Shown: positions 1 through 64,000 of the stretch, in pieces
How the letters are laid out: each line of letters starts with the position of its first letter
Numbering within the stretch: the first letter of the stretch is position 1
Virus record (IMG/VR): IMGVR_UViG_3300023198_001252
Span: 1 to 64,000 of that record
Source of the DNA: a virus
Length of the DNA: 64,000 nucleotides
Strand: one strand, 5' to 3'
Made by a program: the position numbers and the translations under genes
Notes under the pieces: generated by a model
What the model saw: the letters and a program-made list of their open reading frames with translations, nothing else
Databases searched by the model: none
Told to the model about the DNA's origin: nothing

Positions 1-330
1 TGACACTCTGTTAATTCTTTCCAATAATATTTGTAATCGAAATTAATATTATACTCACAAATATAATTCTTTTGACACTCTGTTAATTCTTTCCAATAAT
101 ATTTGCAATCAAAATTAATATTATACATACAAACTAGATTTTTTTGATACCCTGTTAATTCTTTCCAATAATATTTGCAATCAAAATTAATATTATATCT
201 ACAAATATAATTCTTTTGATACTCAGTTAATTCTTTCCAATAATATGTATAGTCAAAATTAGTATTATACTCACAAATATAATCCTTTTGATACTCTGTC
301 AATCTATTCCAATGCTCTGTATAATTATCT
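1..330. repeat. 72-bp in-frame tandem repeats
   Basis: The motif TGACACTCTGTTAATTC (variants TGATACCC, TGATACTC) begins at 1, 73, 145, 217 and 289, an exact 72-nt period that keeps frame (24 codons). Neighbouring units are nearly identical, while the innermost unit (289 onward) is more diverged. The array continues beyond the left edge. Confidence 0.95.
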
Positions 331-635
331 GTAATATCAAAAAAATTATACACAATGATATTACTTAAAATAAATTCTTGTACTCTCACTTTATCACCAG
401 TAGTTTCAATAATTTCTATATCATTAGCTACATAACATTCATATATAATACAAATGTCATTAAAAAAACTCCTACAAGTATCTATAGACGTAAATAAATT
501 GAGCCCATAACTACAATCATTATTTTTATCATTATCTACTAATAATGATCTATATTTTTTATCTGTTTCATATTTAAAATTGTTTTGATAATTATTTAAT
601 TCTTTATTGTCAAAACATTTATAGAATGTTTTCAT
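1..635 (-). CDS. Repeat-containing phage protein, 3' end outside window
   Basis: The frame opens at an ATG with SD AGGAG and runs off the left edge after 211 codons. The N-terminal ~100 residues (MKTFYKCFDNKELNNYQ...) resemble the small phage domain called DUF7666 from memory; this assignment is weak. From about residue 115 the protein becomes a tandem 24-aa repeat built around YYWKELTEYQKNYIC, encoded by 72-bp DNA repeats. Tyr, Trp and Cys are frequent and regularly spaced, suggesting a repeat fold. Function unknown. A short second copy of the gene start lies near 2.5 kb. Confidence 0.75.
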   Translation of the reverse strand, partial: MKTFYKCFDNKELNNYQNNFKYETDKKYRSLLVDNDKNNDCSYGLNLFTSIDTCRSFFNDICIIYECYVANDIEIIETTGDKVRVQEFILSNIIVYNFFDITDNYTEHWNRLTEYQKDYICEYNTNFDYTYYWKELTEYQKNYICRYNINFDCKYYWKELTGYQKNLVCMYNINFDCKYYWKELTECQKNYICEYNINFDYKYYWKELTEC

Positions 636-651
636 TTTACTTCTCCTTATC

Positions 652-834
652 TTACACTTGTCTAAAATTATACACTTCTTCCTTTTTAAAAACCGTCTTC
701 CAACACGTACTACATAAAAGAGGAATTCTAAAAGGATTAGCACTAATAATAAAATCAGGTATCTTTTTCCTTCCTACATATTTTAATAAAATAGACATAC
801 TAGTTTTACATTTTGGGCAATCACATATTAACAT
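652..834 (-). CDS. Small zinc-ribbon-like protein
   Basis: A 60-aa protein starting MLICDCPKC with a second CSTC pair about 40 residues later, the usual spacing of a four-Cys zinc ribbon. The start at 834 is chosen because AAGGAG sits 7 nt upstream. An in-frame ATG at 858 lies directly after the helicase stop and has no SD. It follows the helicase gene and probably shares its transcript. Role unknown. Confidence 0.6.
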   Translation of the reverse strand: MLICDCPKCKTSMSILLKYVGRKKIPDFIISANPFRIPLLCSTCWKTVFKKEEVYNFRQV

Positions 835-858
835 TTTATATCTCCTTACAATTAACAT

Positions 859-2310
859 CTAATCTTCATCTATTTCTAATGGGTTATCTAGCCAATCTTG
901 ATAATTAGGAATATCGCTTTTCCAACGGCAATCAACAACCGGCCTACCTAATGCTAAACATTGCAGAATAACTATATCCTCATTAGAAAAATCATCATGC
1001 CTACCTTTTACAAGCATCCGCATTACTTGTCTATTCTCTTCCTCTTCAGTTCTTCTAAGATTTCCCCAATGACTTACATGTCCAAATTTTCTAATATCAT
1101 CAGATATGTGTTGTACATCAGCTTCCTCTATATTTGTTTTTCTATTCAATTGTGAAGCTGTACCCATTAATAAATTTCTTCGTTGTGCTATATTTTTACC
1201 GCCTAACCAAATTTCATTTAAAGCCTCCATTTTATCCCTGCTTGCACCTTTTACCCGATCTAATATATCAAAATAATCCACCAATACAACATCAGCATAA
1301 AAATCATCATAATAAGCTAAATTTTCTAATTTCCTATCTATATCCATAATAGTTCCACCATCAGTCGAAAAATCATATAATTTAAATTGGCCTGTTCTAG
1401 ATTGTCTTTGTACATGACTTTGTACTTTTACAATATTATTAATCTCCATTCCATTTTTTGCATTAGTTTTATATTTAATATTATTTTGTTTATCAAAATA
1501 CGGAATTTTAACAATAGTCTCTTTCTCTTGATAAGGTGTTTTTATTTCACCCATAAAAAATTGAAATATCCGCTTAAGCATTAATTTATCTTTCATTTCT
1601 TTCGTCCAGTAACAAACCTTCAAACCACAAAAAAGAGCTATAGTTGCAATATATACTAGCATCCATGTTTTACCTCTTTTTTGTGGTGCGCCTATTGCAA
1701 TTAGATCCCCCCGATATAGATCTTTCCATGCTTCACCCATTGCGCCAGGAAATTTAAATAACTTGTCTTTATCACTTGTTAATATATCAATAATCAGATC
1801 AGTATCTCGTAAAAGATCGATTCCGTCACCTGTTTCTTTTTGTATAGGTTTATATTTTGCAATATAATTTTCAGCCTCATCCACATCACCATCATTAATA
1901 GAAGCTTGTAAATGTTCTATCAATAATTCCACATTCCTTCTTTTAATATATTTTCGTGCACGGTCGAAAAAAAAATCTGTATTATAATGTTCAATATTAT
2001 TCAATTTTTTAAAATACTCATCAATTAAATGCTGTAAAACATCTTCAATATTTTTAATATCTTCTTTATTTCGTAATTCTGTTTTCTTTGTATCAAAAAT
2101 ATCTAATATATGCTGCTGGGGGGATTTATTATACTTTTTATAATATGTAAAACACCATTTTATTAATTGTCTATAATATGGGGATTTTATTACTTGCATA
2201 TTTTTTAAAAGTTTTTCAATAGCAGAAATATAGGGATCACTAATTATTACACCTATTATTATCTCTTTTTCTGTTTCTAATTTTGTTCTTTTTATTTGAT
2301 AAGAAACCAC
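859..2310 (-). CDS. DnaB-like replicative helicase
   Basis: A 483-aa protein with the RecA-type core of phage replicative helicases. Walker A is GAPQKRGKT (residues 207-215). Walker B is the hydrophobic strand VVLVDYFDIL, followed by an arginine-rich sensor region (AQRRNLLMGTASQLNR). The first ~110 residues match the helical N-terminal domain of DnaB proteins. It would unwind the replication fork as a hexamer and partner the primase at 14.8 kb. The start is GTG; AAGGAGG lies 4 nt upstream, and the overlapping ATG two codons earlier is out of frame. Confidence 0.9.
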   Translation of the reverse strand: MVSYQIKRTKLETEKEIIIGVIISDPYISAIEKLLKNMQVIKSPYYRQLIKWCFTYYKKYNKSPQQHILDIFDTKKTELRNKEDIKNIEDVLQHLIDEYFKKLNNIEHYNTDFFFDRARKYIKRRNVELLIEHLQASINDGDVDEAENYIAKYKPIQKETGDGIDLLRDTDLIIDILTSDKDKLFKFPGAMGEAWKDLYRGDLIAIGAPQKRGKTWMLVYIATIALFCGLKVCYWTKEMKDKLMLKRIFQFFMGEIKTPYQEKETIVKIPYFDKQNNIKYKTNAKNGMEINNIVKVQSHVQRQSRTGQFKLYDFSTDGGTIMDIDRKLENLAYYDDFYADVVLVDYFDILDRVKGASRDKMEALNEIWLGGKNIAQRRNLLMGTASQLNRKTNIEEADVQHISDDIRKFGHVSHWGNLRRTEEEENRQVMRMLVKGRHDDFSNEDIVILQCLALGRPVVDCRWKSDIPNYQDWLDNPLEIDED

Positions 2311-2357
2311 TCATCCTCCTTATTTTTTGTACTGTTTTCTATTAGAGTCTTTTATTT

Positions 2358-2532
2358 TTAGAATTTTATTTTATCTATAGCTTTTTCTAAACTATGTAAT
2401 AACCATCTATCCTTGTTTAAGAAGTCCTTTAAACCTTTCTTTATTTTATTAGTATTTGCTTTTTTTGATAGACTAATTGTTTTGATAATTATTTAATTCT
2501 TTATTGTTAAAACTTTTATAAAATGTTTTCAT
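2358..2532 (-). pseudogene. Truncated duplicate of the gene at 1-635
   Basis: The SD and first ~17 codons (MKTFYKSFNNKELNNYQ) nearly duplicate the start of the left-edge gene, then hit a stop. In another frame the sequence continues as a ~40-residue lysine-rich tail (GLKDFLNKDRWLLHSLEKAI) ending at 2358. This looks like an internally deleted, frameshifted paralog. Sequence similarity to the first gene ends abruptly after the QNN codons. Confidence 0.6.
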
Positions 2533-2591
2533 TTTACTTCTCCTTAATTTATTATAAGTACATAATAACTATAGTATTCATATATATATTT

Positions 2592-2738
2592 CTATTTTAA
2601 ACATTTAAACACCTCTTGAAATTGCTTACAATTACTAGTCGGTTCATTCGTACACTCATTACAAAGATCAGTACATTTTATATTTTTACACTGAATACAT
2701 TGGCAAAAAACGCAAAAAACATCTAATAAAATACCCAT
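2592..2738 (-). CDS. Cys-rich microprotein
   Basis: A 48-aa ORF (MGILLDVFCVFCQCIQCKN...) preceded by AGGGGTGG. It has nine cysteines, several as CxxC or CxC pairs, implying metal binding. No family recognised. It is one of several small Cys-rich proteins in this genome (see 59942-60233). Confidence 0.5.
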   Translation of the reverse strand: MGILLDVFCVFCQCIQCKNIKCTDLCNECTNEPTSNCKQFQEVFKCLK

Positions 2739-2783
2739 TATAATCCCACCCCTAACATTTTTCATATTATTTTAGTAAAAACA

Positions 2784-2960
2784 TTATTTAAGTTTCTTTG
2801 CTTCACAAATAGCTTCAATATAAGCTCCTTCCAATGTCCTAAATACCTCATTGTTAGCAAGCGCATTATAAAAAACAAACCAAAATAAATCTTCAAGTTT
2901 GTAATTAACATAATCTTCCATATTATCTATAACCCACTCATATATTTTATCATATTTAAT
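2784..2960 (-). CDS. Small acidic helical protein, probable AUU start
   Basis: The reading frame gives a plausible 58-aa amphipathic protein (KYDKIYEWVIDNMEDYVNYK...FRTLEGAYIEAICEAKKLK). Its only ATG (2921) has no SD and would lose 13 coherent residues. An ATT at 2960 sits 6 nt after AAGGA, the same arrangement as the KilA-N gene at 56.9 kb, so AUU initiation is proposed. Function unknown. Confidence 0.45.
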   Translation of the reverse strand: MKYDKIYEWVIDNMEDYVNYKLEDLFWFVFYNALANNEVFRTLEGAYIEAICEAKKLK

Positions 2961-2995
2961 ATTTTTTCCTTATATCCAGTATAATATTCAAAATA

Positions 2996-3265
2996 TCAAT
3001 CTCTAATTTCCTCATCCAACATACAATTAAGTGTATTTTTAATTAATTTGCTACTATAAATTAAAGGATTTAAATAGGCATCGTAGATTTCCCAGTTATC
3101 ATTAAGATTACACCCTATATTTATTATACCATTCCAAACATTGTCATAATTAGTCCATATTTTTTCTTTGTTATCATTATAATAGATAAATTCGTGTTTA
3201 GGCCAGTCCACATGCCTTATCTTATTTCCAGAAAATAATTCTTTAAAAGCTTCTTTTTTATCCAT
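2996..3265 (-). CDS. DUF2829/Tad2-like small protein (tentative)
   Basis: An 89-aa protein with the pattern KEAFKELFSGNKIRHVDWP ... EFIYY ... DNWEIYD. This resembles the short phage family built on EAL..GKKVRRxxWP and a terminal DWE motif (DUF2829, which includes the Thoeris inhibitor Tad2). The match is from motif memory only, and the protein is at the short end. If correct it could bind a nucleotide signal. It is the last gene of the 3.0-4.6 kb operon. Confidence 0.4.
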   Translation of the reverse strand: MDKKEAFKELFSGNKIRHVDWPKHEFIYYNDNKEKIWTNYDNVWNGIINIGCNLNDNWEIYDAYLNPLIYSSKLIKNTLNCMLDEEIRD

Positions 3266-3276
3266 TTAAAAACCCC

Positions 3277-3543
3277 TTAGTTTTCTTGTTCAATATAGTT
3301 GCTGTATGCTTGATCAATTTCTTCTTTAAAATCCTTATCCGTAGCATACTTTTTTTGAAAAGCAATTAAAGAAAAAACATGCTGCTCTTTTTGTGTAACA
3401 GCAAAAGTAGTATCTCTATATACACCCTTATAGAATTTTTCTTTACCCATTCCTTTTTCCAAAAAATAAAAATATTTCCACATAGTTTCCTGTACTATAT
3501 TAGCTTGTGTTGCATAATTAATAGCTTTTTCTATCTTGCCCAT
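3277..3543 (-). CDS. Hypothetical protein, 88 aa
   Basis: Soluble, mostly helical and charged (MGKIEKAINYATQANIVQETM...). It has a good SD and lies between the wHTH membrane gene and the DUF2829-like gene with short gaps, so it is probably co-transcribed from the promoter at 4618-4646. No family recognised. Confidence 0.65.
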   Translation of the reverse strand: MGKIEKAINYATQANIVQETMWKYFYFLEKGMGKEKFYKGVYRDTTFAVTQKEQHVFSLIAFQKKYATDKDFKEEIDQAYSNYIEQEN

Positions 3544-3554
3544 TTAAAAACTCC

Positions 3555-4562
3555 TTAGTTTCTCTTTTTCTCTTGTAAAAATATAACTAATGCAAAAGAT
3601 AAAGGCGCAATAATATCGATAAATACTGCTGGAAATAATTGACTAAAAAATTGAAATAACTCACTATCTACCCAAGTGAAAATAGAAGCAATCCAGAGAT
3701 AAAAAGATTTAGGCTTATTATTTTTTTCAGTACTAACCCTATTATCCTTTAACATATTTTCAATCTTTGTTATAATCTCTTTTCTCTTTTCTCCTTCTAT
3801 TTTAATAGATTCATTTTTTAAATAAATTCTATAATTAGTATCTTTATATTGTTTACTAGAATCTTCATAACCTTTTAAAAAAGCCATTAAAACATTACGC
3901 TCTTCTCTAAGATTTGCAATTTCTATATTAATCTCAGTAACTTCTTTTTCCCAAAGTCCTAACAAGTTAGTATTATTAGTGTTTTCTTTATTCTCTTCAA
4001 TTACTAAAGCTGTATTAACTAATTTCTTTTCATATTGCCCTACCATTGTACAATACATAGAATACCCTGCAACAATTATCCATAATATAGAAAAAATAAT
4101 AACTAAAATATACTGTTTTCGTTTCTTAAAAATTATAATCATTTCAAAAGCAATTACCGAAAATAAACCAAAAGCAATAGATAATAGTAAAGATGATGTT
4201 TTTGTATATATTGTGCTTAAATGATTGTAGCTTAATTTTATTGATAAATAAGTAGTTAGTATACCAACTATAAAAATAATTATAGTAAAAATACTAACAA
4301 GGCCTACGCTCATAGTAGTATTACCAATACTAAAAGATAAAGATTCTTTAGATGCTTTTCCTAAATATTTCCATTTTTTACCTTCTTGTTTAATGTAATC
4401 GGCCTGTATAAGTTCATGTACAATTTTTCTAGTAGTGTGCTCATCAAAATCAAATTCCTGCATAACAGTTTTCCAACGAGGAAAACGATCTGTTTTTTTT
4501 ACTCTTGTTGCTATAAAATTATTTACCTTGTGTGTATTTCTTGTTAATTTTTCCTTTCGCAT
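3555..4562 (-). CDS. Membrane protein with N-terminal winged-helix domain
   Basis: A 335-aa protein. Residues ~1-70 form a winged helix-turn-helix (FPRWKTVMQEFDFDEHTTRK followed by a wing ending GKKWKYLGK). Three hydrophobic segments follow (e.g. VSIFTIIIFIVGILTTYLS), then a long charged coiled coil, then a fourth hydrophobic segment before EKKRN. Start at 4562 is chosen because AAGGGG precedes it; the longer ATG at 4595 has no SD. The gene is preceded by a consensus promoter and a palindromic operator-like site, so it may bind its own promoter from the membrane. Family unknown. Confidence 0.75.
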   Translation of the reverse strand: MRKEKLTRNTHKVNNFIATRVKKTDRFPRWKTVMQEFDFDEHTTRKIVHELIQADYIKQEGKKWKYLGKASKESLSFSIGNTTMSVGLVSIFTIIIFIVGILTTYLSIKLSYNHLSTIYTKTSSLLLSIAFGLFSVIAFEMIIIFKKRKQYILVIIFSILWIIVAGYSMYCTMVGQYEKKLVNTALVIEENKENTNNTNLLGLWEKEVTEINIEIANLREERNVLMAFLKGYEDSSKQYKDTNYRIYLKNESIKIEGEKRKEIITKIENMLKDNRVSTEKNNKPKSFYLWIASIFTWVDSELFQFFSQLFPAVFIDIIAPLSFALVIFLQEKKRN

Positions 4563-4592
4563 ATTAACCCCTTGTTCTATTTCTGTACTTAA

Positions 4593-4612
4593 CATATTTT
4601 AAAATACGTATG
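4593..4612 (-). promoter_or_regulatory. Operator-like palindrome downstream of -10
   Basis: CATACGTATTTTAAAATATG is an imperfect palindrome directly after the -10 box of the wHTH gene promoter. A perfect 26-bp version lies at the same distance from the promoter at 41718. Its position over the start site suggests repressor binding. Confidence 0.55.
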
Positions 4613-4617
4613 ATAAT

Positions 4618-4646
4618 ATAATAATACATTAAAAGTAAAAAGTCAA
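4618..4646 (-). promoter_or_regulatory. Promoter for the 3.0-4.6 kb operon
   Basis: TTGACT (4646-4641), 17-bp spacer, TATTAT (4623-4618). It matches the recurrent phage promoter consensus and is preceded by the usual A/T-rich upstream tract. Confidence 0.75.
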
Positions 4647-4666
4647 GTGTTTTTTTAAAATACTTT

Positions 4667-4954
4667 CTATTCCTTAGATACTCTTTCCCCTATAGAAAAT
4701 TTATCAGTACTATCAATAATATAATTAGGCGTTTCACTTCCATTTTCTTTTTTCCATTCATAAGCCTGATCCCGCCATGCAACCTTCTCTTCGTTTACTA
4801 ATTTATTATTTTTTTCTAATGTTTCTATTTTTTTTCTCATTTCTCTATTATCCACCTCAGCTATAGCAAGACTACTATCTATTAACATAAATATATTTTT
4901 TAAAGTATAAGATTCAAAATCTATATCCTCTAATTTTATTTTTTTATTCTTCAT
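4667..4954 (-). CDS. Hypothetical coiled-coil protein, 95 aa
   Basis: Charged and helical in the middle (NREMRKKIETLEKNNKLVNE), ending SIGERVSKE. Its start overlaps the stop of the upstream gene by 11 nt, so translation is probably coupled. Last gene of the 4.7-5.8 kb cluster. Function unknown. Confidence 0.65.
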   Translation of the reverse strand: MKNKKIKLEDIDFESYTLKNIFMLIDSSLAIAEVDNREMRKKIETLEKNNKLVNEEKVAWRDQAYEWKKENGSETPNYIIDSTDKFSIGERVSKE

Positions 4955-5381
4955 TATGTACTCCTTTATCTTCCAATGTAATTAATTCTTTTTCGATATC
5001 TGCTAATTTTGTATTATATATTTTAGTATACTCTTGTTTTTGTTTTATCATTTGTAGCTTTTCTTTTTCTAGGTGGCTTTTCTTTTTATTAATATAAGAA
5101 ATTTTAAATTTTTGCATTCCAAAAAGTAAAAAATTTAATAGTAACTTTAAAAAAATATCCTTTTCATGGTTGTTCTTATCTGATTCAATTATCAAATCAT
5201 GATATATTTTTTCCTTTTCACATAATAACAGATTATCAATATCTTTTACAAAAAAGAAAAAATTATATTTAATAATTGTGATTTTAATAGCTTCAATATT
5301 GTCTGCTGTATAACTTTTTCTAAAATATTCCACTAATTTCAATATTTCATTTTGTGATTTTTCTATACCTTCTTTTGTCAT
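4944..5381 (-). CDS. Hypothetical coiled-coil protein, 145 aa
   Basis: Mostly helical, with an aromatic segment (KYNFFFFVKDIDNLLL) and a C-terminal coiled coil rich in Lys/Glu (KEKLQMIKQKQEYTKIYNTK). Starts in an ATGA overlap with the gene upstream. Part of a coupled run of small genes (5804 to 4667). No family recognised. Confidence 0.65.
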   Translation of the reverse strand: MTKEGIEKSQNEILKLVEYFRKSYTADNIEAIKITIIKYNFFFFVKDIDNLLLCEKEKIYHDLIIESDKNNHEKDIFLKLLLNFLLFGMQKFKISYINKKKSHLEKEKLQMIKQKQEYTKIYNTKLADIEKELITLEDKGVHNEE

Positions 5382-5548
5382 CTATTTTCTCCTATTTTGT
5401 CATTTATACGTTTCTGCATTGTACTACCTATTTTATAAAAATCAGCAATTGAGCCAGTTAGTAACTTTTCTATATTATTCATCCCTAAACCTTCACAGAA
5501 AGCTTCTAATTTTGACTTATAAAAATATTCTATTGTCCTATTGCTCAT
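5378..5548 (-). CDS. Hypothetical protein, 56 aa
   Basis: Start MSNRTIEYFYKSK at 5548 is chosen because GGAG lies 6 nt upstream. The frame is open further, but that part overlaps the previous gene without an SD. It overlaps the upstream stop by 11 nt and the downstream start by ATGA. Unknown function. Confidence 0.55.
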   Translation of the reverse strand: MSNRTIEYFYKSKLEAFCEGLGMNNIEKLLTGSIADFYKIGSTMQKRINDKIGENR

Positions 5549-5804
5549 TATCATCTCCATATTCTGTATTAAAAATATGCTGTATAGTTTCATAATTTAA
5601 CTTTGCAAAGCTTTTTAAATAAAGTAAACCCTCTTTTGTATTAGCCTCTATAGCTTTAATAATATCGTTTGTTGAATATGAATAAACACTACATACAAAA
5701 CTAATATCATCTAAACTGCCTTTACATTGCTCTATTATTATAGATATTACAAGTTTCTTAAATCCTTTAACTATAGGTAAATCACAAGCCTCTTTTTTAT
5801 CCAT
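5538..5804 (-). CDS. Hypothetical protein, 88 aa
   Basis: Starts MDKKEACDLPIVKGFKK after AGGAG and is predicted helical and acidic. First full-size gene after the promoter at 5884-5912, and translationally coupled to the next three genes. The MDKKEA start is shared with the gene at 2996, but the rest is dissimilar. Confidence 0.65.
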   Translation of the reverse strand: MDKKEACDLPIVKGFKKLVISIIIEQCKGSLDDISFVCSVYSYSTNDIIKAIEANTKEGLLYLKSFAKLNYETIQHIFNTEYGDDNEQ

Positions 5805-5816
5805 AAATAACTCCTA

Positions 5817-5864
5817 TTATTTCCAATAACAATAAATACAACCATGATCACAAATTTTAAACAT
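5817..5864 (-). CDS. Leader microprotein MFKICDHGCIYCYWK
   Basis: A 15-codon ORF with an excellent SD (AAGGAG, 7 nt before ATG) about 20 nt after the expected transcription start of the promoter at 5884-5912. It has three cysteines, a His and a Trp. It may be a leader peptide or a tiny metal-binding protein. Confidence 0.4.
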   Translation of the reverse strand: MFKICDHGCIYCYWK

Positions 5865-5883
5865 AATTTAACTCCTTAAAATA

Positions 5884-5912
5884 ATAATACTTTTTATAAA
5901 GTAATTAGTCAA
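5884..5912 (-). promoter_or_regulatory. Promoter for the 4.7-5.9 kb operon
   Basis: TTGACT (5912-5907), 17-bp spacer, TATTAT (5889-5884), matching the phage consensus. It lies just after the stop of the gene at 5925. Confidence 0.75.
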
Positions 5913-5924
5913 GTATTATTTTAA

Positions 5925-6284
5925 TTATATTTTTAAATCTTCAATTTCTAGATCTTCAATATCCACTATTTTATGACAATCTAAATTTTTTAAAATATTT
6001 TCTATTTCCTCTTGCTCCTGTCTGCTCACAAATTGCATTCCTATATTTTTAGGATTATAATGTCCTCTATCTTTTAATACATTTTCAACTTCTTCTTGAT
6101 CTTCATCGTCTATAGAAGAAAAATATAAAGCTTTAAAAAATTGTAATTCTTTTTCTAACCACTGTTCTCTTCTTTCTTTTTCTTTTAAAATAGAATACTT
6201 ATTTCTTTCTTTTTCTTTATGGTAAAAATCAGCAAACAAAACCCCACCTACACCGAATAAAAACATAACAACTATAAAAAACAT
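5925..6284 (-). CDS. Membrane-anchored acidic protein, 119 aa
   Basis: One N-terminal transmembrane helix (MFFIVVMFLFGVGGVLFADF), then a charged helical domain with repeated acidic runs (DDEDQEEVENVLKDRG, QEQEEIENILKNL) and a C-terminal DIEDLEIEDL repeat. It is last in a set of four consecutive small membrane-anchored genes (7403 to 5925). Function unknown. Confidence 0.65.
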   Translation of the reverse strand: MFFIVVMFLFGVGGVLFADFYHKEKERNKYSILKEKERREQWLEKELQFFKALYFSSIDDEDQEEVENVLKDRGHYNPKNIGMQFVSRQEQEEIENILKNLDCHKIVDIEDLEIEDLKI

Positions 6285-6288
6285 TCAA

Positions 6289-6639
6289 TCACCGCCTTAA
6301 ATTTATACATTTTTCAATTTCCTTATCTGATAATTCATTTTTTTTATTTATTATTTTTAATTGTAATTGCCAATACTTTAACCCTACTAACCCATACATA
6401 TACATACAAAACGCATGTATACCTACACAAACAGTAAACCAGGATAGAAAAAAAACAATAATATTAAGTACTTTATAATTTATTATAAAATCAGTATTAG
6501 CAATAATATCCTTTAAAAAACCTTCTTTAGCTTTTGCACTGATATAAAACCACCATATATTATACAACAGCAATGCTAATATCCCACCAATAGTATAAAA
6601 TAGAATGATATAATTAGCTATAACAATTAAATTAGACAT
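6289..6639 (-). CDS. Small multi-pass membrane protein, 116 aa
   Basis: Start MSNLIVIANY at 6639 is supported by AAGGGGGG 7 nt upstream; the longer ATG is not. Three hydrophobic segments span residues ~5-35, ~58-72 and ~75-95. It sits 4 nt upstream of the next gene. No family recognised. Confidence 0.65.
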   Translation of the reverse strand: MSNLIVIANYIILFYTIGGILALLLYNIWWFYISAKAKEGFLKDIIANTDFIINYKVLNIIVFFLSWFTVCVGIHAFCMYMYGLVGLKYWQLQLKIINKKNELSDKEIEKCINLRR

Positions 6640-6674
6640 ATTAATACCCCCCTTAAATATTTGTAAAAGCATAT

Positions 6675-6974
6675 TCAATTTTTAAATCTATTATCTACTT
6701 TTATATTCTTAATAAATGTTTCAATATCATTAACAGTATCACTGTCTTTATCCATAATACTGTCATAAACTGTAAAACCTGTAGAAAAATGCCGTTCTTT
6801 TATTTCTTCTAATATTTCTATTTTTTCTGATAACAATTTAATAAATTCATCCCTTTTCTGTATTTCTTCTTTTTGCCCTACTCCTATTTTAAATACATCA
6901 ATAATTTTAACAATAATTTTAACGGTATCAATTATAATAGATAAACAGAGCAAAACAATAATCATATAAAGCAT
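6675..6974 (-). CDS. Membrane-anchored coiled-coil protein, 99 aa
   Basis: N-terminal transmembrane segment (MLYMIIVLLCLSIIIDTV), then a lysine/glutamate-rich helix and a short tail. SD AAGGAGG is 7 nt before the ATG. The topology resembles its neighbours at 6987 and 5925, suggesting a membrane complex or divergent duplicates. Confidence 0.65.
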   Translation of the reverse strand: MLYMIIVLLCLSIIIDTVKIIVKIIDVFKIGVGQKEEIQKRDEFIKLLSEKIEILEEIKERHFSTGFTVYDSIMDKDSDTVNDIETFIKNIKVDNRFKN

Positions 6975-6986
6975 ATTAATACCTCC

Positions 6987-7403
6987 TTAAATACATATAA
7001 TATCTATAGAATCCTCTTCTACTTCTTTCACATAATCAAATTTTGTATCTCTTTGTGATTCAGGAATATAAGTAGACATATCACATCTTAATACATCATT
7101 AACTTTTTTCATATCTATTTCATCTATTTTTATACCTGAATCTTTAAAAATTAGCTCATGGTATTTTATTAAATCTTTAGCTTTTATACCATGATTTTGA
7201 AAAGATATATTACCAGCATCTATTTCATCCTTAAATTCCATATCTATTCCATAATCAACACCTTCATCTTTTAACCTTTTTAATAATTGATTAATTATCC
7301 CATTTCTTTTTTCTACTTCTTTCATTAGCTTATTCCAACTAATTTTATTAGTATTAAAAATATAAACTAAAACAACTAAAAATATAATATTTATAATAAG
7401 CAT
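6987..7403 (-). CDS. Membrane-anchored protein, 138 aa
   Basis: A single N-terminal transmembrane helix (MLIINIIFLVVLVYIF) followed by a soluble domain with no recognised motif (IDEIDMKKVNDVLRCDMSTY). It is the first gene of the membrane-protein operon, behind a promoter overlapping a palindrome. Confidence 0.65.
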   Translation of the reverse strand: MLIINIIFLVVLVYIFNTNKISWNKLMKEVEKRNGIINQLLKRLKDEGVDYGIDMEFKDEIDAGNISFQNHGIKAKDLIKYHELIFKDSGIKIDEIDMKKVNDVLRCDMSTYIPESQRDTKFDYVKEVEEDSIDIICI

Positions 7404-7424
7404 AAATAACCACCCTCTTTACAT

Positions 7425-7456
7425 TTTATATTTAAATTGATACGCTATATCAATTT
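7425..7456 (-). promoter_or_regulatory. Promoter overlapped by a 9-bp inverted repeat
   Basis: AAATTGATA and TATCAATTT form a perfect inverted repeat around CGCTA (7434-7456). On the minus strand the repeat contains TTGATA (7453-7448), 17 bp before TATAAA (7430-7425). A palindrome covering the -35 box suggests an operator for the operon starting at 7403. Confidence 0.5.
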
Positions 7457-7523
7457 ATTATATTTGTTTAACTTTGCCCTGTTTTTAAGCGTCTAAGAAC
7501 AAGTCTATATTCTATTGTTATTT

Positions 7524-9488
7524 CTAAAAACCTAACTCTGTCATAAATGATTCAATATCACCAGAACCAGTTGGTACAAAATCAGAATCATCTTCTATTT
7601 CATAATTAGCTAAAATATATGTTTTAAGTTCTTCACATACTTGTAATTCTTTAATATCTGTTGTTTTCATTTTTCCAGCCTCTACCTCTTTTATCAATAT
7701 AGACTTTTGAGATTCTACTGATAAATTTTTAATTAATCTGTAGCCTAAATATTCACCAGCTAGAGCTTTACCTCCAGCAACCAATCTAATCTTTTCACTT
7801 TTCATAATAGATATTTGTAATTTTCGTGAACAATCTAAAACCAATTTATACTCATTCCGTACATATTTCTTAAACTTTTCCCATATCATACCATCATTAT
7901 TAAGAAAGCCATGATTTAAGTTCTTTATAGTGCTATATTTATCTTTTATAAATCTTATATGTGTATTACAAAACTTTTCATACGTAGATAAGTAATCTCT
8001 ATACTTATCATTTTTTTGATACATTGTACAAGTTTTTTTCTGTGAGTATAGATAAAATTTATGCAAAGCATCTAATTTATAATAGATTGATTCTTTATTT
8101 ATTTTCCATACTTCCGGCTCAAATAAACTTTTATATTTTTTTATAATTTTCTCAGGTATATCAATTGATTCTTTTAATTGAGCATTAATTAAAGTCACTT
8201 TATTTTTTTGTATAGTTGCATAATATGACGAATTACACCTGTAATTATATAAAAACATTTGCATACTAGACATAAGCAATGTTTTTTTAATGTCAAATTT
8301 GTGATAAGAATATCCCGATATATATAATTTAGAATAATCATTTATTACTCTTTTTATTTCAATATCAGTTTGTATAGGTATAGAAGTATGTTTTTTTACT
8401 TCTCTTTGATTACAAAAAGAACCATCCTGTAAATCAACTAACATCTCACATACATTTTTAACTGTCTTTGAAACTCCTTTTGTAATATCATTAGGTAATT
8501 TATGTATAGACATTTTAATTTTATACTTTTTTTCTCTTTGCTCTTCTGCTAAAGAATTCCAATAGGTAATATATTTTAATTGATTTTGCTCTTTTTTATT
8601 TAGTGTATATAGTTTTCTTTTTTTAATTTTATTATAAAGAGGCGGTGTGTTAAGTGGGTGAGGCGGTGAGGGGGCGGTGGTCGGCGTAAGCGCAACGTCG
8701 GTTATTAATTTCTTACTCTCTTCGAGAGGTGGTATAGGGAATTTATCTTTTATATTAGAAAAAGTATTAGATTTATCTTTCATGTTAAAATTATTTTGTA
8801 ATTTTAGTTTAATTATATTTATATAATTAATTAATATATTATTATTATATATATTATTATTAAGTATATTAATACTTAGATCGACTTTTTCGATATTGGG
8901 GGTATGTTGTAAAAGTGTAGGGGTAAGGCTAGAAAAGTATAGGGTAGAACAAAAAATAGAATGTACAGGGTCTATAAAATTAACTATCCCATTCGCTAAG
9001 TAGTTATGCAATTTTATTATATTTTCTGCTACTTCATTTTTATTATTGTTATTATAATAAATCATTAAATCTATTATTGTTGTATTAAGTCTATAATAAT
9101 TAACATATTTATTCTCATCATACCAACAATCAATTATTTTAAAATCTCTAAGTTTTTTTAATTTTTTCTTTATGTTGGCTTTAGTTTGCTTAAGAAAAAA
9201 CAATTGTTCTCTAATATATTCATGATCAATACGTATATATTCCTTATCCCCTACCTGCCTTTTTCTACTTTCAGAAGCATTACCACATGTATTATATATC
9301 CAATTCAATAAAATAGCATCATTACTATCCAAGCTATGTATTTTTCCTTTTCCTTTTTCTATTGTTGTCTTTTGAAAACAAGAAAATAATGTTTGATTCC
9401 ATTTTGTAATATTATGCTGATAATGAAAATCCGGGTCATTTTCAGATTTTACATATTCTTCCATTTTTGCATTTAATTGTTTGTTCAT
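7524..9488 (-). CDS. Replication-initiator-like wHTH protein
   Basis: A 654-aa protein. Residues ~50-140 look like the winged helix of phage replisome organisers (DAILLNWIYNTC ... EYIREQLFFLKQTKANIKK). The middle (~205-300) is low-complexity Asn/Ile then Pro/Thr-rich. The C-terminal ~350 residues are helical with no family recognised and end in an acidic tail (SGDIESFMTELGF). By position and architecture it may load the helicase. The linker DNA (8641-8880) has iteron-like GC repeats next to an AT-only tract, reminiscent of initiator genes that contain their own origin. Moderate confidence in role, high in the gene. Confidence 0.6.
   Translation of the reverse strand: MNKQLNAKMEEYVKSENDPDFHYQHNITKWNQTLFSCFQKTTIEKGKGKIHSLDSNDAILLNWIYNTCGNASESRKRQVGDKEYIRIDHEYIREQLFFLKQTKANIKKKLKKLRDFKIIDCWYDENKYVNYYRLNTTIIDLMIYYNNNNKNEVAENIIKLHNYLANGIVNFIDPVHSIFCSTLYFSSLTPTLLQHTPNIEKVDLSINILNNNIYNNNILINYINIIKLKLQNNFNMKDKSNTFSNIKDKFPIPPLEESKKLITDVALTPTTAPSPPHPLNTPPLYNKIKKRKLYTLNKKEQNQLKYITYWNSLAEEQREKKYKIKMSIHKLPNDITKGVSKTVKNVCEMLVDLQDGSFCNQREVKKHTSIPIQTDIEIKRVINDYSKLYISGYSYHKFDIKKTLLMSSMQMFLYNYRCNSSYYATIQKNKVTLINAQLKESIDIPEKIIKKYKSLFEPEVWKINKESIYYKLDALHKFYLYSQKKTCTMYQKNDKYRDYLSTYEKFCNTHIRFIKDKYSTIKNLNHGFLNNDGMIWEKFKKYVRNEYKLVLDCSRKLQISIMKSEKIRLVAGGKALAGEYLGYRLIKNLSVESQKSILIKEVEAGKMKTTDIKELQVCEELKTYILANYEIEDDSDFVPTGSGDIESFMTELGF
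8641..8880. other. Putative replication origin inside initiator gene
   Basis: Three copies of GGCGGTG (8641, 8662, 8673; spacing 21 and 11 bp) lie in a ~65-bp GC-rich island that is exceptional for this genome. It is followed by ~100 bp of almost pure A/T (8770-8875). Iterons beside an AT-rich unwinding element inside an initiator gene is the lambda O arrangement. Inference only. Confidence 0.4.
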
Positions 9489-9493
9489 TTTAT

Positions 9494-9766
9494 TTATCCT
9501 TTTTTATTTATTGTCCAGTTAAAATAGATTATATTATTGTTAGATTCTTTCTTAGGTATTACATTTATACCTTTTATTTTAAAAAATCTAACAATAATAT
9601 TTAAATCAAATACTGATAGATTACTATTTTTTTTAATATAAAAATTTAATCCGGTGTAACCTTGTTTAGATGCTTTTGTTATACTTTTATAACAATCTCT
9701 TACCATTTTTTTCATATTGGCTTTTCTTGCTTTTTTGTAGTTCATATTTAAAGTTTCTAATATCAT
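9494..9766 (-). CDS. Hypothetical protein, paralog of 9807-10091
   Basis: A 90-aa basic protein. It shares with the next gene the layout NYKKARKAN...CYKSITKASKQGYTG..F then IIVRFFKIKGINVIP. The two are tandem duplicates about 35-40 percent alike by eye. Basic helical N-terminus plus a small beta domain; possible nucleic-acid binding. Lies 5 nt upstream of the initiator gene. Confidence 0.65.
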   Translation of the reverse strand: MILETLNMNYKKARKANMKKMVRDCYKSITKASKQGYTGLNFYIKKNSNLSVFDLNIIVRFFKIKGINVIPKKESNNNIIYFNWTINKKG

Positions 9767-9806
9767 TTTATTTATACCTCCTATATAATTAGCTTACTTA
9801 TATTTT

Positions 9807-10091
9807 TTATATTATATTTTTTATACGATCTTCTAAATATATTTTTCTATCTCTTTTTGTTAACCATGTAAAAATATACATATTATTTTCTTTAATTACA
9901 TTAATACCTTTATATTGAAAGAATCTAATAATAATAGGCAAGAAGGTATCGGCACTAGTTAAAAAAAACTGTATTCCTATATAACCACTTTTAGATGCTA
10001 CATTTAACTCTTTATAAAGCTTTTTTATTCTTTCTTTTGTGTTGTTTTTTCTTGCTTTTATATAGTTTTGTTTAAAATTTTTTATTTTCAT
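9807..10091 (-). CDS. Hypothetical protein, paralog of 9494-9766
   Basis: A 94-aa basic protein (NYIKARKNNTKERIKKLYKE... SGYIGIQFF... IIIRFFQYKGINVIK). It is a tandem paralog of the next gene and probably co-transcribed with it. Function unknown. Confidence 0.65.
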   Translation of the reverse strand: MKIKNFKQNYIKARKNNTKERIKKLYKELNVASKSGYIGIQFFLTSADTFLPIIIRFFQYKGINVIKENNMYIFTWLTKRDRKIYLEDRIKNII

Positions 10092-10112
10092 TTAATTATT
10101 TCCTATTAATAC

Positions 10113-10205
10113 AAAAAAGAGAATTCATTACTATTGGTTGGTAGAACCATATTAAGATTATAAGACAAAAACCTTAAATGATATCCCAATAGTAAAAAAT
10201 TCTCT
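10113..10205 (-). ncRNA. Rod-like structured RNA with terminal U-tract
   Basis: On the minus strand AGAGAATT pairs with AATTCTCT (8 bp, outer stem) and ACTATTGG with CCAATAGT (8 bp, inner stem). A smaller TTAAG/CTTAA stem lies inside, and the outer stem is followed by six Ts. It lies between the sRNA terminator and the 10091 gene. The architecture matches the elements at 62.4 kb and 11.5 kb. It could be an RNA in its own right or an unusually long terminator. The 10206-10320 stretch upstream holds no ORF or clear promoter. Confidence 0.45.
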
Positions 10206-10322
10206 TTATGTTTGTTAAAATTATTGTCTTATTTTGCAATCACTGCCACCAACAGCTTGAGCTTATACTAACATAGGTTTACAAACAAAGCAAGCAAAAT
10301 TTTAATTATTATTTTAATTAAT

Positions 10323-10350
10323 AAAAAAAGACCGCCCATGATGAGCAGCC
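10323..10350 (-). terminator. Rho-independent terminator
   Basis: The hairpin GGCTGCTC-ATCAT-GGGCGGTC (wobble pairs allowed), 8 bp, is followed by seven Ts on the minus strand. It ends the predicted small RNA and any read-through from the HAD gene. Confidence 0.8.
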
Positions 10351-10414
10351 ATTAAGGAGTAGTGAATTTTTTTAAATTCACATAAAAAAATAAAAAATTC
10401 AAATAAAAACATGT
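10323..10414 (-). ncRNA. Predicted ~90-nt small RNA
   Basis: A consensus promoter (10421-10449) is followed by no ORF. The transcript would contain a GTGAATTT/AAATTCAC hairpin (10362-10381), a short single strand CACTACTCCTTAATGG, and then the terminator at 10323-10350. The linker is complementary to AAGGAGTA, the SD of several phage genes (for example those at 18387 and 19678), so antisense action is possible. Confidence 0.45.
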
Positions 10415-10420
10415 AATACA

Positions 10421-10449
10421 AATATAATGCTTATTGTATTAAATGTCAA
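10421..10449 (-). promoter_or_regulatory. Promoter of the predicted small RNA
   Basis: TTGACA (10449-10444), 17-bp spacer, TATATT (10426-10421), just after the stop of the HAD gene. Confidence 0.7.
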
Positions 10450-10452
10450 GAT

Positions 10453-10878
10453 TTATTTTATAATTCCATTATTTCTTAATAATCTTTCTACTTCTTCCCA
10501 ATCTACAAAAGGGCGAGCACTTAATTCAATATCATATTTTAGTGGACAGCCCAAAGAGGCATCATCAATGTATAAATGGCCATACGCTTTAGGACTTTCA
10601 GTCCATTTATACTGCGTAGGGTTAGTTTGTATTCCATATAAAGGGATATCATTTTTTTTAAACCACTCAACAGCATGATCTAAAAAATCGCCATCAATAT
10701 TTTGAATATCAGGATCACTACTTTTATTGTCTTTTTTATTAGATCTCATAGTAAACAAAATTAATCTATGCCCATTTTCTACTAATAATTTCAATACTTT
10801 TTCCGCTCTAATGGATTTACCTATTTTTGGAAATTCGTCCGTAACACAAGTCGCATCAAAATCAATACAAATATCCAT
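10453..10878 (-). CDS. HAD-superfamily phosphatase
   Basis: A 141-aa protein with the HAD motifs: motif I DFDAT (nucleophile Asp in MDICIDFDATC), motif II FTMRS, and an acidic motif IV YIDDAS. It is close to the compact cap-less hydrolases common in phages, which dephosphorylate nucleotides or nucleic-acid ends. With the RNA ligase at 12.6 kb it might take part in end repair, but the substrate cannot be read from the sequence. Confidence 0.75.
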   Translation of the reverse strand: MDICIDFDATCVTDEFPKIGKSIRAEKVLKLLVENGHRLILFTMRSNKKDNKSSDPDIQNIDGDFLDHAVEWFKKNDIPLYGIQTNPTQYKWTESPKAYGHLYIDDASLGCPLKYDIELSARPFVDWEEVERLLRNNGIIK

Positions 10879-10892
10879 TTTTTACTCCTGTT

Positions 10893-11402
10893 TTATTGTT
10901 CTGATTTTGCTAAAGTTGTAAAATACTTTATTACTTTATTATGTGGTTTTAAATTCTCTAAAATATATTCTAATGAATCAATCTTATTACCTAGAATTTT
11001 GTGCAGTGTTAAAATGTTTTCTATAATACTTTCTTCCATAAAACTATATTCTGAAAATAGTAAACAACCAATCTCAGCATTATAGGTATAATATCCTGTA
11101 CTTCTTGATCGGTCTGGTGCTTCTTTACATTCACTAAGTATTTCAAAATATACTAACTTTTTTATACTTGCTTTAATTTCTTTAATATTTGGATCACCTA
11201 ATACAATCGCTTGCATAATTTTTTTATATTCGAGTTTTTTATACTCTCTATCATTATAACGAAACTTTTCTGCTCCCCTATTTAGATTTTCATAATAATT
11301 ATTTAATATTGATATATCCAATAGATTTAAATGTTTTTCTTCTTTTCTACACATATACAACATTATAGAATTAAAACTTCCAATACTCATTAAATATTCC
11401 AT
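10893..11402 (-). CDS. Hypothetical protein, 169 aa
   Basis: Helical protein starting MEYLMSIGSFNSIML after AAAGGA. The middle (IKEIKASIKKLVYFEILSEC...GYYTYNAEIGCLLFSE) reads like a small winged helix, but no family is recognised. The gene follows a terminator and is probably co-transcribed with the HAD gene. Confidence 0.6.
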   Translation of the reverse strand: MEYLMSIGSFNSIMLYMCRKEEKHLNLLDISILNNYYENLNRGAEKFRYNDREYKKLEYKKIMQAIVLGDPNIKEIKASIKKLVYFEILSECKEAPDRSRSTGYYTYNAEIGCLLFSEYSFMEESIIENILTLHKILGNKIDSLEYILENLKPHNKVIKYFTTLAKSEQ

Positions 11403-11425
11403 TTATTTATCCTTTATATATAAAT

Positions 11426-11453
11426 TAAAAAAGCCCTGCAATAATACAGAGCT
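11426..11453 (-). terminator. Rho-independent terminator
   Basis: AGCTCTG / CAGGGCT hairpin with an 8-nt loop followed by TTTTTT on the minus strand. It separates the HTH/structured-RNA transcript from the gene at 11402. Confidence 0.7.
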
Positions 11454-11461
11454 TGATTTTT

Positions 11462-11548
11462 AAAAAAACTAATCTCTTATATAAAATCAGACTCGAACTA
11501 ATATAGCCAGCCATCTAACCAATTAAGTTACTTATTTCCGAGATTAGT
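11462..11548 (-). ncRNA. Structured RNA with tRNA-like motifs
   Basis: A 9-bp closing stem (ACTAATCTC / GAGATTAGT) encloses about 63 nt and is followed by seven Ts. Inside are a D-loop-like TTAATTGGTTAGA and a T-arm-like hairpin (ATTAG-TTCGAGT-CTGAT). There is no room for an anticodon arm, and the T-arm is not stacked on the acceptor stem, so this is not a functional tRNA. It may be a tRNA relic or a mimic. Confidence 0.35.
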
Positions 11549-11632
11549 AATTAACAATTTTTTTACAATGCTATGAACTAGATACTGTAAAAAAATGGGA
11601 ATATTACTTTTCATCTTCCCCTTTTTATATAC

Positions 11633-11776
11633 TTACGTTTTTTCTTTTTTAATTGCTATCCCTGATTCTTTAATTGCTTTCAATGCTGTAGGAATACTAC
11701 AATTGCAGTATTTAGCAACTAATTTTGTACCACCAGAGTAATACAATTCTTTAATCTTATCTTTTGTTATATTCAT
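11633..11776 (-). CDS. Small HTH protein, 47 aa
   Basis: MNITKDKIKELYYSGGTKLV...: a helix-turn-helix of the resolvase/terminase type (KLVAKYCNCSIPTALKAIKE) with little else. SD AAAGGA precedes the ATG, and a consensus promoter lies 27 nt further upstream. Candidate regulator facing the divergent early promoter at 11901. Confidence 0.55.
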   Translation of the reverse strand: MNITKDKIKELYYSGGTKLVAKYCNCSIPTALKAIKESGIAIKKEKT

Positions 11777-11802
11777 ATATACAATCCTTTCCACACATTT
11801 TA

Positions 11803-11831
11803 ATAATAATTAAATATAATGAAAAAGTCAA
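11803..11831 (-). promoter_or_regulatory. Promoter of the small HTH gene
   Basis: TTGACT (11831-11826), 17-bp spacer, TATTAT (11808-11803). It forms a divergent pair with the plus-strand promoter at 11901. Confidence 0.75.
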
Positions 11832-11900
11832 GTATTATTTAAGAAACAAAGGACTTTTATACTAATATTTAAATTATTTTAATTTATTTTAAAAAAACAC

Positions 11901-11929
11901 TCGACTTTTTAATTTTAATTTAGTATTAT
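11901..11929 (+). promoter_or_regulatory. Early promoter of the plus-strand module
   Basis: TCGACT (11901-11906), 17-bp spacer, TATTAT (11924-11929). Almost the same sequence, including the downstream palindrome, occurs at 23056. Confidence 0.7.
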
Positions 11930-11942
11930 ATTATTAATAAGA

Positions 11943-11962
11943 GCTTGTAAGGGGTTACAAGC
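11943..11962 (+). promoter_or_regulatory. 5' leader palindrome
   Basis: GCTTGTAAGGGGTTACAAGC: perfect 8-bp inverted repeat with a GGGG loop, starting ~7 nt after the expected transcription start. An identical copy lies at 23095-23114 and a degenerate copy at 15744. It could be an operator or a 5' stabilising mRNA hairpin. Confidence 0.6.
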
Positions 11963-11988
11963 AAAAACAAACTTAAAGGAGTTACACG

Positions 11989-12318
11989 ATGACTATAAAA
12001 GAAGCAAAAGAAAAACTTATAAATGATAACACAATAGTAGCTATAACGGCTACAGATAAGAATGGTACTGATTTTGTTTTACAATATGAATCTGATGGTT
12101 TTTTGTTAATGAGAGATACAGGTAAACAATCTAATTTGTACTGGACTTCTCTTACACTAGAAAATACTCTTAAAAAAGAAAATATTGATTTACTTCCTGA
12201 AAATGTAAACTGGTTAGAAGAGTCCGAAGAGTTATTTGATATACGATTTAAAATATGGTGTACTTATAGTATTAAAGACGCTGATTGGAAATATAAACTT
12301 AAAGGAGTTACATTATGA
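11989..12318 (+). CDS. Hypothetical protein, 109 aa
   Basis: First gene after the early promoter (MTIKEAKEKLINDNTIVAIT...), SD AAAGGAG. Mixed alpha/beta, acidic, with Trp-containing motifs (NVNWLEESEELFD). No family recognised. Being first in an early operon fits a host-takeover or counter-defence role, but nothing specific supports that. Confidence 0.6.
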   Translation: MTIKEAKEKLINDNTIVAITATDKNGTDFVLQYESDGFLLMRDTGKQSNLYWTSLTLENTLKKENIDLLPENVNWLEESEELFDIRFKIWCTYSIKDADWKYKLKGVTL

Positions 12319-12542
12319 AAGCTTTATTTATCAATAATGATGGAAAAAGAATCGAATTAGATGTAGAAAAAAGATCTTCAGATTATTATAGAGACTACTC
12401 CACAAATTTATATGATTTTAATGTTTTAAATAATAAAGTATGGGAATATATACAATATATAAGAAAAAGCGAAGATCAAGAAGCTCTTTCACAAATACAT
12501 CTAAGTAGAAATAGTAAAAGCAAAGATTTTTATATTAACTAG
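12315..12542 (+). CDS. Hypothetical protein, 75 aa
   Basis: MKALFINNDGKRIELDVEKR...: starts inside an ATGA overlap with the previous gene after AAAGGAG. Small, charged and soluble. Unknown. Confidence 0.6.
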   Translation: MKALFINNDGKRIELDVEKRSSDYYRDYSTNLYDFNVLNNKVWEYIQYIRKSEDQEALSQIHLSRNSKSKDFYIN

Positions 12543-12543
12543 T

Positions 12544-12612
12544 TTGAAAATAATAGGAATAATGTTATTATTGGGAATTGCCTGTTTTTTATATTGGGTT
12601 TTTAAAAAATAA
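12544..12612 (+). CDS. Single-pass membrane microprotein
   Basis: A 22-codon frame (TTG start; or ATG six codons later with SD AGGA) encodes GIMLLLGIACFLYWVFKK, one transmembrane helix with a basic tail. It follows the previous stop directly. Translation is uncertain. Confidence 0.35.
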   Translation: MKIIGIMLLLGIACFLYWVFKK

Positions 12613-12638
12613 AATACTAAATTAATATGGAGATACCA

Positions 12639-13712
12639 ATGAAGATTATAGAATTTATAAAAGCAAATGATAATTGGAAAGAGCTGTTAAAAAAAGATCC
12701 TTATAATTTAATGATCAAAGAAGAAAATGGCTTTACTCTTTTAAAATACAATCAATTTAGCTCTGATTTCAACTTGCAAATAGTGCAGGAAGCTAGAGGG
12801 ATTATTTTAGATAGGGATTTAAATATTGTAGCTCATCCTTTTCAAAAATTTTTTAATTATAGTGAGGATAATGCTGCAAAAATAGATTTTAAAACTGCAA
12901 AAGTTCAAGAAAAAATAGATGGATCATTAATAAAATTATGGTATTATAAATACCAATGGTATTTATCAACTAATGGCTCTATAAATGCCTATACTACACC
13001 CACTAGTTTTTATAACACCCCTAAAACATTTGGTCATTTATTTACTATAGCTACAGAAAAACATAATATTAAATACTCGAAATTAGATAAAAAATATACA
13101 TATATTTTTGAATTAGTATCACTTTACAATAAAGTAGTTATTCCCTATTTAGAAACTAAAATATATCATATCGGCACAAGACATAATAAAACAGGTCAAG
13201 AAATTAATACAGATATCGGAATTGCTAAACCTAAAGAATATAAATTTGATTCTTTATATGATGTTTTTAAAACTGCTAAAAAATTACCTTATAATAAAGA
13301 GGGTTATGTCGTCGTAGATGGTAATTGGAATAGGGTAAAAGTAAAATCTCCTGCTTATGTTGCAGTGCATTATCTGAAATCAACTTATTCAGAAGATAAA
13401 TTATTAACATTAATTAGAAATGGGGAAAGTGAAGAATTTTTAAATTATTTCCCTGAATATAAAAAAGATCATGATATCCTTAAAAAGGATTATGAGTTAC
13501 TAATAAAAAAACTTAAGGATGAATTCTTTTCGATGCAAAGAAATTCATTTACAGATAAAAAAGATTTTGCATTAAATTTTGCAAAACATACCACTATTCC
13601 AGATATCTTTTTTAGACTATATGATAAAAAAATAAATAATATTTTAGAAGGGTTAGAAAAAGTAAGTAATGAGAATATATTTAAACAAATAACAAAATTA
13701 AAAGGAGAATAG
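12639..13712 (+). CDS. RNA ligase, T4 Rnl1-like
   Basis: A 357-aa protein of the nucleotidyltransferase ligase superfamily. Motif I EKIDGS carries the AMP-accepting Lys (residue 92), motif IV is EGYVVV and motif V is RVKVKS. Upstream ARGIILDRD and HPFQKFFNYSE are typical of phage Rnl1 proteins, which reseal tRNA cut by host anticodon nucleases. Start at 12639 follows GGAG by 6 nt; the ATG at 12627 has no SD. No polynucleotide kinase is next to it, though a HAD phosphatase lies at 10.5 kb. Confidence 0.85.
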   Translation: MKIIEFIKANDNWKELLKKDPYNLMIKEENGFTLLKYNQFSSDFNLQIVQEARGIILDRDLNIVAHPFQKFFNYSEDNAAKIDFKTAKVQEKIDGSLIKLWYYKYQWYLSTNGSINAYTTPTSFYNTPKTFGHLFTIATEKHNIKYSKLDKKYTYIFELVSLYNKVVIPYLETKIYHIGTRHNKTGQEINTDIGIAKPKEYKFDSLYDVFKTAKKLPYNKEGYVVVDGNWNRVKVKSPAYVAVHYLKSTYSEDKLLTLIRNGESEEFLNYFPEYKKDHDILKKDYELLIKKLKDEFFSMQRNSFTDKKDFALNFAKHTTIPDIFFRLYDKKINNILEGLEKVSNENIFKQITKLKGE

Positions 13713-13714
13713 TA

Positions 13715-13993
13715 ATGACTATAACAAAACTAAAAGATTATAAAATTACAGGGTATATAGAACACCCAGGAAAGAACATAATAGAGATTGCTGTAATAGC
13801 AAGTATTTGGAGTGATAGTTTTATTATTCTATCAAGCAATTATTATATATGTGAATCTATAAGAACAATCAGATCCATAGATTCACATATAGCTTTAATC
13901 GATTATGCATGGAAATATGAACACAAAAAAGTTATATTACATAATCCTGAAATACTAGAAGAAATCAAAGAGTATATAAAAAGTATGAAGTAG
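13715..13993 (+). CDS. Hypothetical protein, 92 aa
   Basis: MTITKLKDYKITGYIEHPGK...: small alpha/beta protein following the ligase by 2 nt. Its last codons (SMK and stop) lie inside the left end of the inserted MITE, so the original C-terminus was probably altered. Unknown function. Confidence 0.55.
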   Translation: MTITKLKDYKITGYIEHPGKNIIEIAVIASIWSDSFIILSSNYYICESIRTIRSIDSHIALIDYAWKYEHKKVILHNPEILEEIKEYIKSMK

Positions 13994-14304
13994 ATTGAAC
14001 AAAAGTATTGACTTTTATAAAAAAGTTAGGAATATCGTATATAAATATGAGAAAGAAAATATCAACTTATGCAAAAGAAAACAATTTATCTTATATTTTT
14101 GTGACTGTGGGTTAGAAATTGATAGAGATTTAAATGCGTCTATAAATATTTGTAATGAATATTTTAAAAATAATTCGGTGGAGTACATCGAATACAATCA
14201 TGGAGAAACAATAAATCCTTGTAAAATTATTTATAATTTTTCAGGTAGTTTTAGTGAAGTGATTACCGAAAGTATTAACATTTGTTAAAACTTTTAGATA
14301 CTAT
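13982..14304 (+). mobile_element. MITE-like IS605 derivative, copy 1
   Basis: About 323 bp. The left end AGTATGAAGTAGATTGAAC is joined by internal deletion to the last ~210 bp of tnpB and the right end (AACTTTTAGATACTAT). Copy 2 (19309-19629) has the same deletion junction. The remaining ORF (13995-14288) keeps the tnpB tail GLEIDRDLNASINI (RuvC-III Asp) but no other catalytic part. The 3' portion where an omega-RNA would be encoded is intact. Confidence 0.75.
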
Positions 14305-14306
14305 AT

Positions 14307-14771
14307 GATGGGAGATATGAAATAACTAGTGATGGAAGGGTTTTTAGTTATTGCAGTGGTGATAGAAGAGAAAGAAAGTTGGGTCTTAGAAGTAGAACGG
14401 GAAGAAATGTATATTTATTTGTTAGTTTATGGGTGGATAAAAGCCATCACTGTAACAAGTATGTACATAGATTAGTAGCTGAGGCTTTCATACCAAATCC
14501 TAATAATTACCCTCAAGTGAATCATTTGGATGGGAATAAACTTAATAATAATATAGATAATTTAGAATGGTGTACTAATAGTCAAAATCAAATACATGCA
14601 AGGAATATAGGTTTAAAACATAATATATGTAGAATAAATATGGAAATTGCTAACAGAATTAGAGAGTTATACAAGACAGGTAGATACTATCAAAGGGAAT
14701 TAGGTATTATGTTTGGAATTACACAAATGCAGATTAGTGTTATTATAAATAATAGAATGTGGAAAATATAG
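14307..14771 (+). pseudogene. HNH homing endonuclease, 5' end lost
   Basis: The frame from DGRYEITSDGRVFS (NUMOD4-like) through HRLVAEAFIPNP...VNHLDGNKLNNN..NLEWC (HNH) to a C-terminal HTH (YYQRELGIMFGITQMQISV) matches the second HNH copy at 17878. The MITE insertion has removed the start; the in-frame codons upstream reach a stop inside the element. A TTG at 14379 could still start a 130-aa protein that retains the HNH motif. Confidence 0.7.
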
Positions 14772-14772
14772 T

Positions 14773-15687
14773 ATGAGAATTGATGTTATACAAATATTTC
14801 AAGATAACGGAATTGAATATTTTGAAAGTGGTAAGAATGTACAAACAGGTTGGATTAACATTCAATGCCCATTATGTGATGATCAATCAAATCACGGGGG
14901 ATTTAACCTAGAATCTCATGATACTTATTTTAATTGTTGGCTTCACGGATGGTCATCTTTATACTCTGTTTTTAAAAAACTGATCCCTCATGCTAATTTC
15001 AAAGAATTACAACATGATTATAGAAATAGGAATACTGATGCCATAATTGAAGAAGGTACAGTTAAAGAAGTTTTTCAAAAAAATAAAAAAGTAATAATCC
15101 CTGGAAATAATATACCTGGATTACTACATAAAAGATATTTTAAAAAGAGGGATTTTAATGATCTAGAATATTTAATCATAAAATATAATTTGCATTTTAC
15201 AGATCATTTAGAAAGTACTGACTATAAATTTAGAATTATATTCCCGATAAATTGGAAAGGTAAAACAATTAGTTATCAGGGAAGAGATGTTACTAATGAA
15301 CAAGTTATACGCTATAAAGCTTGTTCAAAACATAATGAGTTAATGAATCATAAATCTATATTATATAATATAGATAATTGTAATAAGTCTTATATTGGAG
15401 TTGTTGAAGGTATTTTTGATTGTATTAGATTTGGTGATAATTTCGCTGCTACATTTGGAGTAGCTTATACGAATATGCAATTACAATTATTGAAAAAATA
15501 TAAAATGGTTTTTATTATTTTTGATCCAGATAAAGCAGGGCAAACAAGAGCCGAAAAACTGTCTATAGCCTTATCTAGTTTTGGGGTACATAATAGTATT
15601 ATAGTGTTAGATGACAAAAATAAAGATCCTGCTAAGTTATCAGATAGAGAAGTTATACAAATTAAAAAAGAATTACAAATATTTTAA
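14773..15687 (+). CDS. DNA primase with zinc finger and TOPRIM domain
   Basis: A 304-aa protein. The zinc-binding N-terminus has CPLC (32-35) and CWLHG (55-59). The TOPRIM domain has VVEGIFD (~213-219, catalytic Glu) and IIFDPDKAG (~249-257, metal-binding Asp pair). It is a compact phage primase without a fused helicase and would supply primers for the DnaB-like helicase at 0.9 kb. It starts 2 nt after the damaged HNH gene. Confidence 0.85.
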   Translation: MRIDVIQIFQDNGIEYFESGKNVQTGWINIQCPLCDDQSNHGGFNLESHDTYFNCWLHGWSSLYSVFKKLIPHANFKELQHDYRNRNTDAIIEEGTVKEVFQKNKKVIIPGNNIPGLLHKRYFKKRDFNDLEYLIIKYNLHFTDHLESTDYKFRIIFPINWKGKTISYQGRDVTNEQVIRYKACSKHNELMNHKSILYNIDNCNKSYIGVVEGIFDCIRFGDNFAATFGVAYTNMQLQLLKKYKMVFIIFDPDKAGQTRAEKLSIALSSFGVHNSIIVLDDKNKDPAKLSDREVIQIKKELQIF

Positions 15688-15704
15688 TCTTTTTTAAAAA
15701 ACAC

Positions 15705-15733
15705 TTGACTTTTTCATATAGTTTATATATATT
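15705..15733 (+). promoter_or_regulatory. Early-type promoter
   Basis: TTGACT (15705-15710), 17-bp spacer, TATATT (15728-15733). The leader GCTGGTAAGGGGTTACA is a degraded copy of the palindrome at 11943; here the GGGG serves as SD for the next gene. Confidence 0.75.
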
Positions 15734-15762
15734 TATAATAAGAGCTGGTAAGGGGTTACATT

Positions 15763-16290
15763 ATGAAAGCACTTAATATACATATACAAAAACTATGCAA
15801 TGCTATACATAGTGAAAAAGAAAGAATTATAAAAAAATATAATATGCAAAATGTTAGATTATATGATTCTGAAATTAAAACAGTATTAAAAGATGATTAT
15901 TCAAATAACCTTGTAAAAACAGATAAAGAAAATAAATTAGTTTTTGGACTGGCAAGACAGATTGTAAAAACTTATAAAGATAGAAAAACAAAAAAGTTCA
16001 CAAGAAAAACAATTAATTACTCTATAAAGATTAATATAGTTTTGCATACTAAAATAAAGAAAATAGAAGGGTATACAAAAAAACAAACAGTTATTTATAG
16101 ATTAGCTCAAACATTATTACATGAATTGGTACATGTTAAATTATTCCAAGAAGGAAATACTACACATACACACGGTGTAGATTTTGAAAAAGCTATGAAG
16201 AATTTAGTAAGTAATGAAGCTGCTATAGTGTATAAAAAATTATACAGCGCTTATAAAATGTATAAATTAAATACATCTTTTATAGTTTAA
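15763..16290 (+). CDS. SprT-like zinc metalloprotease
   Basis: A 175-aa protein with HELVH (HExxH zinc motif, ~residues 126-130) followed ~16 residues later by HGVDFEKAM, whose His would be the third zinc ligand. This is the SprT/WSS1 arrangement. SprT-like proteins act on DNA-bound proteins; in phages the role is unproven. Basic N-terminus. It has its own promoter. Confidence 0.65.
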   Translation: MKALNIHIQKLCNAIHSEKERIIKKYNMQNVRLYDSEIKTVLKDDYSNNLVKTDKENKLVFGLARQIVKTYKDRKTKKFTRKTINYSIKINIVLHTKIKKIEGYTKKQTVIYRLAQTLLHELVHVKLFQEGNTTHTHGVDFEKAMKNLVSNEAAIVYKKLYSAYKMYKLNTSFIV

Positions 16291-16322
16291 TAAAAACTAT
16301 TTAATCTTTTTTAAAATAATAC

Positions 16323-16351
16323 TTGACTTTTTAATTTATAAGTATTATCTT
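16323..16351 (+). promoter_or_regulatory. Early-type promoter
   Basis: TTGACT (16323-16328), 17-bp spacer, TATCTT (16346-16351). The leader after it resembles the other early leaders (AATAAGAACTTGTAA) but lacks the closing palindrome arm. Confidence 0.6.
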
Positions 16352-16373
16352 ATTAATAAGAACTTGTAATTCT

Positions 16374-16442
16374 ATGTATGGATTAGATGATACTAGTTAT
16401 TTTGTAGATTTACACAGAAATGAAAAAGGAGATAGGTTATAA
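16374..16442 (+). CDS. Possible 22-aa leader peptide
   Basis: MYGLDDTSYFVDLHRNEKGD... has no clear SD. It ends in a TAATG overlap with the next gene, so it could couple translation. Weak. Confidence 0.25.
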   Translation: MYGLDDTSYFVDLHRNEKGDRL

Positions 16443-16912
16443 TGATGGATTTAAACGCAACAGATAATAAAAATATTTTAAAATTACAAAAATATAAAGC
16501 AATGGATCATCTTATTTTTGATGGTCGTTCTTTTAAATCATTAGAGAGATTAAAAGAGCATAAATTAGTAAAAATAGAAACAGCATATAATTGTAGTACT
16601 AAAAAGAATATACCTACTTTTTTTGTCACTTTAACAGAGAAAGGACTACAATATAAAAAGTTTCATAAAAATAAAACTATAATAAAATTAAATAAGCTTA
16701 CAGCAGAAGCTGCTGTAAATTGGAGATACTACAAAAGATTTAAAAAGTACGGTCTATATAAAATTATAAACATACTTACAAAAGAAGAGATAAAAGAAAT
16801 AGGTATATATTTTGAATCGAGCAAAAAACTATTTAATCATATAAAATATATTTGGTATAAGAACAGAAAAGGCCTTACTAGTGATAGAAAAGAAAATAAA
16901 GAAATATTCTAA
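16442..16912 (+). CDS. wHTH protein with IS-derived C-terminus
   Basis: A 156-aa 16442-frame. Residues ~10-80 read as a winged helix (FKSLERLKEHKLVKIETAYN...FFVTLTEKGLQYKKF), the rest is basic and helical. The last ~15 residues fall where tnpB sequence begins in another frame, so the natural C-terminus has been replaced by the insertion. AGGAG lies 10 nt upstream; a second ATG follows at 16445. Confidence 0.55.
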   Translation: MMDLNATDNKNILKLQKYKAMDHLIFDGRSFKSLERLKEHKLVKIETAYNCSTKKNIPTFFVTLTEKGLQYKKFHKNKTIIKLNKLTAEAAVNWRYYKRFKKYGLYKIINILTKEEIKEIGIYFESSKKLFNHIKYIWYKNRKGLTSDRKENKEIF

Positions 16913-17484
16913 AATATTTGCAAGAAAACAAAAAGACAGTAAAAGGAGAGAAAAGTTTAGGGTAAAACTAGCAAGACTTTATGAGTATAAGAATAATTTT
17001 TTAAATCATTTTCATTGGAATTTAGTACACAAACTGACTAGTGAGAACAAAGCTATATCAATTGAAAATTTAAATATTTCAGGGATGATTAAAAATAAAA
17101 GGCTATCACACTCTATTCATTATTCTAATTTTGGAGGTTTTATTGATAAATTAGAACAAAAAGCGAATGACTATGATACAATTATTTATAAAGTTGGTAG
17201 ATTTTATCCAAGCTCAAAATTATGTTCAAAATGCGGAAATAAAAAAGATGATTTAAAATTATCGGATAGAATATATTTTTGTGACTGTGGGTTAGAAATT
17301 GATAGAGATTTAAATGCGTCTATAAATATTTGTAATGAATATTTTAAAAATAATTCGGTGGAGTACATCGAATACAATCATGGAGAAACAATAAATCCTT
17401 GTAAAATTATTTATAATTTTTCAGGTAGTTTTAGTGAAGTGATTACCGAAAGTTTTAACATTTGTTAAAACTTTTAGATACTAT
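16881..17484 (+). pseudogene. tnpB: 5'-truncated tnpB (IS605 family) with right end
   Basis: Coding part ends at 17468; 195 residues remain of a ~370-aa nuclease. Present: basic helix (SKIFARKQKDSKRREKFR), RuvC-II Glu (AISIENLNISG), zinc finger (CSKCG...CDCG) and RuvC-III Asp (GLEIDRDLNASINI). Missing: N-terminus and RuvC-I. The last ~210 bp are nearly identical to the two MITEs, so this is the related longer remnant. The right end AACTTTTAGATACTAT stops just before the SD of the next gene. Confidence 0.8.
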
Positions 17485-17495
17485 GAGGAAATATA

Positions 17496-17777
17496 ATGAC
17501 TATAAAAGAGTTTATAAATAAAGATAAAACAACTAAAAAAGATATTAGCAGTTTAAGAAATCATTTAAACTCAGTGCATCCTATTGATAATGTACAAAAT
17601 AAAACACATAGTAAATGGAATAGAGATACATATTCCTTTACTGTTAATAACAAAGATTTTAGTTTTTGTGAATATATAAAAAAAGATAATTACGCTACAT
17701 TCATTCATTGTACTATGTTTTGTAAATATACGGCTTACATTTTTGATGTAAGTAAAAAAATAAAATTAAAAAAGTAA
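17496..17777 (+). CDS. Hypothetical protein, 93 aa
   Basis: MTIKEFINKDKTTKKDISSL...: soluble, basic, with His/Cys-containing segments (TFIHCTMFCKYTAYIF). SD GAGGAAA is immediately downstream of the tnpB remnant. Followed by a strong terminator. Unknown. Confidence 0.55.
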   Translation: MTIKEFINKDKTTKKDISSLRNHLNSVHPIDNVQNKTHSKWNRDTYSFTVNNKDFSFCEYIKKDNYATFIHCTMFCKYTAYIFDVSKKIKLKK

Positions 17778-17791
17778 ATATATAACTCCTT

Positions 17792-17839
17792 GAGTTTGGT
17801 ATAAACCCCATAATTTTATATATGCCAAACTCTTTTTTT
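17792..17839 (+). terminator. Rho-independent terminator
   Basis: GAGTTTGG (17792-17799) pairs with CCAAACTC (17825-17832), extended by further A-T pairs, and is followed by seven Ts. Confidence 0.85.
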
Positions 17840-17877
17840 ATTTTTATGGAAATTGAAAAGTATTAAGGGTGGATATT

Positions 17878-18349
17878 ATGCAATTGAAGATTATACATGA
17901 TGGAAAATATGAAATAAGTAATACAGGTAGAATATTTAGTATTATAGGAAATAGAAAAGAATTAAAGCAACGTATTAGAAGTACAAAAAATCACTATAAA
18001 TGCGTTTCTGTATACATTAAAAAAAATGTATACAATCTATATACATAGATTAGTTGCTATGGCTTTTATACCTAATCCAAATAATTATCCTCAAGTAAAC
18101 CATAAGGATGGAGATAAAAGTAATAATAATGTAAGTAACCTTGAATGGTGTAATAATCAACAAAATAGTATATATGCAAGAGATAATGGATTAAAACCTA
18201 AAGTATGTAAAATAAATATGGAAATAGCCAATAAGATTAGAGAGTTATATAAAACAGGTGAATATTCTCAAAAAGAATTAGGGAAAAGATACCGTATAAA
18301 ACAAAATACTATTAGTTTAATTGTACGCAATAAAAGATGGAAAATATAA
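17878..18349 (+). pseudogene. HNH homing endonuclease with frameshift
   Basis: The first 51 codons (MQLKIIHDGKYEISNTGRIF..., NUMOD4-like) end at a stop. The rest (HRLVAMAFIPNP, VNHKDGDKSNNN, NLEWC, then an HTH) continues in the +1 frame from an A8 run at ~18018-18025. With seven As the frames would join. It is paralogous to 14307-14771. Either an inactivating indel or a site of transcriptional slippage. Confidence 0.7.
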
Positions 18350-18386
18350 ATAGATATTACATAAACACATATAAAGGAGTAATAAA

Positions 18387-19211
18387 ATGAAATTAAAACC
18401 AATAATCAAATGTCCCGGAGGAAAAACCAAGCTACTAGATACTCTACTCTCTATGATTCCTGAACATACAAGATATGTTGAACCATTTATAGGGGGCGGT
18501 GCTCTATTTTTTGCACTACAACCCGAAGAAGCTTTAATCGCTGATGTTAGTCAGCAATTAATAAATGTGTATGAACAAATTAAGCACAATGTTGAATCCC
18601 TTATTATACTATTAAGAAATCATAGGGAATCACACTCTAAGGAACACTATTACACAGTAAGAAAAGAGGATAAATCACCAATGTTTCAAAGATTACCCTA
18701 TGGAGTAGATAAGGCTGCCCGTTATATATACTTGAATAAAACTTGTTTTAATGGTTTAATTCGGGTAAACAAATCAAATCAGTTTAACGTTCCAATGGGT
18801 GCTTATACACACCCTAGAATATTAGATAAAGAAATGTTATTGGCTATTTCAGAATATTTAAATAACAATAATATTAAAATTAAAGCTACTGGTTTTACAA
18901 ATATTTTTAATAATTTAGGAAAGGGGGATTTTTGTTATCTAGATCCCCCTTACCATTCAATATCGGAGACTAGTAATTTTACTGCATATACAGTGAAAGG
19001 TTTTACACTTACAGATCATATCCGATTGAAACTAGAATGTGATAAATTAACTAAAAAAAATGTCAAATGGGTACTTAGTAATTCCTATTGTAAAACTACA
19101 TTAGACTTATGGAAAGATTATGAAATTATTGAAGTTTTTGAAAAAAGAAATATAGCTGCAAATGTGAAGAGCAGAAAAAACATAAAAGAAATATTAGTAA
19201 AGAATTTTTAA
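18387..19211 (+). CDS. D12-class adenine-N6 DNA methyltransferase (Dam-like)
   Basis: A 274-aa protein. CPGGKTKLL and VEPFIGGGALFF form the SAM-binding motif, and YLDPPYHS is the catalytic DPPY. Order and length fit Dam/DpnM-type enzymes that methylate GATC or similar sites. SD AAAGGAG. It would modify phage DNA, perhaps against host restriction. Target site not determinable here. Confidence 0.85.
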   Translation: MKLKPIIKCPGGKTKLLDTLLSMIPEHTRYVEPFIGGGALFFALQPEEALIADVSQQLINVYEQIKHNVESLIILLRNHRESHSKEHYYTVRKEDKSPMFQRLPYGVDKAARYIYLNKTCFNGLIRVNKSNQFNVPMGAYTHPRILDKEMLLAISEYLNNNNIKIKATGFTNIFNNLGKGDFCYLDPPYHSISETSNFTAYTVKGFTLTDHIRLKLECDKLTKKNVKWVLSNSYCKTTLDLWKDYEIIEVFEKRNIAANVKSRKNIKEILVKNF

Positions 19212-19229
19212 AATTAAAGGAAGATGATT

Positions 19230-19310
19230 ATGGTACAAAAAGAAAAAGATTTAATAATTAGAAAATTAAAAGTAATAGATCTTTTTATAACTAAAAGTTA
19301 TAACTTTTAG
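19230..19310 (+). pseudogene. Short ORF cut by MITE insertion
   Basis: MVQKEKDLIIRKLKVIDLF... runs 26 codons after SD AAGGAAG and ends at the TAG created at the left edge of MITE copy 2. Probably the 5' remnant of an interrupted gene. Confidence 0.35.
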
Positions 19311-19629
19311 TATGAAGTAGATTGAACAAAAGTATTGCCTTTTACTACAAATAGGAATATCATATATAAATATGAGAAAGAAAATATCAACTTATGCAAA
19401 AGAAAACAATTTATCTTATATTTTTGTGACTGTGGGTTAGAAATTGATAGAGATTTAAATGCGTCTATAAATATTTGTAATGAATATTTTAAAAATAATT
19501 CGGTGGAGTACATCGAATACAATCATGGAGAAACAATAAATCCTTGTAAAATTATTTATAATTTTTCAGGTAGTTTTAGTGAAGTGATTACCGAAAGTAT
19601 TAACATTTGTTAAAACTTTTAGATACTAT
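19309..19629 (+). mobile_element. MITE-like IS605 derivative, copy 2
   Basis: About 321 bp, same ends and same internal deletion junction as copy 1. It differs by a small indel and substitutions ~30-45 bp from the left end. Its ORF (19335-19613) again keeps only the RuvC-III/zinc-finger tail of TnpB. Confidence 0.75.
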
Positions 19630-19677
19630 GATCTGATTTTAATAAAAAATTAAAAGTGACTAAAGGAGTAAAAGAGA

Positions 19678-20409
19678 ATGTCTGGATTTAACAAAGGAAA
19701 AGAAAATAATTACCATGATAATAGAAAAGAAAATAGAATATTTACACCGGAAATAGTAGCAAAAAGAATACATACTATTATAGCTGATATTTATCCTGAA
19801 ATATTAATAAATAGAAAAAACATATTAGATATGTGTTGTGGTAATTGGAACTTATCCAAATGGTTTATTTATAATAGTATTTTTGGTATAGATATTGTGC
19901 AGCCATATAAAAAGATAAGAAATAGTAAATTTATATTATCTGACTATTTAAAAGATGATAGAAAAGATAAAAGGGATTACACTTTAATTATGTGTAATCC
20001 ACCATTTAATAATAAAGAAAAAGGTAGTAAGTTATTACTACCTTTTGAATTTCTAAAAAAAATATTAAATGATTTCCCTGATAAACCTTTAGTACTTTTT
20101 GCACCACATGGACTTTTAAACAATAATGAGATATTTGGAAAAAAGTATAAACAAAAAGTAGAAGACGCAAAAAATGATAATGAGCTACCACGCTATAAAT
20201 GGATGCAAAAAAATATACATAAATTAAACAGTATGTTAATTTTACCTAAAGATGCATTTGTAGAAAATAGATATATGGGAACGGTTGTAAAAAAAGATAA
20301 AGAAACAGGTGCTATAATTAGTGAAAAAGAAGTTGAAAAAGGAATACTTGTACATAGTTTTGTTACTTTCTGGAATATGCCAAAATTAGAGTCTTTTTAC
20401 ACTCTTTGA
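19678..20409 (+). CDS. Adenine-specific DNA methyltransferase
   Basis: A 243-aa protein. The SAM motif ILDMCCGNWNLSKWF is followed by IFGIDIVQPY (acidic binding loop) and the catalytic NPPF in LIMCNPPFNNKEK. This is the gamma-type order seen in phage N6-adenine enzymes. It lies between Dam and a third methyltransferase. No specificity subunit nearby. Confidence 0.75.
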   Translation: MSGFNKGKENNYHDNRKENRIFTPEIVAKRIHTIIADIYPEILINRKNILDMCCGNWNLSKWFIYNSIFGIDIVQPYKKIRNSKFILSDYLKDDRKDKRDYTLIMCNPPFNNKEKGSKLLLPFEFLKKILNDFPDKPLVLFAPHGLLNNNEIFGKKYKQKVEDAKNDNELPRYKWMQKNIHKLNSMLILPKDAFVENRYMGTVVKKDKETGAIISEKEVEKGILVHSFVTFWNMPKLESFYTL

Positions 20410-20488
20410 TTATGGGTATGTTTTTTATATGTGTATTGCAGGAAGATGCTATTTTAAACGTCTGAAAGGTAATTGAAAAGGATAAAGA

Positions 20489-20659
20489 ATGTTAGAAAAT
20501 ATTATATCTATAATAAAAAGAAATCCTGAAAAAATAATCCCTACAATATACATTATTATGAGTATTGCTAGTGCTTTTATATATTTTAGAAAAAAAGATT
20601 ATAAACATGGCATATATTGGATAGCAGCAGCAGTTATCACATGGAGTGTTACCTACTGA
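20489..20659 (+). CDS. Two-helix small membrane protein (holin-like topology)
   Basis: A 56-aa protein with two hydrophobic segments (IIPTIYIIMSIASAFIYF and IYWIAAAVITWSVTY) joined by a charged turn (RKKDYKHG). SD AAGGA. Topology fits a class II holin, but location in the early module argues for another membrane role. Confidence 0.5.
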   Translation: MLENIISIIKRNPEKIIPTIYIIMSIASAFIYFRKKDYKHGIYWIAAAVITWSVTY

Positions 20660-20677
20660 TACTATTTTAAATAATAC

Positions 20678-20706
20678 TTGACTTTTTAAGTTATCTTTAT
20701 TATATT
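20678..20706 (+). promoter_or_regulatory. Early-type promoter
   Basis: TTGACT (20678-20683), 17-bp spacer, TATATT (20701-20706), preceded by the usual AAATAATAC. Confidence 0.75.
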
Positions 20707-20738
20707 TTAAATATAAGATTGTTAAAAAGGAGAGTATT

Positions 20739-21062
20739 ATGATAGAATTAATAACACCTTATAAAAATATTCCTTTAACAGAATTAGAGCATAAAATTAA
20801 TGATATTATTACAGGACTTAATAGTAATAAGTATACTGTAACACATGATGAGGATGATATAATTATTTTTATCACAAAAACAATAGATTTTGAAGATATG
20901 TTAGAATTTATTAAATATGCTAGTATAGTACAAAACTATTTAGAAAATATAGTAGATGATAAAATTGAAGCATTCACTGTAGTAATAGAAGATTCTACAT
21001 ATAAAATAACAGGATCATTTTATGAAAACAAAGATGCTACATTTTATGTACAAGGGGAATAA
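20739..21062 (+). CDS. Hypothetical protein, 107 aa
   Basis: Acidic alpha/beta protein (MIELITPYKNIPLTELEHKI...), SD AAGGAG. Its stop abuts the start of the large methyltransferase, so it may be a partner. Unknown. Confidence 0.6.
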   Translation: MIELITPYKNIPLTELEHKINDIITGLNSNKYTVTHDEDDIIIFITKTIDFEDMLEFIKYASIVQNYLENIVDDKIEAFTVVIEDSTYKITGSFYENKDATFYVQGE

Positions 21063-22772
21063 ATGAAAACAGATACAAAGAATATTTTAGCAGAATTAAA
21101 AGAAAAAGGGGAGGATCATGAGTTTTACCCATCGACTGATGCAATTATAAAAACTTTATTTGAATCCATTTTAAAAATAGAAAATAAATGGGGTAATCAT
21201 AAAAGTATAGATTCAATATTAGATATTGGAGCCGGCGATGGTCGTGTTTTAAATAGACTTTCAGAAATTAGAAATATAGAAAAAGAAAGACTAATAGAAT
21301 TAGAGAAAGATACGGAAAATAAAGATACATTTAGATTAAGAGAAATCGAAGATTTTAAATTTACAAAATATGCCATTGAAAAATCAAAAGTACTTATTGA
21401 TTCTATGAGTAATGATATTTATATCATTGGTACAGATTTTATGAAACAAACTCTTATCGATAAAGATGTTTCAATTACTTTTTCTAATCCTCCATATTCT
21501 CAATATGTTGAATGGACTGAAAAAATATTAAAAGAAACTAATTCCGAATTTGTATATCTTGTTATTCCTCAAAGATGGAAAGATAACAAAATAATAAAAT
21601 ACATTTTAGAAAAGAGAGAGATAGAATTTGAAATATTAGGTGATTTTGATTTTCTTAATTCTGTAGATAGAAAAGCTCGTGCAAAGGTAAATCTTATAAA
21701 ATTCACAATTGAAAAAGGTTATAAGAATGGTACATCTTTTGATATATGGTTTAATGAGCATTTTGCAATAAAGGAAAATGATTCTACTTATGAACGGCAA
21801 GATATCAAAAAAGAAAGAATAAAAAACAGTCTATTATCTAAAAAAAATGTAATAAATGAATTAGTTATTATGTATGATGAAGAATTAAATAATTTATTGA
21901 GTAATTATAAAAAATTACAGGAATTAGATCCTGTATTATTTGAAGAATTAGGATTAGATATAAATAAAATAAAAAAAGGATTGAAAGTAAAAATAGAAGG
22001 ACTTAAAAAGTTTTATTGGTCAATGTCTTTTGATTTATTAGAGCCTATTACAAATAGACTAACAAGAAAATGTAGAAGGTATCTTATAGATGATTTATTT
22101 AAGCGTACCAATATAGATTTTACTGAAAGTAATATTTATGCTGTTATTATTTGGGTTATTAAAAATGCAAATACATATTTTGATGACCAGATATTAGAAA
22201 TCTATGATAGTTTTGTAGATAAAAAAAATATTATTGCATACAAATCAAATCAAAGATTTATAGCTGATGAATGGCGGTATATTGACCAAAATTTTAGTCG
22301 ATGGCAAAATGATAAAATAACACATTATAAATTAGACTACAGATTAATCACAACTCTTTATAATAATTTTCCTTATAATGATTATGATAAAATAAATAAT
22401 TTAAATAAAAATACTTATGGGTTTATAAAGGATATTTTAGCAGTCGCTAAAAATCTAGGGGTTAATATTAATAAAAATACATTAGATAATACTATTTGGG
22501 GACATAGAAAAAGTGTTGATATAAAAGACAATAAAGGAGATATTTTTGTAAATATAAGAGTTTATTCAGCAACAGTACATTTTAAATTTTCTCAAGAGTT
22601 CATGATGAAATTAAATATAGAAGCTGCACGACTTAAAGGCTGGGTAAAATCCCCTAAAGAAGCATCAGAGGAAATTGAAATACCTTTAGAAAAAGTTGAA
22701 AAGATATATAAAAAGAATTTACAATTACCATTAAATAATAAAATATTATTAGAATATAAGGAAAATGAATGA
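21063..22772 (+). CDS. Large class I SAM methyltransferase (DUF4942-like)
   Basis: A 569-aa protein. The N-terminus has a phage-type HEFYPSTDAIIKT, SAM motif ILDIGAGDGRVL and catalytic TFSNPPYSQYVEW. The C-terminal ~330 residues (mostly helical, with DEWRYIDQNFSRWQNDK) recall DUF4942-type phage methyltransferases and may recognise DNA. Predicted adenine-N6 modification. Third methyltransferase in 5 kb. Confidence 0.75.
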   Translation: MKTDTKNILAELKEKGEDHEFYPSTDAIIKTLFESILKIENKWGNHKSIDSILDIGAGDGRVLNRLSEIRNIEKERLIELEKDTENKDTFRLREIEDFKFTKYAIEKSKVLIDSMSNDIYIIGTDFMKQTLIDKDVSITFSNPPYSQYVEWTEKILKETNSEFVYLVIPQRWKDNKIIKYILEKREIEFEILGDFDFLNSVDRKARAKVNLIKFTIEKGYKNGTSFDIWFNEHFAIKENDSTYERQDIKKERIKNSLLSKKNVINELVIMYDEELNNLLSNYKKLQELDPVLFEELGLDINKIKKGLKVKIEGLKKFYWSMSFDLLEPITNRLTRKCRRYLIDDLFKRTNIDFTESNIYAVIIWVIKNANTYFDDQILEIYDSFVDKKNIIAYKSNQRFIADEWRYIDQNFSRWQNDKITHYKLDYRLITTLYNNFPYNDYDKINNLNKNTYGFIKDILAVAKNLGVNINKNTLDNTIWGHRKSVDIKDNKGDIFVNIRVYSATVHFKFSQEFMMKLNIEAARLKGWVKSPKEASEEIEIPLEKVEKIYKKNLQLPLNNKILLEYKENE

Positions 22773-23002
22773 AAGAATATAAAAATGCAAAATTAAAATT
22801 TTATGTTACAATGGGAACTATTGATTTTATTAAAGAGCTTAGGGAATTTATAAGAGAAAACAATATTGGGAAAATTTCTAATGATAGTGAGTGGATAGAA
22901 ATAATAGCAAATTCCAGGAAGCATCGAGAATTGATACAAAATATAATAGATAAAATGTATAGAGATACAGAGGCAAGCAAAAAAAAGAATAAGTATAAAT
23001 AA
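22769..23002 (+). CDS. Hypothetical protein, 77 aa
   Basis: Basic, helical (MKEYKNAKLKFYVTMGTIDF...), ATGA overlap with the methyltransferase, so translation is coupled. Possible accessory to it. Unknown. Confidence 0.6.
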   Translation: MKEYKNAKLKFYVTMGTIDFIKELREFIRENNIGKISNDSEWIEIIANSRKHRELIQNIIDKMYRDTEASKKKNKYK

Positions 23003-23055
23003 AAAATACTATTTTATTATAATTAAAATATTTTTAATTTATTTTTAAAAAACAC

Positions 23056-23084
23056 TTGACTTTTTAATTTTAATGTATTATATT
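23056..23084 (+). promoter_or_regulatory. Early-type promoter
   Basis: TTGACT (23056-23061), 17-bp spacer, TATATT (23079-23084). The sequence from here to the SD is almost the same as at 11901-11980. Confidence 0.8.
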
Positions 23085-23094
23085 ATTAATAAGA

Positions 23095-23114
23095 GCTTGT
23101 AAGGGGTTACAAGC
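23095..23114 (+). promoter_or_regulatory. 5' leader palindrome, second copy
   Basis: The 20-bp inverted repeat of 11943-11962, unchanged, at the same distance from the promoter. Confidence 0.6.
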
Positions 23115-23139
23115 AATAAAAACTTAAAGGAGTTACAAT

Positions 23140-23406
23140 ATGACTAAAGAATTATTTTTAGAGAGACTTAATGTAGTACAGGAAAGTACAGGCCATGCTA
23201 AAAAAGAAATATTTGCTACGATAACTAATCAGGGCACAATTACTGTATACCATTTAACAAATAGTACAATTTCAAATTCTCCAATAATTGAAGAATGGAA
23301 ATTAGAAAAAAATCATAATTTAGATTTTGAGAAAGTGAATTCTTGGAATAAAGAATGGAGAAATATAAAAGTGCCCACCTATTATTCAACTGTTTTTGGT
23401 TTCTAA
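23140..23406 (+). CDS. Hypothetical protein, 88 aa
   Basis: MTKELFLERLNVVQESTGHA...: last full plus-strand gene of the module, SD AAAGGAG. Small alpha/beta protein with a Trp-rich tail (VNSWNKEWRNIKVP). Unknown. Confidence 0.6.
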   Translation: MTKELFLERLNVVQESTGHAKKEIFATITNQGTITVYHLTNSTISNSPIIEEWKLEKNHNLDFEKVNSWNKEWRNIKVPTYYSTVFGF

Positions 23407-23433
23407 GAAATAAAACTTAAAAGGAGTTAAGAT

Positions 23434-23457
23434 ATGAAAACAACAATATTTAAATAA
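23434..23457 (+). CDS. Minimal ORF MKTTIFK
   Basis: Seven codons after an excellent SD (AAAAGGAG), ending inside a perfect 28-bp palindrome (23444-23471) and followed by a terminator. It may be a leader/attenuation device or the stub of a deleted gene. Confidence 0.3.
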   Translation: MKTTIFK

Positions 23458-23471
23458 TTATTTAAATATTG
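23444..23471. repeat. Perfect 28-bp AT-only palindrome
   Basis: CAATATTTAAATAA followed by its exact reverse complement. It could form a cruciform or mRNA hairpin that encloses the stop of the MKTTIFK ORF. Confidence 0.7.
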
Positions 23472-23482
23472 TAATACATAAA

Positions 23483-23510
23483 AAGGAAGGTATAAAAGCC
23501 TTCCTTTTCT
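23483..23510 (+). terminator. Rho-independent terminator of plus-strand module
   Basis: AAGGAAGG (23483-23490), 8-nt loop, CCTTCCTT (23499-23506), then TTCT. It ends the early module. Confidence 0.75.
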
Positions 23511-23532
23511 TATATCAACTGTCGTTTTAAAA

Positions 23533-23554
23533 CCCCCAGATTCATCCGTGGGGA
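23533..23554 (-). terminator. Hairpin ending the minus-strand operon
   Basis: CCCCA / TGGGG stem around CGGATGAATC, followed on the minus strand by GTTTT. It works as a terminator for the operon ending at 23558. The motif also resembles hairpins at ends of IS605 elements (from memory), so a relic IS end is possible. Confidence 0.5.
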
Positions 23555-23557
23555 GTG

Positions 23558-23878
23558 TCAATTAATCTCAGTATTCTTAAAATAATATTGTAAGATCTTA
23601 TGTGCTAAACCACTAAAACTCCAATTTATCAATACTTGTTTAATGTAATTCAATATAGAACAGTCTTTTTCTATCAATAAAAAAACAATAGAAACTAAAA
23701 AAGAAATAGATAATGGTATTACTATTATAATTAATAATTTTTTAAACTTTTCTTTTAGTCTTTCTAAAGGTAGAGCATTTTTTAACATTGCTGTACTAAA
23801 ATATACTATTAGTATTGTAACAACATTTACACCTCCAAATTCTTTTAAAAAAATAAATAAATTCTTAATCCATTCCAT
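23558..23878 (-). CDS. Small membrane protein, holin candidate
   Basis: A 106-aa protein with three hydrophobic stretches (VNVVTILIVYFSTAML, LLIIIVIPLSISFLVSIVFLL, and a weaker C-terminal one) and a charged tail. Last gene of the late operon after the tail-fibre genes, where holins usually sit. No endolysin is adjacent. Overlaps the receiver gene by 14 nt. Confidence 0.5.
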   Translation of the reverse strand: MEWIKNLFIFLKEFGGVNVVTILIVYFSTAMLKNALPLERLKEKFKKLLIIIVIPLSISFLVSIVFLLIEKDCSILNYIKQVLINWSFSGLAHKILQYYFKNTEIN

Positions 23879-24224
23879 TTAGAACCTCCTGTATAGTTGC
23901 AAGTAGTATGCTTTTTTGTATTGGCTTTAATAACATTTTATTAAAGTAGTTTTTATGCTTGTTTGAATTAAATTCAAACATATCACTATATCCAGTAATC
24001 AGTATTATTTTTTGATTTTCCTTTTGTTTTTTAATAATTTTTGCAATGTCTAAACCATTTACTTTTTCTAGTTTCATATCCAAAATAATCAAATCAAAAT
24101 TATTATTTATAATGTTATTTTTGAACTCTGTAAATACATAGCAATCATATATTTTTTTTAGTTGTTGTTCTATTACTTTTAGTATTTTTTTATTATTATC
24201 AATGATCGCAATTTTATTTTTCAT
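23865..24224 (-). CDS. Stand-alone response-regulator receiver domain
   Basis: A 119-aa CheY-like protein. Acidic pocket IIDNN (Asp9; the usual second acid is Asn), phosphoacceptor Asp49 in LIILDMKLEKVNGLD, Thr77 in ILITGYS and Lys100-Pro101 in LLKPI. All core phosphorylation residues are present and there is no output domain. It is translationally coupled on both sides to membrane proteins in the late operon. Phage-encoded receivers are unusual; function unknown. Confidence 0.75.
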   Translation of the reverse strand: MKNKIAIIDNNKKILKVIEQQLKKIYDCYVFTEFKNNIINNNFDLIILDMKLEKVNGLDIAKIIKKQKENQKIILITGYSDMFEFNSNKHKNYFNKMLLKPIQKSILLATIQEVLNGMD

Positions 24225-24984
24225 TACTAGTTTCCTCCTTATAGAAATTTTTTATAATTTCTATATTATTATTATTGTTACTTATTTTACAATCTGTCTC
24301 ATCTGTTATATTTTTTAATACTTCTATGAAACAAAAAAAATCATCTTTTAATTTTATCTGGTGCTGATTAAAAAAATCTTTATCAAAAGTTTCCCAATCA
24401 AAACTAAATTTATTTTTATTAAATCCTTTTTTTATAGTATTTTTTACCTCCCTCATTAATCGCTTAACTATTTTACTTTTTTTCATTTTCCATTCATTAC
24501 CATTGAGATTAAGATGGTTATTATATATTATATCTATAATTTCATTAGCTAATACAAACTTTAATTCATTTATGATACTATCAAATTCTTGTCCAGGATC
24601 ATCAGAAGTTTCTAATTTAAAAGTTTCTAAAAAGGTATATTCTAAATCACTACATACAGTTTTAATCTCTTCAAAGGCCTCTCTTGATTGATCAAACACT
24701 TTTCTAACTTTTTTATCTCCATTATCTTCTTTTAATGTTTCTACTCCCCCAAAATGCACCTCTAATTCGGCAACACTTATATGTATCATTTCAATACCAT
24801 CTGCTCTTTTTTGCTTTCCTATATCCACTGTTTTCTTATCCTTATTCCATGTTAATCTAATACCTCTTATTAATAAGAAACCTATCAGTAGCAACACACC
24901 TAATAATAATAAGAAAACTAGAAAAAATATTATAAAACTATAAAAAGAAGGATTTTTAATAAATGTTTCAATTATTCTTAACAT
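24214..24984 (-). CDS. Membrane-anchored helical protein upstream of receiver
   Basis: A 256-aa protein. N-terminal transmembrane helix (residues ~15-40, FIIFFLVFLLLLGVLLLIGF), then a long charged helical region. The C-terminal DDFFCFIEVLKNITDETDC weakly recalls the N-box of histidine-kinase ATPases, but no G-boxes follow. It overlaps the receiver gene by 11 nt, so a physical partnership is plausible. Confidence 0.55.
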   Translation of the reverse strand: MLRIIETFIKNPSFYSFIIFFLVFLLLLGVLLLIGFLLIRGIRLTWNKDKKTVDIGKQKRADGIEMIHISVAELEVHFGGVETLKEDNGDKKVRKVFDQSREAFEEIKTVCSDLEYTFLETFKLETSDDPGQEFDSIINELKFVLANEIIDIIYNNHLNLNGNEWKMKKSKIVKRLMREVKNTIKKGFNKNKFSFDWETFDKDFFNQHQIKLKDDFFCFIEVLKNITDETDCKISNNNNNIEIIKNFYKEETSNEK

Positions 24985-24995
24985 GCTATTACCTT

Positions 24996-25520
24996 TTAAT
25001 ACCCATTTAATTTTGGGTCAATAGAAAGTGGAGGAAAAATAGAAGTGTTTTCTGGATAAATATCTGAAATGCTTATAGTTGAAAGATCTATTGTTCTATG
25101 TTTTGTACCTATATCCTGTATCCACTGAAGTAAAACATTATCCTCAGCTATATTTAGAGTAGTTGCAGTAATTAAACCTCTAGCAACACCTTTTGTTTCC
25201 CCAAAATCTCGTATCTGTAATGGAATTGCATAATCCGATATTTTTTGAGAAGCTATTTTATATATTAATTTCTTTTTTTCATAGTCTTCTTTTTCTGTTG
25301 TGCTTGCCCATTTTACGATAAAGTATTTTCCGCTTACAGGGATTTTTGCATAATAAACATCTTCTATTGTAGCTTTAATACTATCGAATATAGGCCAATC
25401 AGTTAAATCTACTTCCTCATATATAGCTGTATTTGCATTTTCATAACATCGAGATCCCATACTGATTACTTTATGTTTATTGGTTTCATACTCATCTTTT
25501 TCTATTAATGCTTTTCTCAA
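24996..25520 (-). CDS. Tail-fibre-associated hypothetical protein
   Basis: A 174-aa mainly beta protein (MRKALIEKDEYETNKHKVIS...ISISDIYPENTSIFPPLSID). It directly follows the large fibre/baseplate gene and is probably a structural or assembly partner of it. No family recognised. Confidence 0.55.
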   Translation of the reverse strand: MRKALIEKDEYETNKHKVISMGSRCYENANTAIYEEVDLTDWPIFDSIKATIEDVYYAKIPVSGKYFIVKWASTTEKEDYEKKKLIYKIASQKISDYAIPLQIRDFGETKGVARGLITATTLNIAEDNVLLQWIQDIGTKHRTIDLSTISISDIYPENTSIFPPLSIDPKLNGY

Positions 25521-25534
25521 AATAAACTCCTTAA

Positions 25535-27124
25535 TTATACGTGAAATATTAATCTAATTTTGTAATAAAAATCTTCACTATCTAATTGTCTAATATTGTT
25601 AGACTGTGAATCATCTACAATACCTATACCACCTGTACCTGTTTCTGTTTTCACTTCATTAATACTAATACTATGGAAACTCATTCCTAACGAACCTGCA
25701 TATACTGTTGGTGCAAATAATGAAACTACTGTCCTTAGTGTATTATCAGTACCATCCTCACTAATATAGAATTTATATGTTAAATAAGCTAATGAAATTC
25801 CCATATTATGTAAAATATTGGAGTCAAGATTTTTTGTAGACCCAGAAGGCTCATTAACATCACTAGTCGCACCACTTATATCTCCTTCAAGATATAAATT
25901 ATTAGTAAACACACCACCACCTTGTACTTCTCGTAATTTCAAAGTCGTACCGTCATCACTAATTATCACACCATATTTTCCAGTAGCTATAGTTCGTGGT
26001 ACATCAGAATATTCCCTTACTATTTCACCTGTTGTATATGTTCCTGTAAGGTTATCATAATCAATTTCTACATGCCCTAAATCCTTATTAGTGTAAGCAC
26101 TCCTATTAATATAACCATAATCATTTGAAAGTGTACATCCTAGTATTTTCCATTCCGTACCATTAAAATATATTTCCAATATATCATTATTTGCAAATAA
26201 TGATAAGTTTGTATAACCATCAATAGTACCAGTTATTTCTACTTTACCGCTAGCTGTTATTTTTTTAAATTTTAATTTCTTACCTTTTACAACTGCACCA
26301 CCTGTTGGAAGTGTTACTGAATAATCACCGTTAGTACCATCTAATTCTATAACATTATAATCCTCATAATTATTAAGTGAATAAGTACCAGTTAAAGTTA
26401 AAATATTTAATTGTGGTTCCATATAGCCTAGACTTTCAACAAAATAAATTTGACTACTGCCATTAGTAATAAATTTTGCTATTGCTTTACTATCATTATT
26501 ATAATAACCTAATCTAGTAGAATCAAAGGCTGGTGTAGTAGTAGAGGTGGAGTAAATACCTTCATAACTATTAGTTCCATTAAAGTCATCACAGTATAAA
26601 TAATATGTAGTTGATGCTGATAGCGAAGGTGTTTCTACTACTTGATTATCTTCTATCATAATTTTTTCACGGAAATAGAAATAGCTGCGTGCTTCTATAA
26701 AAATTTGTGTTGTGTTATTTGATAATTTAATACCATCACTTTTAACAACTTCTCTAAGTACATCATGATATACCACTTTTTCTTTATCCTGACTTTCAGC
26801 ATATTTCCAATAACTGACTTGATAAGAATTTCCAGCTTGTGCAGAATTAAATTCCAACATGTGCGGTGAGGGGTGTGTTAGATTTAAAGCCTGTTCTACA
26901 ATTCTAAATTCACCTGTTGCTGGGGAAACCCCCTCTACCTTTGTCAATCCTGAAATTGTAGGTAGTTTTGCAGGATCTCCCAAAAAAGGAATATATTTTA
27001 AACGGTAAACATATCTACTCCCTTTAAAATTTGTAACTGTTGATACTATAATATCTTCATTAATTACTTGTGTAGTATCAATACTATTATCAAAATCTAC
27101 ATCTATATTAATATGTTCTGGCAT
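25535..27124 (-). CDS. Baseplate/tail-fibre protein
   Basis: A 529-aa protein, start at 27124 after AAAGGAG (7 nt). Beta-rich, Ser/Thr/Asn/Gly-rich. It contains a fold typical of receptor-binding shafts (ITASGKVEITGTIDGYTNLS, LEGDISGATSDVNEPSGSTK). Near the distal end of the tail module, so likely involved in host contact. Confidence 0.6.
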   Translation of the reverse strand: MPEHINIDVDFDNSIDTTQVINEDIIVSTVTNFKGSRYVYRLKYIPFLGDPAKLPTISGLTKVEGVSPATGEFRIVEQALNLTHPSPHMLEFNSAQAGNSYQVSYWKYAESQDKEKVVYHDVLREVVKSDGIKLSNNTTQIFIEARSYFYFREKIMIEDNQVVETPSLSASTTYYLYCDDFNGTNSYEGIYSTSTTTPAFDSTRLGYYNNDSKAIAKFITNGSSQIYFVESLGYMEPQLNILTLTGTYSLNNYEDYNVIELDGTNGDYSVTLPTGGAVVKGKKLKFKKITASGKVEITGTIDGYTNLSLFANNDILEIYFNGTEWKILGCTLSNDYGYINRSAYTNKDLGHVEIDYDNLTGTYTTGEIVREYSDVPRTIATGKYGVIISDDGTTLKLREVQGGGVFTNNLYLEGDISGATSDVNEPSGSTKNLDSNILHNMGISLAYLTYKFYISEDGTDNTLRTVVSLFAPTVYAGSLGMSFHSISINEVKTETGTGGIGIVDDSQSNNIRQLDSEDFYYKIRLIFHV

Positions 27125-27136
27125 TATCAAACTCCT

Positions 27137-28831
27137 TTATATTCTATCTATATTTTCTAATATTCTTATTTTTCTATCTCTTTCAAACATTTCAAAACTT
27201 TCTTCATCTATAAGATCTCCCATTTTAACATCAGCTTTAATTTTATCTGGTTGAAATTGCACCATAATACTACTAACTTGATCTGTATGTTTAGATCTGT
27301 TATAGCATAAAATATTTATTTCATCTAATATGATGTCAGTACCAACAACATTAAATACAATATATCTAAATTCTTGTACTGCTGTTAAATTTAATTTATA
27401 AAAATCAAAAACTCCTGTACTACGTAAAGATATTGTTTGAAATTCACTAGTTAAAGGTGTAGGATTATCAGACAAAGCTACTTGTATTTGTTGATCTATA
27501 GCACCACTAATAAAAAATCCTATCTGTTCTTGTTTATACCATTTTGTACAATCTTTTAAATCATAGTAACCATCATTAGTAGAATTTAAAACTATTGCAT
27601 CATTTTGATACCTTCCAGTACCTATTGTAGCATTTGTCCAACTTGTTAGATTGCTAGTAATATCTAAATCTAATAATGTTAATTTATCTTTATCTTCTAC
27701 TGTTATTGTTTCTCCCACACTCAAAGTATAATTAATAATATCGTAATCTCTTAAAGTTATTGTTTTTCTAACTTTAGCTTCTTTTTCAGTTAGTCGACCA
27801 TAAGCCCAATCTAATACTGCTGTGTCTGTAGGTAATACTTCCGGTGCTGTTAACTTGCCTTGTATTTTACGGAATTTTTTCCTTAATTCTAAAACAGGGT
27901 AACTTCCCCCGGTTCCTACATTAGCGATAAATTCTGTTTGGGTAACATCCTCACCACTAATAATTACTGTTCTTTTTGCATAAACTGCTGCTTCTGTCAT
28001 TTTAATTTTTCTATAAGTTTCTTTAACTTTTATATCCCCATATCTAGGATTTTCACCTAAATATAATATTTGTGAAGGTGTTGTTGTTTGAGATTCTTCA
28101 ATAAAAAAGTCATTATCAGTATCAACACCCCAATATTTATTAAATCCCCGATTCACCATTTCATTTACGATTGCATATACAGATTCTGCTTGATAATCTA
28201 CAGTAACAGGATCAAGAACATCCTCAAAATCTACTTTTGTATTGTCCCAATTCACACCAGTTTCACTTGCTGTTGCTGTAATAACTGTTTCCATTATATC
28301 ACGTGGATCTTCTAATGTGAAAGAACCTGTATATAATATTTCTTTTGTTCTTTTTGAGTAAGGTGCAATTATTCCTATAGGTGCACTGATATCTACAACA
28401 TTTTCAAAAAATCCTCTATAGAACATAGAACCACCTATAAATACTCTTATTTCATCCTCAACCTCTATAGGGAAATTAAGAAAAGCAAGTTTTAAAGTTC
28501 CTGCACCACTGCCATTTTTTGTAACCTCTATTTTTAAATTCATTGCTGCTGTAATAGAGTCTTGATTATAGTACCATGTTTCTTTTAGGCCTCCATCCCT
28601 TCCATATATTTGGAAAAATGTTTGTAAAAATGGAGTTATAATAGTAGACTCTAATACAATCCCTGTTCTATAATTGTGAGCACCAATAAATGATCCACCA
28701 ACAAATTGTGGGCGTAAATCAGGATAGAAAAAGGTAGTTGCATTAACACTAACATAATTCCTAAATTGATGGGAACCTATAAAACTGCCACCTACATATT
28801 GATTACGAAAGGTGTTATTAATAAAAGACAT
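27137..28831 (-). CDS. Tail tip/baseplate hub protein
   Basis: A 564-aa protein. The N-terminus has an internal duplication (NQYVGGSFIGSHQFRNY and PQFVGGSFIGAHNYRTG). The middle resembles hub proteins of siphovirus tail tips (EVEDEIRVFIGGSMFYRGFF). It follows the distal-tail gene with a 1-nt overlap, the standard Dit-Tal order. Confidence 0.6.
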   Translation of the reverse strand: MSFINNTFRNQYVGGSFIGSHQFRNYVSVNATTFFYPDLRPQFVGGSFIGAHNYRTGIVLESTIITPFLQTFFQIYGRDGGLKETWYYNQDSITAAMNLKIEVTKNGSGAGTLKLAFLNFPIEVEDEIRVFIGGSMFYRGFFENVVDISAPIGIIAPYSKRTKEILYTGSFTLEDPRDIMETVITATASETGVNWDNTKVDFEDVLDPVTVDYQAESVYAIVNEMVNRGFNKYWGVDTDNDFFIEESQTTTPSQILYLGENPRYGDIKVKETYRKIKMTEAAVYAKRTVIISGEDVTQTEFIANVGTGGSYPVLELRKKFRKIQGKLTAPEVLPTDTAVLDWAYGRLTEKEAKVRKTITLRDYDIINYTLSVGETITVEDKDKLTLLDLDITSNLTSWTNATIGTGRYQNDAIVLNSTNDGYYDLKDCTKWYKQEQIGFFISGAIDQQIQVALSDNPTPLTSEFQTISLRSTGVFDFYKLNLTAVQEFRYIVFNVVGTDIILDEINILCYNRSKHTDQVSSIMVQFQPDKIKADVKMGDLIDEESFEMFERDRKIRILENIDRI

Positions 28832-29625
28832 TATGTATACCTTTCATTATAAGTAATATTTCCTGTTCCTGGTGCAGCACTTATAATTTTAACTATATTA
28901 TCACCAGGAGATAAATTAAAAGGACTACCTACTACATCAAGATTGGTTCTTAATACACCATTAATATATATTGTTAGATCTGCTAAATCCACTTGTAAAA
29001 TCATAGTATTTGCAAATGTGTAATTAATTTTTACTGCCCTATTCTCAAAAGTTTTTATTATGAATTGACTTGCACCACTTCCAAAAGTAAAATCAACAAC
29101 AAAAGGAATAAACTCACCATTATTTGTAATAGCTACTTCCTCTGTAGTACTAACTTTTGCATAAGCTTCAATTACTTCTGTAGTATTTACAAAGAAAGGT
29201 TTTTCACTTAGAATTATAAAACTAACATCACTACTTATTTGATAATAATCATATTTTTCATTACCATCTATATCTAGTATAACTTCTCTTTTAGTCAATC
29301 TATCATCCTCTTTTCTATAAAGAAATAATTGATCTTCTGTATATATCCAATCTTGAAAAAATGCACGTCTTTGTGTATCAAAAGTATTATCTGTACTACT
29401 AATAAATTTAATTGTCCCTTTTATATCTTGCTCTTCTCTGAAAGTTGATTGTATAATTTTTTGACCATTTCCAATTAATTTTTTAAATTCATGTTTTCTA
29501 CGTGCTTTTCCTAATCCTATTTGACGGAATTTAGCATCTATAAGTAATGAATTTGTAGAATTATATAGTTCATTACCATCAGTATCTATATCTTTTTGTT
29601 TTTTTAAATAGAATGTTTCTGCCAT
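28831..29625 (-). CDS. Distal tail (Dit-like) protein
   Basis: A 264-aa protein directly downstream of the tape measure. The N-terminal half is a beta domain ending in FFVNTTEVIEAYAKV. The C-terminal half is a galectin-like domain (GSGASQFIIKTFENRAVKIN ... NGVLRTNLDVVG ... GDNIVKI). Order and layout match siphovirus Dit. Confidence 0.65.
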   Translation of the reverse strand: MAETFYLKKQKDIDTDGNELYNSTNSLLIDAKFRQIGLGKARRKHEFKKLIGNGQKIIQSTFREEQDIKGTIKFISSTDNTFDTQRRAFFQDWIYTEDQLFLYRKEDDRLTKREVILDIDGNEKYDYYQISSDVSFIILSEKPFFVNTTEVIEAYAKVSTTEEVAITNNGEFIPFVVDFTFGSGASQFIIKTFENRAVKINYTFANTMILQVDLADLTIYINGVLRTNLDVVGSPFNLSPGDNIVKIISAAPGTGNITYNERYT

Positions 29626-32600
29626 TACTGTACTCCTATTCTATTTTCTGAAAATCTTCTATTTGTAATAGTTCTTTGTTCTACCAATTCGCCATCAAGA
29701 TATATATTAGCAACAGTTATAAAATCCCTATTATCAACATCATCAGCTACACCACTATTAATGCCTTTTAATATTTTATTAGTGTTTTCATTTGTAACAA
29801 CATTTGCACCCCTACCTAATGTTACAAGTTCCGGTCCTTCCTCACCGACTACTGCCATACCCCCACCGAAATCAGATACACCACCAGCAAATCCTGGAGC
29901 TTGAGAAGCAACTATTGCGGTTTGTGCAATAGCCATACCTAGAATTGTAGCACTCATAACAGCAGCTACAATTGCCCCTGCCGGCATACCTAATGCCATT
30001 GATCCTGCCCATGCACCCATTGTAGCAATCCCTGCTGCGATCCAAATTTGTGCTATTGCAAGAGCCTTTTCTTCATTAAATTGTTTAATTTGTAATGCTC
30101 TTTTTTCTGCTGCTGCTTTATCCTCTATAGCTCTAATTTGTGATTCTTTTGCTTTTAGTTGCGCTTCCTCTTTTTGTGCTGCTGCTAAATCTATTTTAGC
30201 TTTTTCAATTGCTTCTTTTGATTGTGTTTTTTTACTTTCATCAGCAGACATTAATTCTAATTCTTTTTTTGCTAAAGCTCTTTCAATATCAGCATCAGTT
30301 AATCCTACCAAATGACTTGCATATTCTTCTAATGCTAATAAACGCTCTTCATCTATTATTGTCTGTGCCTCTGTCATATTTTCTTGAGCATCTACTAATG
30401 CTTGTTGTGCTATTTGTACTTTTGTGTTTTCTGTTTCTTTTAATTTTTCTATTTCTTCTACTCTTCTTTCTTCTATTGCGGAAATATTATTATCATTTTC
30501 TTTTTGTACTGCTGAAAATACTGTATTTATTAATGTCCCAGCAGCTTGTAGTCCGGCTGTTATCCCACCCATTATTTTTTCACCTGTTGTAGAAGCTTTA
30601 TTAGCTAAAACATCAAAAACATTTGACATAACATCAAATGTTTGTTTTGCTGCATCTCCCATTATTCCAGGTATTTTTCCAAAAGCCTCATCAAATTCAG
30701 TTACAAAAGAGTTAGCTGCAATTCTCGCCATTGTACTAAGTGTATTAAAATTATCTTGAATAGTTGCAAGAGCATCACTTTGTTTCCCTACAATATCATC
30801 AAATTGTGCTTGAGTAATTTCCCCAATTGCTAATTGATATTCAAGATAAGATTGTAATCCGTTATCTTGAAATTGTTTATCTGCATCTTGTTTCAATTGT
30901 GAAAATTCTGCAAATGTTTCAAAATCCTTTTTATCTAATTGTTCTTTTATTATTAGAAATTCCTGTAATGCTTTTTGCATTTCATTATTAGTAGCAACTC
31001 CAAATTTAACTTTTTCACTCATTATTTTATCTTCTATAATAGAAGTTGCTTTTGTTTTATTTGCCCCATTTCTTAATAGGATATTTAGTTCTTCCTGTCC
31101 TGCTTTTTCTATTTCAATTGCTGTTTTTCCAAATTCTTTATTTATTTCATCATTTGTTTTTTGAATAATAGCAAGTTTCTCGCCTTCAAAAAAAGAAGTA
31201 ACTTGATTTTTACGCATTTCAAAATCTTTATGGTTTTTAAATAATTTAGTAACTGTTTCTAATTCCTCTTTCTCTCTTATATTTAATAATTCCAATTCTG
31301 TTTTATTTTGTTCTTGCAATCGCTTTGTAATATCATCTATAAAAGAAGCTCTGTCTTCTAATAATTTTTTATAAGCTTTTTGATTTTCATTTTGTTGGAA
31401 TGCCAATTTAATTTGTTTTTCATTTTCTTTTGTTAGTTTAGATTCTTGTTTTTTTTGTTCTTCTGCTGCTTTTAATAGTGCGTTTCTTTGTTCCATTATA
31501 ATAGCATATAAACCTTCTTGTTTTGTAGCTATTAATAATAAATCTTTTTCAGCTATAGATCCATCAATTAATGCTTGAGCTATTTCACGTGCACTTTTTA
31601 GAACTCCACCAGTAGATTCATCTATTTTATCTTGTATATTTTTTCTTTTAGTTTCTAATTTATGTATTTTATCAGAGGTTTGTTGAATATTAAAAACTTC
31701 ATTTGCTATTCCATTGTTTACAATAAGACCACGATTCCCATTTTCATTTATTTTAATTAAAATAGCATTCCATTTTACTAATTCATTTTCTATATCTGCT
31801 ACTTTACTTTTCTGCTTGACTAATAAAGAATTTCCGAATATGTTTGTATCATTGATTTTTCCATAAGCCTTAGATATTTCCTGTATACTTTCTTTTATTT
31901 TTAATGATAACTGTCTTTGCCTTATAATTAATAATGATTTCTCAGTAGCTTCTAATGATTCTGCCTCAGTATTTAATTGTGCTGTAACTTTCTTATATTC
32001 ACTAGAAGCCTTTGTTAATTGTTCAGTACTTTTTGCTAAATCTTTATTTATTTTATTTAAGTCATTGGTACTAATTATATAAGCTGCTGTTAAAGTTATC
32101 AATGCAGTTATTGCAATTATAATTAATAAAAATGGATTAGCTGCCATAGTTACTGTTAAACTTATAACTGCTGCTTGTATAGATGCAAATGCTGCTGTAG
32201 CTGCTGCTCCTGCTGCTGCAAGTCCACCCATAGCAAAAATTGCAATCCCTATAGCTACTGCAATTCCACCTATTAATAATATTAATTTTGCCCCACTATC
32301 ATCCTCAATAAATCCTCTAAAAGATTCGCTTAATGATTCAATAACCTTTGCAGCATCTTCCAATATTGGGATAAATACATTACCAAAAGCTATAGCTGTT
32401 TTATTTAATGAATTCTGCATAGCTGCAAAAGTTAATTTTTGTTTTTCAAATGCTTCATCAGTTGATCCTGCTGTATTTGTAATACTATCAAGTATATTTT
32501 CAAAGTCTTTAGCACCCTCACCTGTTAATGTTAATGCACCTTGCAATGCTCTTACATTAGGAAATAATTCTGCAATGGCATCTTTTGAGGCACCTGTACT

Positions 32601-33662
32601 TTCTTTTAGTCTTTCAAAAGCCTCTTCCATTAATAAAGTTTCTTCCTGACTATTTTTTGCTTCTTTTTGTATTTGTATCATCTCATTTTGAAAACCTTCT
32701 AATTCTTTTTTAGATAATCCGGTTACTTGTATAATAGCATCAACGGCATTTTTCAATCCACCTAATTGTTTTACCGCTTGTGATCCAGATTCAAATCCTA
32801 ATTTTTTTAATGCTGCAATCATTGATTGAGAAGGTTTTAAAAATGCTGTCATTGTAGCATTTATTCTGGTTGCTGCATTTGCTGCGTTTATTCCCTGTTT
32901 AGTAAATACAGCCATTGCTGCGCCTAATTCTTCAATAGAAACATCTAAGTTTGCAGCTAAAGGAATTACAGTACCTAATGTGGAAGCTAATTGTTCACCA
33001 GTTATTTTACCTAATTTTATTGTTTGAAAAAATACATCACTTACATGTGTAACCTCAGAGGTAGCAAAACCATAAGCATTTAAAGTTGTTGTTAATACAT
33101 CTACGGCTGTTTCAGTATCGGTTAAAGCAGCCTTAGCAAATTTAGCTGCTTCCCCTACAAACTTAACCGCCTCAGCAGGGGCAATACTAGCAGACAAAGC
33201 TTGATATAAGCCTTTTGTTAATTCTGTAGCACTACCTAATCTATTATCTAATTGTAATAATTCTTTTTGCATTTTATCTGTATTTACAATTGCGGTATCT
33301 ACTAATGTAGTAACATTAGCAAAAACAGAATTAAATTCTGCTGCTGATTTGATAGAATCTACAAATGCTGCTTTTAAAGCTCTTAAGGCTAAATTAAAAG
33401 CTTGCATAGTTATATTAGCTTTTAGAAAAGAAGTAAACATACTTTCATTAGCAGATTTTAATTTTTTACTTGATGCAGCGGTTTTATCTTCTTCTTTTCC
33501 AACAGCCTCTAATGATTTGTCTAAATTTTTTAATGAGCTACTTACTTTAGCAATTTCAGGAGGTAGAGAAGCAAGAGCTATTTTAATACTATTTAAACTT
33601 TTTGTAATTGCATCAACATCTTTAGATCCTTGTACTCCAAGTGTTAAAACTTGTTCAGCCAT
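29625..33662 (-). CDS. Tail tape measure protein (TP901 family)
   Basis: 1345 aa. Residues ~100-300 form the TP901 core (SATELTKGLYQALSASIAPA, ELGAAMAVFTKQGINAANAA). A hydrophobic stretch sits at ~460-530, long coiled coils follow, then a second hydrophobic segment (~1230-1280). The C-terminus GMAVVGEEGPELVTLGRG is the usual ending. It sets tail length; 1345 residues suggest a tail of roughly 200 nm. SD AAGGAGG. Confidence 0.9.
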   Translation of the reverse strand: MAEQVLTLGVQGSKDVDAITKSLNSIKIALASLPPEIAKVSSSLKNLDKSLEAVGKEEDKTAASSKKLKSANESMFTSFLKANITMQAFNLALRALKAAFVDSIKSAAEFNSVFANVTTLVDTAIVNTDKMQKELLQLDNRLGSATELTKGLYQALSASIAPAEAVKFVGEAAKFAKAALTDTETAVDVLTTTLNAYGFATSEVTHVSDVFFQTIKLGKITGEQLASTLGTVIPLAANLDVSIEELGAAMAVFTKQGINAANAATRINATMTAFLKPSQSMIAALKKLGFESGSQAVKQLGGLKNAVDAIIQVTGLSKKELEGFQNEMIQIQKEAKNSQEETLLMEEAFERLKESTGASKDAIAELFPNVRALQGALTLTGEGAKDFENILDSITNTAGSTDEAFEKQKLTFAAMQNSLNKTAIAFGNVFIPILEDAAKVIESLSESFRGFIEDDSGAKLILLIGGIAVAIGIAIFAMGGLAAAGAAATAAFASIQAAVISLTVTMAANPFLLIIIAITALITLTAAYIISTNDLNKINKDLAKSTEQLTKASSEYKKVTAQLNTEAESLEATEKSLLIIRQRQLSLKIKESIQEISKAYGKINDTNIFGNSLLVKQKSKVADIENELVKWNAILIKINENGNRGLIVNNGIANEVFNIQQTSDKIHKLETKRKNIQDKIDESTGGVLKSAREIAQALIDGSIAEKDLLLIATKQEGLYAIIMEQRNALLKAAEEQKKQESKLTKENEKQIKLAFQQNENQKAYKKLLEDRASFIDDITKRLQEQNKTELELLNIREKEELETVTKLFKNHKDFEMRKNQVTSFFEGEKLAIIQKTNDEINKEFGKTAIEIEKAGQEELNILLRNGANKTKATSIIEDKIMSEKVKFGVATNNEMQKALQEFLIIKEQLDKKDFETFAEFSQLKQDADKQFQDNGLQSYLEYQLAIGEITQAQFDDIVGKQSDALATIQDNFNTLSTMARIAANSFVTEFDEAFGKIPGIMGDAAKQTFDVMSNVFDVLANKASTTGEKIMGGITAGLQAAGTLINTVFSAVQKENDNNISAIEERRVEEIEKLKETENTKVQIAQQALVDAQENMTEAQTIIDEERLLALEEYASHLVGLTDADIERALAKKELELMSADESKKTQSKEAIEKAKIDLAAAQKEEAQLKAKESQIRAIEDKAAAEKRALQIKQFNEEKALAIAQIWIAAGIATMGAWAGSMALGMPAGAIVAAVMSATILGMAIAQTAIVASQAPGFAGGVSDFGGGMAVVGEEGPELVTLGRGANVVTNENTNKILKGINSGVADDVDNRDFITVANIYLDGELVEQRTITNRRFSENRIGVQ

Positions 33663-33678
33663 TACCTACCTCCTTTTT

Positions 33679-34031
33679 TTATTTCTTGTTATTTTTACGT
33701 TCTATTTCTCTATTTAATTTTGCAGTTGCTTTATTTTCTTTATCTGTTAAGTAATGAGCGTATAGATTATCAAACATTTCTATAATTCTTATAGTTTTTT
33801 TGTTGTGCTCATACCAGCCTTTACTATAAGGCAATAAACCTTTATCATGATAAAACCACCAGACTTGTTTCCATTTGTGAAAATAATCAATATTAAAAAC
33901 AGGTATATACTTTTTTTTAAAACTGTTTGCAAATATTCCTTTTACACCTACAATATAGATATTATTTTTAGAAAATTGATTTATTTCAATACCGAACGCT
34001 CCCTCCAACCATAAAAGGAGTGCGGTTTTTA
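33679..34031 (-). CDS. Tail chaperone T extension, made by -1 frameshift
   Basis: Open -1 frame after the slippery site at 34032-34038. It continues as LKTALLLWLEGAFGIEINQF...WWFYHDKG...LNREIERKNNKK and ends just before the tape measure. It has only a TTG start of its own and no SD, so it is best read as the T half of a G/GT fusion that guides tape-measure assembly. Confidence 0.7.
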
Positions 34032-34499
34032 GTTTTTTTCTTCTTCCTCACTGACCTCATCTTGTGAGTTCATAAGTGCTTGTATCTCTGTAACAATAGT
34101 TGAAGCTTTTTTATCTTTTAATGTCCATAATTCTAAAGGATCTGTTATTTCTTTAGTAACACCTTCTTTATCCCTAAAATAAATATTTTCAATTGTTTTT
34201 ATTTTTTTAGCAAAATTGATCCTGGTAAAGTGTGTTGAGTATTTACCTGTCCATTCTTCTTCGCTCATTTTATTTCTTTGACCGGTTGCAGCATAAGCCT
34301 CTTTTGTAATTTCATTAGATTCTTTAGCAGATAAAGGCTCAATAGATACACGCATTTGTTTTTCTACTGGTCTTTTTTTGTTATCATAACATTCTAAAGT
34401 GTAAATTGTAGGCTCATCATTAATATCAAAAATGTAACTGTTTAATCCTTCAATATCCACATCTTTATTTTGCGGTTTGTTCTCTTTGTTTTCTTTCAT
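34029..34499 (-). CDS. Tail assembly chaperone (gpG-like)
   Basis: A 156-aa acidic protein (YIFDINDEPTIYTLECYDNK...ITDPLELWTLKDKKASTI...SQDEVSEEEEKN) in the G position between tail tube and tape measure. It ends at TAA right after the slippery A-AAA-AAC. Start ATG at 34499 after AAGAGG, overlapping the HNH frame upstream. Confidence 0.7.
   Translation of the reverse strand: MKENKENKPQNKDVDIEGLNSYIFDINDEPTIYTLECYDNKKRPVEKQMRVSIEPLSAKESNEITKEAYAATGQRNKMSEEEWTGKYSTHFTRINFAKKIKTIENIYFRDKEGVTKEITDPLELWTLKDKKASTIVTEIQALMNSQDEVSEEEEKN
34032..34038 (-). other. -1 programmed frameshift slippery site
   Basis: A AAA AAC in frame with GAA AAA AAC TAA. A stem (CGC-ACTCC with GGAG..GCG) can form downstream. 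The -1 frame is open into the T extension. Confidence 0.75.
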
Positions 34500-35413
34500 T
34501 TAGGCCTCTTGAAATATTTAATTGAAGTCCTTGCATACGCATGACTATTTTATTTAATTCTTTTGTAAACTTACTTATAGGAAGTAGATCTTTTATGTTA
34601 TATTGTTCTATTAAAGTATTGTCTAATTTATTTTTCTTTGTAATGATTCTTAAGTTTCTATAATTACTACAAAGTAATTGATTCTCTTTAACGCTTAAAT
34701 TATATAATGATATTGGGATTATATGATCAACAACAAAATTACATGAATTATAATCCCACCATATAAAGTCTTTAGGTGCGGTTAACATTAGATGGGATTG
34801 GAGTTTGTCCCTTGTACACCCTACCCATTTTAAAGTCTTATAACTTTTTCTTATACCTCTATACCTTGTTAGTTTATATATCCTTGCTCTAAGGTTATTC
34901 ATTATTTTAAATAGTGGATCTGTTTCTCTTTTATTCTTAGCCCATTTGTTTATAATAGGCCTTCTTTTTGTTTTCCTAATTTGCTAAGGGAAGGTTACGC
35001 CTTTTCCTATATATATAAACATGCCTACACTCTGTACAAAATTTTGTAGTTTTTAGTTTTCCTTGTACTACTTTACCACACACAACACATTTTATCTGTA
35101 AAGAGTTATAAAATTCTTCGTTAGATATAGGGCGTTTTTGTTTACGTCTATAATTTTCTTTTGTTTTGCATGTACTAGAACAAACATCACGTAACACTAC
35201 CTTATTTCTTGATACAAATTCTTTATTACAAACTATACAAAGTCTAATCTTTCTAGGCTCTTTGCATTGTTGTTTAAGTTTATGTGCATTCTTTAATTTG
35301 TATGCTTTTTGTGTTCTTTTCCTTAGCTTTTTAGTACAATCGTCACTACAAACCTTAGTTCTACTCTGCTTAGTGCTGAATATTTCTCCACAAATGGTGC
35401 ATTCCTTAGTCAT
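34465..35413 (-). pseudogene. Zn-finger HNH endonuclease, split by frameshift
   Basis: The 5' part (34976-35413, 145 aa) has three Cys4-type fingers (CTICGEIF...CSDDC, CIVCNKEF...CSSTC, CVVCGK...CTEC). The 3' part (34465-34902 and the open frame back to ~34988) has RETDPLFKIMNNLRARIYKL and the HNH core FVVDHIIPISLYNL...NLRIITKKNK. Joined, they match phage Zn-finger HNH homing enzymes. They lie in different frames, with the shift near 34980. A mobile intruder between tail tube and chaperone genes. Confidence 0.65.
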
Positions 35414-35436
35414 CTATTCTCCTTAAAATAATTAGT

Positions 35437-35462
35437 ATAAGTAGCCATACAGCTACCTATAC
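35437..35462 (-). terminator. Hairpin after tail-tube gene
   Basis: TATA-GTAGC / GCTAC-TATA stem, followed on the minus strand by a weak T-rich tract. Possible partial terminator limiting transcription downstream of the highly expressed tail-tube gene. Confidence 0.3.
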
Positions 35463-35505
35463 TTTATACCATATTTTAAGCTTATACAATTAATATTAGT
35501 TGTTT

Positions 35506-36216
35506 TTAAACCATATTTACGACAACTTTTTGCATAGTGCTGGAGGCAGAAGGCGAAAATCCGCTTGTGAATTCCTGAGCACTCCCATCCACTGCACCAT
35601 AACTAAAACCCTCTAATTCTACACGACCAACAATGGCTATAACCTTATTGCCCACACTTTCATCTTTTTGAAGCACCCCAATAAAGTACATTGGGTCACT
35701 AGTCGCCCTTGTAAGTGAAGTAGAAGTTCCGTCCGGTTCCCCTTCTACTCTAGTTAAAAACCTATCAGAAAATATATTCTCATCTGCCTCTGTAATGCCA
35801 GTAAGGGAGCCAGATGCGTCAGACCGGCCGGCCCTAAAAGTCTTTAAATCATCTGTTAAAGTAGTTACATCAATCTTATCTTTACTTAGTGTAATTTCAA
35901 AACTTTTAATACTAGTGTTTTTTTCAGCTTCGAATAATCCCGGCAAAGCTTTTACAGTGTCAGTTACTAGTGTACCAGCACTTAGAACTAATGACCCATC
36001 ATTATAAAAATAATCCCCTGCTCTAAATGCAGCATTTAGAGCAGTTAGAGCACTTGTACTATCAGCTACTGTGATTATCTCATAAAATCTTGCACCACTG
36101 CCTACACCACCAGCATACAAATCATCAAGATCACCAAGACCGTCACCGACTAAATCAGCACCTACTTCCTGAGCGGATAAAAATCCGTCATTTCCTATTA
36201 ATTTATTTATTGCCAT
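35506..36216 (-). CDS. Major tail (tube) protein
   Basis: A 236-aa protein. The regular beta-sheet pattern with FEITLSKDKIDVTTLTDDLK and TFRAGRSDASGSLTG is typical of the siphovirus tail-tube fold. The DNA here is noticeably richer in G+C than its neighbours, as expected for an abundant virion protein. Placed between tail terminator/connector genes and the tail chaperone. Confidence 0.75.
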   Translation of the reverse strand: MAINKLIGNDGFLSAQEVGADLVGDGLGDLDDLYAGGVGSGARFYEIITVADSTSALTALNAAFRAGDYFYNDGSLVLSAGTLVTDTVKALPGLFEAEKNTSIKSFEITLSKDKIDVTTLTDDLKTFRAGRSDASGSLTGITEADENIFSDRFLTRVEGEPDGTSTSLTRATSDPMYFIGVLQKDESVGNKVIAIVGRVELEGFSYGAVDGSAQEFTSGFSPSASSTMQKVVVNMV

Positions 36217-36228
36217 TTTATTTCTCCA

Positions 36229-36429
36229 TTATTTAATAATTTTATAGCCTTGTTTCTCTAAAAGCTTGCACAATATTTTTTTATTGTAAAAAGGCTCTTT
36301 CGGTTTTTCTGTTAGTTTTATAATCTGACTTGAAGTCATTTCATTATATTTAATAACAGGTTTATCTTTTTTAGTTTCTTCATATTTACCACCCTCATTT
36401 TTTTTAATTTTTTTGTCTTGATTTTCCAT
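36229..36429 (-). CDS. Hypothetical basic protein, 66 aa
   Basis: Lysine-rich, disordered N-terminus then a small helical motif (SSQIIKLTEKPKEP...KILCKLLEKQGYKIIK). Start at 36429 overlaps the previous stop (TAATG) after GGAGGG. Unknown. Confidence 0.55.
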   Translation of the reverse strand: MENQDKKIKKNEGGKYEETKKDKPVIKYNEMTSSQIIKLTEKPKEPFYNKKILCKLLEKQGYKIIK

Positions 36430-36836
36430 TAATCCCTCCATGCTTGAAACTGTAATTCTACAATTTTTTTATATTTATTATCTGTGTTTATACCATCCTT
36501 AGTAATCATATTATCTGTATATACTTTATAATTTAATATTTGATTATTAAAATTTTTATCATTAAAATAGTTTTTTATTAAAGTAGATATTTGCCATGCT
36601 CTACCATCCCCTTGATTAAGTGGGGTATAGATATTAAGCTGCATTACTCCAATAATACGATCACCACTAACTAAAAATCCATTATCGGGATTACTAAACA
36701 TAATATAAAATTCTAAATACTCATCTACTGTATCTGGTTCAAAGGGTATATTTTCCCATGCTATAGATAAATTATTAGTAGTTGCAAAAGTGTTTACTTC
36801 TGTAGCTAATACTTTTTTAACAAGTTCTTGACTCAT
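36429..36836 (-). CDS. Tail terminator/completion protein
   Basis: A 135-aa alpha/beta protein (AWENIPFEPDTVDEYLEFYI...MQLNIYTPLNQGDGRAWQI). The pattern matches the DUF4128/gpU-like tail terminators, which cap the tube and join it to the connector. Position between gp10-like and tail-tube genes supports this. Confidence 0.6.
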   Translation of the reverse strand: MSQELVKKVLATEVNTFATTNNLSIAWENIPFEPDTVDEYLEFYIMFSNPDNGFLVSGDRIIGVMQLNIYTPLNQGDGRAWQISTLIKNYFNDKNFNNQILNYKVYTDNMITKDGINTDNKYKKIVELQFQAWRD

Positions 36837-36837
36837 A

Positions 36838-37230
36838 CTACAACCCTATATTACAAAAATTAGCAACTTCTTTTAATGATGCTAAAATAATTCCACCATT
36901 ATTTTTTACCATATTTGCTACTGCTTTTAAACTTCTTAATTGTCCTTTTGTAAAAGTAACATTCTTATCATTTTCTAATATACAAAAAATAGTAGTTTTT
37001 GGTCTTTTATTTGAATCATCTACTACTTCCGCTATAGAATATACACCTGTCATTTTTGGTGTGATTGTATATAATACATAATCACAAAGTTCTCTTTGTT
37101 CTAATTCTTCAATTTGACATTCTGGTTTCCAATCTTCAACAACCGGATTAAAATAATCACATAATAATGTAGGAATTAATTTATCTCTCCACACACTTTC
37201 ATTACAAGTACCACCTAAAAATACTTTCAT
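36838..37230 (-). CDS. Nucleoside 2-deoxyribosyltransferase-like protein
   Basis: A 130-aa protein. KVFLGGTCNESVWRDKL at the N-terminus, DYFNPVVEDW, and DYVLYTITPKMTGVYSIAEV match the Nuc_deoxyri_tr2 fold; the Glu in SIAEVVDDS would be catalytic. Such enzymes cleave or exchange nucleobases of deoxynucleosides. Its place inside the tail-connector operon is odd and suggests an inserted cargo gene. Confidence 0.65.
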   Translation of the reverse strand: MKVFLGGTCNESVWRDKLIPTLLCDYFNPVVEDWKPECQIEELEQRELCDYVLYTITPKMTGVYSIAEVVDDSNKRPKTTIFCILENDKNVTFTKGQLRSLKAVANMVKNNGGIILASLKEVANFCNIGL

Positions 37231-37233
37231 ATA

Positions 37234-37641
37234 TTAATCTACCTCTCTTACAATACTTCCAAATTCAGCAACAGTGGTTTTGACCATTCCTGAAGGTGCT
37301 TGATCACTGCTACCATTTTCTAATACGTCTATATAAGGTAAATTATTTGAAATATAAACAATCTGCTTATCTGTAAACTTAGTTTCTAATACTTTAGCTA
37401 CCATATCTTTTATAGCTTTTTGTCCACTTTTATCTATTTCCTCAGTCATATCTGTAGAAGGGGTATTAATTGTAGTAAACCAATTATTTCTTGCTTGTCC
37501 AGTATCTACAGGAGTTTTTAAAATAATTCTTCTAAATATTTCAATTGCTACTTTTTTCATTTTTGTATTTATTTGTTGTTCTTTATCTCCTAAAGCTTGT
37601 AAGAATTGATCAGTTCCTATTAATTTAATAGTTAAAGCCAT
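37234..37641 (-). CDS. HK97 gp10-like connector/tail-completion protein
   Basis: A 135-aa protein with RIILKTPVDTGQARNNW and LPYIDVLENGSSDQAPSGMV, the signature of gp10-like proteins between connector and tail terminator. It helps finish the head-tail joint. Confidence 0.75.
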   Translation of the reverse strand: MALTIKLIGTDQFLQALGDKEQQINTKMKKVAIEIFRRIILKTPVDTGQARNNWFTTINTPSTDMTEEIDKSGQKAIKDMVAKVLETKFTDKQIVYISNNLPYIDVLENGSSDQAPSGMVKTTVAEFGSIVREVD

Positions 37642-38009
37642 TAGCCTTTCCTTATTTGTAACTTATACAAAACTCTCACATCAGCCGGTTTTACTTCATC
37701 AATACTCATAATATTCCATGTAATACTTTCCATTATTATTCTATCATTTACTGCAATTTCATTATTGTTATTAGTTAACATTATTAATTTTTTATCACCT
37801 TGTATTATAGTTTTTCCATCCACCTCACTATTTTTATAATTAGTCTGCACCGCTATTCCATTATCTAATTTTTCATAAGTACTAGTTGAATATGTACCAC
37901 TAACAGGATCAAAAACACCTGCACTTTTTTGTTGTATTTCAACAGGTTTACCAAATTTATTTAAAAGGGGAATTACTGTGTTATCTCTTAAATCTTCATA
38001 AAAAGCCAT
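37641..38009 (-). CDS. Head-tail joining protein
   Basis: A 122-aa beta-rich protein (KPVEIQQKSAGVFDPVSGTY...DRIIMESITWNIMSIDEV). Order and pattern fit head-closure proteins. Overlaps the next gene by one base. Confidence 0.65.
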   Translation of the reverse strand: MAFYEDLRDNTVIPLLNKFGKPVEIQQKSAGVFDPVSGTYSTSTYEKLDNGIAVQTNYKNSEVDGKTIIQGDKKLIMLTNNNNEIAVNDRIIMESITWNIMSIDEVKPADVRVLYKLQIRKG

Positions 38010-38012
38010 AAC

Positions 38013-38528
38013 TTACACCCTTATATTTTTTAAAGTCCCTCTTATACTTCCTGTATTTCCTATTGCTAGTCCAGCACCAAAAAGTAATTGATCTATTATT
38101 GTATACGGATTAGTCGAAGTAGTCCCTTCAAAATACTCAACTTCAATTACATCAACTTTAGTTAATTTTGTAGCTCCGTTTGTATCTGTGTCTGTGTATA
38201 GAGTAGAATCAAATGCCCTTAAAGCAGCCTCACAGGTAGCTTGTTTAATATTTTTTGGTACTCCTGTTACTTCATACCCATTATTGTCTATAGCGTCTTC
38301 ACGTGGCCACTGTAGACCTTGTGTTTCACTTGCTTTAGTTCCTATATAGGAATATTGATTATCAATAAATTGAGTACCGTTCATTAGTACTCTTTCTCTT
38401 TGTTGCGTATTTTTTGTAAACCAAATTTCTTGAGGATTTATATCTGTAAAATAATTATCTGCTTCTTCTACACTTATATATGAATTTGCATCTGTAATAC
38501 CTGTTCCTGTTTCAACTAAAAACGCCAT
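38013..38528 (-). CDS. Head-tail connector/adaptor protein
   Basis: A 171-aa protein starting VETGTGITDANSYISVEEAD with QGLQWPREDAIDNNGY and VPKNIKQATCEAALRAF. This pattern belongs to the head completion family often labelled DnaT-like in phage genomes. It binds under the portal in related phages. Confidence 0.7.
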   Translation of the reverse strand: MAFLVETGTGITDANSYISVEEADNYFTDINPQEIWFTKNTQQRERVLMNGTQFIDNQYSYIGTKASETQGLQWPREDAIDNNGYEVTGVPKNIKQATCEAALRAFDSTLYTDTDTNGATKLTKVDVIEVEYFEGTTSTNPYTIIDQLLFGAGLAIGNTGSIRGTLKNIRV

Positions 38529-38540
38529 TATGTTTTAACC

Positions 38541-38687
38541 TTATTTTATTAGAGTAAATAAATTATCTAAAAAGCTATTTAATTCTTTTGCATTTATATC
38601 TTTATTCATTGTTATAGTATTATCTAGTTCTATTGTTTGTTCTTTTGTTCTATCTCCAACAGTTTCTTTTATTGTTAATTTTATCAT
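38541..38687 (-). CDS. Small hypothetical protein, 48 aa
   Basis: MIKLTIKETVGDRTKEQTIE...: short beta-then-helix protein after AAAGGGG in the preceding gene's tail. Resembles small phage proteins next to capsid genes; unknown. Confidence 0.45.
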   Translation of the reverse strand: MIKLTIKETVGDRTKEQTIELDNTITMNKDINAKELNSFLDNLFTLIK

Positions 38688-38691
38688 ATTT

Positions 38692-38868
38692 TTATTGCCC
38701 CTTTATATTTTCTAAAATAATAATAATAGCTAATTTTAAAGTAATATAAACATCTTTTGAGATATTTAACTCATCAATTATTTTATCAATACTAATATAT
38801 TCATCTTTTTCTTTACTTATTTCTTTAATTCTTTGTATTGCTATATCTACTTGTTTTTCATCTAACAT
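38692..38868 (-). CDS. Small helical protein, 58 aa
   Basis: MLDEKQVDIAIQRIKEISKE...: helical and acidic with a hydrophobic C-terminal helix (ITLKLAIIIILEN). SD AGGA. Unknown. Confidence 0.45.
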   Translation of the reverse strand: MLDEKQVDIAIQRIKEISKEKDEYISIDKIIDELNISKDVYITLKLAIIIILENIKGQ

Positions 38869-38892
38869 TAATTATCCTTTTAAAATTATAAA

Positions 38893-39177
38893 TTACACCA
38901 CTGTTAAATCGTTAAAATTATTAGTCCCGGTTAAAAAATTAGTAATAATAGTATCGCTATTAAACAGCCATTTCAATTCAACTGGTTCAACATCTTCATA
39001 TATTAAATCTACAGTCCATGTACCATCAATATTGTTATAGACTGCTGCAATAGCTGTTTCTGTTATATTCGTAGTAGTACCTATTACACTTTCAGATACT
39101 TGAACTGTAATAGTAAATGAGGTGGGGGGATTTCCATCTAGATCTAGAATTGTACCGTTAACTGTTGCTGTTGCCAA
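38893..39177 (-). CDS. Beta-sandwich virion accessory protein, 94 aa
   Basis: Start TTG at 39177 is chosen because AAGGGG lies 7 nt upstream; the longer frame begins inside the previous gene. Ig-like repeat of strands (TVNGTILDLDGNPPTSFTIT...GTWTVDLIYEDVEPVEL), similar to small fibre or decoration domains. Confidence 0.5.
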   Translation of the reverse strand: MATATVNGTILDLDGNPPTSFTITVQVSESVIGTTTNITETAIAAVYNNIDGTWTVDLIYEDVEPVELKWLFNSDTIITNFLTGTNNFNDLTVV

Positions 39178-39179
39178 AA

Positions 39180-39980
39180 TTATTCCCCTTGTGTGTACTG
39201 CCCATAAACACATACTCTATGTCTATTTAATCCTCTAAGATCCCCTCTAACAGTAACACACATACTATCATTTGTTCTAGGGTTTATTCTTTTAGCCACC
39301 CCATATTTTTGCTTAATATCCATAGTACAGGTAGTTGCAAAATTACCGCCACCAGCCTTATCATCAAAAGCGACATCCCAACCAAATTCTTCAAAATCTT
39401 GATTGTTTTGATAAGAACCTAAGTTTACAGTTACTCCATTAATATGTCTAAAATATGTACTTTTTCCATCCAATAAACCTGCTAAATTTCCATATTTACT
39501 TCTATCACTAGCAGATCCATGTAACATAGATACTTGTACCCCAATTATATCTATAGGTATTTCTGCATCTGGGCCATAAAATCTAAAATAGGCATTAATA
39601 GGAGTACCAGATCCATCTAGATCTAAATCTATTTTCCCTCTTATTAAAACAGCATTAATTGAAAAAGCTACAGGGGAAGGTACATCTATAGTAATTTGAT
39701 TAGCTGTAACATTTATTATTTTTACTTGCTCATATATTCCATTTTCCCATATAACAAGATAGTCAAGAGGTATAGCAGGATATGTAAAACCGTGCCCTGC
39801 TGTTAAATTTAAAACAGTATCATCTTTTAACACTGGTGCAGTTAATCCAATATCTATTTTATCTTCTCGCATAATATAAAAATGAAAAGGTGGGGTAGTT
39901 TGATCCTGTAAATATACATCTACACCATCACCAGCAGTAGTTATATTTTCTAATATCTGTGTCATTCTAGCATCTGGCAT
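39180..39980 (-). CDS. Virion structural protein, 266 aa
   Basis: Starts MPDARMTQILENI. Mixed beta protein with YIMREDKIDIGL and ITIDVPSPVAFSINAVLIRG. Sits in the head module between capsid-associated genes and connectors. Likely decoration or head-tip protein; family not recognised. Confidence 0.5.
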   Translation of the reverse strand: MPDARMTQILENITTAGDGVDVYLQDQTTPPFHFYIMREDKIDIGLTAPVLKDDTVLNLTAGHGFTYPAIPLDYLVIWENGIYEQVKIINVTANQITIDVPSPVAFSINAVLIRGKIDLDLDGSGTPINAYFRFYGPDAEIPIDIIGVQVSMLHGSASDRSKYGNLAGLLDGKSTYFRHINGVTVNLGSYQNNQDFEEFGWDVAFDDKAGGGNFATTCTMDIKQKYGVAKRINPRTNDSMCVTVRGDLRGLNRHRVCVYGQYTQGE

Positions 39981-40032
39981 GTCTCAGTCCCCAGTCCTTA
40001 GTAAAGCTTTTTTATATCAAGCAAAGCTTTTT

Positions 40033-40785
40033 TTATTCCTGTATGATCATATCAAATTCAGCACTAATAGCGGATACTGCACTTGCAAAAGTTTTTTCTA
40101 ACCATATATCCGTTTTAGGTGGTAATATAATAGAACCTACGTATAAATATTGATATGAATTATCCGATGTGAAAGAGAATGTTTTTTTAGTTTTAATAGC
40201 TTGTTCAAATTCTCTTATACGTATTTGCATAGATCCTCTCACTACATTAGTAGTTCTTACTATTGATGCATCTACTTTTTTTAGGTATGCTATTTGATTA
40301 GCAGAAGTAGAAAATATTGCCATTAGTGTTTGACCTATTGTTGGTTCAATAATAGCTAAAATAGTACCACCCCCTTGTACTTGAATATTTATTGTACCCA
40401 CATTGGAATTTGTAGCACCCACATTAATTATTTCCGCTCTAAATATTCTAATATATGTATTATCTAAATCCACTTCAACAATACCTGTTAGTGTTTTAGT
40501 TTCATTAATAGGAAGCCAATTTTCATCGAGTCCAAACACTTGAATAGTTTGTGCACCTGTTCCACCTCCAGTATCAAGACCGGAACTTGAAACAATTTCT
40601 ATAGATTGCGCGGAAGTTTGAAATGGGTAAGTAGCCCCCCCACTCCAAATAATTTCTGGATTTGAGTTTGCAGCAATATTTAAATTTCTTCCAAATTTAT
40701 TAATTGTATTTTCTGCTCTTGTTTGAGTACCATATACATAATCAAGATTTTCTTCTAATAGTTGTGTAACCCTATGACTTAACAT
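40033..40785 (-). CDS. Virion structural protein, 250 aa
   Basis: Beta-rich (FGRNLNIAANSNPEIIWSGG, GAQTIQVFGLDENWLPINET). This pattern occurs in head-associated proteins of diverse tailed phages (recalled, not searched). Starts MLSHRVTQLLEEN. No promoter of its own. Confidence 0.5.
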   Translation of the reverse strand: MLSHRVTQLLEENLDYVYGTQTRAENTINKFGRNLNIAANSNPEIIWSGGATYPFQTSAQSIEIVSSSGLDTGGGTGAQTIQVFGLDENWLPINETKTLTGIVEVDLDNTYIRIFRAEIINVGATNSNVGTINIQVQGGGTILAIIEPTIGQTLMAIFSTSANQIAYLKKVDASIVRTTNVVRGSMQIRIREFEQAIKTKKTFSFTSDNSYQYLYVGSIILPPKTDIWLEKTFASAVSAISAEFDMIIQE

Positions 40786-40808
40786 ATTGCAACCTTTTAT
40801 ACTTTTAT

Positions 40809-41204
40809 TTATTTTGCTTCATCTAATAGTTTCTGTAAGTTTTCTAATTTCATATTTTTCTTGTATTTAATTTCTTTGTCATCTAAAAGTTTAAATAATG
40901 ATTCTCTTGATAATGCTTCTGGTATAGGTAATATTACATTATCTATTTTTTCTTTTTTATCTTCATCAATAACAACAACAGGATTATCTAATACAACTTT
41001 TTTTTCAATTTTGACATTTTCCTGTTCTTCCACATCTATAACAACTTTATTAAATACATAACCATTTTTTTGCATATAAGATATATCATCAGGATTAGAC
41101 GTTTCAAAAATACCATGATTTAAAGTAAAATCATAAAATACCTTACCTCTTCTACTATCCCATATAATCCCACTGCCATTACATCTATGTACTATTTTTT
41201 CCAT
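40809..41204 (-). CDS. Hypothetical head-module protein, 131 aa
   Basis: The N-terminal half is a small fold (MEKIVHRCNGSGIIWDSRRG). After an acidic/Val-rich linker comes a C-terminal HeH/SAP-like helical pair (RESLFKLLDDKEIKYKKNMK). The latter is common in phage capsid-region proteins. Role unknown. Confidence 0.5.
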   Translation of the reverse strand: MEKIVHRCNGSGIIWDSRRGKVFYDFTLNHGIFETSNPDDISYMQKNGYVFNKVVIDVEEQENVKIEKKVVLDNPVVVIDEDKKEKIDNVILPIPEALSRESLFKLLDDKEIKYKKNMKLENLQKLLDEAK

Positions 41205-41254
41205 TATAACCTCTTCTATGTTTTTAAAAATTAAAAGGGTAATACATACCCTTA

Positions 41255-41668
41255 TTATACTATTGTTACCGTAAAAACTGCTGGTGTTACTGTATAACCT
41301 AATATGGTTAAAGACATTGTTACATCAGCATCTTCCGCAGCAACCCAGGCAGCAGCAGATCCAATTAAATCTACAGTACCTACCCCATTAACTAAAGCCG
41401 GGGTTCCGTCACTTACTGTTGCAGTTCCTAATGTAGAAGAATCCGAAGGAGTAGCTACACAATCAGTATTAATCCAATTATGAATATTCCCATTACTATC
41501 AACTACTTCAAATTTAATTGTATATGTCCAACCAGCAGCCCCAGCAGCTTCATTAACATCTGCTGTTAATATATTAAATGCCAAATCACCACTAAGGGCA
41601 TTATCTCTAATTTCAAATTGTTCCCGGCATTGTGGCTTAATGCCTTGTTTATTATTTATTCCGCTCAT
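41255..41668 (-). CDS. Putative capsid decoration protein
   Basis: A 137-aa Ala/Thr/Val-rich beta protein (GWTYTIKFEVVDSNGNIHNW...VNGVGTVDLIGSAAAWVAAE). It lies directly downstream of the capsid gene, a usual place for decoration proteins, and looks Ig-like. Separated from the capsid gene by a non-coding RNA locus. Confidence 0.5.
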   Translation of the reverse strand: MSGINNKQGIKPQCREQFEIRDNALSGDLAFNILTADVNEAAGAAGWTYTIKFEVVDSNGNIHNWINTDCVATPSDSSTLGTATVSDGTPALVNGVGTVDLIGSAAAWVAAEDADVTMSLTILGYTVTPAVFTVTIV

Positions 41669-41717
41669 TTTAATAACCTCTTGTATATCTAATTAAAATA
41701 AAATTTAAAACAATGTT

Positions 41718-41746
41718 TTGACTTTTTAATTTTAATTTAGTATTAT
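41718..41746 (+). promoter_or_regulatory. Plus-strand promoter inside the late region
   Basis: TTGACT (41718-41723), 17-bp spacer, TATTAT (41741-41746). It opposes the late operon and precedes no plus-strand ORF. Confidence 0.75.
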
Positions 41747-41750
41747 ATTA

Positions 41751-41776
41751 CCATACGTATTTTAAAATACGTATGG
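41751..41776. promoter_or_regulatory. Perfect 26-bp palindrome over start site
   Basis: CCATACGTATTTT followed by its reverse complement, 4 bp after the -10 box. It matches the operator-like site at 4593-4612 and may bind the same repressor. Confidence 0.6.
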
Positions 41777-41920
41777 GTTGGTTCTACAACCTTAAGGTGA
41801 GATGGATTACTTTTTAAAAGTAATTATACTCACTAATCTGTACAATAAGTACAGAAATAGAACAGGCCTATAATACTATTAGACCTTATTCTTAAAGGGT
41901 TTTCTAGTGTTTTTACATTT
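41752..41920 (+). ncRNA. Structured RNA, family copy A
   Basis: Core 41776-41854. Hairpin 1 is GGTTG-GTTCTA-CAACC. Hairpin 2 is GTGAG/CTCAC plus an 8-bp ATTACTTT/AAAGTAAT extension. Hairpin 3 is CTGTAC-AATAA-GTACAG. The block CCTTAAGGTGAGATGG and the block ACTCACTAATCT recur in the same order on the minus strand at 55403-55459, where hairpin 1 has compensatory changes. It has a dedicated promoter. A CCTT/AAGG stem with T-rich tail near 41885-41915 may end it. This is the only content of the 254-nt gap between genes. Confidence 0.6.
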
Positions 41921-41922
41921 TA

Positions 41923-42918
41923 TTAACTTATAGCTAGATTTGTTATACTAGAATGTAATTTTTCGTTCGCCCAATCAATGCCAATTTGGCCATATACCTG
42001 TCTTTTTTCAGAAGCACCGGATTTATCCATTGGTTCATCAAATAATCTACCTTTTCCCGGTACAGTACAAAATACAGGTTTAACAAGATTTAAAGCTGCA
42101 AGTAATATAGTACTAGTTGGAACCATTGATTCATATACCACTCCAACCTCACCAAAATCAGTAAGAATAGTTCTTACATCTACACCACCAACATTCCATG
42201 ATTCAGGCTGGTAGCCATAAATACTTGATATTGCTTGTTTTTGAAATGAGTTCATAAATAAAATAGGTGTATTTTGATAAGTTTGACCACCGGAAGTATC
42301 TACTGCAAGTTTAAACATTGCTTGTAAAATACCCCTGTCTAAAGCTGCACCACCGGCAGCAATTGTAGAAGTTGTAATACCTGGAATAATTCCACCGGTT
42401 TGTGCTGCTACTGTGTTAGAAGTAGATTCAACAAATGTACCATTAAGGAAAGTATAATTCATATCTCTTGCAATTTTTTTTAAAGTATATGCTAAATTTT
42501 TAGCTTCTAATGCTGCTTGGTTATTCACATTTTCTTGAGCCCAATAACCTACACCTGTATGTACAACATCCGTGGCTCTACGTTCAGTAGTAGATAATTT
42601 CTTATATGAAATATCAATAGCCTCCTGAACAATTTGACAAGTGTTTCTAATTTGTGTGTATATTGGGGAGGTTGCTGCTGGTGCTGTGTTAGCAGCACTT
42701 TCTGAAATTGAAGGTTGTGCTGCTGCTGGAAAATCATATTCTGCTGTCATTGCAAAATCAAAATCTGCAACTTCTCTTGCATTACCCCCATTTAGCCCAC
42801 CTAGCATTGTTAAAAAAGGTGTACCTGTTCCCTGTCCGGGTGTCACGTCTGCTGTCCAAAGATCCCCATCATAATTAGGAGAATTCCAATAATCTGCTTG
42901 TCCTGATACTTGTGCCAT
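41923..42918 (-). CDS. Major capsid protein
   Basis: A 331-aa protein, start at 42918 after GGAGG. Segments SGQADYWNSPNYDGDLWTAD, EAIDISYKKLSTTERRA and LAYTLKKIARDMNYTFLNGT fit the SU10/DUF5309 capsid family with an HK97 fold. Located directly after the scaffold gene. Confidence 0.8.
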   Translation of the reverse strand: MAQVSGQADYWNSPNYDGDLWTADVTPGQGTGTPFLTMLGGLNGGNAREVADFDFAMTAEYDFPAAAQPSISESAANTAPAATSPIYTQIRNTCQIVQEAIDISYKKLSTTERRATDVVHTGVGYWAQENVNNQAALEAKNLAYTLKKIARDMNYTFLNGTFVESTSNTVAAQTGGIIPGITTSTIAAGGAALDRGILQAMFKLAVDTSGGQTYQNTPILFMNSFQKQAISSIYGYQPESWNVGGVDVRTILTDFGEVGVVYESMVPTSTILLAALNLVKPVFCTVPGKGRLFDEPMDKSGASEKRQVYGQIGIDWANEKLHSSITNLAIS

Positions 42919-42981
42919 AAAAATAGCCTCCATTAGTTTAATCTTATTTTTCTTAATGGAGGCATCTACTATATTCTTATA

Positions 42982-43869
42982 TTAGGTTGGTCTTCCATTA
43001 AGGCGTTTTTGTAATTCATGTTTTTGTTTTTTTAGTAGTATAGCTTTTACAGTATCATTCTCTTTTTGAGCTTCATTAATTTGATTTTGAAGCTCATCAA
43101 TACTAACACCGCCAAAAGCATTATTATTTGTTCCACTTCCACCACCTGAATGATCGGGCGCTTTGATAAAACGTTTATTTGCATCGTCATTAGTCCACGC
43201 TGTGAAGAAATCTGCGATAGGAAGTTTTACACTTTGGCGATCTTTCATTACGACATGTTTTTCGCCTAGTTCATCAACTTCTATTGAGGCTCTGCCCCGG
43301 AAAGCATCAAATACCATTGGACGAGCTTCCTCATCAATCATGGCTTGATCCATTTGTGTAGTGATACTTTGTGTAATTGTGTAATCATCAATAGTATTAG
43401 TAAGTGTATTGATACTTACATCTTTTTCTGCAATTACTTTTTCAAAGTTTTCTGTTTTTTTTCTGTATATTGTTTCATTATTGTTTATCTTAGCTTGCAG
43501 TGCATCAAGTTCTGCTGATCCATCACTCTTGCCTTTATGGTTTTCTAACCATGCTTTTTCTGCTGCCACAAGTCTATTATACTCTGCTTCATCTACTGTG
43601 TCAAGTTTTTTTTCCACCTCTTTTTTTTCAGCTTCTAGTGCCTCATTCTTAGATACTTGCTCTTTATACTTTTCCTGTAATGTTTTTTTCTCTTCAAGAA
43701 TTTTATCTCTATTTACGGTAAGTCCATTAATGTGAGATTTTTCAATATACTTTACTGAAACAAGATCTAAAAAAAGTTTTTGTCCACTCTCATCATTTGT
43801 TAAAAAGTCTTTAACTTGCTCTAAGTTTTCAAATTGTAAAACTTTTCCATTGTTAATTTGTCCTGGCAT
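42982..43869 (-). CDS. Scaffolding protein (GP20-like)
   Basis: A 295-aa protein. A long coiled coil (~55-165, EEKKTLQEKYKEQVSKNEAL) and a C-terminal helical basic tail (ILLKKQKHELQKRLNGRPT) fit minor structural GP20/scaffold proteins. Directly upstream of the capsid gene, the usual order. Confidence 0.7.
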   Translation of the reverse strand: MPGQINNGKVLQFENLEQVKDFLTNDESGQKLFLDLVSVKYIEKSHINGLTVNRDKILEEKKTLQEKYKEQVSKNEALEAEKKEVEKKLDTVDEAEYNRLVAAEKAWLENHKGKSDGSAELDALQAKINNNETIYRKKTENFEKVIAEKDVSINTLTNTIDDYTITQSITTQMDQAMIDEEARPMVFDAFRGRASIEVDELGEKHVVMKDRQSVKLPIADFFTAWTNDDANKRFIKAPDHSGGGSGTNNNAFGGVSIDELQNQINEAQKENDTVKAILLKKQKHELQKRLNGRPT

Positions 43870-43901
43870 ATCCTATGCCTCCTTTTATAATTTAATTTAT
43901 T

Positions 43902-44549
43902 TTATTCTACGTCTGTAGATTTATTTATGGCCTCTATAATTTCTTTATTGTTTTTTAATAAGAGTAATTTTACTAATTCTTTATTATTTTTAATAAAATG
44001 TAATAGTATCGATGCAGTTAGATTTATATATTTTTCATTATTATATAATTTCATGTCACCTAAAACAAAATAAATAGCATGTAAACATTCATGAGTTAAT
44101 ATAAATACTTTCTCTGCTTGAGTAATTGTATCATTATTTATATATATTAAATATTCAGCAGGATTACATAACCCATCTGTTTTTCTTCCTATTTTTCTAG
44201 AGTACTCTTCACTGTTTAAATAAGTAATATTAAAAAAAAGATTGTTAATATTAAAATGTTTGGGCACATTAAATTGATTATCTATATAATCAATAAAATA
44301 ATCTTTATTATTTAATAAAAATTGAAATAGTATAAAAGCATATTTATCTTTAATTTGAAATTCAGCACAATATAATATATAAATAGCATTAAATATATTA
44401 TATTTCATATAATCAATATTTTTATTTATTGATATAATTTCTTTATGTTTATCTGCTGGATATCTATGAAAAGTACCCCCTTTTTCTATATCTATTTCTT
44501 CTTCAAATAATTCTAATTCCCATTCATAATTAATCGTTTGTATTGTCAA
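43902..44549 (-). CDS. HExxH metallopeptidase-like protein, paralog 1
   Basis: A 215-aa protein with THECLHAIYF (HExxH) at ~150 and a helical N-terminal half. It is paralogous to 47611-48249: shared are a SINKNIDYMKYNIFNAIY-type segment, the YLIYI..-HECLH block and a KNKELVKLLL-type tail. The pair brackets the head morphogenesis region. Possibly a prohead maturation protease, as no classic one was found; speculative. Confidence 0.55.
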   Translation of the reverse strand: MTIQTINYEWELELFEEEIDIEKGGTFHRYPADKHKEIISINKNIDYMKYNIFNAIYILYCAEFQIKDKYAFILFQFLLNNKDYFIDYIDNQFNVPKHFNINNLFFNITYLNSEEYSRKIGRKTDGLCNPAEYLIYINNDTITQAEKVFILTHECLHAIYFVLGDMKLYNNEKYINLTASILLHFIKNNKELVKLLLLKNNKEIIEAINKSTDVE

Positions 44550-45603
44550 ATAATTTCTCCTGTTTTATTATTTTTTTTAATAATGGTTTATTTAATTTTA
44601 ATCTATTCTCATTAATTCTATTAAAACTTATATCACAATAAGTTTTATCATTTTCAATCATTATCCAATTTCTATTTAAATTATCTGCTGCTACTCCTGT
44701 AGTTCCTGAACCTGAAAAACAATCTAGCACTATATCATTTTCATTAGAAGAGCATTTTATAATTTTTTCTATTAGCTTAATAGGTTTTTCGCAAACATGT
44801 CTTTTTCCTAAATTAGTACTTTTAATGTTCCACATATTATTATGTTCTTTTTTCAAATTATGTGTATATCTTAACTCTTCATATTCTTCTCTTAACTCTT
44901 CATATTTTTTAAACTCTTTATATTCATTAATATTGAATACATCTATCAATTCTGTATATGTTTCTTTTGTTGGTATATCCCATTGGCTAGAGTCATACCT
45001 AAAACAATGATCTGTTTTTTGACCTATAATATTTATTACTTGTTTTTTAGGTAAAACATAAAAACAATGTTCAGCCTTTCTATGTTTTAATCTTTTTGCT
45101 ATACTTTTATTATTTTCTCCCATGAAGCATAAAAGATTATAAAAATATTTACGTAAAGTTGCAAAATTATTACAATCATGCTTAACTTTTTTTAATCCCG
45201 TAGAATCTTGAAAAGTATAAAATAAAATAAATTCACATACATTAAACCAACTTCGTAAATTACTTTTTTCTGTTGGGTTTTTCCATGACAAAGACCTAAA
45301 ATCACCTTTATTCCATATAATAAAAGAATTAAAAATAAATTCTGTATTATCTTCTAACCATCTCATAATATCTTTTATTTGTAGCATATCATTATGAAAC
45401 CAATAAAAAGAGCCATTATTTTTTAAAACTCTCTGACATTCAATAAAAACACTACCCATCCATTCTATATAATTATCTATTTTATCCCATTTTGTTTTTT
45501 TGATATTATATGGAGGATCTATACAAATAAGATTAATAGACTTATCTTTAATCTCTTTTAAGACATTCAAGCAATCACCCTTATATATATTATTTAATTC
45601 CAT
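44530..45603 (-). CDS. Beta-class DNA methyltransferase (N6/N4)
   Basis: A 357-aa protein with catalytic motif first (LICIDPPYNIKKTKWD) and SAM motif last (VLDCFSGSGTTGVAADNLNR), the beta-class order. It acts on adenine-N6 or cytosine-N4; which cannot be told. Fourth methyltransferase of the phage, embedded among head genes and overlapping the HExxH gene by 20 nt. Confidence 0.85.
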   Translation of the reverse strand: MELNNIYKGDCLNVLKEIKDKSINLICIDPPYNIKKTKWDKIDNYIEWMGSVFIECQRVLKNNGSFYWFHNDMLQIKDIMRWLEDNTEFIFNSFIIWNKGDFRSLSWKNPTEKSNLRSWFNVCEFILFYTFQDSTGLKKVKHDCNNFATLRKYFYNLLCFMGENNKSIAKRLKHRKAEHCFYVLPKKQVINIIGQKTDHCFRYDSSQWDIPTKETYTELIDVFNINEYKEFKKYEELREEYEELRYTHNLKKEHNNMWNIKSTNLGKRHVCEKPIKLIEKIIKCSSNENDIVLDCFSGSGTTGVAADNLNRNWIMIENDKTYCDISFNRINENRLKLNKPLLKKIIKQEKLFDNTND

Positions 45604-45605
45604 TT

Positions 45606-46055
45606 TTATAACTTCCCTATATCATATTTAATTTTTTTAATATCATTAGCTGAGTATTCCCAAAATACAAAAACATCTCTAATATTTATTAACATATCCG
45701 GTTTTTCTATATTGCACATTTTAATATAATCTTTTCTAGTTAATGCTCTATGTTTATTATAGATTGTTTGTATTGTGCACATTTCATTATTGTTTAATGT
45801 GTTTCTAACAATATGATATGTTTTCTTAATTGAAAATTCAAATGTGTAAAATAAATGATAGAGTGTTTGCTTTAGGATAGTCCCTTCATTTGTTTTAATA
45901 TATGTATCATTTGTAAATGATGTTTTGAAATTTTTATAAAAGTAAACATCAATTAAAAATAAATATTGCAATATTTCTCTGTAGCTTAGGGCATGATCAA
46001 TACTCAATAGGTATTGTATAGCTTGTTTAACCTTTTCTTTATTATATTGTATCAT
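45606..46055 (-). CDS. Panacea/SocA-like protein (tentative)
   Basis: A 149-aa helical protein (VKQAIQYLLSIDHALSYREI...TSFTNDTYIKTNEGTILKQT...). This recalls the DUF4065/Panacea fold (LLYFxD..YY..G...TGD.Y), known from antitoxins and phage proteins. No cognate toxin adjacent. Low certainty. Confidence 0.4.
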   Translation of the reverse strand: MIQYNKEKVKQAIQYLLSIDHALSYREILQYLFLIDVYFYKNFKTSFTNDTYIKTNEGTILKQTLYHLFYTFEFSIKKTYHIVRNTLNNNEMCTIQTIYNKHRALTRKDYIKMCNIEKPDMLINIRDVFVFWEYSANDIKKIKYDIGKL

Positions 46056-46058
46056 TTA

Positions 46059-46550
46059 TTATTTCTTAGCTCCATTTAATTGTTGGGGAAAATAGATGCC
46101 ATTACGATCTTTAATTTTCGGGTGTAATTGATTTATATAATTTAAAGCTAACATTTTTATTCTATATTGTGGGCTTACTATAATGTATGGAATAGTCTTA
46201 TTATGGCCACAACAACAACCTATTGTAGGAATACCCTGAGCCCAAAGGTATTTTATTTCTGTTATAAGACATTTATCTACATCAATATAGTACCTCCGCT
46301 CATCTCCTAACCAATTAGTGATTTCGATATTAGGGGGTACTTTTAATCTGCTAGTATGTTCATTATTTCCAGGATACCTATTTTTAGTGCATATACATCT
46401 TTTGTTATTTCTTAATACCGTATTTATAATTTTATCTATCTTGCCTATATCTTTTGTATTTTTTAATTCGCAAAGTAAGGCAAAAACAAAATTATCTATT
46501 TTTATATTTTTATATTGTCCAATTATTAAATTATTTATATTATTTTCCAT
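46059..46550 (-). CDS. Cys/His-rich phage protein, 163 aa
   Basis: Contains CICTKNRYPGNNEHTS and GIPTIGCCCGHNKTIPYIIV, a CCGH motif recurrent in hypothetical phage proteins. Possibly metal binding. Overlaps the start of the methyltransferase-side gene cluster closely. Unknown function. Confidence 0.5.
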   Translation of the reverse strand: MENNINNLIIGQYKNIKIDNFVFALLCELKNTKDIGKIDKIINTVLRNNKRCICTKNRYPGNNEHTSRLKVPPNIEITNWLGDERRYYIDVDKCLITEIKYLWAQGIPTIGCCCGHNKTIPYIIVSPQYRIKMLALNYINQLHPKIKDRNGIYFPQQLNGAKK

Positions 46551-47610
46551 TTATTTCTAATCCTTTACTCTTTAATTGATCTATAGTTAGTATGTTATTT
46601 TTATTGTCTGTAAATTGATTTATTTTAATATCCCCATTTTTCCATGCTTTATATCTTGTCGGTCCCAGTACACTTTTTTGGAATTTAGCAGATTGTTTAT
46701 TTAACCATTCAGGATAATTTATAGTCTCAGCTACTTGTCCGTTCATACTTGCCCTGGTAGATTCTGACAATTCATCTTTATCAAATCCTAATTCCTTCCA
46801 GCTTTTTAATATTGGTGTTGTTGTTGAGCGACATCCAAAATGACTCGGAGGGACTTCACCATTTAATTCTGTAACACTTCCATCATAAAGATCTTTTTTA
46901 CCATCAAGATTAATACAAATTAAAGTTGTTCTACTATCTAAAGTTGACACCCACTGATAACCTTTTACAATATCCTCATTCTCTTGATAAAAAGATTCTT
47001 TAGTTGTATTTAATATATGGCTGTTTGTAGTTCTTACAATAGTTTGTATTTGACTTCTACTTCTTTGTAGTTTTCCATCTTTATAATTATTAGCTCTTGT
47101 ACCAAATAATTCACGTGTCATTTGTTGTAAGGTCTGCCCTTTAATTACTCCTGCCTTTACTGTATTTTCTACTATTTGTTTATTCTCAGTAGACCAACTA
47201 TCAAACCATTGACTCATTTTCTTAGCTTCATAAGGCCTAGCATTTGCAGTTTTCCATACAGAGTCAATAGTTGGAATAGTCGTTTCAATATTTATATCAG
47301 AAGGTAAAGACGATTGTATAGTGTCATTTTGAAATTCTAATTCATTACTTATAAGATTTTTAAAATCTTCTTCTGTAGTTGCAGTTACTAATTGTTTTAA
47401 TATTTTATTAGATTTTGCAGCCCATTTTAATATTTTTTTACTTCTTTTTTTTGTTAATGTTTCTCCATCAATAGACAATACTTTCAGTCTTAAATCTTGT
47501 TCTATTTTTTGCATTACTTCCAATACATTTTTAACAGATTTATTTCTGAATTGGAAATTAAATATTTGTTCTTGAGTATTCTTATTTCTTAATTCATCGT
47601 TTATAGACAT
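46540..47610 (-). CDS. Head morphogenesis protein (SPP1 gp7/Mu F-like)
   Basis: A 356-aa protein. The C-terminal half has RTTNSHILNTTKESFYQENE, YQWVSTLDSRTTLICINLDG and EVPPSHFGCRSTTTPIL, the Phage_Mu_F signature with a conserved H-x-x-C-R. It associates with the portal and aids head assembly or DNA ejection. Confidence 0.8.
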   Translation of the reverse strand: MSINDELRNKNTQEQIFNFQFRNKSVKNVLEVMQKIEQDLRLKVLSIDGETLTKKRSKKILKWAAKSNKILKQLVTATTEEDFKNLISNELEFQNDTIQSSLPSDINIETTIPTIDSVWKTANARPYEAKKMSQWFDSWSTENKQIVENTVKAGVIKGQTLQQMTRELFGTRANNYKDGKLQRSRSQIQTIVRTTNSHILNTTKESFYQENEDIVKGYQWVSTLDSRTTLICINLDGKKDLYDGSVTELNGEVPPSHFGCRSTTTPILKSWKELGFDKDELSESTRASMNGQVAETINYPEWLNKQSAKFQKSVLGPTRYKAWKNGDIKINQFTDNKNNILTIDQLKSKGLEINGK

Positions 47611-48249
47611 TTATTTGGCCTTTTCTATATAATTAATAATATCTTTATCTTCTTTTGTTAATAAAATAGACATTAGTTCTTTATTACTTCTTAATACATG
47701 TGATATAATAGATGCTACTATACCTACATATTTTTCATTCTCAAATAATTCTATATCCTGTAAATAATAAAATAAGGCATGTACCATTTCATGTACAATT
47801 ACACCATGGGTTTTTTGTATATCTAATTCTTCCTTTACTATATAAATAATATGCTGGGCAGGGAAACAATAGCCAATAATATTATCATTTAGAAAAGAAG
47901 CTACGTGCTTTCTTGTTTTATAAGCTATATCAAAATGTATATTTTCTATACTAATATAATTAGGAAAATCTTCTTTATTCTTTATAAAATTACTAAAATA
48001 TTTTTTATTCCTTAATAATAAACCAAAAATATTATAAGCATATTTCTCTTCAATATTAAATTCATTACAATAAGTATTATAAATAAGTTCAAATATATTA
48101 TAATTTATATACTTAATATTTTTATTAACTGACATTTTAGATTTATTACCTAACCGCTTATTATAAAATAATAAATCTTGTTCTTTTATATTCACTATAG
48201 AATCTATTATATCTAATTCCCATATAGTATTTATTGTATTAATATTCAT
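47611..48249 (-). CDS. HExxH metallopeptidase-like protein, paralog 2
   Basis: A 212-aa protein with VHEMVHALFYYL (HExxH), paralogous to 43902-44549 along its length. It immediately precedes the Mu-F-like gene. The function is unknown; a structural or processing role in the head is possible by location. Confidence 0.55.
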   Translation of the reverse strand: MNINTINTIWELDIIDSIVNIKEQDLLFYNKRLGNKSKMSVNKNIKYINYNIFELIYNTYCNEFNIEEKYAYNIFGLLLRNKKYFSNFIKNKEDFPNYISIENIHFDIAYKTRKHVASFLNDNIIGYCFPAQHIIYIVKEELDIQKTHGVIVHEMVHALFYYLQDIELFENEKYVGIVASIISHVLRSNKELMSILLTKEDKDIINYIEKAK

Positions 48250-48261
48250 CTATCTAATCCT

Positions 48262-48451
48262 TTACTTTTTTAAAACTATCCATATTAAAAATAGTATTGT
48301 CAACCAACTACAAACAGTTGCTAATATTCCTATGGATATAACAATAATAATTAAATATGAATTTTTAATATATTCAGATTGCTATTAGTATAAAAAGACA
48401 TAAAGCCATAACAGAACCAAAAACATAAAAAAATAATAAACTATTTAACAT
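48262..48451 (-). pseudogene. Two-helix membrane protein split by frameshift
   Basis: The first frame (48374-48451, 25 codons, SD GAGG) encodes MLNSLLFFYVFGSVMALCLF. A second frame continues as SYLIIIVISIGILATVCSWL...IVLKK with no start codon. Joined they form a two-helix membrane protein of ~60 aa. Holin-like in topology; probably inactive now. Confidence 0.4.
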
Positions 48452-48962
48452 CTATATTTTCCTCTATGTTTTCTTTTTGTTGTTTATGAAAATTTTTAAA
48501 ATATTTTAAAGTATTTAAAAAAATTAATTCTAATTCCGGTGATAGGTTATAGCGTTCTTTATTTATTTTAATACTTTCTATAATATCACCATTATCATGT
48601 CTTAATACTGCTGCATTCCAATCACAAAACATTTCAACTATTGATACTAAATCCATGTCTTTAATTCCATTTTCATGGTGCTCAATATGATGATCATTGT
48701 TTTTATAGTGGTGATCTAGTGCCGGTTTTAATTTTCTTAAGTTTCTTTTATACTCTTCACTGCCATAAGTTAATTTTTTAAGTAGTGGTGTATATTCATG
48801 GAATACACTAATCTCAGGATCAAATAATTTACTACGATCATGGGTAGAGGCTCTAATAAATAATTGGTCAATAAAAGTAAAAATTAAAGATCGTACTGTG
48901 TCTATATGAGTAATTATACTTTTTTGTGTTTCTTCATATTTATTTTTCTTTGGTGTTTTCAT
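48441..48962 (-). CDS. DUF5662-like protein
   Basis: A 173-aa helical protein. The His/Asp-rich core THDRSKLFDPEI and LDHHYKNNDHHIEHHENGIK, then VEMFCDWNAAVLRHDNGD, match DUF5662, common in phages and possibly an HD-type phosphohydrolase. Substrate unknown. Confidence 0.65.
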   Translation of the reverse strand: MKTPKKNKYEETQKSIITHIDTVRSLIFTFIDQLFIRASTHDRSKLFDPEISVFHEYTPLLKKLTYGSEEYKRNLRKLKPALDHHYKNNDHHIEHHENGIKDMDLVSIVEMFCDWNAAVLRHDNGDIIESIKINKERYNLSPELELIFLNTLKYFKNFHKQQKENIEENIDVK

Positions 48963-49296
48963 TTGTTAAATCCTTTAGTAATTCTTCTGTTTTTTCTTCT
49001 GTTGCTTTATATTTTTCTATAGTAATATTTGCAGATAGCATATTTTCAAGTGCTTTCTTCTGTTTCATTTGTTCTTGCAAATAACTTTTTTTTAAAACTT
49101 CACACATTTTGTCTATATTTTCCTCTAAACAAAATACAGAAAATTGAGTATCATATAAAAACCCACTACCTTTTCCTATGCAATTTAAAATAATAAAATC
49201 TAAATAAACTTTTTTAATATCATGCTCTCTTATTCTTATACAGATCTCATCTTCTAATATAAGTTTACTTATCCATAATTTATATATTTTAATCAT
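48940..49296 (-). CDS. Hypothetical protein, 118 aa
   Basis: The N-terminal half is a beta/alpha unit (MIKIYKLWISKLILEDEICI), the C-terminal half a coiled coil (QEQMKQKKALENMLSANI). Overlaps the DUF5662 gene by 23 nt. Unknown. Confidence 0.55.
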   Translation of the reverse strand: MIKIYKLWISKLILEDEICIRIREHDIKKVYLDFIILNCIGKGSGFLYDTQFSVFCLEENIDKMCEVLKKSYLQEQMKQKKALENMLSANITIEKYKATEEKTEELLKDLTNENTKEK

Positions 49297-49338
49297 TTAT
49301 TATATCCTTTATGTTTTATTTTTCTATAAATATTTTAA

Positions 49339-49551
49339 TCACCAAATAAGATTAGTAAATTTTATAAATAGTTTTTTATACCACAATACTTTTCTACAAT
49401 CGTTTAATTCTTCCTTATGTGCATCCCAATCACCACCACTACACATATTAGTTGTTTGATAATAATTATATTTGTCTTTTGCTTCTATTCTATAATAAGC
49501 TTCTCCAAAATAAGGTTTTTTGGATCTTATCTTATCCCCTATTTTAAACAT
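49339..49551 (-). CDS. Hypothetical protein, 70 aa
   Basis: Begins MFKIGDKIRSKKPYFGEAYY, a small beta-barrel-like start, then a hydrophobic basic C-terminus (KLFIKFTNLIW). Start overlaps the previous stop by 8 nt. Unknown. Confidence 0.5.
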   Translation of the reverse strand: MFKIGDKIRSKKPYFGEAYYRIEAKDKYNYYQTTNMCSGGDWDAHKEELNDCRKVLWYKKLFIKFTNLIW

Positions 49552-49795
49552 TATCTACCCCTCCTTCTGTTCCATGTAATTTCGGTCCTTTATTCTCACT
49601 AGGATAACATGCAAAAATCTCAGAGTTTTTATTAATATACTCTTCATTTACTGTAAAAAACTGCATACTATCTTTAGATAATTTAACAGTTCCTTCATAT
49701 TCATTATTTTGCCATTCAACCACTTCCCCTTCTGTGCTTTTAAAAATTGTACCTGATGGAATAATAATATCTTTTTTTGTAACATATTCTTTCAT
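49544..49795 (-). CDS. Hypothetical protein, paralog of 49855-50061
   Basis: An 83-aa protein. VTKKDIIIPSGTIFKSTEGE...VKLSKDSMQFFTVNEEYINK closely parallels the next gene upstream. A tandem duplicate of a small beta-barrel domain with an acidic patch. Function unknown. Confidence 0.6.
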   Translation of the reverse strand: MKEYVTKKDIIIPSGTIFKSTEGEVVEWQNNEYEGTVKLSKDSMQFFTVNEEYINKNSEIFACYPSENKGPKLHGTEGGVDNV

Positions 49796-49854
49796 ATACG
49801 CTATACCTCTTTTTATAATCTAGGGGATATAATTATATCCCCTTCAATCACTAA

Positions 49855-50061
49855 TTAAACTGTTTTTACTATTTCAAACATTTCCGGGTTTTCATTAATG
49901 TAGTCGTCATTTAATTTGAATGTTTGAGCTGTGTCTTTTGACAATCCTATTTCTGTTTCATAATTACCTTCTACATACTTTCTACTTTCATTATCCACAT
50001 TAGTGAATATAGAACCTGCTGGAATAATAATGTCTTTTTTTGTTTTAAATTTGTTAATCAT
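49855..50061 (-). CDS. Hypothetical protein, paralog of 49544-49795
   Basis: A 68-aa protein (KTKKDIIIPAGSIFTNVDNE...GLSKDTAQTFKLNDDYINEN). Tandem paralog of the gene downstream. Unknown. Confidence 0.6.
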   Translation of the reverse strand: MINKFKTKKDIIIPAGSIFTNVDNESRKYVEGNYETEIGLSKDTAQTFKLNDDYINENPEMFEIVKTV

Positions 50062-50079
50062 TCATACCTCTTTTATAAT

Positions 50080-50253
50080 TTATATTTTTAAAAATTCTTT
50101 AGTGTATTTATTTTCATTATAGTATTCAAAAGTTACAGGCACATCATCATGTAAAAAAACTAATTCACAATATAAACAAGCTAGTAAACCCCTATACTTT
50201 TTATTTCTATTTATCTTTTTACCACATACTAAACATTTTTGTTTTTTACCCAT
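50080..50253 (-). CDS. Small zinc-finger protein
   Basis: A 57-aa protein, start MGKKQKCLVCGKK at 50253 because AAAGG lies 7-8 nt upstream. Four cysteines as CLVC...CLYC. It overlaps the ThyX-like stop by 8 nt. Confidence 0.5.
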   Translation of the reverse strand: MGKKQKCLVCGKKINRNKKYRGLLACLYCELVFLHDDVPVTFEYYNENKYTKEFLKI

Positions 50254-50854
50254 AGATAATACCTTTATTTTCATGATACTTTTCATATCTTTTGTTTATA
50301 TTTTGAAACTCTTTAAGAGTTAAATTTTTAAAAAATCGTTCAGATATTTTACAGGTTCTTATTTGAGAGCATCCACCACGATACACACATTCCGGGACAC
50401 AAGTATAATATAGTTCAGGATAATCTACTTTTATAGAATTAAGAAATTCAATCCATGATAGTATTGTTTCAGCATGTGCTTTTTGGCATAATCGTTTTCT
50501 ACTGATATTAATTATTGCTTGTGCATTGGCTACACATCTATGGGGTATTAATACAGTGCGTGTATTTTTTAATGTAGAATCTTTTAGTATATCTTCTCTT
50601 TGAGTACCAACAAAATGCTCAATCCCTATTTTATGTCTTACAAAATGTACAGAAACAAAAGATTTTATTTTTTGCCATATCCAATTTATTTTTAATAATC
50701 TAATAGGGGAATGTTCTGCTATTAATATAGATTTTTTCCATTTTGTATCTGGATTGTTTATTGGCTTTAAATATATAGTAGTTAGTGCAGCTTCTTTTAT
50801 ATCTTTCCATATCCCATTTATATCTTGTCTTTTGACTTTACAGTTATTTGTCAA
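50246..50854 (-). CDS. ThyX-like protein (flavin-dependent thymidylate synthase)
   Basis: A 202-aa protein. AEHSPIRLL, then VSVHFVRHKIGIEHFVGTQR and LCQKAHAETILSW follow the ThyX layout, but the signature RHRxxSxNExSxRY is altered (RHKIGIEHFVGTQRED). The C-terminus has a Cys cluster (CVPECVYRGGCSQIRTC) not usual in ThyX. Could make or modify dTMP; a divergent substrate is possible. Confidence 0.45.
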   Translation of the reverse strand: MTNNCKVKRQDINGIWKDIKEAALTTIYLKPINNPDTKWKKSILIAEHSPIRLLKINWIWQKIKSFVSVHFVRHKIGIEHFVGTQREDILKDSTLKNTRTVLIPHRCVANAQAIINISRKRLCQKAHAETILSWIEFLNSIKVDYPELYYTCVPECVYRGGCSQIRTCKISERFFKNLTLKEFQNINKRYEKYHENKGIIYG

Positions 50855-50983
50855 TAACTTCTCCTATATTTATTGTTTTAGTTCCTTTGCTCATTTATAA
50901 ACAGAGATATACCTATCTTTATGGTTTTTTTATTTATAGAATTTTAATGGTAGTTTCTCAATATTTTAGTTTTATTACTCAAT

Positions 50984-52519
50984 CTATTCAGCCCTAGCAT
51001 CCTCTTCTTCTACTTCTGCTTCATTAATATTTATATTAGTTGTCATGGAAGATGCCTCTAGTTCATCAGTATGTTCATCAAAGGTTTTATCTGCTCTTAT
51101 CAATTCACCTTTTTTTAATAACATAAAAATATCGGGATCGGTTAATACTCCTGATTGCCAACTTTGTAATAAAGCTTGTAACATTTGAAAATTCATTGTA
51201 TTGGGTAAATAATCAGTATTCAATTTATATAAAATATCTTCTATTTCATTATCCGGTACATTAACCCATTTACCAGCTATTTGCAATCCTTTTGTTATTG
51301 CCCCACTAATACTATTGGCAATACTAGCTAATACACCCTGCTCACCTTGTCTATGTATAGTTGCTGCCTCAGCCGTTTCTGTTTGCTTTTTTTCAGGGGC
51401 AATTATACGAGCACCGAGTAAAGCCATAAGTCCTTCTTTTTGCTGCATAGCTACTCTTAATTCTTCTAATCCACTACCATCAAGGCTAAGAAATCCCCAT
51501 TTACCTTTTTCATCAAAAAGTAATGTTCTACTACTACCTAATGTAATTGTGTCCTTTCCTTCCGGTTGTATATATCCAGCTAAACAAGGTGTAGGATTTC
51601 CGGTTAAAATTAATCCATTTTCATAGTTAGCACTATTTCTATAATGAGCTATATTAACATCTGATAAATCATTAATAGCAGAAAATTCAATATCCCAACT
51701 TATACCACGTTCTGTAATTGCGTAGAAAGGGATATAATTTAATCTTTGATTATCTATTTTCGGTTCTGCTTTAGACACCAATTCCCAATCAAAATTGGTT
51801 GCAGTAGTTCCGCTTTGTCCTGTTTGTACTACTTTTTCATATACTCTTTGCCTATAGTAACCATCAGTATCTAAATCAAGTACTCTTATTCTTTGTATAC
51901 ACACATTTTCAAATTCATTTGTGGCTTTTTTTGTTTCAGTTTCAAACAATGTAACAAAAGAAGTTTGATACTCATTATTTATTTTACTTTGTCTCCAATT
52001 ATATACACATTCAGCACGATATTGAACAAAGTAAGGTTTTAAATTTTTACTTTCAAATTCTGCCTTAGTCATTCTACTTGTATTTACTGCTGGAAAATCC
52101 ACAAGTAAACCTACTCTATTTTTTAATAATACTTGCTCAAATAGTTCTTTCGTAAAATCATCTAAAGTTTGATTCATAGCATTACAATTAGTTTGCATAT
52201 ACCTTAACTCTTCAGGCAATTCTATCAAAGGATCTTTTCTAAAAACTAATCCGGTTAATCCGTCGACTGTTCTACCTGTAGCATTGAACCAAAGAGCATA
52301 TTGTTGATAGACAGCATAAAGATTTGGACCATCTTGTTCTGTTGTATGTCCAGATAACATAGGTAAATAGGCTTTGCTTTGCAAAGAAAGTTTTATGGCT
52401 TCTTGCCCATCATTAGCATCTTGATTTTTTAACCAATTAGAAGTATATAAAATATAATTAGGATGTTTATTATCTATTCCTGTTAATGTTAAATCTGTAG
52501 TTGTATTAATAGCAGCCAT
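50984..52519 (-). CDS. Portal protein (DUF4055 family)
   Basis: A 511-aa protein. TNWLKNQDANDGQEAIKL at the start, YALWFNATGRTVDGLTGLVF and LLKNRVGLLVDFPAVNTSRM fit DUF4055 portals. It lies between large terminase and the head genes. Forms the dodecameric DNA gate. SD AGAGG. Confidence 0.8.
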   Translation of the reverse strand: MAAINTTTDLTLTGIDNKHPNYILYTSNWLKNQDANDGQEAIKLSLQSKAYLPMLSGHTTEQDGPNLYAVYQQYALWFNATGRTVDGLTGLVFRKDPLIELPEELRYMQTNCNAMNQTLDDFTKELFEQVLLKNRVGLLVDFPAVNTSRMTKAEFESKNLKPYFVQYRAECVYNWRQSKINNEYQTSFVTLFETETKKATNEFENVCIQRIRVLDLDTDGYYRQRVYEKVVQTGQSGTTATNFDWELVSKAEPKIDNQRLNYIPFYAITERGISWDIEFSAINDLSDVNIAHYRNSANYENGLILTGNPTPCLAGYIQPEGKDTITLGSSRTLLFDEKGKWGFLSLDGSGLEELRVAMQQKEGLMALLGARIIAPEKKQTETAEAATIHRQGEQGVLASIANSISGAITKGLQIAGKWVNVPDNEIEDILYKLNTDYLPNTMNFQMLQALLQSWQSGVLTDPDIFMLLKKGELIRADKTFDEHTDELEASSMTTNININEAEVEEEDARAE

Positions 52520-52560
52520 TTAATATCCTCTTTAATAGTAAACAAATGTTCATTATTGTT

Positions 52561-52589
52561 AATATAACATAGTATTAAATAAAAAGCAA
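52561..52589 (-). promoter_or_regulatory. Promoter upstream of portal
   Basis: TTGCTT (52589-52584), 17-bp spacer, TATATT (52566-52561). The -35 differs from the early consensus in the same way as the terminase promoter, perhaps a late class. Confidence 0.5.
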
Positions 52590-52612
52590 ATATTATTTTT
52601 ACCTTATTACTG

Positions 52613-55165
52613 TTATCCTACACTATGCTTTATACTTTTTTGTATCATTGGTCTATGCAGTAATCTATAGCCCGATTCATCCGCACAATTAGATACTACT
52701 ATTCCGTGTTCTATACAAAATCTTTCATGTGTAGGAACTGTTAAACAATATACATCCTCATTAGATATGCTTTCTCTTTTTATCAAATGTACTAAATTTT
52801 GTTTATTTTTTTTTAATTTAACTAAGAAGAATTTATCTTCTTTTATTCTAATTGCATCGGCTCTTATCCATTTCTGACCTGTATAAAATAAATGGTCTGG
52901 TGTACATTTAATTCTCATACCATCAGAAAAATATAATTTTATAACTTTTTTATTTTCCCCTACTAGTCTACAATTTCTATATTTTTGATAACCGCTATCT
53001 GTTAATACTTTACCCTTTGTATTTACTAAATCTTTTATAGCAATTTTACCTTTAGTAGTAATTACTTTAGTGTCCCCTGTAAAGCAGTGGTCTTCTTCAT
53101 CTGTGTTTGAAACTAAAATATTATTTGCGTAATACAATCCTGCTTTTTCGGTTACAAGATTGTAAACCGTTTTTTTATCTTTTATATTTTCAATACTAGT
53201 TATACTTATATTTTTAATACTCACATTATAACATTTATCAGAATATAGTTTAAAAAAATCATCAGTGATATTATCTTTATATTCTTTAGATATATTCACA
53301 ATTCTTATCTTCTCTATAATCTCTATTATTTCATTACGTGCTACTTTTTTATTTTTTTTATTTAATAGAATATCTTTGTCTAAATAAGATGAAAATAAAA
53401 TAAAAGGAATTGTAGCAAAAACACTTAAATAATTAATATTCAACTTATAAGCCAACATACTTTTTGATTTATTCCATTGTACTTTTTCTAGTGTACTATT
53501 TATTTTTAAATCCTTTAACGCTATTAACCCTTTTCCCGGAACATGTATCTTATGATTTGGTGTACCTTCTAAACTTTCACCATTTGAAAAAGTTACTTTT
53601 ATTGTTTTACTCATTCCACTGCAAATCGATTTTTTAACTTTACATAATCCTATTGGAGTATAAACTAAATCCTTTTTTGTAACATCTTCAATATTTTTAA
53701 GTTCTTTTTCAGTTTGAACTTTGGTACCGGCAATAAAACAATTAATATCATCAGGATCTTTGTCATCTCTTCCCAATATTGGAACAGTTCTAATAAAAGC
53801 TTTACAATCTTCTGTAACAAATAATCCAGGATCCTCCATTGGGAATTTTAAAGCATCTTTAAACATTGTCCGCATTTTTTCCCATCTTCTCTTCCTACTA
53901 CCAGGAGATTTATCAGCTTTTACAAAAATATGATTAGTTCTAGTATTTCCATAACCTTCATTAAGTAATTCAGCTATACTATCATTTTTATGATCTGCGT
54001 CAAATATAGAAGAGTCTCCAGGGCCAGGATTTATTTTAATAATATTAAATGCTTTTTTAATGTGTTGCTCTATTTTTTGAATACCTCTACCTATTTCTTT
54101 AGATGTTAATCTCAATCCTTTATTTTCTAGATTTGGTTGACAGCCATACCATTCCCAAAATCTAATTAATGTACCTTTTGGAAATGTTTTTTGTGCTAAT
54201 TTTTCTATATAAGATCCATCTAATTGTTTAATTTTATATATAATCGAAATAGGAGATCCATCTGTCATAGCCCAATAGCCTACAGAAAAAGGCTTCGATT
54301 GTCCATAGTCGAAAGACCTATCTATGTACCAGGTATTAGGTATATTTATTCTAGGTAAAATGTGTACTTCTTTATCCCATACATCATCAAACATGCCACC
54401 AGCTACAATATCCCATGAACCTTCAATCCATGCTTTCCTTATATTTGGATTTTTATTTTGTTCTAAATTTATCTCATACTCAGGATCATTATCTATAAAT
54501 ATTTTATTCTCAGATCTACTACTATGTATGTAACAACGTTCACGAATCATTTCTTTTTTTGTGTTAGGGTTTTCTAACTTTTCTTCTATTACTTCACATG
54601 ATTGATTTTCCGTTATTTTAAATCTTTTTTTAACCCAAAAATGCCCTTTTCCCCATGGATTACAAGTAGATCTAATCATTTTAGGTATCTCAGGATGTGA
54701 GGATCTGCAAATAGAAAACATCATGAGATATAACTCGTCTGTTCTCCAATTAGTTAATTCTTCCCAGCCGATAAAAGGATATGCATGTCCATGATAATTC
54801 CAATAATCATCAAGCCTGTTTGCATATCTAAAATAAAGTACCTCACCTTTTGGAAAAGTCCATTTATAATCAGAAGAATTAAATATCGCTTTTGGAAAAA
54901 TTTGTTTAAACCACTTTAAACTTTTTATCTTTATATCTTCTAAATTTTTATACGTTTCTCGAAAAATTATACCACGCCATTCAGCGCCATAACCTTTCCC
55001 AACATGCTGTAAGAAATTCATTAAAAGTGCATCGGATTTTCCACCTGACCTATTCCCTTCTACTAGTACTTCAAATATAGGGCATTGTAGTAATAGGTCT
55101 TGAGCACCGGGATTAGGTTGCCAAATAACATTAATTTCTTTATTTAGTGTAGTATTATTATTCAT
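52613..55165 (-). CDS. terL: Large terminase subunit with two inteins
   Basis: 850-aa precursor. ATPase: Walker A EGNRSGGKSDA (~residues 37-47), Walker B FIGWEE, coupling motif STCNPWG. Nuclease: DRSFDYG and DADHKND. Near the C-terminus two inteins interrupt DDIN/TDEEDH/CADESGYRL, which after splicing gives the nuclease motif III region DDINTDEEDHCADE. Mature length ~505 aa. Start ATG at 55165 has no SD, but the -10 box of a good promoter ends 8 nt upstream, implying a leaderless mRNA. An in-frame GTG at 55183 overlaps that promoter. Confidence 0.9.
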   Translation of the reverse strand: MNNNTTLNKEINVIWQPNPGAQDLLLQCPIFEVLVEGNRSGGKSDALLMNFLQHVGKGYGAEWRGIIFRETYKNLEDIKIKSLKWFKQIFPKAIFNSSDYKWTFPKGEVLYFRYANRLDDYWNYHGHAYPFIGWEELTNWRTDELYLMMFSICRSSHPEIPKMIRSTCNPWGKGHFWVKKRFKITENQSCEVIEEKLENPNTKKEMIRERCYIHSSRSENKIFIDNDPEYEINLEQNKNPNIRKAWIEGSWDIVAGGMFDDVWDKEVHILPRINIPNTWYIDRSFDYGQSKPFSVGYWAMTDGSPISIIYKIKQLDGSYIEKLAQKTFPKGTLIRFWEWYGCQPNLENKGLRLTSKEIGRGIQKIEQHIKKAFNIIKINPGPGDSSIFDADHKNDSIAELLNEGYGNTRTNHIFVKADKSPGSRKRRWEKMRTMFKDALKFPMEDPGLFVTEDCKAFIRTVPILGRDDKDPDDINCFIAGTKVQTEKELKNIEDVTKKDLVYTPIGLCKVKKSICSGMSKTIKVTFSNGESLEGTPNHKIHVPGKGLIALKDLKINSTLEKVQWNKSKSMLAYKLNINYLSVFATIPFILFSSYLDKDILLNKKNKKVARNEIIEIIEKIRIVNISKEYKDNITDDFFKLYSDKCYNVSIKNISITSIENIKDKKTVYNLVTEKAGLYYANNILVSNTDEEDHCFTGDTKVITTKGKIAIKDLVNTKGKVLTDSGYQKYRNCRLVGENKKVIKLYFSDGMRIKCTPDHLFYTGQKWIRADAIRIKEDKFFLVKLKKNKQNLVHLIKRESISNEDVYCLTVPTHERFCIEHGIVVSNCADESGYRLLHRPMIQKSIKHSVG
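52688..53086 (-). other. Intein 2 in terminase (133 aa)
   Basis: Starts CFTGDTKV (block A), has CTPDHLFYT (block B, T-x-x-H), then VYCLTVPTHERFCIEHGIVV and ends VSN before Cys+1. The length leaves no room for an endonuclease domain: a mini-intein. The penultimate residue is Ser instead of His. Confidence 0.85.
53105..53740 (-). other. Intein 1 in terminase (212 aa)
   Basis: Starts CFIAGTKV, block B GTPNHKIHV, ends TVYNLVTEKAGLYYANNILV then SN before Thr+1. About 75 residues between the splicing halves have no LAGLIDADG or HNH motif and may be a decayed endonuclease. The penultimate residue is again Ser. Confidence 0.85.
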
Positions 55166-55173
55166 TGATTTGT

Positions 55174-55202
55174 AATATAACACAATATTTTATTAATTGC
55201 AA
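55174..55202 (-). promoter_or_regulatory. Terminase promoter (leaderless start)
   Basis: TTGCAA (55202-55197), 17-bp spacer, TATATT (55179-55174), 8 nt before the terminase ATG. Confidence 0.55.
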
Positions 55203-55213
55203 GTATGAGATTT

Positions 55214-55591
55214 TGTTTCAATCCTTATTTTATCGTATTAGCTACTTCACCCCTTTTTGACACTTTTCCGCACACTTTTGATATGTAAAAACATGAGAAA
55301 AACGCTAAATAATTACAAATACGGCTTGATATAACATTTCGGTTTTTACCGAACTCAAAAATCACCTATAGCAATATTTCGGTTTTTACTAAACATAAAA
55401 TAAGATTAGTGAGTACAATTCTTTCGATACCATCTCACCTTAAGGACGTAAAACCGCCCCACATGTATACAACATGTTTATTACGTGAAAATTCTTTTAC
55501 ACCCCCTTTGACAATAATGATTATTCACTTGTTACGTTTCAATCATTATTTTCTATGTATAGTACTTGTTTGTTTCAATCTTTACTCTCTA
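55214..55591 (-). ncRNA. Transcribed non-coding locus: repeats plus RNA copy B
   Basis: Fills the 460-nt gene-free stretch between terminase and the tnpB-like gene. On the minus strand, from the promoter at 55600: two 36-nt-spaced repeats ending GATTGAAAC (at 55572 and 55536) and the structured core B (55403-55459: GGGCG-GTTTTA-CGTCC hairpin, CCTTAAGGTGAGATGG, ACTCACTAATCT). Then come two 40-nt-spaced GTAAAAACCGAAAT units (55390-55336; one forms TTCGG/CCGAA) and a third GATTGAAAC end at 55214. No ORF of note. Confidence 0.5.
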
Positions 55592-55599
55592 CAATAATA

Positions 55600-55628
55600 A
55601 TTGTAGCAAAATCAGTATAATAAGTCAA
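55600..55628 (-). promoter_or_regulatory. Promoter of the 55.2-55.6 kb RNA locus
   Basis: TTGACT (55628-55623), 17-bp spacer, TACAAT (55605-55600), between the 3' end of the tnpB-like gene and the repeats. A strong match to the phage consensus. Confidence 0.75.
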
Positions 55629-55643
55629 GTATTATTTTAATTA

Positions 55644-56835
55644 TTATACAACCTTCACCGACTGAGCAATATTAACAGCAGCGTTATAATCTCGATCAAG
55701 TTCCTCATTACATTCAGGGCATATATATTTCCTGTCACTTATTTTAATTTCCTTATTGATAAATCCACACTTATTACATGTTTTTGTAGTATTTTTAGGA
55801 TTAACATATACAGTAGCTATCCCATTCATTTTAGCTTTATACTCAATGTAACTTTGTAATTCATAATAAGTCCAATTCCTTCTAACCCATTCATTCTTTT
55901 TATCCGGCATTTTTTCAATTAAACTCAATTTTTCAAGTTTAATAATCCTGGCTTTATGCCTTAATGCAAATTTTATAATTTCACAACTTACTCGATGGTT
56001 TACTGTTTTTACAAAATTACGTTCTTTGTTTTTAAATTTTTCAATTACTTTTGTTTTCTTTTTTCGGCCTTTGCCTCCATGTGCAATTTTTATGTTTCTT
56101 TGCATTTGCTTTAACTGTTTTTGTAGACGTTGTCTAGTAATATAATAACTTTCATTATTATTCTTATGTCCTCCAATAAATGCACGTTGTAGCCCCTTAG
56201 ATAATGCACAAACTGCTAATGTAGAGATTCCAATATCTACACCTACGCTTAATGTAGAATCTAGTTTATTAGGTGTAACTGGAATATCTACACAAAGATT
56301 AAGGAACCATTTATTTTTAGTTTTATGATGTTGGATAGAAGAGCCACACGCTTTATAGTTACCTTCTATGATTTGTTCTATAATGTACTGGTTATTTGAT
56401 TTATCCCTTCCAAACTTTAAATTAAATTTAATCTTTTCTTGCCATTTTAAATGTATTTCTTTATCTATTTGTATAAAAGGTTTACCTTCTTTTGTAAATG
56501 GAAAATAAATAGGAAATCCAAGCCTTCTATAATTTCTTAAACTTCTATCACCTCTTAAAATTTCTTTTATGTCTGCTTTAAATTGCCCTTGAATATTTTG
56601 AGCAATACAAGCTCTTATAGCTGTTTGATATTTTATAGGAAATATTCTGTGCTGAACCTGAATTATATAAAGACTTTACATAATCATTTATAATTTTTTT
56701 ATCTTCTTCAACATTTTCTTTTATTTTATTTGTTAATTTTAAATTCATATATAAATCAGACATAATCCCATTCGCTAATGTATATGAATTATAAGATAAA
56801 TCATGTAATCTTTTATGGTAACTATATATATTCAT
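55644..56835 (-). pseudogene. Cas12f/TnpB-like nuclease gene with one frameshift
   Basis: The N-terminal part (56835 to ~56645, MNIYSYHKRLHDLSYNSYTL..SLYNSGSAQ) and the rest (RIFPIKYQTAIRACIAQNIQ... to 55644) lie in different frames. Total ~395 aa. Catalytic residues are intact: RuvC-I Asp (VGVDIGISTLAV), RuvC-II Glu (IIKLEKLSLI), zinc finger (CNKCG...CPEC), RuvC-III Asp (ELDRDYNAAVNIAQ). The block RNIKIAHGGKGRKKK and RNFVKTVNHRVSCEIIKFAL resembles the compact Cas12f/type V-U branch more than the IS605 remnants at 14-19 kb. The 3' part from 56105 has its own ATG. Confidence 0.7.
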
Positions 56836-56859
56836 GTACTAAATAATAAAACAGAAACA

Positions 56860-56892
56860 AAAGAGCACTATAATTTATATATAGTGCTCTTT
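56860..56892 (-). terminator. Rho-independent terminator (bidirectional shape)
   Basis: Perfect 13-bp stem AAAGAGCACTATA / TATAGTGCTCTTT with a 7-nt loop; on the minus strand it runs into TTTTGTTT just after the KilA-N stop. Confidence 0.85.
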
Positions 56893-56898
56893 GTCATT

Positions 56899-57714
56899 TT
56901 AATCAATAATTGTTTTAGTGGTGCCTTTTGGAAGCTCTGCTATAACTTTTTTTAGATATGGTAATATGCTTTTATCTTTTTTAGAGAAATAATCGAGTCC
57001 TTTTTGCTGTAGCCAAATTTGATTGAAATATAATCGAAATTCCGTTATTATTTCATTTGGGTATAACCTTGCATATACGGGAGCTCTTTTTCCGTCATCA
57101 AATTCATGCCGATATGAAGGGAAATTATCAGGTTCATATCCATTATCTCTACACCATTTTGAGAACATTCTTCCCATAGAAATATCAGGCATTAAGTTGG
57201 TCGGCAAAATATAGCCGTGTTGTTCTAACGGCGCGACAAGTCGAAGAGTCATTTCGTCTAACATTGAAAAGTGCGTATGTGGAATTCTAGATCTATTTAT
57301 TAAGTAACGTCTAATGTGATAAGGAATTTTATACTGTGTTTTTTGAGTTCCTTCCATCCATTCAAATACCCATTTAGAAACTAAATTTGCAAATTTTGCA
57401 GAAGCCCATTGCCCTAAATTTACAGCAACTCGAGGATGTACCCATGTACCCTGTTCTTTTTTGCGGTTTCCACCTTTAACCTTTTGAACTAATTCCGATA
57501 TGGGAATTCCCATATCGGAAGACACCTCTTCTAAAAACTCATTAGTATTCTTAAGTCTATCATAGTCTGCATATTTTTTACCACATGCTGTACACAATTC
57601 TGTAGCATTAATGTACCCGTCATACGCTCTTTGGTTTATTCTTACTGTGTCTACTTCATGTTCAATAAATGGTAATAATCCCTGTCCTGTCTCATCAAAT
57701 TTAATTTCGCTAAT
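56899..57714 (-). CDS. KilA-N domain protein, probable AUU start
   Basis: 271 aa. KilA-N domain in the N-terminal half (VRINQRAYDGYINATELCTA...GTWVHPRVAVNLGQWASAKF). The C-terminal domain has YHIRRYLINRSRIPHTHFSM and MGRMFSKWCRDNGYEPD. KilA-N binds DNA in phage regulators. The consensus promoter's start site lies downstream of every ATG/GTG/TTG that could include the domain. A perfect AGGAGG is followed 6 nt later by ATT (57714). A longer ATG frame (57843) begins upstream of the promoter and would read through it. Confidence 0.75.
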   Translation of the reverse strand: MSEIKFDETGQGLLPFIEHEVDTVRINQRAYDGYINATELCTACGKKYADYDRLKNTNEFLEEVSSDMGIPISELVQKVKGGNRKKEQGTWVHPRVAVNLGQWASAKFANLVSKWVFEWMEGTQKTQYKIPYHIRRYLINRSRIPHTHFSMLDEMTLRLVAPLEQHGYILPTNLMPDISMGRMFSKWCRDNGYEPDNFPSYRHEFDDGKRAPVYARLYPNEIITEFRLYFNQIWLQQKGLDYFSKKDKSILPYLKKVIAELPKGTTKTIID

Positions 57715-57751
57715 AATGTACCTCCTAGTACTTTTATTGTTTTGTGTATTT

Positions 57752-57780
57752 ATTATACCAATAGCAAATACAAAAGTCAA
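57752..57780 (-). promoter_or_regulatory. Consensus promoter of KilA-N gene
   Basis: TTGACT (57780-57775), 17-bp spacer, TATAAT (57757-57752): the best match to the sigma-70 consensus in the window. Confidence 0.85.
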
Positions 57781-57889
57781 ATTTATTATGTTTATTTTCT
57801 TAAAATTATTTTTATAGTTTTTAAACTTTTTATAAAGTGACACTATATGTCACCACTCCGGTATTATATTATATATAAGGAGTTGTTAA

Positions 57890-58795
57890 ATGTTTGATTT
57901 GTTAAAATTTGAGAGTATATTACAGTTAATAGAAGCTTTCCCAACTGAATTAAGTTGTTATATCTACTTAGAATCTCTTTTATGGTATGATGGGATTGTA
58001 TGTCCTCATTGTGGATCTACTCATAAGTTTTGGAGACTCAAAGATCAAAGAATGCTTAAATGTTCAGTATGTAAAATGAGGTTTACAGTTAAAACCGGTA
58101 CTGTATTTGAAGAAACTCGTTTATCACTTCGTAAATGGTTTGTAGCTATCTTTTTAATCAGTGTACATTCTAAAGGCATTTCAAGCGTTCAATTATCAAA
58201 GGATTTAAGAATTACACAAAAAACAGCATGGTTTTTAAATCATAGAATTCGTTTCATAATGAACTCATTTAATGAAGGTGAAAAATTAACCGGTATTATC
58301 GAAGTTGATGAACATTATGCCGGTGGAGTTGAAAAGAATAAACACACAGACAAAAAGACACCCAATAATCAAGGCCGTTCTACAAAGACTAAAACTGCCG
58401 TATTTGGTATGGTTGAAAGAGCGGAAAAAGACGAAAGTGGTAATAAAATAAAAAATGCAAAAGTAATTGCTTATAAAGTTGATAATGTAAAGACTAAAAC
58501 CTTAACCAATGAAATTGAAAACAATGTAGAAGCTGGCGCAAAAGTAATGAGTGACGAATATCAAAGTTACCGAAAATTAGGCTATACTTTTAAACACCAA
58601 TATATAAGACATAACAGTGCTGAATACGTAAGAGGAAATGTACACACAAACACAATAGAGGGATTTTGGGGACTGTTTAAGAGGATGTTTATAGGTATCT
58701 ATCATTTAATGAGTAATAAGCATATAAACCGCTATTTATCAGCTTTAGCCTTTAGGTATAATATTATCATCCTTATTTTCTTATACCTTACCTAG
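57890..58795 (+). mobile_element. IS1595-family (ISXO2-like) transposase
   Basis: 301 aa. N-terminal zinc ribbon (CPHCGS...CSVCKMRFTVKTGT), then the DDE-type core: EVDEHYAGG (first Asp), VMSDEYQSY (second Asp), TNTIEGFWGLFKR (Glu or equivalent). SD AAGGAG. Upstream, GTGACA/TGTCAC (57837-57853) may be part of the left end. After FRYN the sequence departs from the family and runs into host-like repeat DNA, so the right end seems lost. The only plus-strand gene of this region. Confidence 0.8.
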
Positions 58796-58925
58796 CTAAT
58801 TCATATACTTGATCTAATTTTATAATCTCAGCTTTTGTATAGTATTTTTCATCACTATTTACATCGACTATATAATTATTTGCTTCGACTATATCATTAA
58901 ATATTTTTAATTCTGCATAATTCAC
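58788..58925 (-). CDS. Small protein, remnant-like, 45 aa
   Basis: GTG start; (M)NYAELKIFNDIVEANNYIVD...KYYTKAEIIKLDQVYELAR. The tail KYYTK.E.I.LDQVYELAR is repeated in the remnant at 59386-59545, where it continues further, so this gene was probably shortened by the IS1595 junction. Confidence 0.4.
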   Translation of the reverse strand: MNYAELKIFNDIVEANNYIVDVNSDEKYYTKAEIIKLDQVYELAR

Positions 58926-58947
58926 ATCTTCACGCTTTCCACTTATT

Positions 58948-59334
58948 TTAAAAAATATAAAAATCTCTATCCTTATTTTTCCAATCTACTGTAATCAAGT
59001 AATAACCAGTTTTTATATTGAAATAACACCTTTTATCATTAACAAAAAATCCATAACTTTTTAATTTACTTATATCATTATCATAACAAAACTGTAAACT
59101 TTTAGGTTTTACTTGTTTTTCCTCAACATCAAATCTAAAACATAACATTTGTTTATGCCTATTAACAATCATAGTACTATAAAAAAAATCTTCATCTTCT
59201 TTTAAGCTAAAATAACACTGTTGAAAATGTGTTTTTAATTTTTCTTTACTTAACCTTTTAATAATTACTATAAATCCTGTTAATGTTATTACGTTAAATA
59301 ATAGACTAATAATTATTCTAAATAGAATAAACAT
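58948..59334 (-). CDS. Membrane-anchored hypothetical protein, 128 aa
   Basis: One N-terminal transmembrane helix (LFNVITLTGFIVIIKRLS) and a small alpha/beta domain (CYDNDISKLKSYGFFVNDKR...YYLITVDWKNKDRDFYIF). SD AAGGA. The block ISKLKSYGFFVND recurs degenerated at 59386-59420. Confidence 0.55.
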   Translation of the reverse strand: MFILFRIIISLLFNVITLTGFIVIIKRLSKEKLKTHFQQCYFSLKEDEDFFYSTMIVNRHKQMLCFRFDVEEKQVKPKSLQFCYDNDISKLKSYGFFVNDKRCYFNIKTGYYLITVDWKNKDRDFYIF

Positions 59335-59385
59335 ATTTATACCATCCTTATATTCTTATACCTTGTTTTTAAAATCTGAAAATAT

Positions 59386-59545
59386 TCAATTGTCATTAGT
59401 ATAAAAACCAAAACTTTTCAATATACTTATATCATCAGCATAACAAACCTCTTCAATAAGAAGAACACATCTAGCTAATTCATATACTTGATCTAATTCT
59501 ATATTTTCAAATTTTGTATAATATTTTTTATTATTGTTTACAGTC
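59386..59545 (-). pseudogene. Fragment of duplicated gene
   Basis: No start codon: KKYYTKFENIELDQVYELAR then CVLLIEEV-CYADDISILKSFGFYTND. It combines tails seen separately in the two genes downstream, so it preserves the ancestral order before rearrangement. Confidence 0.45.
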
Positions 59546-59938
59546 TTCTTTTAGTTCCGCTATCTCTTTTTCTAACTCTTTAATAGTTGCAGTTAATCCA
59601 GCTTCTGACAAACTTAATGTTACATTTTCTGATTTAAGATCCTCAATTTCTTCTTCCAATTCACTATTACTTTCTTCTATTTTATCTATTTTATTTTCAA
59701 AATCACCATTACTTTCTTCTAACTCTTCAATCCTATCTTCCATATCATCCACATCTATATTTAATGTTCTATTATATGCAACTATAAACCCATTAATCAT
59801 ATTACTTACTGCTTTTATATTATTTTCAGTAGGCCCTAATTTTCTTAACATTGTACACAAAATATCAGGGATTTCAGACATAGTAAAATCACAGTCTAAT
59901 TGTTCTAATATTTTTATTTTTAATTGATCTTTTGTCAT
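59531..59938 (-). CDS. Coiled-coil protein, 135 aa
   Basis: The N-terminal 60 residues are helical, with FTMSEIPDILCTMLRKLGPT. Then a highly acidic coiled coil of heptads (DRIEELEESNGDFENKIDKI) continues to the end. Unknown; probably oligomeric. Confidence 0.6.
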   Translation of the reverse strand: MTKDQLKIKILEQLDCDFTMSEIPDILCTMLRKLGPTENNIKAVSNMINGFIVAYNRTLNIDVDDMEDRIEELEESNGDFENKIDKIEESNSELEEEIEDLKSENVTLSLSEAGLTATIKELEKEIAELKEDCKQ

Positions 59939-59941
59939 TAT

Positions 59942-60058
59942 TTATTTACTCCTTTTCTTTGTATATCCACATATTTTACGTCTTTTCTGTATACAGTTTA
60001 TACAATATTTACAAACTACTTTTAGGCTACACCGAATACATACACACTTTCTACACAT
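59942..60058 (-). CDS. Cys-rich microprotein, 38 aa
   Basis: MCRKCVCIRCSLKVVCKYCI...: nine Cys in CxxC/CxC pairs plus many Lys/Arg. SD AGAGG. Its ATG overlaps the upstream stop by 8 nt, so coupled translation is likely. Probable metal-binding basic peptide. Confidence 0.5.
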   Translation of the reverse strand: MCRKCVCIRCSLKVVCKYCINCIQKRRKICGYTKKRSK

Positions 60059-60233
60059 CCTCTTTATTATCCTGCTCTATGCATTCCTTACATCTATATG
60101 GTGTAATTGATAAGTATTTACTTTCAACCAACACTTTTTTAAATGCTTTACATTTTATTCTGGATCTATCTGCTGTAAAATAATCACAATCTACATCACA
60201 TATCCTATTAGTTTTTATTCTTATTCTAAACAT
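60051..60233 (-). CDS. Small Cys-containing protein, 60 aa
   Basis: MFRIRIKTNRICDVDCDYFT...CKAFKK...YRCKECIEQD: six Cys with zinc-finger-like spacing. First gene after the promoter at 60303-60331, SD GAGAGGG. Confidence 0.55.
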   Translation of the reverse strand: MFRIRIKTNRICDVDCDYFTADRSRIKCKAFKKVLVESKYLSITPYRCKECIEQDNKEDV

Positions 60234-60302
60234 ATTTTTTACCCTCTCATAATATCTAAAAAATTATTTTTGTCCTCAAATAAAATCACTCGCCTAATAT
60301 TA

Positions 60303-60331
60303 AATATATGTATTTTAACTAAATAAGTCAA
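60303..60331 (-). promoter_or_regulatory. Promoter for the 59.9-60.2 kb genes
   Basis: TTGACT (60331-60326), 17-bp spacer, TATATT (60308-60303). Confidence 0.75.
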
Positions 60332-60382
60332 GTATTATTTTATGATATTTTTCCAAAAGATACAATTTATACAAAAACAATT

Positions 60383-60532
60383 TTAGTCCATATTAAACAT
60401 TTTATTTATAGCATAGGTACTTTTTATATCTCTTTCCAATTTAAGATTTTTTATTTTATTACTTTTTGCTTTTATTAATGCTTTATATTGCTTAAAAATG
60501 TTTACTTCTTTTTTATTTGTTTTATTAGTCAT
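60383..60532 (-). CDS. Small basic helical protein, 49 aa
   Basis: MTNKTNKKEVNIFKQYKALI...: Lys/Asn-rich helix. Its start overlaps the previous stop, so it is probably translated with it. Unknown. Confidence 0.4.
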   Translation of the reverse strand: MTNKTNKKEVNIFKQYKALIKAKSNKIKNLKLERDIKSTYAINKMFNMD

Positions 60533-60713
60533 TTAACCCTCCGAATTTATAAATACATTTTGAGGATCTTTTAATAATAGGATCTTTTAATAAGGAACAT
60601 TCATATAATCTACAATATGGTGTATTATCTCCTGTTAATGCTGTGCACCACTCATTACAAAACCATGAATTAAATCTTATGTAATACTGATTATATTTTT
60701 TTTCTGTTGCCAT
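60525..60713 (-). CDS. Small Cys-rich protein, 62 aa
   Basis: MATEKKYNQYYIRFNSWFCN...CTALTG..CRLYECSLL...CIYKF: six Cys, zinc-finger-like. SD GGGGAG. Starts within the 3' end of the zinc-ribbon/NUMOD gene. Unknown. Confidence 0.5.
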   Translation of the reverse strand: MATEKKYNQYYIRFNSWFCNEWCTALTGDNTPYCRLYECSLLKDPIIKRSSKCIYKFGGLND

Positions 60714-61414
60714 TTTTTAATCTCCCCATTTCTTTTAAAATAATAAAAATCATGTATACTTCTAATTTTTCTATCTTTTAGCAAACGTAAATATTCTACA
60801 TAATCTATAGAATACATCCACCTATATCCCCCGGCTGTTCTAGTCCCTGTAGAAACTACTAAACTGACCGCTTGCCTTGTTAAACCTATAGCTTTTGCTG
60901 CTTCTACCTGACTAGAATATTTTGCTATATATGTCATATCCTTAGTTAGTTGTATAAGTTCATATTTCTTTTTGTATTCTTTTTGTCTAAACTCTTTTTC
61001 TTCTTTTATTTTATTTTTCTGTAAAACTGAACAATTAACATATCCAAAATAAGGACCAAGTAATCTATGATAGTGTAACAAACTTGCATAATCCTTATTT
61101 AATTTTTGAGCAACAATTTTTATCTTGCACCTATCAAAATAAGAATACACAATAAATTTAAAAAGCTTCAAATAAGATATCTGTTTTTGGTGTAAAATAG
61201 TGCGTGTTTTTGGTGAAAAATTTGTTACACAATTACTACAGTAAAAACTCTGTTTGTATATAGAAGAAGGACGTATTTTGTCCTTCTTTCCACAACTACT
61301 ACAGGTAACACCATCCGGCCATCTTAATTTACAAAAAAAAGTATAAGCATCTTCTTCATTGTCTATTTCTCTAATTTTATCAATATTAAACTTTAAAGAG
61401 CTTATTAAGTTCAT
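60677..61414 (-). CDS. Transposase-type zinc ribbon fused to NUMOD1-like domain
   Basis: 245 aa. Residues ~20-90 match the N-terminal zinc ribbon of IS1595-type transposases (RWPDGVTCSSCGK...FYCSNCVTNFSPKTRTILHQ), as in the intact transposase at 57.9 kb, but the DDE core is absent. Residues ~165-205 (IAKYSSQVEAAKAIGLTRQA...GYRWMY) look like NUMOD1, a DNA-binding module of homing endonucleases. Likely a domesticated DNA-binding protein; overlaps the ParB-like gene. Confidence 0.6.
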   Translation of the reverse strand: MNLISSLKFNIDKIREIDNEEDAYTFFCKLRWPDGVTCSSCGKKDKIRPSSIYKQSFYCSNCVTNFSPKTRTILHQKQISYLKLFKFIVYSYFDRCKIKIVAQKLNKDYASLLHYHRLLGPYFGYVNCSVLQKNKIKEEKEFRQKEYKKKYELIQLTKDMTYIAKYSSQVEAAKAIGLTRQAVSLVVSTGTRTAGGYRWMYSIDYVEYLRLLKDRKIRSIHDFYYFKRNGEIKKWQQKKNIISIT

Positions 61415-62144
61415 GCACTAACTCCTTTTCATTATCTATCATATTTAATTTATGTATATGATCATAGTATTTATCTTTGTTGATAAAAGTATTAGTTTGT
61501 TCTAGGCAGGTATACAAAGCCGAAAGCATATACACATTACTATGAATTCTTTTTTTATGTAGTTCAGCTACTAGACATAAAATATCTATAATCATATCCT
61601 CTTTCTTTTCAACATATTTAAAAAATCCTTGTTCAAAACTTGTTATAGTATTTTGAATGTATGCATATTTAAATAAGTCTAATAACATTTTTATATTTCC
61701 ATATTTAGCAAATAATATATTTAATTTAATATAATCATTATATTGTAAACTGCAATATAATTTTAAATAATCTAATTTTCCCCATGTCTTTTTCTGTGTA
61801 TTGTACTCAATAATTCTTTTCCCTATTTGAGTATCTGTCATATCTGTAAGATCCTCAACTACACAAGTATAACTAATATTAACACCACCTTTTAATAATG
61901 TTTGCTGTGCTGTATATCTATGTTGACCATCTATGATAATCCATACACCTTCTTTTTGATACCAACCGATAATTATTGGTTCTGTCTGTCGCCAACCTTC
62001 TTTTTCCATAGATTTAATTAAAGGGGTTAATGTACGTTCTTGTATATCCCTATTATGTTTAAATAAGACTAACGCCTCCTTTTTTATATACATTTTTGTT
62101 GCTGATTCTGTAAAGTCTTGTAAGCTAATATTGTTGTTTTCCAT
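61386..62144 (-). CDS. ParB/DGQHR-like nuclease-domain protein
   Basis: 252 aa. The N-terminal ~110 residues include LTPLIKSMEKEGWRQTEPII and WIIIDGQHRYTAQQ, the ParB/sulfiredoxin-fold signature, followed by a helical domain. Such phage proteins act in DNA modification or regulation; the exact role is unclear. SD GGGG 9 nt before ATG. Confidence 0.65.
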   Translation of the reverse strand: MENNNISLQDFTESATKMYIKKEALVLFKHNRDIQERTLTPLIKSMEKEGWRQTEPIIIGWYQKEGVWIIIDGQHRYTAQQTLLKGGVNISYTCVVEDLTDMTDTQIGKRIIEYNTQKKTWGKLDYLKLYCSLQYNDYIKLNILFAKYGNIKMLLDLFKYAYIQNTITSFEQGFFKYVEKKEDMIIDILCLVAELHKKRIHSNVYMLSALYTCLEQTNTFINKDKYYDHIHKLNMIDNEKELVHELNKLFKV

Positions 62145-62209
62145 AGATAAATTCCCCTTTGTGGTTTAATTAATTTTATTATTATTATAGTGTTGTATAA
62201 TCTCTTATA

Positions 62210-62323
62210 TCACACCCCTTCATTATTTAATTTTTCATTAATTGCAGCAGTAATAAAATCTTCAATTGTAATATTATTTTTTGCTACAAAAGATTTAATT
62301 AATTCAATAATGCTTTTATTCAA
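62210..62323 (-). CDS. Possible small RHH-like protein, 37 aa or slightly longer
   Basis: The frame (TTG start at 62323, or earlier non-ATG) encodes KSIIELIKSFVAKNNITIED...AAINEKLNNEGV, helix-turn-helix/RHH-like. No convincing SD near the TTG; GGGGGG lies 11 nt before an in-frame ATA (62335). Uncertain. Confidence 0.35.
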   Translation of the reverse strand: MNKSIIELIKSFVAKNNITIEDFITAAINEKLNNEGV

Positions 62324-62367
62324 TAAGCTTTTTATTCTGTTCTATACCCCCCATTTACAATTATTTT

Positions 62368-62468
62368 TATAAATAAAAAAAGACCCTCATTATTACCATC
62401 AGTTTTGACCAGTATATAACAACCACACAATTGGTATATACAAACTAATGATATTAAAAAGAGTCTTT
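62368..62468 (-). ncRNA. Rod-like structured RNA with own promoter
   Basis: On the minus strand the outer stem AAAGACTCT / AGGGTCTTT (9 bp, one wobble) encloses TCATTAGTTT / AAACTGATGG (10 bp) and GTATATA / TATATAC (7 bp). Seven Ts follow the outer stem. A promoter lies 40-70 nt upstream and there is no ORF, so a ~130-nt RNA is predicted. Similar in form to 10113-10205 and 11462-11548. Confidence 0.55.
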
Positions 62469-62507
62469 GTTGTGTGTATTTTTATTCCTCGGTCAAAAGG
62501 ATAATTG

Positions 62508-62536
62508 ATAATAACATAGCCTAAATAATTAGTCTA
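62508..62536 (-). promoter_or_regulatory. Promoter of the rod-like RNA
   Basis: TAGACT (62536-62531; one mismatch to the consensus), 17-bp spacer, TATTAT (62513-62508), preceded by AAATAATAC as at the other sites. Confidence 0.6.
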
Positions 62537-62544
62537 GTATTATT

Positions 62545-62901
62545 TTATTTAGTTTTTAACAATCCTAGTTTTTTTAGTTTCTCTTCTACATTTTTTCTAA
62601 CGGTTTCAGGATCTTTAAATTTCCTCCTTTGAGGATTTAATATTTTCGCTCCACAACCACCACAATATTTAGATTTTTCAACATTGCCGGTATACTCACA
62701 AATATCACATTTAAAAAATCCTATAGTATTTTCATATCCATAAAAAGAAATTATACTATCTTTATGCTTATTAAATAAAAATTCATATAATACTCTTAAT
62801 ATTCCAGGTTTATATTCTTTTTTTCTAATTAAAGCCTTTTTTAATCTTTTTTGTACCTTAAGTAGTTTCTTTTTATTCTTACCCCTTACTATTATTTTCA
62901 T
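62545..62901 (-). CDS. Zinc-ribbon protein, 118 aa
   Basis: Basic N-terminus (MKIIVRGKNKKKLLKVQKRL), then FFKCDICEYTGNVEKSKYCG followed by GCGAK: a rubredoxin-like zinc ribbon. Basic C-terminus. ATGA overlap with the small gene upstream. Unknown; nucleic-acid binding likely. Confidence 0.55.
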   Translation of the reverse strand: MKIIVRGKNKKKLLKVQKRLKKALIRKKEYKPGILRVLYEFLFNKHKDSIISFYGYENTIGFFKCDICEYTGNVEKSKYCGGCGAKILNPQRRKFKDPETVRKNVEEKLKKLGLLKTK

Positions 62902-63002
62902 ACTTCTATTCCTTTATATATTTTAAATATATCCTCTAAAACCTTATTACTATCTACATTTGCATTACTTTTTGTATTATTAGACCAGTCATTATAATTC
63001 AT
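62898..63002 (-). CDS. Small Asn-rich protein, 34 aa
   Basis: MNYNDWSNNTKSNANVDSNK...: SD AAGGGA, coupled to the zinc-ribbon gene by ATGA. Unknown. Confidence 0.4.
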   Translation of the reverse strand: MNYNDWSNNTKSNANVDSNKVLEDIFKIYKGIEV

Positions 63003-63028
63003 ATATTAATCCCTTTTGTATTCCCTTC

Positions 63029-63127
63029 AAACACTCAAAACAGTATCACTATTAAATATATACTTTATTTTTGAATACAACTATGTTATTATAGAAAATG
63101 TACTTAGTGATACTGTTTTGAGTGTTT
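63029..63127. repeat. 22-bp perfect inverted repeat, 55-bp loop
   Basis: AAACACTCAAAACAGTATC... (63029-63050) is exactly reversed at 63106-63127. The loop is AT-rich and codes for nothing. It could be a transcript-end hairpin or a small mobile element with terminal repeats. This is most of the gene-free gap 63003-63136. Confidence 0.7.
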
Positions 63128-63136
63128 TATTATTTA

Positions 63137-63673
63137 CTAATCTATTTCTAGTTGTTCCCACCTATTTGTAGTAGTTAAAATAAAAGGAGGATCACAAATA
63201 AAAATATCTACACTCTTTATTTCATCCTTACCTTTTACATCTTCTAAAACCCCTGTTAATAATTCATAAATAAAATACCCTGATTTAGTTACTGCGTGTA
63301 TCATAAGTTTTTCAGAATATACATTAGAAGGAAGTTGTTTTTGTATGACATATCCATTAACATTACGATACATATAACACACTTTACCTATGTTTGATTT
63401 AACGTAATCCGGATTAATTATAATATCTAAATTATAAACTGCTCTAAATGGATCTTCTTTAGCTTCTTCAATTAATAAACTTTCAGGATCTTCTATAGTT
63501 ATCCATTCATTATTAATTAATTTATCAAATTGACATTTTTCATTTTTAGGATTAGGTATATTATATAAATCCATTGCTTTTTTTAATTGTGTCTTTTCAA
63601 AATAATCTACTTTTGACCATATTGACCAATGAACATAATAAAAAACTCTATATAATGCTTTATCTTCTGACAT
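63137..63673 (-). CDS. Hypothetical protein, 178 aa
   Basis: MSEDKALYRVFYYVHWSIWS...: mixed alpha/beta, with CQFDKLINNEWITIEDPESL and a C-terminal IFICDPPFILTTTNRWEQLE. Despite DPPF no SAM motif is present. Unknown. Confidence 0.55.
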   Translation of the reverse strand: MSEDKALYRVFYYVHWSIWSKVDYFEKTQLKKAMDLYNIPNPKNEKCQFDKLINNEWITIEDPESLLIEEAKEDPFRAVYNLDIIINPDYVKSNIGKVCYMYRNVNGYVIQKQLPSNVYSEKLMIHAVTKSGYFIYELLTGVLEDVKGKDEIKSVDIFICDPPFILTTTNRWEQLEID

Positions 63674-63696
63674 AATTTAACCCCTTTATATAATTA

Positions 63697-64000
63697 TCAA
63701 CCAGCTAATTTAATATATTCCTGAGCAAGAGCATAAAAACATCTTTCATCATTATACATAGTAATAACATCAATTTTAGATATTTTACCTTTTTGCTCTT
63801 CAACAATCTTAAAAACATCATGTCCAGATACATTAGAATAAATTGTATAAAGGTTGTTAAAAGCTGCTCTGTAATCTTTCTTTTCAGTCAGAGAAACATA
63901 ATTTTGTATTAGATTAACGGCAGCTTTTCTAAACATTTCATTTTTAACATCATACCATGCTGCTTTAAGCGCATTACTTTTATCATAACCAGCTCTTCTA
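63697..64000 (-). CDS. Hypothetical protein, 5' end outside window
   Basis: The frame is open to the right edge (…RRAGYDKSNALKAAWYDVKN then MFRKAAVNLIQNYVSLTEKK). The internal ATG at 63936 is not preceded by an SD. About 100 residues are visible, helical with many Tyr/Asn. Unknown. Confidence 0.6.
   Translation of the reverse strand, partial: RRAGYDKSNALKAAWYDVKNEMFRKAAVNLIQNYVSLTEKKDYRAAFNNLYTIYSNVSGHDVFKIVEEQKGKISKIDVITMYNDERCFYALAQEYIKLAG

Follow-up and report, generated by a model that had tools for sequence, protein, structure and literature searches.

Two structured RNAs of a phage as probable guide-RNA scaffolds for a Cas12f1-type nuclease

Introduction

What are the two small structured RNAs, here called A and B, that this phage genome carries on opposite strands? 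The window analyzed is a stretch of 64,000 nucleotides (positions 1 to 64,000 of the IMG/VR record IMGVR_UViG_3300023198_001252), and an earlier note, made from its letters alone, had described the pair as a structured RNA family of no recognized class. Here, we propose that both are guide-RNA scaffolds (tracrRNAs) for a phage-carried, RNA-guided nuclease of the Cas12f1 type, a reading to which we give a probability of about 0.88 and by which a formerly unexplained orphan RNA becomes a recognizable guide RNA. The class in question, the tracrRNA or guide-RNA scaffold of type V-F (Cas12f1) CRISPR systems, has already been described and has been solved with its protein in other lineages. The identification draws on membership in an RNA family, conservation of the stems, covariation between loop and repeat, an adjoining cas12f remnant, and detached single-repeat copies elsewhere; that the RNAs are transcribed, load Cas12f, and direct it to targets we infer.

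In the solved Cas12f sgRNA, the 6-nt loop (positions 78-83) of a 5-bp stem (stem 3) base-pairs with the repeat (AR:R1); stem 4 and a second anti-repeat (AR:R2) follow, and the repeat part is 17 nt long (PMC8053092). Cas12f tracrRNAs are well known, as is the approach of predicting them from anti-repeats (PMC10090079, PMC13186708), and RNA anti-CRISPRs have also been described (PMC10651486).

Results

Both cores lie where the earlier note had placed them (A at 41776-41839 on the plus strand, B at 55459-55403 on the minus strand), and each has the promoter that had been claimed for it. RNA A sits at the border of the capsid gene (MCP), antisense to it and 13.8 kb from the effector gene, and comprises the following features.

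41718..41746, plus strand: promoter of A by sequence, TTGACT-17-TATTAT, of a promoter family that recurs in the phage
41751..41776, plus strand: P0, a 26-bp perfect palindrome or 5' hairpin, optional in the family
41776..41791, plus strand: P1, corresponding to Cas12f "stem 3", GGTTG / loop GTTCTA / CAACC
41796..41834, plus strand: P2, corresponding to Cas12f "stem 4", GGTGAG...A bulge...CTCACT, with variable inner hairpin ATTACTTTTTAAAAGTAAT
41835..41863, plus strand: fused anti-repeat/repeat, TCTGTAC-AATAA-GTACAGA
41847-41863, plus strand: 17-nt repeat, AAGTACAGAAATAGAAC
41864..41884, plus strand: putative guide (spacer), AGGCCTATAATACTATTAGAC

Folding gave strong support to the drawn strand of A, with z = -7.6 over 116 nt and -5.4 for the core, and with a clear 7-bp fused stem between repeat and anti-repeat that would correspond to AR:R2. 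The P1 loop is complementary at six of six positions (GUUCUA/UAGAAC) to a UAGAAC at 41858-41863, which follows the loop by about 70 nt within this RNA and ends the 17-nt repeat-like stretch. Since A carries its own fused repeat, with matching loop and repeat end, it reads as a natural single-guide RNA. Its guide has no second copy in the phage and no convincing target outside it; a 17-mer of this guide in two IMG/VR contigs was treated as a chance occurrence, given that the match ends at 17-18 nt and that the 5' flanks are not C-rich.

A broken cas12f1-like gene stands 184 nt upstream of RNA B on the same strand, and the region has the following arrangement.

55644..56835, minus strand: cas12f1-like gene remnant, with the RuvC/Zn-ribbon part in one frame (55644 to about 56650) and the N-terminal part in another (about 56660-56835)
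55600..55628, minus strand: promoter of region B, TTGACT-17-TACAAT
55572..55593, minus strand: degenerate repeat R1, TGTAGAGAGTAAAGATTGAAAC
55536..55557, minus strand: degenerate repeat R2, CATAGAAAATAATGATTGAAAC, 36 nt from repeat R1
55444..55459, minus strand: P1 of B, GGGCG / loop GTTTTA / CGTCC
55408..55439, minus strand: P2 of B, GGTGAG...A...CTCACT
55389..55407, minus strand: anti-repeat of B, AATCTTATTTTATGTTTAG, complementary to repeats R3 and R2
55215..55236, minus strand: degenerate repeat R3, ACGATAAAATAAGGATTGAAAC, just upstream of terL

The gene beside B is the only one of its kind in the 75,033-base record. Its protein (55647-56651, minus strand) matches the PADLOC Cas12f profile at 4.6e-85, as well as Pfam Cas12f1-like_TNB and NCBIfam guided_TnpB, and the RuvC catalytic residues and Zn-ribbon cysteines align. 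The closest solved protein is PDB 8hr5 (E 1.9e-59), which we take to be the Clostridium novyi Cas12f1, and further Cas12f entries of the PDB match too. In contrast to 8hr5, the phage gene lacks the codons for the first ~29 residues, and a frameshift separates the N-terminal homology from the rest, so no intact Cas12f was found in this phage. A KilA-N domain gene (56899-57843, minus strand) and an IS1595-type transposase gene (57890-58795, plus strand) adjoin the truncated cas12f.

The motif GATTGAAAC, three of whose four genome copies lie around B on its strand, forms the ends of three similar 22-nt units, the degenerate repeats R1 to R3. These are spaced 36 nt and about 320 nt apart, as against a period of ~65 nt in many relatives, and the distance from R1 to R2 leaves just 14 nt for a spacer, which, like the degeneracy of the array and the broken effector gene, counts against our preferred reading; there is precedent for such short spacing in locus L050, where repeats recur every 30-35 nt. 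The P1 loop of B (GUUUUA) fits the UGAAAC repeat ends with five pairs and one G.U, and the anti-repeat pairs with repeats R2 and R3 at -13.7 and -13.2 kcal/mol, which places it no higher than about the top 1% of random duplexes (1% of the null lies at -12.4) and is a further point against. Folding of B supports the drawn strand moderately, with a z of about -3 there and nothing on the opposite one. The guide of repeat R3 (from 55214) runs into a promoter-like region before terL, and searches with all guides of the phage found no targets, which likewise tells against our reading. The claim that no open reading frame follows either RNA holds for A, which has no gene behind it, and fails for B, where the gene for the large terminase subunit, terL (52613-55183), lies downstream on the same strand. 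The terL frame itself is broken up by intein-like segments (Pfam Intein_splicing, two stretches).

RNAs A and B are copies within the phage (75% identity, BLAST E 2.5e-8). Between them, the inner hairpin of P2 has wholly diverged, while the conserved blocks CCTTAAGGTGAGATGG and ACTCACTAATCT are identical and in the same order. P1 differs by the compensatory changes that had been described, from T-A to G.T at pair 3 and from T-A to C-G at pair 4, and the one-base difference between the loops follows from the different repeats of A and B. The best-conserved part is P2 (GGTGAG...CTCACT with a bulged A), which the earlier note had passed over. Because a gapped alignment of the whole A and B regions did not surpass those of randomly paired windows in this AT-rich genome, the case rests on the cores and on the model described below rather than on overall similarity. 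The two regions also share a tail, TTTTCTNNTGTTTTTACAT (41893-41925, plus strand; 55315-55275, minus strand), 50-110 nt after the core; we considered it as the anti-repeat and rejected it, as relatives have theirs directly after P2.

Relatives of the Cas12f protein were gathered from plasmids, phages, and IMG/VR, and many of them adjoin an RNA with a 5-6-bp hairpin, a 6-nt loop, AAGG, and a GGTGAG/CTCACC stem. From 11 homologues that neighbor other Cas12f genes, with A and B left out, we built a covariance model (R1), which found only two matches in the 75-kb phage, namely B (39.8 bits, E 8.9e-9) and A (34.0 bits, E 3.3e-7). The same model found dozens of copies in Cas12f loci; its best score on 24 control loci was 12.3 bits (E 0.5), and it had no matches in nine unrelated viral records (G074-G082). 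The joint alignment including A and B had 93.3% of pair cells formed, two-sided changes at 10 of 15 pairs, and a covariation of 0.605 against 0.202 when shuffled, a level reached in none of 500 shuffles, and the result was the same without A and B. A structured RNA family with compensatory changes is thus well supported, and the ~50 homologous copies found dispose of the possibility, raised beforehand, that no further homologues exist. P0 occurs in 9 of 31 members against a background of 14%, and this mild enrichment means that it is not a defining part.

Other searches returned nothing of this kind. Rfam covariance models gave no match to A or B at the gathering score, and it is in this sense only that the RNAs are unrecognized, as the earlier note had it, since their class is in all probability that of the Cas12f guide-RNA scaffold; a tRNA search found none. 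Scans of IMG/VR and GTDB genomes for exact patterns from the A and B blocks gave chance hits only, as A resembles B more closely than either resembles any relative, and blastn searches of phages and plasmids with the cores yielded only AT-rich noise.

The P1 loop and the repeat end change together across relatives. In a test on 31 copies, we looked within 600 nt downstream for the reverse complement of bases 2-6 of the loop and obtained 89 matches, against a mean of 40.6 and a maximum of 70 in 2000 permutations that swapped loops among loci. Loci with two scaffolds make the pattern explicit: L065 has different loops that match different repeats (AUUUCA with UGAAAC, ACUUCA with UGAAGU), as does L058 (ACUUUG with ACAAAG, AUUCGA with UCGAAC). 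A tracrRNA followed by arrays is seen in relatives L083, L052, L065, and L084.

Some Cas12f loci showed features of their own. In the Ruminococcus albus plasmid NC_014824, a Cas12f/TnpB relative has N for the first RuvC aspartate (GVNLG), so by its sequence it is possibly nuclease-dead, and a similar RNA lies downstream. Two identical Cas12f scaffolds flank cas12f in IMGVR_UViG_3300005910_000466, beside a type I-E-like repeat array (GTGTTACCCGCACGCGCGGGGATGAACC). Mini-arrays with a repeat period of 30-35 nt follow the scaffolds in L050 / G003, a 39.6-kb record with five scaffold copies.

Applied to whole records, covariance model R1 also revealed scaffolds distant from the effector in three further phage records, at 4.7 and 28 kb (G003), 38 and 43 kb (G020), and 28 kb (G007). 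In four of these five detached copies, a single repeat, the end of which fits the P1 loop, is followed by sequence running towards a gene start; loci L139-L142 are detached single-repeat copies in relatives. Of the two G020 copies, one immediately precedes the large terminase gene and the other sits at the portal/head-morphogenesis border. Within our phage, a related leader lacks the scaffold.

4573..4646, minus strand: leader of gene 3555-4595, with promoter, P0, and repeat (TAAGTACAGAAATAGAAC) as in A, without scaffold

This leader is either the remains of a deletion or a form of A that never received the insertion, and the shared elements imply that A or an ancestor moved or was deleted within the genome. 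A search for a sister phage by MCP found none, the best phage MCPs reaching about 30%, and a search for empty sites of the G020 insertions found no related phage.

Discussion

Beyond the assignment of A and B to a known class, the results suggest how the RNAs might work. By analogy with the solved complexes, P1 would position the crRNA through pairing of its six-base loop with the repeat end, P2 would be the protein-binding stem, and the bases after P2 would pair with the rest of the repeat as an anti-repeat. RNA B would then serve the surrounding degenerate repeats R1-R3 as their tracrRNA, while a single transcript from the promoter of A would give a complete single-guide RNA with its guide starting at 41864. 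The phage RNAs resemble the Un1Cas12f1 tracrRNA/sgRNA in the 5-bp stem with 6-nt loop, stem 4, the anti-repeat, and the 17-nt repeat (PMC8053092), but they have a shorter stem 4, no long stem 2, and a different sequence; further, A has its repeat fused in one transcript and lies far from the effector gene. Further parallels are the type V-F-like loci of the Bacillus arachidis plasmid NZ_CP127374 (L038) and of IMG/VR phages (L045-L110), in which scaffold, repeats, and anti-repeats stand beside cas12f as they do here, often with two or three scaffold copies, although many of these have regular arrays and their effector ORFs are longer.

Whether the RNAs act today is a separate matter. Because the phage cas12f is broken in the assembly, either the RNAs are recent leftovers, or they serve an effector that the host or a different phage supplies, or a sequence error accounts for the break; they may also act as decoys. 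That A and B no longer function and merely survive from a decaying module, with A a drifted duplicate, is a sub-case of our explanation as regards identity and a rival to it as regards present function, and we regard it as a serious possibility at less than even odds. The truncated and frameshifted cas12f beside KilA-N and IS1595 genes, the degenerate repeats, and the leader at 4573 (minus strand), which resembles a deletion derivative, are all in line with decay, but identical blocks around a diverged inner hairpin, a compensated P1, and a loop in A that fits its own repeat at six of six positions point to retained constraint. Such pairing, kept in both copies despite the divergence within P2, argues for selection after duplication, not for activity today.

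A decoy role would make A an RNA anti-CRISPR of the Racr kind, loading a Cas12f of the host or of a rival with a useless or hijacked guide. Like a Racr, A is stand-alone and repeat-bearing, has its own phage promoter, and lies away from cas genes, in keeping with the description of solitary repeats (PMC10651486), and this phage is without an intact effector. However, published Racrs mimic repeats, whereas A has a whole tracr scaffold plus repeat, and in G003 and G020 a cas12f ORF of the phage accompanies detached RNAs of this kind, making a decoy unlikely. We consider it quite unlikely that the RNAs belong to a TnpB transposon as its omegaRNA (reRNA), and not to a CRISPR-like system. The guided_TnpB label of the protein is consistent with that origin, Cas12f and TnpB intergrade, and the single-repeat copies resemble reRNAs, which likewise combine scaffold and guide from flanking DNA in a single RNA; however, no transposon or tnpA-like gene was recognized among the genes near B, the best profile and solved structures are those of Cas12f, and the architecture is one of anti-repeat and repeat, with separate repeat-spacer arrays in same-scaffold relatives (L083, L084, L052, L065). 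Finally, the position of B upstream of terL, and an AAGGTGAG-ATG that resembles a ribosome site sequestered in P2, could indicate a riboswitch-like or attenuator leader acting in cis on terL and its neighbors; this is highly improbable, as A and B do not share a reading frame after the ATG, A is without a gene behind it, and the homologues track Cas12f genes and their loops the CRISPR repeat.

If A and B are Cas12f guide-RNA scaffolds, then several phages encode Cas12f guides far from the effector, some of them beside packaging and head genes. We saw no report of detached natural Cas12f single-guide RNAs in phages in the literature consulted, which was mostly freely accessible. TnpB reads its guide from flanking DNA. 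By analogy with TnpB, and from the positions of the copies, one might speculate that phages disperse stand-alone Cas12f single-guide genes to terL, portal, and MCP borders, where a guide taken from the flanking phage DNA would cut the "empty" site of competitors while the phage's own site, with the repeat in place of the PAM, would be spared. We hold this scenario to be doubtful; if true, it would amount to homing, or to competition between phages, with guide RNA as the sole means. Natural Cas12f single-guide RNAs would be useful templates for compact genome editors, and the covariance model together with the rule linking P1 loop and repeat end can find Cas12f guide RNAs where no array is visible.

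Two further observations concern repeated elements of this phage. At 11903 and 23056 (plus strand), copies of the phage promoter precede genes, with a 5' leader hairpin (GCTTGTAAGGGGTTACAAGC) common to both in between, which may be a conserved mRNA leader. Four copies of a long, near-identical repeat (TAATTCGGTGGAGTACATCGAATACAATCATGGAGAAACAATAAATCCTTG...) are present, at 14186, 17366, and 19511 of the window (plus strand) and at 70726 of the full record (minus strand).

Follow-up and report, generated by a model that had tools for sequence, protein, structure and literature searches.

The window analyzed here is a stretch of viral DNA of 64,000 nucleotides (IMG/VR record IMGVR_UViG_3300023198_001252, positions 1 to 64,000). 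On its minus strand lies an open reading frame (ORF) for a large terminase (TerL) precursor, in which three extein segments alternate with two inteins (Table 1). Besides the listed GTG start, an in-frame ATG at 55165 represents an alternative start. The ORF was identified as TerL by its match to phrog_979 (E = 1e-29), by a match of the spliced sequence to Terminase_3 over the cut-off and by the invariance of its acidic residues. TerLs of the Yuavirus type are 44 to 46% identical to the window TerL from about residue 14 to residue 482, where the matches end. A profile search of the PDB with TerL matched no relative.

Table 1. Features of the interrupted terminase gene (window coordinates)
Feature	Position	Strand	Length	Remarks
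Large terminase (TerL) precursor ORF	52613..55183	-	856 aa	GTG start listed
N-extein	53741..55183	-		ATPase domain and most of the nuclease domain; C-terminal end ...DDKDPDDIN
Intein 1 (site 1)	53105..53740	-	212 aa	aa 482-693; Cys1 ... TPNH ... VSN; +1 Thr
Low-confidence insert of intein 1	53237..53464	-	76 aa	intein aa 93-168; pLDDT <50
Internal extein	53087..53104	-	6 aa	TDEEDH; within the conserved nuclease motif
Intein 2 (site 2)	52688..53086	-	133 aa	aa 700-832; Cys1 ... TPDH ... VSN; +1 Cys
C-extein	52613..52687	-		CADESGYRLLHRPMIQKSIKHSVG plus stop; contains the invariant Asp (D484, spliced alignment numbering)

Once its three extein parts are joined, the protein has 511 residues and reads DDIN-TDEEDH-CADE across the former insertions, a motif that is unbroken in intein-free relatives. 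We aligned the spliced sequence with 14 intein-free viral TerLs (15 rows in all), and the window motif DDIN-TDEEDH-CADESGY fell in register with DD[VI][DN]-T.AEDH-.xDExRY. D472, D473, E479, D480, H481, D484 and Y488 are invariant in this alignment, and the motif position R487 is a glycine in the window TerL. In the spliced numbering, site 1 is the N475/T476 boundary and site 2 the H481/C482 boundary, so that the invariant D484 is the third residue past site 2. With its two insertion sites marked by bars, the motif reads DD[VI][DN]|TDxEDH|xxDExRY. The interrupted motif is presumably the one known as nuclease motif III. An earlier note on this DNA, made from the sequence alone, had placed two mini-inteins of 212 and 133 residues, separated by TDEEDH, at 52688-53740, inside the terminase nuclease motif. 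These coordinates and lengths are exact, and the alignment with intein-free terminases, a check that the note had proposed, agrees with the placement and indicates that excision restores a normal TerL motif.

Both inserts carry class 1 splicing residues, namely Cys1, the TxxH of block B, a terminal Asn and a +1 Thr or Cys. An intein domain search, also proposed in the earlier note, matched both of them with Pfam Intein_splicing and NCBIfam intein_Nterm. On the whole protein, Intein_splicing gave an E value of 7e-14 and intein_Nterm one of 4e-12 over two stretches. Taken singly, the two matches to Intein_splicing had E values of 7e-8 (below the curated cut-off) and 3e-9 (above it); intein 2 additionally matched intein_Nterm above the cut-off (E = 7e-11) and the NrdJ-1 intein in a phmmer search (E = 3e-6). 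An AlphaFold2 model of intein 1, made with 13 aligned natural relatives, is a confident Hint domain with block pLDDT values mostly of 91 to 97. In the PDB it comes closest to the gp41-1 intein (E = 1e-7, TM-score of 0.84 by target length), and it also matches RecA and DnaE inteins. The Hint assignment thus draws on sequence and a structure model for intein 1 and on sequence alone for intein 2. Modeled without an alignment, the 575-residue nuclease domain with both inteins reached a pLDDT of only 32. A direct search with the raw sequences found no near relatives of either intein. Overall, both inserts are class 1 Hint inteins that are predicted to splice.

We propose the following course of splicing. 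In each intein, an N-S acyl shift at Cys1 would be followed by transfer of the ester to the +1 residue, Thr for intein 1 and Cys for intein 2, and by cyclization of the terminal Asn. Two such splices, in either order, would yield the intein-free TerL with its motif restored, and this restoration would need both. TDEEDH serves intein 1 as its C-extein and intein 2 as its N-extein, and the two splices therefore probably influence each other; we infer both the splicing and its coupling from the sequence. The earlier note had also stated that the first splice leaves a six-residue extein between two inteins. This holds only before splicing, since afterwards TDEEDH is joined to one of its flanks. 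Taken as a whole, the locus very probably holds two independent class 1 inteins in two sites of one motif, which splice to an intact TerL and have both lost their HNH endonucleases.

Because both splices would be needed for the catalytic motif, the pair could in addition act as a switch that delays packaging until conditions permit splicing. This idea is compatible with the explanation above, both inteins do interrupt the same motif, and the idea has already been put forward for cyanophage Mic1, whose TerL also has two inteins (PMC7156551). However, homing into a conserved motif explains the choice of sites as well, the window inteins having merely lost their endonucleases, and we regard such a switch as unlikely.

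Another reading is that one or both inteins are dead, with a terminase gene that is decaying as a pseudogene or a phage that is defective. Transposon genes lie nearby, R487 of the motif is replaced as described above, and the two histidines that assist splicing are missing by position from both inteins. At the block F position, intein 1 has a Gly and intein 2 a Glu, with a His one residue away; several relatives likewise lack this His. The penultimate residue is a serine in both (VSN), as it is in a solved DnaE intein, which also ends in SN. Since both assisting histidines are absent by position, Asn cyclization may be slow, and slow C-terminal cleavage of the window inteins is possible; many members of the families, however, have the same absences.

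We surveyed both sites. Site-1 inteins were found at 35 loci by a profile scan, and a pattern scan for inteins at EDH|C gave 61 loci, almost all of them terminases. A genome scan for site-1 inteins gave one MAG contig, whose length and coordinates coincide with those of a viral-contig locus already in the set. None of the 24 site-1 terminase C termini, the window included, has a penultimate His (18 Ser, 6 Thr; a further match to the regular expression, L143, was left out as a non-terminase), and the pattern HNTDxEDH, designed for site-1 inteins ending in His, found no terminase. By comparison, 33 of 39 site-2 C termini have the His, five have Ser and one has Ala; window intein 2 escaped the C-terminus pattern and is not among these 39. 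The lack of the His is thus a trait of the site-1 family and a minority state at site 2, and it is not evidence of a dead intein. The earlier remark that Ser replaces the usual His is therefore true of both inteins but does not mark an oddity at site 1, and we rejected penultimate Ser as a sign of inactivity. Moreover, the frame is open over 856 codons, and neither the invariant extein positions nor the splice-junction residues of either intein have been lost, so that we consider inactivation improbable.

In cross-splicing, Cys1 of intein 1 would act together with the terminal Asn of intein 2 to excise a block of 351 residues with TDEEDH in it, giving a nuclease-dead terminase, either as a side product or as a regulatory form. 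The sequence has every residue that this outer splice would need, with Cys1 at 53740 and Asn-Cys at 52688, and the two inteins are distant homologs. However, both Hint domains are self-contained, the model of intein 1 alone is confident, and the product would miss the invariant E479-D480-H481; we hold this outcome to be quite improbable as well.

Finally, one Hint domain could have arisen from the other in place by tandem duplication, which is extremely improbable: the 36% identity over their N-terminal 76 residues is within expectation for any two inteins, each window intein is closer to inteins of its own site in other viruses (best identities of 52% and 48%), and forcing the two together in the splicing-domain tree cost 75 log-likelihood units and was rejected by the AU test (p-AU = 6.9e-9). 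In this tree, site-1 and site-2 inteins separate (support 96/91), with window intein 1 among the site-1 inteins and window intein 2 as sister to a mini-intein of 129 residues at L114 (100/95). Independent insertion, as the earlier note had it, is thus borne out, and the sequences support separate arrivals of the two inteins from two site-specific TerL families.

The double insertion had also been called rare, and we found this to be the case, although it is not unique. The C junction could be read in 27 distinct site-1 inteins, and among these both sites are filled only in the window and in one other virus, IMGVR_UViG_3300005613_004381 (L164), that is, in 1 of the 26 other site-1 inteins. When we sampled 45 distinct TerLs by their N-exteins, regardless of inteins, site 2 was filled in one, site 1 in none and both in none. 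These small counts agree with independent filling of the two sites. In L164 the site-2 intein follows six residues past the site-1 intein, with TDVEDH as the spacer. Its inteins are full length (302 and 289 residues), unlike those of the window, and contain one out-of-frame HNH ORF apiece; at site 2, the L164 intein ends in HN and that of the window in SN. Separately, we noted additional inteins in the ATPase domain of the TerLs of L121, L129, L130, L140 and L174. Read by eye, L129 and L130 appear to have three inteins per TerL.

Nested out-of-frame ORFs are the rule among full-length relatives. Nearly all of these, at both sites, contain an ORF within the intein in another forward frame, an HNH-like one that lies in frame +2 in all but two cases and mostly starts 230 to 300 nt into the intein. 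Carriers at both sites include L012, L085, L093, L094, L112, L136, L151, L152, L157, L164, L183, L188 and L192, among others. The ORFs of three representatives matched Pfam HNH_3 above the cut-off (E = 1e-10, 1e-14 and 4e-17); the rest were recognized by an HNH-like pattern and alignment, in a set of 37 selected relatives. Across the HNH ORF, the intein frame of these 37 has no stop, where a mean of 3.05 was expected from synonymous shuffling of the HNH codons, a result that is partly by construction because a continuous frame was a condition for selecting the inteins; the third frame holds 580 stops in total. Over 226 pairs of relatives, the HNH frame is better conserved than the intein frame (mean identity of 43% versus 24%), and most change falls on the third codon positions of the HNH frame. 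A Shine-Dalgarno-like stretch precedes the HNH start in several relatives, and the HNH proteins cluster by insertion site. We infer that these HNH proteins mediate homing of the relatives' inteins.

At some site-2 loci the intein frame is broken, and the N-intein, the HNH and the C-intein are separate ORFs. Site-2 inteins that look split, with an overlapping HNH ORF, were seen at L083, L084, L086, L092, L096, L097, L116, L126 and L134, and one without an HNH at L141. Fractured genes in which endonucleases lie between the parts of split inteins were reportedly described by Dassa et al. in 2009 (cited in PMC3653736). Some site-2 loci resemble this arrangement, whereas most relatives, like the window inteins, are contiguous. 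In the cultured phages TJE1 (Tetrasphaera) and Highwayman (Acinetobacter), TerL likewise holds an HNH frame out of register; the insertion positions there were assigned by eye, without alignment against sites 1 and 2. As a side observation, a free-standing HNH gene lies directly downstream of the annotated TerL gene in Pseudomonas phage PAE1 (L215, 2265-2882) and in Sphaerotilus phage SN1 (L219, 2501-3118); both are about 44% identical to the HNH of the L012 intein.

The window inteins differ from this pattern. Pfam found no homing endonuclease domain in frame, and in the remaining gene-strand frames neither intein encloses an ORF of at least 60 residues, in line with the earlier view that neither has a recognizable endonuclease. 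In intein 1, the low-confidence insert occupies the position of the relatives' out-of-frame HNH ORF. Two candidate remnants in this insert were discarded: for a decayed HNH, similarity to HNH proteins did not exceed that of shuffled sequences in any forward frame, and an impression of LAGLIDADG was not supported by Pfam. Judged by these searches, the window inteins have lost the HNH ORF typical of their full-length relatives. With both endonucleases gone, they would be splicing-only elements for which homing by their own means is no longer possible. Other short or shortened inteins at site 2 (L103, L114, L129 and L175; L107 against L091; L118 against L085) suggest that endonucleases have been lost there repeatedly. 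We lean towards a broader reading, in which the motif is a landing site with two slots for two intein families whose site-specific HNH homing endonuclease is encoded in an overlapping frame and expressed by internal initiation; both slots would be filled in L164, and the window would represent an end stage, with neither endonuclease left and two splicing domains, six residues apart, as all that remains.

Out-of-frame endonucleases have some precedent. When we searched the literature for them in inteins, the directly relevant results were limited to the ShiLan paper and one genome announcement. The ShiLan element is a non-splicing insertion that leaves the host frame open and contains an out-of-frame HNH ORF (PMC11855218). 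It has no splicing domain, whereas the outer frame of the relatives found here is a Hint intein. The same paper cites a preprint on non-canonical actinobacteriophage inteins, and it is possible that out-of-frame HNHs in splicing-type inteins were described earlier, in a 2025 preprint on non-canonical phage inteins.

Inteins at conserved TerL motifs are also known from mycobacteriophages. In the part of Kelley et al. (2016) drawn on here, these all lie in the ATPase domain, unlike those of the window, and the ones assayed are reported to be splicing competent (PMC5050341). The TerL1-a and TerL1-b sites are only one residue apart and are described as separate sites; in contrast to the window, no protein with both filled appears in that part of the text (PMC5050341). 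Mic1 TerL is interrupted twice, by one intein in the nuclease domain, as in the window, and by another in a different domain; one of the two retains a homing endonuclease domain (PMC7156551).

With a six-residue extein shared between two inteins, the order and the coupling of splicing become directly testable, because either reaction makes use of a flank of the other. The survey of the two families accounts for the origin of such mini-inteins, and it indicates that phage inteins which appear free of endonucleases but have an odd, unconserved linker are worth checking in their other reading frames. The site-1 family, as a whole without penultimate His, offers candidates for the study of alternative help to Asn cyclization.

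Several other genes of the window deserve mention. Near the terminase are a TnpB-type C-terminal fragment with a Cas12f1-like TNB domain (55644-56105, minus strand) and an IS1595-type transposase (57890-58795, plus strand). Two free-standing HNH_3 genes on the plus strand (14379-14771, E = 1e-12; 18026-18349, E = 3e-10) show weak helix-turn-helix matches. On the minus strand, at 34976-35413 and 34465-34902, a protein with treble-clef-like zinc-finger repeats adjoins an ORF that looks HNH-like by eye; this zinc-finger protein resembles the HNH proteins of the inteins in their C-terminal part.
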